DNA of 33,453 nt from contig CAMMEP010000004.1 in assembly GCA_946495905.1 (NCBI GenBank), forward strand, positions 1 through 33,453, written 5' to 3'. The position numbers and the translations under genes are program-made. Shown here piece after piece: positions 1-33,453 of the stretch. This DNA is from an uncultured Clostridium sp. GTDB taxonomy: Bacteria; Bacillota; Clostridia; TANB77; CAG-508. Numbering within the stretch: position 1 is the stretch's first letter; the number at the start of each line of letters is the position of its first letter. The notes beneath the pieces were generated by a model. It did not search any database and was not told where the DNA came from. It saw nothing but the letters and a program-made list of their open reading frames with translations.

Positions 1-52
1 CACATATGTGTCGTTAACAGTTTGTAAACTTGTCGGTCCCCACCTTAAGCAC
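1..52 (+). repeat. Long foldback-repeat core, right half (copy C, truncated by window start)
   Basis: 17-52 acagtttgtaaacttgtcggtccccaccttaagcac is identical to 29963-29998 and matches the reverse complement of about 9081-9116 with 2 differences. Confidence 0.85.
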
Positions 53-103
53 TCCGACCTAAAATAAAAAATATATAAATTTATTTAAAGTAATAGAATT
101 ATA

Positions 104-138
104 TTTGTGCAAAACAAGCCCGTCCCCTTTTGCACAAA
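104..138. repeat. Short foldback repeat: core caagcccgtcccc between tttgtgcaaaa / ttttgcacaaa arms
   Basis: 11-bp perfect inverted arms (104-114 / 128-138) around a GGGGACGGGCTT-type core shared with 1928-1939. Confidence 0.75.
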
Positions 139-158
139 ATAGAAAGGAAAGTGATTGT

Positions 159-1820
159 ATGGGAGATGTTGAAATTGCAAGAGGCACAAAACTAGAGAAC
201 ATTCAAAAAATAGCAGAAAAGATAGGAGTAAAAGAAGAAGAACTAGAGACATATGGAAAATATAAAGCAAAAATTTCTTTGAAGGCATATGAACGATTAA
301 AAGAAAAGGAAAATGGAAAATTAGTATTAGTAACAGCAATAAATCCTACTCCACTAGGAGAAGGAAAAACAACAATGGCAATAGGACTTGCTGATGGACT
401 TCAAGAAATAGGAGAAAAGCCAATTTTAGCATTAAGAGAACCATCCTTAGGACCTGTATTTGGAATAAAAGGTGGTGCAGCAGGTGGAGGTCATTCACAG
501 ATTGCACCAATGGAAGATATTAATTTACATTTTACAGGAGATATACATGCAATAACATCTGCTAATAATTTACTTTCTGCGATGATAGATAACCATATTT
601 ATTTTGGAAATGAACTTGGATTTGACCGCGTAACATGGAAAAGATGTTTAGACTTAAATGATAGACAATTAAGAAAAGTGGAAACTGGTTTATCAGAAGA
701 AAAAAATATTGTACCAAGAGAAGATGGATTTGATATATCGGTTGCATCTGAAATTATGGCAATTTTTTGTTTAGCAACAGACATAAAAGACTTAAAAAGA
801 AGAATTGGAAATATTATTGTAGGCTATACAAAAGATGACAAACCAATCACAGCAAAAGATTTAAAGGCAGATGGAGCCTTAACAGTATTACTAAAAGATG
901 CTATTAATCCAAATTTAGTACAAACATTGGAACATACTCCTGCAATTGTACATGGAGGACCATTTGCTAATATTGCACATGGATGTAATAGTATTATTGC
1001 AACAAAATTAGCACTAAAACTAGGAGACTATGTTATAACAGAGGCAGGTTTTGGTGCAGACTTAGGAGCGGAAAAATTCCTAGACATTAAATGTAGAAAA
1101 GCAGAAATTAAGCCGGATGCAGTCGTTTGTGTAGCAACAATAAAAGCATTAAAATATCATGGTGGAATGCCAAAAGAAGAAATAAAAAATGAAAGTATTG
1201 AAGCATTAGAAAGAGGATTTAACAATCTTTTAAGACATGTAGATAATTTAAAAAATAAATATGGATTAAACGTAATAGTAGCAATTAATAAATATACACA
1301 TGATACTGAAAGAGAAATAGAGTTTTTAAGAAATAAATTAAAAGAACATGGAATAGAACTTAGTTTAGTAGAAAGCTGGGAAAAAGGTGGTAAAGGTGCT
1401 ACCGATTTAGCTAAAAAAATAGTGGAATTAACCCAAAAAGAATCTACTTTACAGTATGCATACAATCTAGAGGAAAGTATAAAAGATAAAATAAAAGATG
1501 TAGCAACAAAAATATATGGAGCAGAAGGAGTAGAATACACAGAAGCAGCGGAAGAAAAAATAGCACAAATAGAAAAAATGGGATATGGAAACTTACCTGT
1601 ATGTATCGCAAAAACACAATATTCATTCTCTGATGATCCAAAAAATTTAGAGTGCTTAGAACCATTTAAAATTCATGTGCAAGACATTATATTGAAATCT
1701 GGAGCAGAATTTGTAGTAGCAATTACAGGAAAAATTATGACAATGCCAGGACTTCCAAGAGTACCAGCAGCAGAACAAATAGATTTAGACGAAGAAGGAA
1801 ATATTGTAGGAATTTTTTAA
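159..1820 (+). CDS. fhs: Formate--tetrahydrofolate ligase
   Basis: Full-length FTHFS-like protein (TPLGEGKTT P-loop, GGAAGGGHSQ, PGLPRVPAAE). ATG at 159 behind a purine-rich RBS is preferred to the ORF-track start at 105, which lies in the foldback repeat. Confidence 0.96.
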   Translation: MGDVEIARGTKLENIQKIAEKIGVKEEELETYGKYKAKISLKAYERLKEKENGKLVLVTAINPTPLGEGKTTMAIGLADGLQEIGEKPILALREPSLGPVFGIKGGAAGGGHSQIAPMEDINLHFTGDIHAITSANNLLSAMIDNHIYFGNELGFDRVTWKRCLDLNDRQLRKVETGLSEEKNIVPREDGFDISVASEIMAIFCLATDIKDLKRRIGNIIVGYTKDDKPITAKDLKADGALTVLLKDAINPNLVQTLEHTPAIVHGGPFANIAHGCNSIIATKLALKLGDYVITEAGFGADLGAEKFLDIKCRKAEIKPDAVVCVATIKALKYHGGMPKEEIKNESIEALERGFNNLLRHVDNLKNKYGLNVIVAINKYTHDTEREIEFLRNKLKEHGIELSLVESWEKGGKGATDLAKKIVELTQKESTLQYAYNLEESIKDKIKDVATKIYGAEGVEYTEAAEEKIAQIEKMGYGNLPVCIAKTQYSFSDDPKNLECLEPFKIHVQDIILKSGAEFVVAITGKIMTMPGLPRVPAAEQIDLDEEGNIVGIF

Positions 1821-1847
1821 AAAATAATAAAAATAAATAAATTGTAT

Positions 1848-1907
1848 AATAACACCATTTTTGGATAAAATAATTTTAAAAATATTTTTGAAAAAGTGGT
1901 GTTATTT
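1848..1907 (+). terminator. Probable hairpin terminator after fhs
   Basis: aataacaccat / gtggtgttatt inverted repeat. Confidence 0.5.
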
Positions 1908-1963
1908 ATGTTAATTTTAGGACTATTGGGGACGGGCTTTGATTGACTTAAATTTGACATAAA
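1905..1963. repeat. Degenerate short foldback repeat, core ggggacgggcttt
   Basis: Core 1928-1940; flanking arms 1905-1927 and 1941-1963 pair at about 17 of 23 positions. Confidence 0.5.
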
Positions 1964-1983
1964 AAACACAGATGGAGGTTTGC

Positions 1984-2691
1984 ATGGCAGTCAAAGTAAA
2001 AAGAAATTTAAAAGCAATACTTATTATTCTTCTAGTAAGTACCATTTTTGTTTCCTATAATGTGTTCTTTCGAGGTAATGAAGCTTTAGCACTTTCGAAA
2101 TATGGCTCTCGAGGAGAAGAAGTAAGGACAATACAAACTAAACTAAAGAGATGGGGATATTATAATGGAAATGTAGATGGAATTTATGGAAGTCAAACAT
2201 TAGCGGCAGTAAAGAAATTTCAACAAAAAAATGGGTTGACGGTAGATGGAATTGCAGGAACAAAAACATTACAAGCGATGGGAATATTTAATTCTTCTTC
2301 TAGCTCTAGTTCTAGTAGTAATTCTAGCTCATCTACTAATTCCAGTGACTTAAATTTATTAAGTAGACTGGTATATGGAGAGGCGAGAGGAGAACCGTAT
2401 ACAGGACAAGTTGCAGTAGCAGCAGTAGTTCTAAATAGGGTAAAAAGTAGTTCTTTTCCAAATACAGTAGCTGGTGTAATTTATCAAAGTGGTGCATTTG
2501 ATGTGGTTAGTGATGGACAAATTAATTTAACACCAAATGAAACAGCTAAAAAAGCAGCACAAGATGCTTTAAATGGATGGGATCCAACGAATGGAGCAAT
2601 TTATTATTTTAATCCAAGTACTGCAACCAATAAATGGATATGGTCTAGGCCAATGACAGTAACCATAGGAAAGCATAGGTTTTGCAAATAA
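1984..2691 (+). CDS. sleB: Spore cortex-lytic enzyme / cell wall hydrolase SleB-like (PG-binding domain + Hydrolase_2)
   Basis: N-terminal signal anchor, SRGEEVRTIQTKLKRWGYYNGNVDGIYGSQT PG-binding repeat, Ser-rich linker, LVYGEARGEPYTGQVAVAAVVLNRV catalytic domain. Confidence 0.88.
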   Translation: MAVKVKRNLKAILIILLVSTIFVSYNVFFRGNEALALSKYGSRGEEVRTIQTKLKRWGYYNGNVDGIYGSQTLAAVKKFQQKNGLTVDGIAGTKTLQAMGIFNSSSSSSSSSNSSSSTNSSDLNLLSRLVYGEARGEPYTGQVAVAAVVLNRVKSSSFPNTVAGVIYQSGAFDVVSDGQINLTPNETAKKAAQDALNGWDPTNGAIYYFNPSTATNKWIWSRPMTVTIGKHRFCK

Positions 2692-2719
2692 AAAATAGAA
2701 AATAACCATATTCTACGTA

Positions 2720-2750
2720 AAAAAAGCACTTGAAAAAAGTGCTTTTTTCG
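2720..2750 (+). terminator. Rho-independent terminator
   Basis: aaaaaaagcacttgaaaaaagtgcttttttc. Confidence 0.85.
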
Positions 2751-2839
2751 TGTAAAATATAAGAGTTAAATATAATAAATAATTAAATATAGAAATAAAC
2801 ATAAAAATAAATAGTTAAGTATAAAAGGAATGAGGCAAA

Positions 2840-4243
2840 ATGGAAAAAACAGACATAAGTAATGAATTAAAATATATCGAAAAAGTGAAACAAATAAATG
2901 CAGGAAAAAATGCAAAATACTACATACTAACAATGGGATGTCAATTGAACGAAAATGATTCTGAAAAATTATGTGGTATGGTAGAAAAAATGGGCTATAC
3001 CAAAACAAAGGATATTTTCGATGCAGATTTAGTGTTATACAATACTTGTTGTGTAAGAGAAAATGCAGAAGAAAAGTTATTTGGAAAATTAGGAGAAGTA
3101 AAGAAATTGAAAGAAGCCAAAGGAACAATGATTGCCATTGGCGGATGTATGATGCAAGAGAAGCATATTGTGGAGAAAATAAAGAAAAGCTACAAATATG
3201 ATGTTATTTTTGGTACACATACATTACACAAATTTCCAGAAGATTTGTATCATGCCATGATGGAAAATAAAAAAATTACCGACATATTAGATATTGATGG
3301 AGAAATAATTGAAGGACTACCAATTAAAAGAGAAGATACCATACGTGCATCGGTTACCATTATGAATGGATGTAATAATTTTTGCACCTATTGTATTGTA
3401 CCTTATGTAAGAGGCAGAGAAAGAAGTAGATTACCAGAAGATATTTTAAGAGAAATAAAGGAATTAGCAGAAAAAGGATACAAAGAAATTACTTTATTAG
3501 GACAAAATGTAAATTCCTATATGCGAGTAGAAAGAGAAAAAGGATTATGTACTTCTAACATAGATTCTTTTGCAAAACTTTTAAGAGCAGTAAATGAAAT
3601 AGAAGGAATCGAAAAAATCCGATTTGTATCACCACATCCAAAGGATTTCACCGAAGATGTTATTGAAGCAATACGTGATTGTGATAAAGTGTCTAAATTT
3701 ATTCATTTGCCATTACAATCGGGAAGTACAGAAGTTCTAAAAGCAATGAACAGAGTGTATACAAAAGAACAATATTTAACTTTAGTAGATAAAATGAAAG
3801 AAATGATTCCAGATGTTAAATTTTCTACGGATATCATTGTAGGATTTCCAGGAGAAACGGAAGAAGACTTTGAAGATACCCTTGATGCAGTAAGAAAAGT
3901 AAAATTTGAGCAAATATTCATGTTTATTTATTCAAGAAGAGTAGGAACACCAGCAGATAAGATGGAAAATCAAATTCCAGAAGAAATAAAACATAAAAGA
4001 TTTGATCGTTTAAAAGCTTTATATGAAGAAATTTTAGTGGAAAATAATAACAAGTACATAGGCACTATTCATAACATTTTAGTAGAAGGATTTAGCAAAA
4101 CAAATGAAAAATTACTTACTGGTAGAACCGATACAAATAAAGTTGTTGTATGGGAAGGAGACAATAATTTAATAGGAAAAGTAGTACCAATCAAAATTGT
4201 GTCAGAACACATGTGGTATTTAAAAGGAGAATTACAAAATTAG
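2840..4243 (+). CDS. miaB: tRNA-2-methylthio-N6-dimethylallyladenosine synthase
   Basis: UPF0004 N-terminus (TMGCQLNENDSE), radical SAM CxxxCxxC (GCNNFCTYCIVPYVRGRERSR), TRAM C-terminus. Confidence 0.95.
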   Translation: MEKTDISNELKYIEKVKQINAGKNAKYYILTMGCQLNENDSEKLCGMVEKMGYTKTKDIFDADLVLYNTCCVRENAEEKLFGKLGEVKKLKEAKGTMIAIGGCMMQEKHIVEKIKKSYKYDVIFGTHTLHKFPEDLYHAMMENKKITDILDIDGEIIEGLPIKREDTIRASVTIMNGCNNFCTYCIVPYVRGRERSRLPEDILREIKELAEKGYKEITLLGQNVNSYMRVEREKGLCTSNIDSFAKLLRAVNEIEGIEKIRFVSPHPKDFTEDVIEAIRDCDKVSKFIHLPLQSGSTEVLKAMNRVYTKEQYLTLVDKMKEMIPDVKFSTDIIVGFPGETEEDFEDTLDAVRKVKFEQIFMFIYSRRVGTPADKMENQIPEEIKHKRFDRLKALYEEILVENNNKYIGTIHNILVEGFSKTNEKLLTGRTDTNKVVVWEGDNNLIGKVVPIKIVSEHMWYLKGELQN

Positions 4244-4310
4244 AAAAAAGAGATGTTAGTAAAGAAATACCAAGCAGAAATTAAGAAATAAGTATAGGAG
4301 ATGAATAAAC

Positions 4311-6926
4311 ATGGCAGAGTACTCACCAATGATGCAACATTATTTAGAAACAAAAAACAAATATAAAGATTGCATTTTATTTTATCGATTAGGGGATTTT
4401 TATGAGATGTTCTTTGATGATGCAATTAATGTGTCTAGAGAACTAGAACTTACTTTAACGGGAAAGGAATGTGGACAAGAAGAACGTGCCCCAATGTGTG
4501 GCATTCCTTATCATGCAGCAGATACCTACATTGCAAGACTTATTTCAAAAGGATATAAAGTAGCTATTTGTGAACAATTAGAAGATCCTAAAAAAGCAAA
4601 AGGAATGGTAAAAAGGGATGTAATAAGAGTAGTAACTCCAGGAACTGTAATAGAAGCTAATTTGCTAGAGGATAAAAAGAATAACTATATTATGTGTGTC
4701 TATAAAAATGGAATTTATTTTGGACTTACGGTTTGTGATGTAACGACTGGAGATTTTAGAACAACAGAAATAAAAGAAAACAATAATTTTGCAGTACTCT
4801 TAGATGAGATTTCCAAATATTCTCCTGCAGAACTTGTCGTAAATCCAATGCTATATGACTGCAGTGAAGAAATAGCAAAAATAAGAGAAAGATTCGATAT
4901 CTATATTACAAGATTAGAAGAAAGCGAATTTACCGATAATTATGAAAATTTATGTGCAAGATACAAAATACTAGATGACGAAGAAAAGCAAATTGATGAT
5001 ATCGCAAACTACATGTTAGCGGTAGCATCAACAAATGCACTACTTTCGTATTTATTAGAAACACAAAAAAACAGCTTAGACCATATCAATCGATTAATTA
5101 TCTATAGTACTACCAAATATATGGCACTAGATATTAATGCAAGAAGAAATCTAGAAATTACAGAAAAATTAAGAGATAAATCCAAAAAAGGAACCTTATT
5201 ATGGGTATTAGATAAATCTGCTACTTCTATGGGAGGAAGGCTAATCCGAAGATGGCTAAATAACCCACTTGTAGATGAAAGGCAAATTAATAAAAGATTG
5301 GATGCTGTGCAAGAACTAAAAGATAATATTATACTAAGAGGGGACTTAACAGATAGTCTAAAGAAAGTATATGATATAGAAAGATTGGCAGGAAAAATAT
5401 CTTATGGAAGTGCCAATGGAAGGGATTTAATATCTCTTAAAAATTCAGCAAAGCAATTACCAGATATCAAAAAAATATTAGCCGAAGCAAAATCTAGTTT
5501 ACTTACGGAGCTATATTCAGAATTAGACACGTTAGATGATATCTATGAAATCATTGATAAGACTATTGTAGAAGAACCACCAATTAGCGTAAAAGAAGGT
5601 GGACTTATTAAACTTGGATATGACGAAGAAATTGACAAATTAAAGACAGCCACAACGGATGGCAAGAATTGGATTATTCAGTTAGAAGCGGAAGAAAGAG
5701 AAAAAACAGGAATAAAAGGACTAAAAGTTGGATTTAACAAAGTATTTGGTTACTATATTGAAGTTACGAAATCAAATATAGGATTGGTTCCAGATAGATA
5801 TATTAGAAAACAAACCTTAACCAATGGAGAGCGATATATTACAGAAGAGCTAAAAAACTTAGAAAATCAAATTCTAGGTGCAGAAGAAAAAGTAGTCAAT
5901 TTAGAATATAACGTATTTGTAGAAGTAAGAGACAAAATCGAAGCACAAGTAGAACGATTACAAAAATCAGCAGGAATTATAGCAATGCTAGATGGCTTAT
6001 GCTCTTTTGCAACCGTAGCAGAAGATTTAAACTATGTAAGACCACAAGTAGATAACAGTGGCATAATTGATATCAAAGATGGACGTCATCCTGTCATAGA
6101 AAAAATTCTACCAAGTGGAAGTTTTGTGCAAAATGATGCATATTTAGATAAGGGAGAGAATAGACTAGCTATTATAACAGGACCAAACATGGCAGGAAAA
6201 TCCACTTACATGAGACAAGTAGCATTAATTACCTTAATGGCACAATGTGGAAGCTTTGTACCAGCATCTTATGCAAGAATCGGTGTGGTAGATAAAATAT
6301 TCACCAGGGTAGGAGCATCGGACGACTTAAGCATGGGACAAAGTACATTTATGGTAGAAATGATGGAAGTAGCACAAATTTTAAAAGAAGCAACCAACAA
6401 TAGCTTAGTAATATTAGATGAAATAGGAAGAGGAACCTCTACGTATGATGGACTATCTATCGCATGGGCAGTAGCAGAATATATTTCAGATAGTGAAAAA
6501 TGCGGAGCAAAGACCCTATTTGCTACCCATTACCATGAACTAACTGACCTAGAAAATAAACTAGAAGGAGTAAAAAACTACTCTGTTGCAGTAAAAGAAA
6601 AAGGAGAAGATATCATCTTCTTAAGAAAAATAGTAAAAGGCGGAACAGACGAAAGCTATGGAGTACATGTAGCAAAACTTGCAGGAGTACCACAAGTCGT
6701 AACCAAAAGAGCAAACGAAATCCTAAAATCCATCGAAAGAAAAAATGTACTAAATAACAAAAAGATGGAAAAACAAGAAAAAGGTGTAGCAGATGGACAA
6801 CTTACCATGTACAACTACAAATTAGCCGAAATAGCACACGAACTCGACAAAGTCGACGTAAACGACTTAACGCCAATCGAAGCATTAAACACACTTGTAA
6901 AAATAAAAGAAAAAATGTCGTCATAG
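4311..6926 (+). CDS. mutS: DNA mismatch repair protein MutS
   Basis: Domain I GDFYEMF motif, Walker A GPNMAGKST, LDEIGRGTSTYDG, 871 aa. Confidence 0.98.
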   Translation: MAEYSPMMQHYLETKNKYKDCILFYRLGDFYEMFFDDAINVSRELELTLTGKECGQEERAPMCGIPYHAADTYIARLISKGYKVAICEQLEDPKKAKGMVKRDVIRVVTPGTVIEANLLEDKKNNYIMCVYKNGIYFGLTVCDVTTGDFRTTEIKENNNFAVLLDEISKYSPAELVVNPMLYDCSEEIAKIRERFDIYITRLEESEFTDNYENLCARYKILDDEEKQIDDIANYMLAVASTNALLSYLLETQKNSLDHINRLIIYSTTKYMALDINARRNLEITEKLRDKSKKGTLLWVLDKSATSMGGRLIRRWLNNPLVDERQINKRLDAVQELKDNIILRGDLTDSLKKVYDIERLAGKISYGSANGRDLISLKNSAKQLPDIKKILAEAKSSLLTELYSELDTLDDIYEIIDKTIVEEPPISVKEGGLIKLGYDEEIDKLKTATTDGKNWIIQLEAEEREKTGIKGLKVGFNKVFGYYIEVTKSNIGLVPDRYIRKQTLTNGERYITEELKNLENQILGAEEKVVNLEYNVFVEVRDKIEAQVERLQKSAGIIAMLDGLCSFATVAEDLNYVRPQVDNSGIIDIKDGRHPVIEKILPSGSFVQNDAYLDKGENRLAIITGPNMAGKSTYMRQVALITLMAQCGSFVPASYARIGVVDKIFTRVGASDDLSMGQSTFMVEMMEVAQILKEATNNSLVILDEIGRGTSTYDGLSIAWAVAEYISDSEKCGAKTLFATHYHELTDLENKLEGVKNYSVAVKEKGEDIIFLRKIVKGGTDESYGVHVAKLAGVPQVVTKRANEILKSIERKNVLNNKKMEKQEKGVADGQLTMYNYKLAEIAHELDKVDVNDLTPIEALNTLVKIKEKMSS

Positions 6927-7084
6927 GGACAGGCCAAAAAACGACAAAGTTGTCGCTAATTACTAATTGGGGACAGTCCCCAATTAGAGAAAAAACAAAA
7001 AAAGGGACAGATTTGGTTCTAAGAAAAAAGTCAAGCCTGTCCCTTTTTAGAAAAAATCGGACAAAAAAGCCTGTCCCCAATTAG
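6926..7084. repeat. Cluster of short foldback repeats (at least 4-5 GGGGACAG / CCTGTCCCC cores, partly nested)
   Basis: gggacaggcc (6926-6935); ctaattggggacagtccccaattag near-perfect palindrome (6963-6987); agggacag (7003-7010); aagcctgtccc (7033-7043); cctgtccccaattag (7070-7084). Confidence 0.85.
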
Positions 7085-7100
7085 GAAAAGGAGGAATAGT

Positions 7101-8687
7101 ATGAAAGCACTAGAAAAGTTTAAAGAAGATAAAGAAAAAAATATACTTGCATGTAAATATAAAAATGAAGTGCGAGCATTAGATTTTGAAGTAGAAAATC
7201 TAGAAGATGTTGTACCAATTGATATTACAACAAGAGACGGAAGAAGAGTATACCAAAGAGGAATATTATATATTATGGGAATGGCATTTAATAGAGTTTA
7301 TCCAAAAGCACTTCTTACCGTTAATTGCCAACTTTCAAATTCTATTTTTTGTAGTGTAGAAAATATGAAAGTTACAAATGAAATGATTAATAACATTAAA
7401 AGAGAGATGCAAGACATTGTAGATAGCAATCTACCAATAAAGAAAATAGAAATGTCAAAAGAGGAAGCGGAGAAGTTCTACCAAAAAGAGAAAACGCTAA
7501 GAGGTAGACTTCAATTAGATAATAAATATAAAGACGAAGTTTCTTTATATTTCTGTGAAAACTATTATAATTATTTTTATGGAGTTATGCCAATTAGCAC
7601 AGAATATATTAAACTTTTTGATGTCATAAAATATCATGATGGCTTTTTACTTAGATATCCTGATAAAAGAACGCCTAACAAAATAGATAAATATATAGAA
7701 ACGAAAAAGCTTTTACATACATTAGAGGAATATGAAGATATTCATAATGTTTTAGATATTAACACAATCTATAAATTAAATAAGAAAATTGAGCAAGGTG
7801 GAGAAAAAGAGCTAATTCTACTAGCAGAGGCATTGCATGAAAAGAAAATATCGGATATTGCAGATAAAATAGTAAAAAGAAAAGGCATAAAAATGATATT
7901 AATTGCAGGACCATCTTCTTCTGGAAAGACTACTTTTGCGCAAAGACTAGGAATTCAGCTAAAATTAAATGGCATAAAACCACTTACCATTTCGGTAGAT
8001 AATTATTTTGTTGAAAGAAAAGATACACCAAAAGATGCAAATGGAAAATATGATTTTGAAAGACTAGAAGCTATTGATTTGGATTTATTTAATGATCATT
8101 TGACAAAACTTTTAAATGGAGAAGAAATAGATGTTCCAACATTCGATTTTAAAGAAGGCACAAAGAAATACAATGGCGAAAAAATGAAAATGAGAAGTAA
8201 TGAAGTACTAGTAATAGAAGGAATCCATTGCTTGAATGACAAGCTTACAGCTTCTATTCCAAAAGAGCAAAAATACAAGATATATATTAGTGCACTTACT
8301 GTACTAAACATAGATTATTATAATAGAATTTCAACAACAGATACAAGATTAATAAGAAGATTAGTTAGGGATTATAATTTTAGAGGATATGATGCGTTAC
8401 ACACACTACAAAACTGGGATATGGTAAATCGTGGTGAAGAAAACTATATATTTCCATTCCAAGAAGAAGCAGACAGTATGTTTAATACATCATTAATATA
8501 CGAAATTTCAGTACTAAAAAAATATGCAATGCCACTTCTAAAAGCAATAGACAATACACATCCAGAATATTCAGAAGCGCAAAGTTTATACGAACTTTTA
8601 AAATATTTTGATGATATTGGAGATGAATATATACCAAAGAATTCATTGCTTAGGGAGTTTATTGGTGGCAGTATATTTAATGTATAG
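7101..8687 (+). CDS. Nucleoside kinase, uridine kinase/phosphoribulokinase family, with N-terminal ThrRS-like region
   Basis: GPSSSGKTTFAQRL Walker A, DNYFVERKDTPKDANGKYDFERLEAIDL; 528-aa architecture. Confidence 0.88.
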   Translation: MKALEKFKEDKEKNILACKYKNEVRALDFEVENLEDVVPIDITTRDGRRVYQRGILYIMGMAFNRVYPKALLTVNCQLSNSIFCSVENMKVTNEMINNIKREMQDIVDSNLPIKKIEMSKEEAEKFYQKEKTLRGRLQLDNKYKDEVSLYFCENYYNYFYGVMPISTEYIKLFDVIKYHDGFLLRYPDKRTPNKIDKYIETKKLLHTLEEYEDIHNVLDINTIYKLNKKIEQGGEKELILLAEALHEKKISDIADKIVKRKGIKMILIAGPSSSGKTTFAQRLGIQLKLNGIKPLTISVDNYFVERKDTPKDANGKYDFERLEAIDLDLFNDHLTKLLNGEEIDVPTFDFKEGTKKYNGEKMKMRSNEVLVIEGIHCLNDKLTASIPKEQKYKIYISALTVLNIDYYNRISTTDTRLIRRLVRDYNFRGYDALHTLQNWDMVNRGEENYIFPFQEEADSMFNTSLIYEISVLKKYAMPLLKAIDNTHPEYSEAQSLYELLKYFDDIGDEYIPKNSLLREFIGGSIFNV

Positions 8688-8701
8688 GTGGTTGGAAAAG
8701 A

Positions 8702-9010
8702 ATGGGAAGAAAATTTACAGAAATTGATGAAGAATTTATTTGTGAAAATTGCGGCACAAAAGTGAAACCATTAGGATATTCTTGCAGAAATCATTGCCCA
8801 AATTGCTTACATTCGAAACATGTGGATATCAATCCAGGAGATAGAGAAGAAAGTTGTCATGGAATGTTAGAGCCAATTGGAGCAGAAATAGATAGCAAAA
8901 AAGGATATGTTATCCTTTTTAGATGCAAAAAATGTGGTGCCATTAGAAGAAATAAAGCAGCAAAAGATGACAATATGGACTTAATCATAAAATTAACAGC
9001 GAGACACTAA
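8702..9010 (+). CDS. RNHCP domain-containing zinc-ribbon protein
   Basis: SCRNHCPNCLHSKHVD...GDREESCHGMLEPIG and C-terminal CxxC. Confidence 0.88.
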   Translation: MGRKFTEIDEEFICENCGTKVKPLGYSCRNHCPNCLHSKHVDINPGDREESCHGMLEPIGAEIDSKKGYVILFRCKKCGAIRRNKAAKDDNMDLIIKLTARH

Positions 9011-9044
9011 AACGATTAGTTGTTATAAATCACAGTTTGTTTTT

Positions 9045-9198
9045 AGAGAAGAAGTATATATTTTTTATTTTTGATTTCCGTGCTTAAGGTGGGGACCAAC
9101 AAGTCTACAAACTGTTAAACTGAGCGAATGTGAAGTTTGTACAGTTTGTACGATGTTGGGGGCCGGAAATAAAAATAAAAAATATATACTTCTTCTCT
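9045..9198. repeat. Long foldback repeat, copy A (core in reverse orientation)
   Basis: Arms agagaagaagtatatattttttattttt (9045-9072) / reverse complement 9171-9198, 28 bp perfect, plus 7 further bp after a 1-nt bulge; core 9081-9163. Confidence 0.92.
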
Positions 9199-9216
9199 AT
9201 ATAACTGTGAAATTTT

Positions 9217-11899
9217 TTACACATCCCTATTCAAATTTCCATACGTATACTGTTTTCCTTCCAATTTGGTTCCATGAATAGCTGCTTTCGCAATTGCATT
9301 TATTTCATCAATGGTTTCATCTAGTAAATCAATTCTAAGGCAAGAAATACCAGTATTCATATGCGTCGTGCAAGTGGTTTTGCTATTAAATATTGTGGTT
9401 ACTGTTTGAATGTTATCTGGCAAAATTCTAAATTCGAATCCGAAGTCTATCACGCAAATAATATTTATTAAAAGTACCACATCTCATTTTACAAGTAGGA
9501 TAACATTTATTAGAAACTCCAAGTAAACAATAATTCATTTTCATGATAGGAGTATTTCCATAAACAATAAGTTCTAAAGGGATGGAGCCATTTTCTATTT
9601 GAAAAATTTGACGAATATCTTCCAAATTTAATTCTGGGGACAATGTAATTCTTTGCAAACCTAAATCTCTAAAACAAGTTACACTGGCAGAATTAAATAC
9701 ATTCAAACTAAAATTTCCTATTAATTCATAATTCTTTTTATACTTTTCTAATAATGTTAAATCTCCTAAACTAGATACAACAAATCCTGCAATATTGTAT
9801 TGCTCCATTAAATCTTCAAGCCCATGCTTTATTACATTTTTATAGTTTGCCTTTATTATGGCTGGCATGTATATGTAAGTTTTAAAATTTGAAGTAATGG
9901 TTTTTAAAGTAGGAGCAAGCTCTTTTCTCATAAAAAATCGTAAAGGCATATAAACACAAGATATATACTTTTTAGATAATTTAGTATAATCAAATTCAGG
10001 ATGCAATATGTTAAAATAAGCAGCAACGCTCTTGTTTATTTCCATTGTAGCATTCTTTTCTTTAGAAGCGTCTACTTCTTGTAAAGTGTCTACGCTAGGA
10101 AGCATGCGAGAATTACTTTTTCCATTAGCATGATGTAAATATTTATCATATATATTATCTAATTTAGTATCCTCAAAAGAAGCGACTCTTTTCTTTCTAG
10201 CAATAATTATATTCTCCAGCTTCGTTAATGCAATTCTTCGAAGTTCATTTAATTCTTTAATACTAGGGATAAATACATCATCATCTAAATCAACATCAAT
10301 GGTAACAAAGGTAAAAGGAGTATTATTGGTTTTCATAATTTGAGATACTATTCTGTCTGTGGTAATAGGGTTTGTTAATGCTTTCTCCGAAATTAAATTA
10401 GACTGCACTTTTATAGCTATGTCTTTATACAATTTACTATTAAGTCTTTCAGGAGGAAAAACATATTTGCTTTTGGAGACATTTTCCATTTTATGTTTTT
10501 CGCTATAATCCATATGAATTTCCATACGAATAGGGGCATCCTTTTTAATTATCATTTTACAATATAGTGGAAGCTTTCTATTTTCACTATTGTATGAATT
10601 TTTGGCTTCTTCTAATTGGGTTTTACTAGATAATTTGTAAATTTTATCCCCTACATGAATGTTTCCTTTCATTCTGCCAATAACGACTTTTTCTCCTATA
10701 CTAGCATTTGCAATATTATTACTATCCATCATAAGTTCAGAAACGGTATATTTGGTATTTTCATTTTCAAAATTAATAGTATCTCCTATAGCTAATTTTT
10801 CGTTTAATAATAATTTAATATGACCTTTCAATTTATTGTATCCAGCAACATTTCCAATATAAATTCCCATATTATTTGGTTTTTCTTTATATACTAAATT
10901 ATGATTGGCAGAAGTAGATAAATGTCCAGAGGAGAACCCACCTCTATTAAATATTTGCTTCAAAGCTAGAATGTCTTTTTCATCTACTATGTATTCTTCT
11001 TCGTTTAATACCTTATCAATATATTTTCGGTAAATTCTTGTTACAATTGCAACATATTCAGGAGATTTTAACCTGCCCTCAATCTTGAAACACTTAACAC
11101 CTGCCTCAATTAATTGCGGGATAAAATCAAGAGAACATAAATCACGAGGGCTAATTAAATAACCTTTATCAATAACAGTTTCTGCGGATTCTCTTTGAAC
11201 AATGTGGTTAAAATTAGAGTGAAAAGATAAAGTATGGGTAGTTTTTTTGTCATTTCTTCCTGAAGGTGCAGAAAACGGCTCTTTTTCTATTAATTCATAA
11301 GGAAGTCTGCATGGTTGAGCACATCTACCGCGATTACCAGAACGACCACCAACCATACTAGAAAAAAAGCATTGACCAGAATAGGAGATACATAGAGCTC
11401 CATGAATAAAAGTTTCTATTTCAATATTAGAGTGGCTACAAATATACTCTATTTCTTGGATGGATAATTCTCTAGAAAGCACTGCTCTAGAATAGCCTAA
11501 CTTTTCTAATTCTTGTACCCCTTCTAGGTTATGAATTGTCATTTGTGTACTTGCATGAATAGGAAGGTATGGAAATAACTTCCTTAAAAATTGTGCTAGC
11601 CCAACATCTTGAACAATTAAAGCGTCAATTCCAAGTTCATAGGCCTTTTTTGCTAATAAAACGGCATCTTTAAATTCCGTATCTTTAATTAGCGTATTTA
11701 GTGTTAAATGCGTTTTTACATTTCGTAAAGCGCAATAATTAATTGCTTTTTCTAGCTCATCTGCATCAAAGTTAGTGGCAGAAGCCCTTGCATTAAATAA
11801 ATTGCCACCAAAATATACACTGTCAGCACCATTTTGTACTGCTGCTTGTAAGCATTCAAAATCTCCAGCAGGAGCTAATAGTTCTATTTCATGTTTCAT
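9217..11899 (-). pseudogene. U32 family peptidase (collagenase-like protease), apparent single-base frameshift near 9442
   Basis: MKHEIELLAPAGDFECLQAAVQNGADSVYFGG...; frame breaks at YYLRDRL|RIRI* and resumes in the 9217-9480 ORF as GFEFRILPDNIQTVTTIFNSKTTC. Start set at the ATG complementing 11897-11899. Confidence 0.85.
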
Positions 11900-12136
11900 T
11901 ATTTGGTTCGTCCTTTCTAACTTTATATAAATGATTGAATATTTAAGCTTATTATAGTATATACAAAATAAAAAAGCAAATGAAAATAGAATGTAACAAC
12001 AAATTAATTTCTTGCATATAATATATAAACACAAAGAGGAGTCGGTTTGAAGAGGATAACTAAAATAATGTGTAAAATGAACTAGCTTAAAATGTAAAAT
12101 TCAAACTAATTTTACCTCGGAAAGGATGGAAAAAGA

Positions 12137-12289
12137 ATGCAAGAAGAAAGTAGAGATTGTTGTTGCAATAATAATGGATTCTTAGGTAACCTATTTGGCG
12201 GATGTGGATGTGGAGATAATAGTATATTATTCTTCATACTAATATTTTTAATATTATTCTGCAACTGTGGATGTGGATGCAATCGATAG
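12137..12289 (+). CDS. Small Cys/Gly-rich membrane protein (50 aa), absent from the ORF track
   Basis: ATG 12137 to TAG 12289: MQEESRDCCCNNNGFLGNLFGGCGCGDNSILFFILIFLILFCNCGCGCNR; upstream ggaaagg RBS-like sequence and downstream terminator. Confidence 0.75.
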   Translation: MQEESRDCCCNNNGFLGNLFGGCGCGDNSILFFILIFLILFCNCGCGCNR

Positions 12290-12300
12290 AACATAACTTT

Positions 12301-12329
12301 ACAGAAGCATTTTGCTTCTGTTTTTTTTG
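12301..12329 (+). terminator. Rho-independent terminator
   Basis: cagaagcattttgcttctgttttttt. Confidence 0.85.
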
Positions 12330-12400
12330 TAATAATGTCCTAACTTCTTGACAAACTCTAAACATATTGATAATATTATGGTTGAAGAAATGAGGGAACC

Positions 12401-12907
12401 ATGATTTATCCAAAGGAATATTTAAACAGTGTTAAAGATATAAATTTAGAACTATTGCATAAAAATAATATAAAAGGCTTAATTTTAGATGTGGATAATA
12501 CGCTAATTAATCTAGATAGAAAAATGCCAGCTGGTGTTTCTAGCTGGGCGAAAGATTTAAAAGCAAATGGAATTAAAATTTGCATTTTATCTAATAGTAA
12601 TCATCTAGATAAAGTAGAAGCAGTTGCAAAAATAATTGAGGTACCATATATATTTTTTGGAAAAAAACCACTAAAATCTGGCTTTTTACGTGCAAGAGAT
12701 ATTTTAAAGTTACCAAACGAAAATATTGCTGTAGTAGGAGATCAAATTTTTACGGATATTATTGGCGCTAATCGTTGCCAAATGTTTTCTATTTTAGTAA
12801 AACCAATTGAAGAAAAAGATTATTTAATAACAAGAATAAAAAGACCAATAGAAAGATTTATTATAAAAAGATTTGAAAAGAAAAAAAGAAAAGAAAGCCT
12901 AAGATAA
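12401..12907 (+). CDS. yqeG: YqeG family HAD IIIA-type phosphatase
   Basis: GLILDVDNTLI, ICILSNS, VVGDQIFTDIIGANR. Confidence 0.9.
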   Translation: MIYPKEYLNSVKDINLELLHKNNIKGLILDVDNTLINLDRKMPAGVSSWAKDLKANGIKICILSNSNHLDKVEAVAKIIEVPYIFFGKKPLKSGFLRARDILKLPNENIAVVGDQIFTDIIGANRCQMFSILVKPIEEKDYLITRIKRPIERFIIKRFEKKKRKESLR

Positions 12908-12925
12908 AACTAGAGGAGGAAAAAA

Positions 12926-13666
12926 ATGTACATTAATGATATACATATACTAACTTATGTGGTAGCAGGAGTAATAGGATTAATAATAGGACAATTTATA
13001 GATTGGTGCAATATACGATTACCAGAGTATAAAAAAATATTTTCAAGAGAATTTTTTAAAGAATATTTAAAAAATTGTAAGCCAAAATATTTACTAATGG
13101 TAATTGTTGCAGTTTTATATATTGCACTTTTATATTTTAAAGGAATGACCATAGAAACTTTAAAATTTATGTTTTTAATTCCTATGCTTATAAGTGCCTT
13201 TGCAATTGATTTAAAATTACAAATCATACCAAACCGATTAACTCTTACCATATTTGAAACAGGCTTAGTATTTACCTTTGCAGAAACATTACTTACTACA
13301 AATTTTGGAATAAGTATTTTTATTGACCGAATTTTGGGAATGCTAGTTGGTGGAGGAATATTCCTACTTATTACACTAATTGGAGGAGCAATTGCAGGAA
13401 AAGAAGCCATGGGCTTTGGGGATGTAAAATTAATGGGAGCTTTAGGACTTTTCTATGGTTGGCTTAATATGATACTAATTTCTGTTATGGCATTTCTATT
13501 TGCAGCAGTAGTAAGTATTATCATACTAATAGCTAGAAGAAAGAAATTTAGCGAATATATACCATTTGGACCATTCATCGTAGTAGCATGTATGATACCA
13601 ATTTTTGTAGAAACACCAGAGTTACTGTTTATTTTACTTAAAATATTCTCACTTGGAACGTATTAA
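12926..13666 (+). CDS. Prepilin peptidase (A24 family)
   Basis: Multi-TM; AIDLKLQIIPNRLTL and AMGFGDVKLMGALGLFYGW aspartate motifs. Confidence 0.88.
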   Translation: MYINDIHILTYVVAGVIGLIIGQFIDWCNIRLPEYKKIFSREFFKEYLKNCKPKYLLMVIVAVLYIALLYFKGMTIETLKFMFLIPMLISAFAIDLKLQIIPNRLTLTIFETGLVFTFAETLLTTNFGISIFIDRILGMLVGGGIFLLITLIGGAIAGKEAMGFGDVKLMGALGLFYGWLNMILISVMAFLFAAVVSIIILIARRKKFSEYIPFGPFIVVACMIPIFVETPELLFILLKIFSLGTY

Positions 13667-13765
13667 AAAAAGAAACAATAGATGTAGTATTGTTACAATT
13701 CACAGATTGTTCTGACAAAAAAACAATCATGAATAGTAATGTAGTATCATAAAGGGGGAGTTTTT

Positions 13766-14833
13766 ATGAATCCTAAAATAAAATGGCTAAGAGATAAAAT
13801 AAATATGGAAAATATGCAAGGAATGATAATATCCAATCCAGTAAATATTAGGTATTTAACAGGAATAGAAGCAGAAGGAGTACTGCTAATTACTAGAAAA
13901 GAAAACTTTTTTATTACAGACGGTAGGTATTTAGAAGAGGTTAAATCTACCTTAACAATTAATGATGGAATTATTGTGAATGATATTGCCAATATTTCGA
14001 GAGACGATTATGAAAATTTCTTTCTCTTTTGCGAAAATGTAGGATTCGAAGAAAACTATATAACCTATGCAACTTATAAAAAATATATTGAACGATATAA
14101 AATAAATAATTTTGAAGAAACAGAATTTTTAATTGAAAAACAACGTATGATTAAAGACGATGAAGAAATAGGATATATTGAAAAAGCATGCTACATTACA
14201 GATTTATGCTTTAGTCATTTGTGTGATTATATCAAAATAGGAATGACAGAAAAACAAATAGCTTATGAAATAGAAAAATTTTATAGAGACAATGGAACCG
14301 ATGGCTTAGCTTTTGATACTATTGTAGCCTCTGGAAAAAATTCTTCTAAACCACATGCTGTTCCTACGGATAAAAAAATAGAAGCTGGAGATGCTATTAC
14401 CATAGATATGGGATGCAAATACAAAGGCTATTGCTCTGATATGACAAGAACAATATTTGCAGGTTATGTACCTGTTCAAATACAAAAGGTATATGACTTA
14501 GTATTAAAAAATGAATTACAGACTTTAAAAGAGTATAAAGAGGGAGCTAGCATTCGAGTTGTCTCCAAAATGGTAGAAAATGATTTTAAATTAAATGGTT
14601 ACGATTTAGTGCATAGCTTAGGCCATGGAATTGGTCTAGAAATACACGAAATGCCGTATATTAATAGCAAAAATGACAATGCTTTAAAAGCAAATATGGT
14701 AGTTTCTAATGAACCAGGAATTTATATGCCAGGAAATTTTGGTGTAAGAATTGAAGATACTTGTTTAATTACAAAATCTGGATGTATAAATTTAACGAAA
14801 TCGGATAAAAATTATATTATTGTAGATAAATAA
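13766..14833 (+). CDS. M24 family aminopeptidase (Xaa-Pro peptidase)
   Basis: FDTIVASGKNSSKPHAVPTDKKIEAGDAITIDMGCKYKGYCSDMTRT, HSLGHGIGLEIHE, NEPGIY. Confidence 0.94.
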   Translation: MNPKIKWLRDKINMENMQGMIISNPVNIRYLTGIEAEGVLLITRKENFFITDGRYLEEVKSTLTINDGIIVNDIANISRDDYENFFLFCENVGFEENYITYATYKKYIERYKINNFEETEFLIEKQRMIKDDEEIGYIEKACYITDLCFSHLCDYIKIGMTEKQIAYEIEKFYRDNGTDGLAFDTIVASGKNSSKPHAVPTDKKIEAGDAITIDMGCKYKGYCSDMTRTIFAGYVPVQIQKVYDLVLKNELQTLKEYKEGASIRVVSKMVENDFKLNGYDLVHSLGHGIGLEIHEMPYINSKNDNALKANMVVSNEPGIYMPGNFGVRIEDTCLITKSGCINLTKSDKNYIIVDK

Positions 14834-14914
14834 GAATATAATACTTGATTTAAGATAAAATATATGGTAAAATATTGAATGTTAAAATTATGTTAATTGA
14901 AAGGGGTAATATAT

Positions 14915-15481
14915 ATGGCAGAAGTATATATGGCAGGAGATTTTAGAAATGGAACAACATTTGAAATGGATGGAAATGTATTTAAAGTAGTTGAATTCCA
15001 ACACGTAAAACCAGGAAAGGGAGCAGCTTTTGTTAGAACAAAATTAAAAAATGTAATAACAGGAGCAGTTTTAGAAAAAACATTTAACCCATCAGAAAAA
15101 TTCCCAGGAGCAGAAATTGAAAAAAGAGAAATGCAATATTTATATAATGATGGTGGTTTATATTATTTTATGGATAATGAAACTTATGAACAATTACCAC
15201 TTAATGCAGAGCAAATTGGTGATGGACTAAAATTCTTAAAGGAAAACATGAATGTAAAAATATTATCTTTTAAAGGAAATGTTTTCTCAGTAGAACCACC
15301 AATGTTCGTGGAATTAGAAGTTACATATACAGAACCAGGATTTGCTGGAAACACAACAACAACATCAGGAAAACCAGCAACACTAGAAAATGGATATAAA
15401 CTTACAGTACCTTTATTTGTAAATATTGGAGATGTTGTAAGAATCGATACAAGAACTGGGGAATATATGGAAAGGGTGTAA
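14915..15481 (+). CDS. efp: Elongation factor P
   Basis: [47 protein letters not shown] aaaggggt before ATG at 14915. Confidence 0.97.
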
Positions 15482-15500
15482 GAAAGGAAGGATATTTTTA

Positions 15501-16031
15501 ATGTCTGATATAAAAGGTAAATATAAAAAAATTCTTGAGGATTTAGAAAATAATATTAAAGATCCAGAAGATTTACTTTATACCAAGGAAAAATTCATGG
15601 AATTAACACTAATTTTCATGGATATCGTTGACCGATTAACAGCTCTTACAGATGCCAGAATAAAGGAAATTGAAGAAAGACAAGAAGAAATAAATAGCAG
15701 AATAAGTAGTGTACAATCTATGGTAGATGAAATAGAAGGAGATATCTACGAAGATGATGACGAATATGAATTTGAAATTATTTGTCCTTATTGTAATTAT
15801 GAATTTACTACCGATATAGAAGATGGTGAAAAAGAAGAAGTGAAATGTCCTAATTGCAATAATATTATCGAACTAGATTGGAATGCAGAAGAGGAATTTT
15901 CTTGTGGAGGAGATTGCTCACATTGCTATCATGACGAAGTAGCAGAAGATAGTGTGGAATATAAAAAATCTAGCAAAAAGCATAAAGAAGAAAAGCAAGA
16001 AGACGATGAAAACGAAGATGAGGATATGTAA
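15501..16031 (+). CDS. CD1247-like N-terminal domain / zinc-ribbon protein with acidic tail
   Basis: CPYCNYEF...CPNCNNIIELDW zinc ribbon; directly downstream of efp. Confidence 0.7.
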   Translation: MSDIKGKYKKILEDLENNIKDPEDLLYTKEKFMELTLIFMDIVDRLTALTDARIKEIEERQEEINSRISSVQSMVDEIEGDIYEDDDEYEFEIICPYCNYEFTTDIEDGEKEEVKCPNCNNIIELDWNAEEEFSCGGDCSHCYHDEVAEDSVEYKKSSKKHKEEKQEDDENEDEDM

Positions 16032-16047
16032 GCCTCATCTTTTTTTC
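16015..16047 (+). terminator. Rho-independent terminator
   Basis: gatgaggatatgtaagcctcatcttttttt. Confidence 0.8.
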
Positions 16048-16095
16048 TGATAATGCATCAGGTTCAAATATATAATTCAAAAATATTATAATGTA

Positions 16096-16708
16096 TTAAA
16101 ACAGAGAAAGAGGGTCAATGTAGTTTCCGTTCACACGAACACCAAAATGTAAATGGGGACCAGTAGTAGCACCATTGGTAGGTATGCCATTTTCATCCGC
16201 ATACTGATTTCCTTTTACTCCATATACATATTTTGGACCAACATAGCCAATTACTTGACCTTGCATAACATGGTCACCGTACTTCTACAATATAGTTTGG
16301 AGAAACATGGCAATACGTAAATTTCATATTCCCGGAAGTTAAAGTTATAGTATATCCACCACCACCAAGAAAACTTGCAAAAGTTATTTCGCCAGAGGTA
16401 ACAGCTATTAGCTTACTTCCTTCGGGAGCTCCAATATCTAGTCCGGAATGGTAAGAAGAAGCACCAGCTGTGGGAGAAGTTCGATAACCAAAATAAGAAT
16501 TAATAGTAGTATATCCAGGGGAAGGCCATGCATAGCCAGAAGAGCTAATATCAATTACAAGATTACTGCCGTCAGAATAGGAATAAGAATTAAAAGAATC
16601 TGGAAATATTGGAATAAAGAAAATAGAAATAAATAAAATAATAAATAGAATACTGTAAATTAAAGTTTTAAAAGGTACAAAAAAACTATTAGACATATAA
16701 AACCTCAC
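16096..16708 (-). pseudogene. M23 family metallopeptidase with apparent single-base frameshift near 16283-16288
   Basis: Frame 1 ends ...MKFTYCHVSPNYIVEVR*; the shifted frame continues KYGDHVMQGQVIGYVGPKYVYGVKGNQYADENGIPTNGATTGPHLHFGVRVNGNYIDPLSLF*. Confidence 0.88.
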
Positions 16709-16758
16709 TTTCTAACATCTAATAGCCCCCGAAAATATAAAAATAATTTTTTTCTATG

Positions 16759-17235
16759 TTAATTTTCTTCTTTGTTACTTGTTTTAAATGCAAAGAATTT
16801 ACTAATAAAGAAATTTAGAATAATTACAATTACTGTTATAATACATTTACTTACAATGAATGGAATTGGTACGTACTTAAATAATAATGAACCACCAATC
16901 GATTCAATAAACATTGTAGCAAGTCTTCCTAAAATAAAACGACAGAACTCAATAAATTTCTCACCAAATCCATTTGCTTGTGAATGAAAAACTAAATCCT
17001 TATTTGTAATATAAGCAACTAGCACAGCTAAAACAATAGCAATATTATTGGCTAAATTCTCATTAATATTAAAAAATTTTGTCATAATAGAAAAGGAACC
17101 TATATTTATAACAGTGGTAAGTACTCCAAATAATGCATATAGTATGACTTCTTTAGTAAAAATTTTTTTTACTAATTTGTTTTCCATTATTTTTTTACAA
17201 AAATTATTATTGCTTTTTTTCTCTATTTTTTCCAT
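16759..17235 (-). CDS. GtrA family membrane protein
   Basis: FGVLTTVINIGSFSIMTKFF...AVLVAYITNKDLVFHS; four TM segments. Confidence 0.88.
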   Translation of the reverse strand: MEKIEKKSNNNFCKKIMENKLVKKIFTKEVILYALFGVLTTVINIGSFSIMTKFFNINENLANNIAIVLAVLVAYITNKDLVFHSQANGFGEKFIEFCRFILGRLATMFIESIGGSLLFKYVPIPFIVSKCIITVIVIILNFFISKFFAFKTSNKEEN

Positions 17236-17342
17236 ATTTTCAATCCTTTTATTAAATGAAAATGCACAATTAAAGAAAACTGTGCATCAATGATTTTGTA
17301 AATTAGTTCATACAAGTCACCATAGAATGAATTATATTTATT

Positions 17343-17418
17343 TGGCAGGGGTACTAAGATTCGAACTCAGACTTGTGGTTTTGGAGACCATCGTGCTAAC
17401 CATTGACACTATACCCCT
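17343..17418 (-). tRNA. tRNA-Trp (CCA anticodon), encoded 3' CCA
   Basis: Reverse complement aggggtatagtgtcaatggttagcacgatggtctCCAaaaccacaagtctgagttcgaatcttagtacccctgcca folds as a cloverleaf. Confidence 0.95.
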
Positions 17419-17490
17419 ATAAACATTACTTTATTATATTAGCATAAAAATAAAATTTATGCAATAGAAATTGAAAAAAAATTAAAATTA

Positions 17491-17529
17491 CAAAAGTGGA
17501 CTCAAATATTAACATTGAGTCCACTTTTG
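17491..17529. terminator. Bidirectional hairpin terminator
   Basis: caaaagtggactcaa / ttgagtccacttttg, 15-bp stem. Confidence 0.8.
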
Positions 17530-17537
17530 AGGCCATG

Positions 17538-18023
17538 CTATTCTTCTTTTAGAGAATCTCTCTTATAGAAGTATAGCTTTAAGCTATTATTTTGGTTTTC
17601 GATAACCGCAATGAAGCGATTATCTTTAAAAAGCCACGCCTTGTAAGAAAGTTGAGGCTTTATCGACCAACTAAAATTATCGGCATTCTGGACTAATGCC
17701 GGAATTTCTGATAGATCCTGAACATCAAAACAATAAATTTTTTGGTCATTCAGAGAGTCGAATACGGGAACTAATACCCGTAATGCTGTTGCAATCTCAA
17801 TGCCAAGAGTGCCGTTAGCACCGCAAATAGCATCTACCGCATAGCAATAATCACTATCGTGATTAAATTTTGCTTTCTGATACAAATCATATACCAGATA
17901 GCGAATGCGTTGTCCTAAGAGTTGCACAGCCTTCTCAGCATTCTCCGGAACATTATCCTCTGTCCGAAGATAACAAGAAAATGCACCCTCGGGACAATAA
18001 CCTTCAACTTTTTTTTGTGTCAT
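17538..18023 (-). CDS. Hypothetical protein (161 aa), compositionally distinct
   Basis: Open reading frame with RBS-like aggagg upstream; richer in CGN/CCG codons than neighbours; no family recognised. Confidence 0.7.
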   Translation of the reverse strand: MTQKKVEGYCPEGAFSCYLRTEDNVPENAEKAVQLLGQRIRYLVYDLYQKAKFNHDSDYCYAVDAICGANGTLGIEIATALRVLVPVFDSLNDQKIYCFDVQDLSEIPALVQNADNFSWSIKPQLSYKAWLFKDNRFIAVIENQNNSLKLYFYKRDSLKEE

Positions 18024-18275
18024 AACTTTTTCCTCCTATTATATGGCCTAATAGTTACCGCTCTTTTTGAGCATAAAATTATTATACCATAATTTACATA
18101 AAAATACAAGAAGGTAATAATAACAAAAGTGAACTCAAATATTGAAAAAAAGCATATAATAATTTACTTGCCATTTTATGTAAAATGTGTTATCCTTAAA
18201 AAAGATATGTGGAGTAAGACACATGTTCAAGTAACGAAGTCAGTAGAATATTTCAATGTTAAGGAGGATTTTCAA

Positions 18276-18473
18276 ATGAAATTTGTTCTTGTATGTGAAA
18301 GATATGACAGTTGTTTTACCAAACAAGTTCAGCGGTATTTAGATGAAGGATATGAATTAAGAGGAAAAACCTTCACAACAACAAAAAAACATTGCCAAGA
18401 AGTAGAATGTTACTATAATCAGGTTTTGGTAAAGAATAACAACGACGAAACAGAAAAAAATGAAGATAAGTAG
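18276..18473 (+). CDS. Small hypothetical protein (65 aa)
   Basis: aaggagg RBS before ATG at 18276: MKFVLVCERYDSCFTKQVQRYLDEGYELRGKTFTTTKKHC... Confidence 0.6.
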   Translation: MKFVLVCERYDSCFTKQVQRYLDEGYELRGKTFTTTKKHCQEVECYYNQVLVKNNNDETEKNEDK

Positions 18474-18502
18474 ATTTTACTTACTTAGAATCTACTTAGA
18501 GA

Positions 18503-18532
18503 GAGGTAGTTTTTCAGACTACCTCTTTTATT
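18503..18532 (+). terminator. Rho-independent terminator
   Basis: agaggtagtttttcagactacctctttta. Confidence 0.75.
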
Positions 18533-18561
18533 TATTCATTTGTTTTTATCTTGTTTTAAAG

Positions 18562-18605
18562 TAAAAATAGATTTATCAAAGTATTTAAATATTTGATAAA
18601 TCTAT
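18562..18605 (-). terminator. Terminator downstream of ssrA
   Basis: atagatttatcaaa / tttgataaatctat, 14-bp perfect stem with a T-run on the minus strand. Confidence 0.75.
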
Positions 18606-18970
18606 GGTGGAGATGAGGAGAGTCGAACTCCTGTCCAATAATCCATCCATATAAACTTCTCCGAGTGCAGTTTGTTATAAAATTTCCCTAAAAGTAAATT
18701 AACAAACAAACTTATCTTTTAGGTAGTCATTAAAATACCCTTAAGTCTTATGACAAAGACTTAATTTGTTATCCTACAAAATCATCACCTTATCTAAAAC
18801 CGTAGGAAGTTTTAGATTGGCGGGCTGCTTAAACTTAAGCAGCAGCGTATGCTAATTCTCTATTATTATCAGCGTTTATTTTTATTTTCGCTTTTTTATA
18901 GTGGCCAAAGCGACCATCCACTACTCGCTATTTATACTTCAGAAGTACTGTCGAAACCAAATACATCCCC
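18605..18970 (-). ncRNA. ssrA: Transfer-messenger RNA; tag ends ADNNRELAYAAA
   Basis: 5' ggggatgtatttggtttcgacag; 3' ggacaggagttcgactctcctcatctccacca; reverse complement contains gctgataataatagagaattagcatacgctgctgcttaa. Confidence 0.95.
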
Positions 18971-19138
18971 AAGTACATTATTTATTATACTATATTTTAT
19001 AAAAAAATACAATAAATATGTGGATAAAAAAAACTTAAAAAAATCATCAAAAATTGTTTACTTTTGTAATAATTTTGTATACAATATATTTAATTGATAA
19101 GGGATAATCAAAAGAGAAATCGAAAGGGGCTATTACCA

Positions 19139-20431
19139 ATGAAAATATTAATGTTAACATGGGAATATCCACCAAGAATCGTTGGCGGAATTGCTAGAGT
19201 AGTGCATGATTTATCTAAGAGACTAATAAAAGATGGTCACGAAGTTACCGTTGTAACTTATAAAGATGGAGATGTACCATATTATGAAAATGATAAAGGT
19301 GTTGAGGTATATCGTGTAGATAATTACATGATACATCCTAATAATTTTATCGATTGGATTTTACAACTTAATTTTAATTTAATAGCAAAAGCTTCAGAAA
19401 TAATAAATAAAAATGGAAAATTTGATGTAATTCATGCACATGACTGGTTAGTGGCAAATGCAGCAAAAACATTAAAAAATTCCTTTGATATTCCAGTAGT
19501 TTCAACTATTCATGCAACAGAATCAGGAAGAAATTCTGGAATACATGACGAAATACAAAGATATATTAACGATACAGAATGGCTTTTAACATATGAATCA
19601 ACAGAAGTTATTGTAAATAGTAACTATATGAAAGGACATGTACAAGGATTATTTGGACTTCCATTTGATAAAATAAATGTAGTTCCTAATGGAATAAACC
19701 TAAACAACTTTACAGGAGTAGATAGAGACTACGATTTTAGAAGACAATATGCAATGGATAATGAAAAAATAATACTATACATGGGAAGATTGGTATATGA
19801 AAAAGGAGTTCAACATTTAATTTCTGCAATGCCAAAAATTTTAGCAAACTATCATGATGCAAAATTAATTATTGCAGGAAAAGGTGGAATGTTAGATGAA
19901 TTAAAAGCACAAGCAAATCATTTAGGATTAGCAGATAAGGTATACTTTACAGGATACTTAAATGGAAAACAAGTACAAAAAATGTACAAATGTGCAGATG
20001 TAGCTGTATTCCCAAGTACCTATGAACCTTTTGGAATTGTAGCGTTAGAAGCAATGCTTGCTGGTGTTCCAACAGTAGTATCTGATATTGGAGGCTTAAA
20101 TGAAATTGTAGAACATAGAGTAGATGGAATGAAAAGCTATGCAGGAAATCCAAATTCAATAGCAGATTCGGTATTAAGCTTATTATTTGATGCACAACTA
20201 TCTGCCAATGTAGCTAAAAAAGCTAAATTAAAAGTAAAAGAAGAATTTAATTGGAACAAAATAGCTCAAGAAACACATTATATCTATGAAAAAGCAATTT
20301 GCAAAACAATGGCAGAAAGACAAGCGGAACAAATTGCCCAAGAAAAAGCAAAAAAGACCACAAAAGCGAAAAATACGGAAAGAGAAATTACAAACTTATT
20401 GGCATTCAAGAAAAAACATGCGTATGCCTAA
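19139..20431 (+). CDS. Glycosyltransferase family 4 protein
   Basis: MKILMLTWEYPPRIVGGIARVVHDLSKRL; ILYMGRLVYEKGVQHLI; FPSTYEPFGIVALEAMLAGVPTVVSDIGGLNEIV. Confidence 0.93.
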   Translation: MKILMLTWEYPPRIVGGIARVVHDLSKRLIKDGHEVTVVTYKDGDVPYYENDKGVEVYRVDNYMIHPNNFIDWILQLNFNLIAKASEIINKNGKFDVIHAHDWLVANAAKTLKNSFDIPVVSTIHATESGRNSGIHDEIQRYINDTEWLLTYESTEVIVNSNYMKGHVQGLFGLPFDKINVVPNGINLNNFTGVDRDYDFRRQYAMDNEKIILYMGRLVYEKGVQHLISAMPKILANYHDAKLIIAGKGGMLDELKAQANHLGLADKVYFTGYLNGKQVQKMYKCADVAVFPSTYEPFGIVALEAMLAGVPTVVSDIGGLNEIVEHRVDGMKSYAGNPNSIADSVLSLLFDAQLSANVAKKAKLKVKEEFNWNKIAQETHYIYEKAICKTMAERQAEQIAQEKAKKTTKAKNTEREITNLLAFKKKHAYA

Positions 20432-20437
20432 TATAAA

Positions 20438-20538
20438 TTCCAATTTGGGGACGGGCCTATTTGTTCACTTTCTTCCAAAATAGGGACAGGCGTTAAATTG
20501 GAAAAAAGTATAGAAATAGGCCTGTCCCTAAATTGGAA
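20438..20538. repeat. Composite short foldback repeat
   Basis: ttccaatttggggacgggcctattt (20438-20462) pairs with aaataggcctgtccctaaattggaa (20514-20538), 23/25; a further tagggacaggc core lies inside. Confidence 0.85.
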
Positions 20539-20557
20539 AATGAAAGGTGATGTGAAA

Positions 20558-20890
20558 ATGAACGTATATGATACAGCAAATAGATTAGCAAGTGAGATAA
20601 GAGAGTCAGAAGAATATAAATCTTATAAAAAATTAAAAGATGAAATTATGTCTAATATAGATTCAAAAAAGAAAGTAGAAGAATTTGAAAAACTAAGATA
20701 TGATGTACAGCTAATGCAATATACAGGAGAGGGAAAAGACGAAGAAAAATCAAAAAAACTAGAAGAAATGTATTCAATACTAGTTCAAGATGAACAAATA
20801 AAACAGTACTTCGATTTAGAAGTGAAGTTTAATGTAATGATTGCAGATGTAAATAAAATAATTGCAGAAGCCATACGAGATGTGCTTTAA
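20558..20890 (+). CDS. YlbF family regulator
   Basis: MNVYDTANRLASEIRESEEYKSYKKLKDEI...; helical, YlbF/YmcA-like; gaaaggtgatg RBS. Confidence 0.8.
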   Translation: MNVYDTANRLASEIRESEEYKSYKKLKDEIMSNIDSKKKVEEFEKLRYDVQLMQYTGEGKDEEKSKKLEEMYSILVQDEQIKQYFDLEVKFNVMIADVNKIIAEAIRDVL

Positions 20891-21018
20891 TTAATGAGTT
20901 ATATAAACAAATAAAAGATAACTATAAAAAGTTATGTATAAAGAATAAAAAGAACATAAATAAAACAATAAATATAATATAAAAATGTCGATAATATGTG
21001 GAAAAATAGTTGTTATTT

Positions 21019-21060
21019 AGCTTTTGATATGTGTTTATTCGCATACCAAAAGCTTTTTGT
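21019..21060 (+). terminator. Hairpin terminator
   Basis: agcttttgatatg / cataccaaaagct followed by ttttt. Confidence 0.7.
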
Positions 21061-21091
21061 GTAAAATTAAAGAGAGGAGTTATCATAGAAA

Positions 21092-21796
21092 ATGGAATAT
21101 ATAGTAATTATAATAACAAGTATAATAGCAATTATTGCATTAAAAATAGGCTTTAATATACATATTAAAGATATTAAAAAAATAAAAGAAATAGGATATG
21201 ATAAAGAATTAAATAAAATAGCAGATAAGTTCCCAGAAAATAAAGAAATTTGTGAGAAAATATTAGAAAAATTAGATAATAGAAATGTGACAATTGAGGA
21301 AACACAAGATTCAAAAACAAGTTTATACATAGCTTTAACAAATAAGATTATTATTGCTAATATAAAAGACACTTTTACCAGAATTCAAACAATAGCACAT
21401 GAGTGTTTACATTCAGTTCAAAATAGAAAAATATTGCTCTTTAATTTTATATTCTCTAATATTTATATGCTATGTTTTATCATTGCCATATTGCTAATTT
21501 TATTCAATGTAGGAAATAGCATGTTATATATACAAATATTTACTATATTGTCAATTATATATTGCACAGTACGAATGTACTTAGAAAATGAGGCAATGAG
21601 TAGAGCTATGTATGTATCAAAAGAATATATGCAGGAATTTAAAGCGGAAACAAATAAAGTAACAGACAAAGAAATAAATACATTGGTAAAACAATTTGAT
21701 ATTTTAAATAAGATGGGTATACCTCTTACAAACTTCTATTTTGTAGCAATTAATTTGGGAAAAATAATATTATTAGCAATTTTAGCATTAGTATAA
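21092..21796 (+). CDS. Putative membrane zinc metallopeptidase
   Basis: TIAHECLHSVQ (HExxH) between TM segments. Confidence 0.6.
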   Translation: MEYIVIIITSIIAIIALKIGFNIHIKDIKKIKEIGYDKELNKIADKFPENKEICEKILEKLDNRNVTIEETQDSKTSLYIALTNKIIIANIKDTFTRIQTIAHECLHSVQNRKILLFNFIFSNIYMLCFIIAILLILFNVGNSMLYIQIFTILSIIYCTVRMYLENEAMSRAMYVSKEYMQEFKAETNKVTDKEINTLVKQFDILNKMGIPLTNFYFVAINLGKIILLAILALV

Positions 21797-21923
21797 TTGT
21801 AAAAATGTGATAATTTGCAATAAATTGCTTACAAAAACGTGTAAAAAAGCAACCAATATACTTGCAAAAGTGTGACAAAAATAGTATAATTGATATATGA
21901 TTTGTATATATTAATTATGGGAG

Positions 21924-23231
21924 ATGATTCCTTTGAAGAGATTTATATTAAATGAATTAATAAAATGGAAAGAAAGCAAATATCGAAAACCATTGATTTT
22001 AAAAGGTGCAAGGCAAATAGGGAAAACATATATTTTAAAACAATTTGGAGAAGAAAATTATGAAGGAGTTGCTTATTTTAACTTTGACCATGATGAAGAT
22101 TTGTATAATTTATTTAGCAATACAAAAGATCCAAAAAGAATATTAGAACAGTTAGCATTTATCTATGGAAAAGCAATATTGCCAGAAAAAACATTAATCA
22201 TATTTGATGAAATTCAAGAATGCCCAGATGCGTTAAATAGTTTAAAGTATTTCCAGGAAGAAGCAAATGAATATCATGTGGTCTGTGCTGGAAGTTTATT
22301 GGGAATTAGACTATCACATACATCATTTCCAGTAGGAAAAGTAGATTTTCTAAATATGTATCCAATGACATTTAGTGAATTCTTAATTGCAGATAATTGC
22401 GAAAATTTAGTAGAATATATGAAAAGCATAACAAAAATTGAAAATATTCCTACTATATTTTTTAATCAATTAGAGGAAAAATTGAAAGCATATTTTATTA
22501 TTGGAGGTATGCCAGAGGCTGTTAATATTTGGGTTAATGAAAAAGATGTGGGGCTTGTAAATAGTGTTCAAGAAAATATATTAAAAGCATATGAAAGTGA
22601 TTTTTCAAAACACACGCAAAATAGTGAAGCAAACAAAATATCTTTAATTTGGAATAATATACCATCACAATTGGCAAAAGAAAACAAGAAGTTTTTATAT
22701 CAAACGATTAAAGAGGGAGCCAGAGCAAGAGAATATGAAAGTGCTTTAAATTGGCTAAATGATGCAAATTTAATTTATAAAATATATAATGTAACAAAAA
22801 CGGATTTTCCGCTAAAAGCATATACAGATTTAAGCTCATTTAAAATTTACATGAATGATGTTGGTTTACTTAGAAGAATGTCAAACTTAGATAGTAGAAT
22901 AGTGGTAGAAGGAGATAAACTATTTGAAGAATTTAAAGGAGCATTTACAGAAAATTACGTACTAAATATGTTATGTATTATATTGGATTCAGTACCAAAT
23001 TATTTTACATTCGATAGACACGAAATAGATTTTATTATTCAAAATAAAAATAAGATAATACCAATTGAAGTAAAAGCAAATAAATCAACTAATAATATTA
23101 GTTTAACTAGGTATAATGAAAAATATAATAATGAAGTAGCGATAAGATTTTCTATGAATAATTTATCAAGGAATGGGAAAGTCATCAATATCCCACTATT
23201 TTTAATAGAATATTTCAATAAATTTATTTAA
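21924..23231 (+). CDS. AAA family ATP-binding protein with DUF4143-like C-terminus
   Basis: LILKGARQIGKTYILKQFG Walker A, TLIIFDEIQECPDAL, VCAGSLLGI, YMNDVGLLRRMS, HEIDFIIQNKNKIIPIEVKAN. Confidence 0.93.
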   Translation: MIPLKRFILNELIKWKESKYRKPLILKGARQIGKTYILKQFGEENYEGVAYFNFDHDEDLYNLFSNTKDPKRILEQLAFIYGKAILPEKTLIIFDEIQECPDALNSLKYFQEEANEYHVVCAGSLLGIRLSHTSFPVGKVDFLNMYPMTFSEFLIADNCENLVEYMKSITKIENIPTIFFNQLEEKLKAYFIIGGMPEAVNIWVNEKDVGLVNSVQENILKAYESDFSKHTQNSEANKISLIWNNIPSQLAKENKKFLYQTIKEGARAREYESALNWLNDANLIYKIYNVTKTDFPLKAYTDLSSFKIYMNDVGLLRRMSNLDSRIVVEGDKLFEEFKGAFTENYVLNMLCIILDSVPNYFTFDRHEIDFIIQNKNKIIPIEVKANKSTNNISLTRYNEKYNNEVAIRFSMNNLSRNGKVINIPLFLIEYFNKFI

Positions 23232-23251
23232 AATGTTACGACATCTTATAG

Positions 23252-23299
23252 AATAGTCAATTGAAAAAGCAGATATTACTTTTCAATTGACTATTTTTC
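23252..23299. terminator. Hairpin terminator
   Basis: aatagtcaattgaaaa / ttttcaattgactatt, 16-bp perfect stem. Confidence 0.85.
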
Positions 23300-23381
23300 A
23301 AAAATTTTCCCATACCTCTTTAAAAAAAGCCAGATTTGTAGTAAAATATTAAGTATATTGTAAATTTTGAAGGAGAAACGG

Positions 23382-25067
23382 ATGAATAAAAAATGGGAAT
23401 GCTACGAAATAGATGAAAATAAAGTAAGTGAATTAACAAAAAAATATGGAATAAATGAAATTTTAGCTAGAATATTAGTAAATAAAGGCTTAACCCAAAA
23501 AGAAGAAATTGATTTATTTATGAATCCTACTAGAAAAGATTTTCATGACCCATTTTTAATGCCAGATATGAAAATTGTAGTAGATAGGATTCTAAAAGCA
23601 ATGGAAGACAAGCAAAAGATAATGATTTATGGCGATTATGATGCCGATGGAATTACTAGTGTTACCGTATTAAAAAGCTTTTTGGAAGAAAGAGGATTAG
23701 AAGTATCTTACTATATTCCAAATCGATTAGATGAAGGCTATGGATTAAACAAAGAAGCTATTCAAAAGATATATCAAGAAGGTTTCCGTTTAATGATAAC
23801 CGTTGATTGTGGAATATCCGGAATAGAAGAAATTGCTTATGCAAATTCTCTAGGAATAGAAACACTAATTACGGACCATCATGAGCCAACCGAAGTTTTG
23901 CCAGAAGCCTTAGCTGTTATGGATGCAAAAAGGAAAGACAATAAGTATCCATTTAATCAATTAGCAGGAGTAGGCGTTGTTTTTAAATTAATCCAGGCTA
24001 TTTCTATCAAGCTAAAACTAGAAGAAAAAGAATATTTAAAATATTTAGATATTGTATGTATTGGAACTATATCAGACATTGTTCCATTAGTAGATGAAAA
24101 TAGAGTAATTGCAAAATTAGGATTGAAACTAATAGCACAAACAAAAAATATTGGTTTAAGAGCATTATTAGAAGTTACCGGTTTTAAAAATATCGATTCT
24201 GGAGCAATATCCTTTGGAGTAGCACCACGAATTAATGCATGTGGTAGAATGGGCAACGAAAAGCTTGCTTTAGATTTATTTTTAAGTACAAATTATGAAG
24301 AAGCTAAAAAATTAGCAATAAAATTAAATGAGTATAATATAGAAAGACAAAATATAGAAAAGAAAATTTTTGATGAGGCAGTAGAAAAAATTGAACAAGA
24401 AGAAAAAGGAAAATCTTGTATTATTGTAGGAAATAAAGATTGGCATCATGGAATTATTGGAATTGTTGCATCAAAAGTAACAGAACTATATTTTAAACCA
24501 TCTATTTTAATTTGTTTTGAAGAAGAAGAAGGAAAAGGTTCTGGAAGAAGTGTACCTGGTTTTGACTTACATGAAGCTTTAACCAAATGTAGCACCCATT
24601 TAGAGAGGTTTGGCGGTCATGCCATGGCAGTAGGAGTTACTGTAAAAAAAAATGAATTTGAAAATTTTAAAAAAGAATTAGAAGCCTATGCAAAACAATG
24701 TGAAGTAGATAAAATAGTACCAATTATTAATATTGATAGTGAACTTAGTTTAAAACAAGTGGACATGGAAAGTGTAAAAAGTTTGAAAATGCTAGAACCA
24801 TTTGGAGAAGCAAATAAAATGCCATTATTCCTATTTAAAAATTTAAAAATCAATTCTATAAGAGCATTATCAGAAGGAAAACACTTGAAACTAACTCTAA
24901 AAGATGACAACTTTATGGTAAATGCAATTGGATTCAACATGGGAGATTTAACAGAAAAATATTTATTAGACGATAAAGTAGATATAGTAGGAAATTTAGA
25001 TATTAATTCTTATAACGGGATGGAAAGCATACAAATTATGATAAAAGACATTCGTAAATCGTACTAA
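23382..25067 (+). CDS. recJ: Single-stranded-DNA-specific exonuclease RecJ
   Basis: IYGDYDADGITS, TDHHEP, GRMGNEKLALDL, GSGRSVPGFDLHEAL, GGHAMAVG; RBS aaggag before ATG 23382. Confidence 0.95.
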   Translation: MNKKWECYEIDENKVSELTKKYGINEILARILVNKGLTQKEEIDLFMNPTRKDFHDPFLMPDMKIVVDRILKAMEDKQKIMIYGDYDADGITSVTVLKSFLEERGLEVSYYIPNRLDEGYGLNKEAIQKIYQEGFRLMITVDCGISGIEEIAYANSLGIETLITDHHEPTEVLPEALAVMDAKRKDNKYPFNQLAGVGVVFKLIQAISIKLKLEEKEYLKYLDIVCIGTISDIVPLVDENRVIAKLGLKLIAQTKNIGLRALLEVTGFKNIDSGAISFGVAPRINACGRMGNEKLALDLFLSTNYEEAKKLAIKLNEYNIERQNIEKKIFDEAVEKIEQEEKGKSCIIVGNKDWHHGIIGIVASKVTELYFKPSILICFEEEEGKGSGRSVPGFDLHEALTKCSTHLERFGGHAMAVGVTVKKNEFENFKKELEAYAKQCEVDKIVPIINIDSELSLKQVDMESVKSLKMLEPFGEANKMPLFLFKNLKINSIRALSEGKHLKLTLKDDNFMVNAIGFNMGDLTEKYLLDDKVDIVGNLDINSYNGMESIQIMIKDIRKSY

Positions 25068-25079
25068 GGGGGTGGAAAA

Positions 25080-27281
25080 ATGTCAGAATATAAAGAAGTA
25101 ACAATTGATGACATTATTGCAGTAGTAAAGAAAAAACGAGGAAGAAGAGATACCAAATTAATTCAAAGAGCTTATGATTTTGCAAAAGCAAAACATGGTG
25201 ATCAACTAAGAAAATCAGGAGAGCCATACATTATTCATCCTGTTCAAGTAGCATATACGCTTGCAGATTTGGGCTTAGATGATAATACCATTTGTGCAGC
25301 ACTTTTGCATGATGTATTAGAAGATACCGATACAACTTACGAAGATTTAGTTAAAGAATTTAATGAAGAAATAGCCTATATGGTAGATGGAGTTACCAAA
25401 CTTAGTAAGTTACAATATGCAAGTTTAGAAGAGCAACAAGTCGAAAATTACAGAAAAATGTTTTTAGCAATGGGAAAAGACATCCGTGTTATCTTAATTA
25501 AACTAGCAGATAGATTGCATAATATGAGAACACTAAAATATCTATCACGTGATAGGCAAATTGCAAATGCAAAAGAAACTATGGAATTATACGCACCTCT
25601 TGCTAACAGACTTGGTGTATATTCGCTAAAATGGGAATTAGAAGATTTATCTTTTAAATATTTGTATCCAGAAGATTATCGAGAAATTGTAGAAGGAATT
25701 GATAAAAAAAGAGAAGAACGATTACAATTTATTGAACTCATCATGGAGCAAATTAAAGGAGAACTAAAAAAGCAAAGAATTGATGCAGAAGTAACAGGAA
25801 GAGCAAAGCATTTATATAGTATCTATCGAAAAATGAAAAGAGATAATTCTACCTTAGACCAAATCTATGATTTATTTGCATTAAGAATTATTGTAAATTC
25901 AGTAAAAGACTGTTATGCAGCACTTGGCGTAGTTCACGATTTATATAACCCAATGCCAGGAAGATTTAAAGACTATATTGCTGTACCAAAACCAAATATG
26001 TATCAATCCTTACATACTACGTTAATTGGTCCAAAAGGTACTCCTTTTGAAGTACAAATTCGTACTTGGGACATGCATCGAGTAGCAGAATATGGTATCG
26101 CAGCCCATTGGGCATATAAAGAGTCTAGCTTCTTAAGCGGAAAAAAATCGAATGTAAAAGTAGAAGAAGACAAACTAGCTTGGGTTAGAGAAACATTAGA
26201 ATGGCAGAGCGAAATGCAAAATCCAGAAGAGTTTATGCAAACTTTGAAAAAGGAATTATTTGAAGATGAAGTATACATTTTTACACCAAAAGGAGCCATA
26301 AAAGTACTTCCAAAAGGAGCAACACCAATCGATTTTGCGTATCAAATACATGAAGAAATAGGAAACCACATGGTTGGCTGTAAAATAAATAGCAAAATGA
26401 TGCCAATTATTACAAAATTAAATAATGGAGATATCGTAGACATCATAACATCTGACCAATCCAAAGGACCAAGCAGAGACTGGCTTAAATTTGTAAAAAG
26501 CTCAAGAGCAAGAAATAAAATATTAGCATGGTTTAAGAAAAACCTAAGAGAAGAAAACATTGAAAAAGGAAAAGACCTAATTGAAAAAGAATTAAAGAAA
26601 ATTGGAATGAAGCATGAAGACTTGTTTAAACCAGAATTTATTCAAGTGGTGCTAAACAGATATAAATATAATTCTTTGGATGATATGTATTCTAGTGTGG
26701 GATTTGGTTCTAACACGGCAGGAAAAATAATTGCTAGAATGCTAGAAGAATATAGAAAAGTGCATAAAGAAGATAACATAGAAAAAACACTAGAAGAACT
26801 TTCGAAAGAAAGAGTGCATAAAGAAAAACCATCCCAAAACGGAATTATTGTAAAAGGAATAGACAACTGCTTAGTTAAGCTATCTAAATGCTGTAACCCT
26901 GTACCAGGAGACGAAATAATAGGGTATATTACAAGAGGTAGAGGAGTTTCCGTACATAGAACCAATTGCGTAAACACAAAAAAATTACTAGAAGAAGGAA
27001 ACCGAATCATTGACGTTTATTGGAGCGAAAACAAAAAGACTGCATATAGTGTTGACATAGAAATATATGCAAACGATAGAAGCGGACTACTAGCAGATAT
27101 AATCAATGTACTAGGAAACAATAAATGTACTATCATTGCAGTAAGCTCAAAAGCAACTAAAGAAAAAATTGCAATGACAGAATTAACCATAGAAGTAGAA
27201 AACATAGAACAATTAAATAACGTTTTAAAAGCCCTAAGAAAAATAGACAGTGTCTACGAAGTAAAAAGGAAGAAACAATAA
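25080..27281 (+). CDS. relA: Bifunctional (p)ppGpp synthetase/hydrolase
   Basis: HD domain LLHDVLEDTDTTYEDL, RelA_SpoT, TGS and ACT domains; 733 aa. Confidence 0.96.
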   Translation: MSEYKEVTIDDIIAVVKKKRGRRDTKLIQRAYDFAKAKHGDQLRKSGEPYIIHPVQVAYTLADLGLDDNTICAALLHDVLEDTDTTYEDLVKEFNEEIAYMVDGVTKLSKLQYASLEEQQVENYRKMFLAMGKDIRVILIKLADRLHNMRTLKYLSRDRQIANAKETMELYAPLANRLGVYSLKWELEDLSFKYLYPEDYREIVEGIDKKREERLQFIELIMEQIKGELKKQRIDAEVTGRAKHLYSIYRKMKRDNSTLDQIYDLFALRIIVNSVKDCYAALGVVHDLYNPMPGRFKDYIAVPKPNMYQSLHTTLIGPKGTPFEVQIRTWDMHRVAEYGIAAHWAYKESSFLSGKKSNVKVEEDKLAWVRETLEWQSEMQNPEEFMQTLKKELFEDEVYIFTPKGAIKVLPKGATPIDFAYQIHEEIGNHMVGCKINSKMMPIITKLNNGDIVDIITSDQSKGPSRDWLKFVKSSRARNKILAWFKKNLREENIEKGKDLIEKELKKIGMKHEDLFKPEFIQVVLNRYKYNSLDDMYSSVGFGSNTAGKIIARMLEEYRKVHKEDNIEKTLEELSKERVHKEKPSQNGIIVKGIDNCLVKLSKCCNPVPGDEIIGYITRGRGVSVHRTNCVNTKKLLEEGNRIIDVYWSENKKTAYSVDIEIYANDRSGLLADIINVLGNNKCTIIAVSSKATKEKIAMTELTIEVENIEQLNNVLKALRKIDSVYEVKRKKQ

Positions 27282-27299
27282 CGACAAGGAGGATGAAAG

Positions 27300-28613
27300 A
27301 TGAAAGTAGAACCAAGAACATTACCAGGTTTTATGGAGTTGCTACCTAGTGAGCAAATTCAATTTAATAGCATGGTGGATAAAATTAGAAAATCGTATGA
27401 AAGATTTGGTTTTCTTCCAATTGATACACCTATTATAGAGATGGCAGATGTACTACTTGCAAAAGCAGGTGGAGAGACGGAAAAGCAAATCTATCGTTTT
27501 AACAAAGGAGAGAATGACTTAGCGCTACGTTTTGATTTAACGGTACCACTTGCTAAGTATGTATGCGAGTATCAAAATGATATTACTTTTCCATTTAAAA
27601 GATATCAAATAGGGAAAGTATATCGAGGAGAAAGACCACAAAAAGGTAGATACAGAGAGTTTTATCAATGTGATATTGATATTATTGGTGATGGAGAGCT
27701 AAGTATTATTAATGATGCAGAGATGCCTAGTGTTATTTATACAACCATAAAAGAACTTGGATTTGATGATTTTACTATTAGAATAAATAACAGAAAGATT
27801 TTAAATGGCTTATTTGAAGAATTAGAATTACAAGAAGAATCGGTAGAAGTAATGCGAATTATTGATAAGCTTGAAAAAATAGGAAAAGATAATGTTATTA
27901 AATGCCTACAAGATTTAAAAATAGAAGAAAGTAAAATAGATAAAATAATTGCTTTCTTAGAAATTGATGGTACAACAGATGAAAAGTTAGAAGCATTACA
28001 AAATCTAAACTTTTCAAATGAATTATTTAAACAAGGACTAGACGAATTAACACAAGTTGTAAAATATGTACGATTATTTGGAGTGCCAGATACCAATTTT
28101 AAAGTGGATTTAACAATTGCCAGAGGATTAGATTATTACACAGGAACGGTATATGAAACCTTTTTAAATGACTATCGAGAGGTAGGAAGTGTTTGCTCTG
28201 GTGGTAGATATGACAATTTAGCTGAATTCTATACGGATAAAAAACTACCAGGAGTTGGCGTTTCCATTGGCCTAACACGTTTATTCTATAAATTAAATGA
28301 GCTAAATATTCTAAAAGAAGAACAAAAAGCAATCTCAAAGGTGCTAGTAGTTTCTATGACAGAAAACACAAATACAGCCTTGGAGATAGGTACAAAAATA
28401 AGACAAGCAGGAATAAACGCAGATGTCTATATGGAAAACAAGAAGATAAAGGCTAAATTTAAATATGCAGATAAGCTTGGAATTCCTTATGTAGCAATTA
28501 TTGGAGAAGAGGAAGAAAAAAATGGAACTGTAAGTTTAAAGAATATGGAAACAGGAGAACAAGAGGAAGTAAGCGTAGAGACTGCAATAGAAATATTAAA
28601 AAATTGTAAATAG
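27300..28613 (+). CDS. hisS: Histidyl-tRNA synthetase
   Basis: RFDLTVPLAKYV, KRYQIGKVYRGERPQKGRYREFYQCDIDIIG, RGLDYYTGTVYE. Confidence 0.95.
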   Translation: MKVEPRTLPGFMELLPSEQIQFNSMVDKIRKSYERFGFLPIDTPIIEMADVLLAKAGGETEKQIYRFNKGENDLALRFDLTVPLAKYVCEYQNDITFPFKRYQIGKVYRGERPQKGRYREFYQCDIDIIGDGELSIINDAEMPSVIYTTIKELGFDDFTIRINNRKILNGLFEELELQEESVEVMRIIDKLEKIGKDNVIKCLQDLKIEESKIDKIIAFLEIDGTTDEKLEALQNLNFSNELFKQGLDELTQVVKYVRLFGVPDTNFKVDLTIARGLDYYTGTVYETFLNDYREVGSVCSGGRYDNLAEFYTDKKLPGVGVSIGLTRLFYKLNELNILKEEQKAISKVLVVSMTENTNTALEIGTKIRQAGINADVYMENKKIKAKFKYADKLGIPYVAIIGEEEEKNGTVSLKNMETGEQEEVSVETAIEILKNCK

Positions 28614-28624
28614 TATGTAAAAGA

Positions 28625-28659
28625 TATAACCTAAATTCAATTTTAGGTTATATTTTTTT
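28625..28659 (+). terminator. Rho-independent terminator
   Basis: tataacctaaattcaattttaggttatattttttt. Confidence 0.85.
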
Positions 28660-28723
28660 GTGTACAAGAATATATTTATATATAGTAACTTGTACTATAA
28701 AAAGAATAAGGAAGGACATATAT

Positions 28724-29854
28724 ATGATAAATTTGGCGGTAATTGACATCAAGGATATCATTAAATATTTCATTAAAATAACAGTTATAATAGCTGTAAT
28801 AGTAGGATTTACGAAGTATTTTTCAAGTTTTAAAACCAAGTTAAATGTAGATAAAAATTCGTTTCTTGCATGTTTAGATACAGTTATTCCAAGTATAAGA
28901 AGTGTAAATAAAAAAGAAGATACATCTTCTACAAATGCTAAAGTAGAACCATTAAAGATGGCATTGGGCGTAGAACTGGGAATGATGGACAGTGTAGAAA
29001 AAAATGGTAATGAGGAAACATCAAATGATGGAGTAGCTAGTGGAGTAAATGAGGCAGAAGAAGGTAGTACTGAAACTGAAGAAGTAAAAGAAGCAGAAAC
29101 AGGATTAGAAACAGAAGTAGTGGAAAACAATGTACCAGAAAAATACACAACAGAATACAATGGGGTAAAAATACGTAATGAAACAGATAATATAAAATTA
29201 ACAGAAGAGATGCTTGTGCCAGAGGTTGATGTGAATATGAAGAATATTTTAATTTATCACACACATACTTGTGAAAGCTATACGCCAACAGAGAATTATC
29301 AATATGAGGCTTCTGGAAATTTTAGAACAAAGGATTTAAATTGTAATATGGTAAGAGTAGGTACAGAACTTACAAAATACTTAAAACATTATGGATACAA
29401 TGTAATTCATGATACTACTATATATGACTCTTCTTATAGCCAATCGTATGATAGATCTTTAAAAGGTGTAGCAAAGCTATTAGAAGAGAATAAAGATACA
29501 GATATTTTGTTTGATATGCATCGTGATGCCATAGGGGATAGCTCCTATGCACCTACTGTTAAAATTGGAGAGGAAGAAGCGGCACAAATGATGTTTGTAA
29601 TAGGAAGTAATGGTGGAGGAAGTGAGCATGACAATTGGAATGAAAATTTAAAATTAGCAATAAAAATACAAGAAAAAGCAAATGAAATGTATCCAGGCTT
29701 GTTTAAACCAATTATTTTAAGAGATAGCAGATATAACCAACAACTTGCAAAAGGTGCTAGCATTATAGAAGTAGGAGCAACAGGAAATACCATGGAGCAA
29801 TGCTTAACAAGTATGAAATATTTTTCGAAAGTATTAAGTGAGGTGTTAAAGTAG
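28724..29854 (+). CDS. spoIIP: Stage II sporulation protein P-like
   Basis: ILIYHTHTCESYTP, DILFDMHRDAIGD, FVIGSNGGGSEHDNWNENL. Confidence 0.9.
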   Translation: MINLAVIDIKDIIKYFIKITVIIAVIVGFTKYFSSFKTKLNVDKNSFLACLDTVIPSIRSVNKKEDTSSTNAKVEPLKMALGVELGMMDSVEKNGNEETSNDGVASGVNEAEEGSTETEEVKEAETGLETEVVENNVPEKYTTEYNGVKIRNETDNIKLTEEMLVPEVDVNMKNILIYHTHTCESYTPTENYQYEASGNFRTKDLNCNMVRVGTELTKYLKHYGYNVIHDTTIYDSSYSQSYDRSLKGVAKLLEENKDTDILFDMHRDAIGDSSYAPTVKIGEEEAAQMMFVIGSNGGGSEHDNWNENLKLAIKIQEKANEMYPGLFKPIILRDSRYNQQLAKGASIIEVGATGNTMEQCLTSMKYFSKVLSEVLK

Positions 29855-29889
29855 AGATAATTTGTTATAATTCACAATTGGCTCTAGAA

Positions 29890-30033
29890 TGTCGTAGCAA
29901 TGCCTATTTTAATTTTATGTTTCCGGCCCCCAACATCGTACAAACTGTAACAGCTTCGCTTAACAGTTTGTAAACTTGTCGGTCCCCACCTTAAGCACTA
30001 CAACATAAAATTAAAATAGGCATTGCTACGACA
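29890..30033. repeat. Long foldback repeat, copy B
   Basis: Arms gtcgtagcaatgcctattttaattttatgtt (29891-29921) / reverse complement 30002-30032, 31 bp perfect plus one outer T-A pair; core 29923-29998. Confidence 0.96.
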
Positions 30034-30427
30034 AAAAGCAACCGTGAATAATAACAAACAATTTAAGTAACGAAAAAAATTAAAAAAACTCTTGCAAAAA
30101 TAAAGCTGTTAGTATAGAATAAAAATATACTTAAAGCATAAAATGACAAAGTACAAGGAGGTAGAATTAATTTAAAGAAAAATATAGTGATATTCTTTGA
30201 AACGAAAAAGTATTAATAATACCAAAAGTACTTTGGAGTTTTAAAAATTTAAGTAAAAACAAACAGAAAAAATGACAGAAAGATGAATAAAACAGAAAGG
30301 AACAGAGCATAATAGGAGAAAAAGTAATTATTTATAAATTCGTATTTAAAGTTTCTTCTTAGTAGTACATAAATATGAATAAAATATGAATAATTACTAA
30401 AAAACGAAGGAGAGGAGAAAAATAGAA

Positions 30428-31726
30428 ATGGAGAAATTAAAGAAATTTCAAAGAATGTCACAAGAAAAAGGTATTACATTGGTGGCACTTGTTATCACAA
30501 TAATAATATTAATCATCTTAGCCACAGTAGCAATAAATTTTGCATTTGGGAATAATGGATTAATACAAAGAGCAGAAGATGCAAGAGATTATTACGCAAA
30601 TGATACCTCGTACACAGATGAATCCATAACAAATGTGGAAAGTTATTTAGATGAAATTATAAATGGAGTAGGAAGCGGAAATGGTGGTTCTGGTGATGGA
30701 GATGGAATGCCAGAGATACCAATGTCAGAAGCAAAAGGACAAGAAGAAGGATTTTCAGAAAAAACAATAGTAGTGGATAATCAAAATAATAAAATAACAG
30801 TCCCAGAAGGATTTAAAATAGCGGATGATTCAGGAGATACCGTGCAGCAAGGAATCGTAATAGAGGATGTTTCGGCTTCAAATGACTCAGCAGTACAAGG
30901 AAGTCAATATGTGTGGATACCAGTAGGAAGTTTTACAAATGATGCTGGAGAGACAAAAGAAGTAACATTAGGGAGATATACATTTAGTACAACAGATGGG
31001 ACTCCAACTCTAGTGCAAGATGCAGCAAATTATACAGACCAATCGGATAGTGTTGTAATAGATTCAGATTATAAAGAATTAGTAGATTATCGAGAAGGAG
31101 TAGCAAGTAGTGGATTGGATGGAGAAAATGCTACAGCAAAAGATTTAGCAGGATTTTTGAATAGTGCAAGAGAAAATGGAGGATATTATATAGGAAGATA
31201 TGAAGCTAGCTTCGCAAGTGGAAGTAGTGTAGCAGATTATAAAGCTGCATCAAAAATTTCAACAGCATATAGAACTTCAAGTGATGGAAGTATGTCATAT
31301 AGTGAAGGAACATTGTGGAATTATATAACAGAATTAGATGCATCAAAAGTTGCAATAAATACTTATGAAGATAGCGCAAGTGTAACTAGTGATTTAATGA
31401 ATAGTTATGCATGGGATACAGCAATTGTGTATATACAACAAGCTGGAAATGACAATTATGCAAATCAATCTGGAAGGTCGATTAATAGTAGTTTAGCAAA
31501 TACAGGAACAAATGGAGATGAAGTATGTAAAATAAATGATATGGCTTCAAATGTAAGAGAGTGGACTACAGAATACTCTAGTTACGCGTATAGCAGTAAT
31601 GCTTACCCTTGCGTGATTAGGGGAGGTTATTACTACAATAGCCGTAGTTACACGGCTTACCGTAACCACGTCATTGCGACTATTGCTGGCGACTACGTCG
31701 GTTTTCGCCTCAGCTTGTATTTGTAG
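30428..31726 (+). CDS. Putative DGR target: pilin-like N-terminus, FGE-sulfatase/C-type-lectin-fold C-terminus
   Basis: KGITLVALVITIIILIILATVAINFAFG; YVWIPVGSF...NDMASNVREWTTEY...VIRGGYYYNSRSYTAYRNHVIATIAGDYVGFRLSLYL. Confidence 0.88.
   Translation: MEKLKKFQRMSQEKGITLVALVITIIILIILATVAINFAFGNNGLIQRAEDARDYYANDTSYTDESITNVESYLDEIINGVGSGNGGSGDGDGMPEIPMSEAKGQEEGFSEKTIVVDNQNNKITVPEGFKIADDSGDTVQQGIVIEDVSASNDSAVQGSQYVWIPVGSFTNDAGETKEVTLGRYTFSTTDGTPTLVQDAANYTDQSDSVVIDSDYKELVDYREGVASSGLDGENATAKDLAGFLNSARENGGYYIGRYEASFASGSSVADYKAASKISTAYRTSSDGSMSYSEGTLWNYITELDASKVAINTYEDSASVTSDLMNSYAWDTAIVYIQQAGNDNYANQSGRSINSSLANTGTNGDEVCKINDMASNVREWTTEYSSYAYSSNAYPCVIRGGYYYNSRSYTAYRNHVIATIAGDYVGFRLSLYL
31574..31716 (+). 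other. Candidate DGR variable region (VR) ending in an IMH-like segment
   Basis: Abrupt change in composition and codon use (TAC, CGT, CGC, AGC, GTC) from an AGA/GGA/A-rich gene; located at the 3' end of the CLec-like domain; boundaries approximate without TR. Confidence 0.75.
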
Positions 31727-31799
31727 GTCTGAAAGCTGATAGAGAGAATAGAGTAATTAAATAAGTGAATAATAATGAAAAAGTAGATGTATTAGGACA

Positions 31800-31904
31800 T
31801 ACGTCTAGCGAACGAGAGTACGCTAGCAAGAGGAAAATTTTAGACGTACAAGAACATGGAAAATGAAATTTTACATGTTCTTGCAAGGAGAAAATTTTCC
31901 TCTT
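31800..31904. repeat. Nested inverted-repeat array downstream of the DGR target
   Basis: tacgtcta/tagacgta (31800-31807/31841-31848); ctagcg/cgctag (31805-31810/31821-31826); aagaggaaaatttt/aaaattttcctctt (31828-31841/31891-31904); caagaacatg/catgttcttg (31849-31858/31874-31883). Confidence 0.9.
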
Positions 31905-31950
31905 ACAGGAGCGCATGGCGCCAGCCTCCTTACAGGAGCGCATGGCGCCA
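31902..31950 (+). repeat. Tandem 22-nt repeat cttacaggagcgcatggcgcca x2 (27-nt period)
   Basis: 31902-31923 and 31929-31950 identical. Confidence 0.95.
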
Positions 31951-32061
31951 TTACTGCGTTTCAGAGTTTTTTTAGAGAAAGTTGTGCAAAATTAAAATAT
32001 TAAATATTAAGTCAAAGAAGTAATGGTGCCACCGCTAAAAATATATTAGGTGGTGATAGAA

Positions 32062-32499
32062 ATGGCATTTAGCCAAATGTTAGAAATATTAAAGGAAAAA
32101 GAAAAAGGAGCAGTTGTATTCGTTAAACTAGGTACATTTTATATAGCAGTAGGAGAAGATGCAGTATTAATGCATAAAAAATTGAACTTAAACTGTACAT
32201 GCTTCAAAATGAATGTCTGTAAAGTAGGATTTCCAGCTGTTTCACTAAATAAATATGTAGAAAAATTAAATAAAATGAAATATGCCTATGTAATTTATGA
32301 TTTTGATTCAGAAAAAATAGAATTAAAAGAAATAATACGTAAAAAAGGAAAATACAATAATGAAAAAGAAAGAACCATTAATTGCCTTCTATGTAGTGGA
32401 GATGTAAATAAAAGATATGCTAAACCAGATAAGTATGCATTAGCATTAACAAAAATGTTAGAAGAAGAACGAAAACAAAATAATATAAAAGATAAGTAG
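32062..32499 (+). CDS. MutS domain I-like small protein (DGR-associated)
   Basis: GAVVFVKLGTFYIAVGEDAVLMHKKLNLNCTC...KVGFPAVSLNKYVEKLNKMKYAYVIYDF aligns by eye to MutS [30 protein letters not shown]...[28 protein letters not shown]. Confidence 0.75.
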   Translation: MAFSQMLEILKEKEKGAVVFVKLGTFYIAVGEDAVLMHKKLNLNCTCFKMNVCKVGFPAVSLNKYVEKLNKMKYAYVIYDFDSEKIELKEIIRKKGKYNNEKERTINCLLCSGDVNKRYAKPDKYALALTKMLEEERKQNNIKDK

Positions 32500-32512
32500 T
32501 GAGGAAAATAGA

Positions 32513-32869
32513 ATGAGACAAGAAGAAGTACTTATCCTAATACCAAAGATAGAAAAATACATAGAATATATGTTAAATGTAATATTAAAAATTCCACGAA
32601 CAGAGAAGTTTAATATAGGTAATGAATATAAAGTAAGTATGTATCGATTATTAGCAAATGCAGTCTATATTAACAAAATAGAAAATAGAATTAGTTATTT
32701 AAATACAATAGATGCAGAGCTTGTATTAGAAAGAATCTATTTACGAATCATGTTAAAAAACAGATGGATAGATGAAAAAAAGTTTAAAGTAGCAATGGAA
32801 TTAATCTATGAAATAGGAAAAATAGTAGGAGGACTAATTAAGTATTATGCCAAAAACAATAAGAAATGA
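32513..32869 (+). CDS. avd: DGR accessory variability determinant (Avd)-like four-helix protein
   Basis: 118 aa, all-helical, IPRTEKFNIGNEYKVSMYRLLANAV; overlaps RT start by 23 nt. Confidence 0.85.
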   Translation: MRQEEVLILIPKIEKYIEYMLNVILKIPRTEKFNIGNEYKVSMYRLLANAVYINKIENRISYLNTIDAELVLERIYLRIMLKNRWIDEKKFKVAMELIYEIGKIVGGLIKYYAKNNKK

Positions 32870-33425
32870 ATTTGATAAAAAACTATCCTATGAAAGTTTA
32901 ATGCAAGCACATAAATTAAGTAGAAAAGGAAAAGGGTATCGAAAAGAAATAATAATTTTTAACCTAAAACAAGAAGAATACATTATGTGGTTATATGAAA
33001 AATTAAAAAATGGAACATATAAACATAGTGGTTATACTGTATTTTATGTAACAGAACCAAAACTAAGGAAAATAGAAAAGAGCATCTATCTAGATAGAAT
33101 AGTACATAGATGGGTTGTGGATAATTTTTTAGAGCCATACTTTGTACCAACTTTTATCGATACAAGTTATGCATGCTTAAAAAATAGAGGAATGCATAAA
33201 GCATGTTTGGATGTGCAAAGTACCATGAGGCATTTAACAAAAACATGGAAAGATTACTATATATTAAAAATGGATGTAAGAAAATACTTTCAAAACATAG
33301 ATAAGGATATATTGTATAAAATATTAGCAAGAAAAATACAAGATAATAAATTACTATGGTTATTAAAGGAAATAATCTATTCTAATGAAGGTAAGAAAGG
33401 ACTAGCTATAGGTTATAGCAATTAA
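32847..33425 (+). pseudogene. DGR-type reverse transcriptase, N-terminal part only (stops before YxDD)
   Basis: KLRKIEKSIYLDRIVHRWVVDNFLEPYFVPTFIDTSYACLKNRGMHKA; YYILKMDVRKYFQNIDKDIL; GKKGLAIGYSN then stop. Confidence 0.85.
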
Positions 33426-33453
33426 AATATTATAGAAAGTATTATGTAGAAAT

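Follow-up and report, generated by a model that had tools for sequence, protein, structure and literature searches.

The stretch of DNA analysed here (the window) spans 33,453 bases and is a complete contig (C4) of a 1.3-Mb MAG. It carries a spoIIP-like gene (28658-29854, plus strand), which we take to be spoIIP from recognition of the protein, and which anchored the empty-site comparison given below. Ten bases past its stop codon starts element B (29864-30055, plus strand), a 192-bp member of class 1a of a family termed F1, bounded by the inverted termini GTTATAATTCACAATTG (29864-29880, plus strand), which fits the class consensus GTTACAATTCACAG, and GTTATTATTCACGGTTG (30039-30055, minus strand), inverted relative to the left one. 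The left target duplication site, GATAATTT (29856-29863, plus strand), is decayed and has four of eight bases in common with AAACAATT on the right side (30056-30063). Within the termini, a left inner arm, TGTCGTAGCAATGCCTATTTTAATTTTATGTT (29890-29921, plus strand), and a right inner arm that is its exact reverse complement (30002-30033, minus strand) enclose a conserved 80-nt core (29922-30001, minus strand) that includes an inner stem, TACAAACTGT/ACAGTTTGTA, with a variable tip. In the family orientation, GCTTAAGGTGGGGACC, the core lies on the minus strand, against the flanking genes, and B lacks ORFs of at least 80 aa. An earlier note on this DNA had described a perfect 31-bp palindrome around a core of about 80 nt; the perfect arms and the 80-nt core were confirmed, with an arm length of 32 bp (100% complementary) and not 31. 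The palindrome was rightly held to be unlikely by chance, perfect 32-bp inverted repeats with a spacer of up to 200 nt being expected 1.6e-11 times across the window, given its base composition.

Comparison within the window also bore out that the core of B is common to two other copies, A and C, while the arms differ. Copy A (1-140, plus strand) is an F1 element, also given as 14-77, truncated by the contig end, with a class-2 (RAYT REP-type) terminus, TGTGCAAAACAAGCCCGTCCCCTTTTGCA, of the kind that also flanks the RAYT gene in L228. Copy C (9044-9199, minus strand) lies between convergent genes, belongs to the GAGAAGAAG subfamily and has perfect 29-bp arms (9044-9072 and 9171-9199). At least 44 F1 copies were found in the 957 kb read of the 1.3-Mb MAG (60 stretches and the window). 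A search of this genome with 96 nt around the core returned 62 first-look candidates, and the 40 that were scored were all significant (40/40). The exact motif AAGGTGGGGACC occurred 44 times in the 957 kb, 39 times in listed copies and five times in further F1 copies or remnants, and was confined to such elements or remnants. Among the 58 genomes searched, F1 was present in 19 of the 30 genus genomes (own included) and in none of the 28 others, with very uneven copy number, and the exact-motif matches in named genomes were all in uncultured Clostridia or Clostridium MAGs. The exact core motif was not detected in viral contigs, blastn gave no match to F1 in phage and plasmid collections, and no match was found among described mobile element families. 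Assembly chimerism does not account for the family, as other copies of it, with identical arms, are found at orthologous sites in independent MAGs (for example L061/L104 and L052/L084). The 121 distinct copies that were extracted and compared have one layout, which from the outside inward comprises a terminal repeat, an asymmetric spacer, an inner arm (median 29 bp) and the core, followed by arm, spacer and terminal repeat. Palindromes or remnants that have arms of the F1 type but no core were also seen (L208:4229, L164:781 and L105:5622), apparently internal deletions, as shown for L105:5622 by comparison with L053.

Many F1 copies, B among them, belong to class 1, with terminal repeats GTTACAATTCACRG (a form also given as GTTACAATTCAC) outside the arms, and in 48 of these copies GTTACAATTCACAG-like repeats with at most four mismatches are found at both ends. 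In the same 48 copies a direct duplication of exactly 8 bp was detected (identity 0.68 vs 0.37 for shuffled pairings, z=13.9), the signal remaining below z=3.5 at all other lengths. Because of this exact 8-bp direct target duplication, seen at the level of the class and decayed in B, class-1 copies are taken to insert as DDE-type MITEs. Empty sites, whose comparison had been proposed earlier, were indeed found: the region downstream of spoIIP lacks B in 29 of 29 genus relatives by orthologue comparison, and at L053:5982, where ACTAGKTG stands on either side of the insertion, L039 represents an empty site from which the whole element is absent, arms and termini included. At this site L105 has lost only the core and most of the arms. 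Judged from its sequence, B is a predicted non-autonomous DDE-type MITE, being short, devoid of a transposase gene, of high copy number and polymorphic in its insertion, with terminal repeats and, at the level of the class, a duplication of fixed length.

No autonomous element with class-1 termini was found in the 957 kb of the genome itself, and searches of 30 genomes with PF00872, PF01610, PF12762 and PF01609 gave no transposase gene with GTTAC termini; PF00872 had matches in three relatives only, none with such termini, PF01610 had none over the cut-off, PF12762 had none, and PF01609 had few, none with GTTAC termini. The genome's single RAYT gene (PF01797) was rejected as mobiliser of B, since the repeats that flank it fit class 2 only, and RAYT genes also occur in congeners without F1. 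Class-2 copies have termini GGGGACGGGCTTATTTTGCACAA, an inverted pair of which flanks this gene, and the ends of these copies (L207, L200 and copy A of the window) are REPs cognate to the resident RAYT; those of B and of class 1 are not. The RAYT itself (a Y1 transposase of ~272 aa) is encoded at L228:1297-2293 on contig C27 of the same genome, with the inverted pair GCAATTGGGGACGGGCTTATTTTGCACAAG on both sides, and the RAYTs of relatives each have their own cognate inverted repeats, mostly with a GGGAC-type motif. Y1 transposases are not known to make an 8-bp target duplication.

The arms of B had been considered unique to their site, which the genome-wide comparison contradicts: the arms of the 44 own-genome copies form clusters of 22, 9, 5 and 4 members plus four singletons at 80% identity or more, and B falls in the 22-member cluster. 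The 8-bp target duplications provided a decay clock against which the arms could be compared. Identity is 68% in the target duplications and 77% between left and right terminal repeats, and reaches 95% (median 100%) in the innermost 24 bp of each arm; in the 21 copies whose duplications have decayed to five of eight matching bases or fewer, the arms are still 97% identical. At a distance of about 30 bp from the core, complementarity is down to background level. Orthologous sites revealed concerted changes. L084 and L110 (flanks 97-98% identical) are separated by two transitions and a 1-nt indel, and each of these is seen in the left and the right arm alike; L039 and L105 differ likewise by one transversion, and L052 and L110 by three transitions and three transversions. 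That the arms are kept identical after insertion is well supported, because duplications and termini have decayed while arms remain 95-97% identical, because orthologous arms change in concert, and because cores invert between intact arms. The suggestion that gene conversion maintains the arms was in this way upheld in substance.

Inversion of the core was clearest at L052:5420 and L084:5269, which represent the same insertion, with flanks 96-99% identical, no difference in the arms and an exactly inverted core. A second inverted core, at L052:3339 relative to L084 and L110, was accompanied by concerted arm changes, and a third (L192 vs L042) is in copies too diverged to rule out independent insertion. 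Core orientation was unchanged at about 12 other orthologous sites. Relative to the spacers, both orientations of the core are common (12:21).

We therefore consider it probable that B is a genus-restricted MITE whose arms were homogenised after insertion, most likely by template switching, with occasional inversion of the core. A DDE transposase acting in trans would move the class-1 elements, which insert with an 8-bp direct target duplication and carry their palindromic arms along. After insertion, one arm would be recopied from the other, most likely when the replicating DNA polymerase switches template at a hairpin or cruciform; such events could occasionally invert the core between the arms or lengthen an arm by copying the adjoining flank. 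Template switching is the most likely molecular route because arm homogenisation together with core inversion is its published signature: the two have been reported together where a polymerase switches template between inverted repeats (PMC8604942), and perfect hairpin stems are created and maintained in this manner (PMC8794818). Counted against this explanation are the lack of an autonomous partner in the searches described, a C.T mismatch that is not homogenised and is common in some subfamilies (34 of 83 arm mismatches), the duplication of B with only 4/8 matching bases, the near-invariance of the core loops and the orientation bias of the cores. A long perfect palindrome is commonly taken for a functional RNA stem or a special insertion site; in this genus, dozens of F1 copies, whose decaying duplications serve as a clock, reveal arms recopied and cores flipped after insertion. 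Since an inserted copy can have one arm rewritten from the other, compensatory changes within elements of this type are by themselves no proof of RNA function. The F1 family can serve as a natural experiment in how template switching operates in wild bacteria.

Other palindromic elements were found alongside F1. Family Y has an unrelated structured core, GTACCTTGCTGGTCG..GCTCGTTTGGTCGCTGCGCGGTAC, and termini similar to those of F1, with own-genome copies at L163:11909, L159:844, L162:12953, L179:11472 and 13654, L191:339, L206:3124, L189:5107, L158:2366, L176:5436 and L212:3107; GTTACTR termini with 8-bp duplications that match perfectly were seen in three of these. Family X is also palindromic, with core GATATGTCCTGCAACGGGAG..CTCCCTGCGCGGAC and termini other than those of F1 (L160:6512, L187:17658 and 19800, L190:5708, L192:14817, L199:6862 and L177:3046), and its copy at L190 lies inside an internally deleted F1 element. 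Two larger structured palindromic inserts were noted, one of ~300 nt between RAYT-type repeats (L198:11052-11351) and one of ~405 nt with termini ATTACAATTCAT / GTTACTATTCATAG (L215:3680-4084). At the L053:1943 site (L053/L058/L100/L039), F1 occurs with two different sets of arms, and L039 has a Y-type core.

These families may tentatively be viewed as parts of a modular platform, a possibility to which we give limited credence, in which palindromic envelopes with GTTAC or RAYT-REP termini would house unrelated structured cores (F1, Y and possibly X or others). The cores would be selected as selfish or host-used DNA or RNA modules, strand-biased with respect to transcription or replication, replication would keep each envelope as a perfect hairpin irrespective of its sequence, and the hairpin would be the transposition or functional unit.

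The left loop of the core has 97.4% pairwise identity between F1 copies, and at least 97% even in those with decayed duplications, although detection of copies itself needed resemblance in the loop, albeit far less than that observed; in orthologous pairs of greater divergence, whose flanks average 82% identity, 8% of the positions in the two core loops differ. A second allele of the right loop, CCAAAGGGCCAAAA-like instead of TTGGGGGCCGGAA, was seen in L016, L045, L048, L059, L191, L201 and L214, and in L048:1852 and L057:2151 a longer unrelated hairpin stands in place of the core tip, the inner stem of L057 differing on both sides too. Rfam gave no match to F1 at the gathering score, with only sub-threshold matches, chiefly to miRNA-precursor hairpins, and at gathering or relaxed thresholds neither F1 nor X, Y or the L215 element had a credible match.

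Selection on a transcribed RNA hairpin, with compensatory mutations keeping the arms complementary and the core forming an RNA structure in the upstream gene's 3' region, would account for the near-invariant loops, the strong fold of the core (z=-11.7) and a compensated inner-stem variant, ACAAAGTGT/ACACTTTGT, in L192 and L207. It is also favoured by the location of the cores, a median of 68-72 nt past stop codons in elements that start almost at the stop codon, by the orientation of the core strand GCTTAAGG, opposite to tandem genes in 60 of 74 cases (60:14), and by that of family Y relative to tandem genes, 11:0 in its own sense. We nevertheless regard this alternative as rather unlikely, given that arm mismatches have no wobble excess (G.U 11 vs A.C 14), that transversions and an indel are concerted between arms, that the core inverts while the arms stay intact, and that 11 of the 30 genus genomes have no match. 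In divergent gene pairs, whose transcription leads away from the element on both sides, an orientation bias with respect to the local majority strand is still seen (12:3); in tandem cases the gene strand is the local majority strand in 73 of 74, so that causes in transcription and replication are not separable there. The divergent pairs therefore suggest that replication direction, rather than transcription, may cause the orientation bias. A purely mutational, neutral account leaves the near-invariant loops and the orientation bias unexplained, and the core could be conserved under selection while the arms are homogenised mutationally.

Inversion of the core by a site-specific recombinase, with arm identity resulting from strand exchange as in an inverton, would be compatible with the clean inversions at orthologous sites and with the inversion of Correia elements, a MITE-like family, cited in a review (PMC10969869). 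We judge it improbable, because copies have no common inverted recognition site, their arms differing by subfamily, and because the two ends of the core, GGAGTGCTTAAGG and CCGGAA, do not form an inverted repeat.

Post-insertion copying would also explain the only case reminiscent of the inverted flank duplication that the earlier note had proposed as one of two mechanisms: at L053:1943 the arms include TTTTGTAAGAATGAG, the right arm holding an inverted copy, CTCATTCTTACAAAA, of the left flank, and the left counterpart of TTTTGTAAGAATGAG is ordinary flank in L058, L100 and L039. This flank-derived arm seems to have arisen after insertion, as relatives have the site already occupied. That the core inserts alone and makes an inverted duplication of flanking DNA as arms is very improbable as a general mechanism, since arms are common to many copies at different sites within subfamilies (the finding that the note itself had named as contrary to its proposal), the terminal repeats and the 8-bp direct duplications are both external to the arms, and the empty counterpart of L053:5982 in L039 has neither arms nor termini.

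F1 resembles several known systems in part. Like prokaryotic MITEs such as Correia elements (PMC10969869), F1 is short, non-coding, intergenic and of high copy number, with terminal inverted repeats and a direct duplication, and Correia elements are also reported to invert (PMC10969869); F1 differs from these in its long perfect inner palindrome, subfamily-specific arms and asymmetric, near-invariant core. Rickettsia palindromic elements (named in PMC10969869) resemble F1 in size (~150 bp) and in forming several families per genome, but they insert in genes, whereas F1 is intergenic with clear termini and a duplication, a separation drawn from their descriptions. REPINs and their RAYTs (PMC3116915) are likewise hairpin-forming intergenic repeats, and the class-2 termini correspond to the repeat flanking the RAYT gene; B and class 1 are set apart from REPINs by GTTAC termini, an 8-bp target duplication and core halves that are not inverted copies of each other. 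Inverted repeats and quasipalindromes shaped by template switching (PMC8604942, PMC7202029, PMC8794818) have in common with F1 the homogenisation of arms, the inversion of the spacer and the copying of multi-base changes and indels, but F1 copies are mobile and dispersed, with arms of ~30 bp around a core of 76-140 nt, whereas the inverted spacers described in yeast comprise a few bases.

Follow-up and report, generated by a model that had tools for sequence, protein, structure and literature searches.

The stretch at 31575–31714 of the window (the whole 33,453-nt stretch of DNA that was analysed) is, we conclude with high confidence, the variable repeat (VR) of a chromosomal diversity-generating retroelement (DGR) from gut Clostridia. 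The template repeat (TR), reverse transcriptase (RT) and Avd of this element would feed the VR and thereby vary the face of a probable lectin, and the system is presumably active in this strain. The features on which this reading draws are as follows.

12926–13666, + strand: prepilin peptidase (PilD/A24; PF01478, E = 1.6e-17)
30428–31726, + strand: DGR target gene, 432 aa, with a prepilin-like N-terminus (KGITLVALVITIIILIILATVAI) and a C-terminal C-type-lectin/FGE-like domain
31575–31714, + strand: VR, from full-length alignment with the TR of congener G007, the GC3 shift and the codon-position pattern among paralogs
31699–31714, + strand: constant 3′ end of the VR, candidate IMH (CGGTTTTCGCCTCAGC), identical in the C36 paralog and with one substitution in the C15 paralog
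31723–31738, + strand: VR-only box GTAG-GT-CTGAAAGCTG around the stop codon, with the CTG-N4-CT[GA] motif enriched at VR ends
31800–31970, + strand: strongly structured intergenic element between the target and the MutS-like gene (RNA fold −77.3 kcal/mol, z = −9.9)
32062–32499, + strand: MutS domain I-like accessory gene (PF01624, E = 6.6e-12)
32513–32869, + strand: Avd, accessory variability determinant (PF22296 bAvd, E = 1e-20; PHROG 3206, E = 9e-20)
32847–33453, + strand: 5′ part of the DGR reverse transcriptase (PHROG 1423, E = 4e-53); the contig ends inside the gene

The variable repeat and its cassette

The codons of 31574–31714 have a GC3 of 0.53, with GC and A contents of 0.48 and 0.22, compared to 0.15, 0.34 and 0.41, respectively, in the rest of ORF 30428–31726. 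The next-highest GC3 among 47-codon windows within the target ORF is 0.23, and none of the 5557 such windows from the 13 other contig genes (maximum 0.40) reaches the value of the VR, where TAC is the commonest codon (8 of 47). The initial annotation had quoted this sequence and read 31574–31716 as a codon- and composition-shifted VR. Indeed, the quoted sequence lies at its assigned place inside the one ORF, the switch is unmatched in the 13 other genes, and the proposed edges were almost exact: homology to a congener TR spans 31575 to about 31714, ending 9 nt upstream of the target stop codon. The assignment to a DGR is borne out by the Avd and DGR-type RT genes downstream, by two paralogous VRs in the genome and by the alignment of the congener TR throughout the stretch.

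The window corresponds to the entire contig C4 of a MAG of 1.30 Mb in 92 contigs that is 77% complete. The cassette runs from the target through a MutS_I-like gene and Avd to a DGR-type RT, which is interrupted where the contig ends (33453). An Avd accessory protein, one of the marks of a DGR, is thus present in the window, and its match to NCBIfam NF033474 (E = 2e-21, 76 bits) falls just under the cut-off of 80. Homologues of the MutS_I-like gene were found in 60 of 80 related loci. The remaining contig genes, as read from the sequence, are of housekeeping type (formate-tetrahydrofolate ligase-, MiaB-, MutS-, RecJ-, RelA/SpoT-, HisRS- and SpoIIP-like), the Pfam search among these having covered SpoIIP only. 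RTs related to that of the window gave three matches in viral contigs of IMG/VR, all distant (36–37% identity). With only these matches and with housekeeping flanks, a phage origin was rejected, and the DGR of the window is a chromosomal element.

The VR stretch matches two more sites in the MAG, C36:5043–5213 (81%) and C15:2770–2927 (79%), each at the 3′ end of a homologous target gene. The targets of the window and C36 are intact and both carry the VR box. The C15 target (L005:1630–2937) is split into two ORFs and lacks the box; it is probably decaying. Differences between the paired VRs fall mostly at codon positions 1 and 2. In one pair, positions 1 + 2 and position 3 account for 27 and 5 differences, respectively, as against 88 and 87 upstream (p = 4e-4), while the second and third pairs show 29:8 and 34:10 in the VR and 53:51 and 57:56 upstream (p = 4e-3 and 2e-3). 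This bias, visible without a TR, is the pattern that A-to-N changes in AAY codons give. Some differences, both between the genome's own paralogs and from the G007 TR, do not lie at TR adenines; the copies concerned may be old, or a TR that has diverged may serve them.

The 3′ anchor CGGTTTTCGCCTCAGC is found at a single place in the window, and its core, GGTTTTCGCCTCAG, matches at the three VRs only when the whole MAG is searched with one mismatch allowed. The constant end had been put forward as gtcggttttcgcctcagc, and on sequence grounds it is a plausible candidate IMH.

Template repeats and the RT-14 RNA in congeners

Searches of the MAG with DNA, patterns, the RT C-terminus, the RT-14 model and the congener TR matched only the three VRs and not a TR of its own, as would be expected if the TR sits downstream of the RT, beyond the contig end. 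A matching TR is missing from this 77%-complete MAG; that of congener G007 can be aligned along the full stretch. Scanning 84,980 genomes for related RTs gave 80 loci, and an RT match, at some distance, was present in 51 of 97 related genomes. In G007, one contig carries the target, the MutS-like gene, Avd, an RT 89% identical to that of the window and then the TR (L061:3503–3645), which is made of AAC/AAT codons. All 25 mismatches between this TR and its VR are at TR adenines (25 of 56 A and 0 of 87 other bases; p = 1e-12). Congener G029 has the same gene order and a different TR, with 23 of 25 TR/VR mismatches at A and 2 elsewhere (p = 1e-9). In an automatic comparison, 45 of about 80 related cassettes yielded a TR/VR pair in which mismatches at A outnumbered those at other bases.

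The VR of the window, compared across species with the full 143 nt of the G007 TR, differs at 24 of 56 A and 15 of 87 non-A positions (p = 8e-4), the 15 non-A differences being most simply species divergence. The AAC/AAT-type codons that had been predicted to lie behind the replaced ones are present in the congener TR at the variable positions. Because the variable bases are adenines of AAC/AAT codons, changes affect the first two codon positions and do not create stop codons. One VR of G029 matches its own TR (L062, G029 contig C56) and a second (L068, G029 contig C36:1123–1281) matches a G007-type TR, so the genus shows turnover of TR types. In G005, six VR matches are spread over five contigs. 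In L148:201–740 and L144:1700–2180, a near-identical second TR-like copy lies about 200 nt downstream of the first, and these loci possibly carry tandem TRs.

Directly 3′ of the TR position, 70 of 82 loci contain a conserved stretch that corresponds to Rfam RF02921, RT-14 RNA, with scores that reach 123 bits (gathering score, 48.1). In congener loci the RT-14 match begins exactly at the TR 3′ end, with 70 bits in L061 and 100–123 bits in L062, L083, L084, L112, L131, L141 and L153. The RNA comprises two helices (7 + 8 pairs) in which, over 61 distinct sequences, standard pairs occupy 98.4% of cells. Changes on both sides of a pair were found in 7 pairs and 61 cells, against a shuffled mean of 7.0 (sd 3.8) and no more than 10 in slid controls, and give a DGR spacer from outside phage BPP-1 a structure backed by covariation. 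A second, sub-threshold match (33 bits, E = 0.012) lies just downstream of the first at L061:3798–3869. RT-14 was not found in the window, which ends upstream of its expected place, nor by a search of the 77%-complete MAG with the RT-14 model.

The TR-RNA of BPP-1 likewise has a 3′ spacer (PMC12875486). Together with the placement of RT-14 directly after the TR, this suggests that RT-14 is, most simply, the 3′ spacer of the DGR RNA of this clade, where it may have a role in priming. The Rfam entry describes RT-14 as an sRNA only, and a link to DGRs was not found in the literature searched, a set that excluded the defining paper of RT-14. An orphan Rfam RNA now has a defined spot in a defined machine.

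A probable pilin-like lectin target and a box outside its VR

The VR is located at the 3′ end of a target that appears to be C-type-lectin-like from fold and profile matches that are individually weak. Pfam FGE-sulfatase covers target residues 325–428 with E = 3e-4, below the curated cut-off, and a profile of 21 homologues matches the target C-terminus to FGE proteins and to Treponema denticola variable protein 1 (TvpA, 2y3c), itself a DGR target. The AlphaFold2 model of the target has a pLDDT of 79.7, and its best Foldseek matches, 2y3c at the top followed by PvdO and CarF, are weak but concordant (E of 4e-3 and above, TM 0.2–0.5, best match 0.25–0.36). The agreement of FGE and TvpA matches in profile and fold supports the CLec ligand-facing surface that had been assigned to this protein end.

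Over the first 49 target residues the same profile gave matches to the N-termini of geopilin and MshA pilin. A prepilin-like KG-ITLVALVITIIILIILATVAI is present at the N-terminus, with A as the +5 residue where classical pilins have E, and an N_methyl profile was found in 3 of 21 target homologues at E ≤ 0.001. The prepilin peptidase at 12926–13666 may possibly process this N-terminus, and a PilC homologue is encoded on MAG contig C18. Together, the FGE/TvpA and pilin matches, the peptidase and PilC indicate that the gene product is likely a lectin displayed by a pilin-like protein, as judged from sequence and model.

Just beyond the VR, 33 non-redundant cases define a box with the consensus GTAR-N2-CTGAANGCTG, the mean conservation of which is 0.80, compared to 0.59 and 0.50 in the flanks. 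It is present in the window, in C36 and in several congener trans VRs, and absent from C15 and some other trans VRs. The motif CTG-N4-CT[GA], which was noticed in the same loci before being counted and to whose frequency common descent of target 3′ ends contributes, lies within about 6–14 nt of 37 of 45 VR ends and of 2 of 45 TR ends. Counts upstream of the VR were 0, and shuffled sequences gave a mean of 0.6 and a maximum of 3. Given the prior notice and the shared descent, selection on the box is likely rather than proven. Such a box could account for the distinction between a VR and its TR.

In BPP-1, a hairpin just downstream of the VR, with a 7–10 bp GC-rich stem and a 4-nt GRNA loop, is needed for homing (PMC3240598). 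No hairpin or cruciform of that type was found in the window. The box and 31710–31716 form an inverted repeat, TCAGCTT/AAGCTGA (7 bp, 16-nt loop), and inverted repeats of this type are not enriched at VR ends relative to TR ends. We rejected a BPP-1-like hairpin as a feature common to these loci, as perfect stems average 4.8 bp at VR ends and 5.2 bp at TR ends.

Proposed mechanism, alternatives and related systems

In the mechanism we propose, the TR would lie just downstream of the RT, beyond the contig, and be transcribed together with the conserved 3′ RNA (Rfam RT-14). RT and Avd would copy the TR with errors at adenines, and the cDNA would replace the VR from the 5′ homology up to the constant CGCCTCAGC end. 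The outcome would be a varied ligand face on the C-type-lectin domain of a pilin-like membrane or pilus protein, which probably binds changing surfaces such as mucus, cells or phages. In trans, the cassette would feed at least two more targets at other sites in the genome. A more specific version, which we consider evenly balanced, is that RT-14 serves as the RT/Avd binding and priming spacer, that GTAR-N2-CTGAANGCTG marks the receiving repeats and that one cassette feeds several scattered pilin-like lectins.

The end of the contig bears on an alternative, namely that the VR is a relic of a broken cassette with a truncated RT and a lost TR, such that the VRs are frozen products of past activity. 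The RT of the window is 89–93% identical to RTs of complete cassettes, and congener RTs at this level of identity carry the DGR motif GLAIGNYTSQ. In the window the RT reads GLAIG before its frame is lost after about 33411 (stop at 33425), and the contig ends before the IGxxxSQ motif is complete. For the final 40 nt or so, no match was found among other RTs or elsewhere in the MAG, and the 3′ half of the RT was not found assembled anywhere in this 77%-complete genome. These data, the missing TR and RT-14 and the broken, box-less C15 paralog are what a relic would leave. However, the break falls where a contig ends, in a MAG of 92 contigs, the rest of the RT is open and shares 93% identity with the RT of a complete cassette, and the window and C36 targets are intact and retain the box. 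We regard a relic as unlikely.

That three paralogs in one genome are 79–81% identical over the VR stretch would also fit an ordinary family of surface proteins that owes its diversity to recombination and positive selection rather than to retrohoming. Such a family is very improbable given that Avd and RT adjoin the target, that the VR edges are sharp, that changes follow the codon-position pattern and that congener TR/VR pairs have adenine-only mismatches. The GC3 shift alone could reflect a GC-rich stretch arising by chance or by horizontal acquisition, unrelated to a DGR, but the congener TR aligns over exactly the VR stretch with A at the changed positions, leaving this explanation scarcely credible. 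The reading as the VR of a DGR is thus retained.

The Clostridia DGR shares with that of BPP-1 (mtd/Avd/TR/bRT) an RT, Avd, adenine-specific TR-to-VR transfer (as judged from congener TR/VR pairs), a C-type-lectin-like target that has the VR at its 3′ end, a TR-RNA with an apparent 3′ spacer and an element just downstream of the VR. By contrast to BPP-1, it is chromosomal, has its TR downstream of the RT in congeners and includes a MutS_I-like accessory gene and RT-14 as the apparent spacer. The downstream element is the GTAR-N2-CTGAANGCTG box, whereas that of BPP-1 is the GC stem with its GRNA loop (PMC3240598). The target resembles that of the TvpA DGR of T. denticola, from a different phylum, in its TvpA/FGE-type lectin fold (weak matches). 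The T. denticola system, like this MAG, has several targets dispersed in one genome, and TvpA carries a lipoprotein signal where the target of the window has a prepilin-like N-terminus instead. The congener order of target, accessory gene, RT and TR resembles that of DiGReF cassette group 2, in which the TR is downstream of the RT (PMC3521204), to which the Clostridia cassettes add the MutS_I-like gene and the RT-14 spacer. The RNA classed as an sRNA in RF02921 is here the apparent 3′ part of the DGR TR-RNA. The element adds a member to a well-known system that is common in uncultured gut Clostridia, and the roughly 80 cassettes compared are of greater value than this one case.

Five RT genes (L061:3266, L062:3299, L084:5844, L124:2172 and L152:976) have the same +1 frame break, GAY AGR-C-GGR AAA, located some 50 codons from the gene end; beyond it, the +1 frame is open through the conserved C-terminus. 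In the other cassettes examined the RT reads through this site in one frame, and the RT of the window ends upstream of it. CGG occurs once in the 7040 codons of the window's genes, upstream of a likely start. From these sequences, the break could reflect programmed +1 frameshifting at a CGG codon that is starved or unassigned.

The structured element at 31800–31970 contains a 37-nt inverted repeat and two copies of the direct repeat TTACAGGAGCGCATGGCGCC, and related sequence is found in L061 and L062. A palindromic MITE-like repeat with perfect 32-nt arms lies at 29890–30033, with partial copies at 14–77 and 9055–9184.
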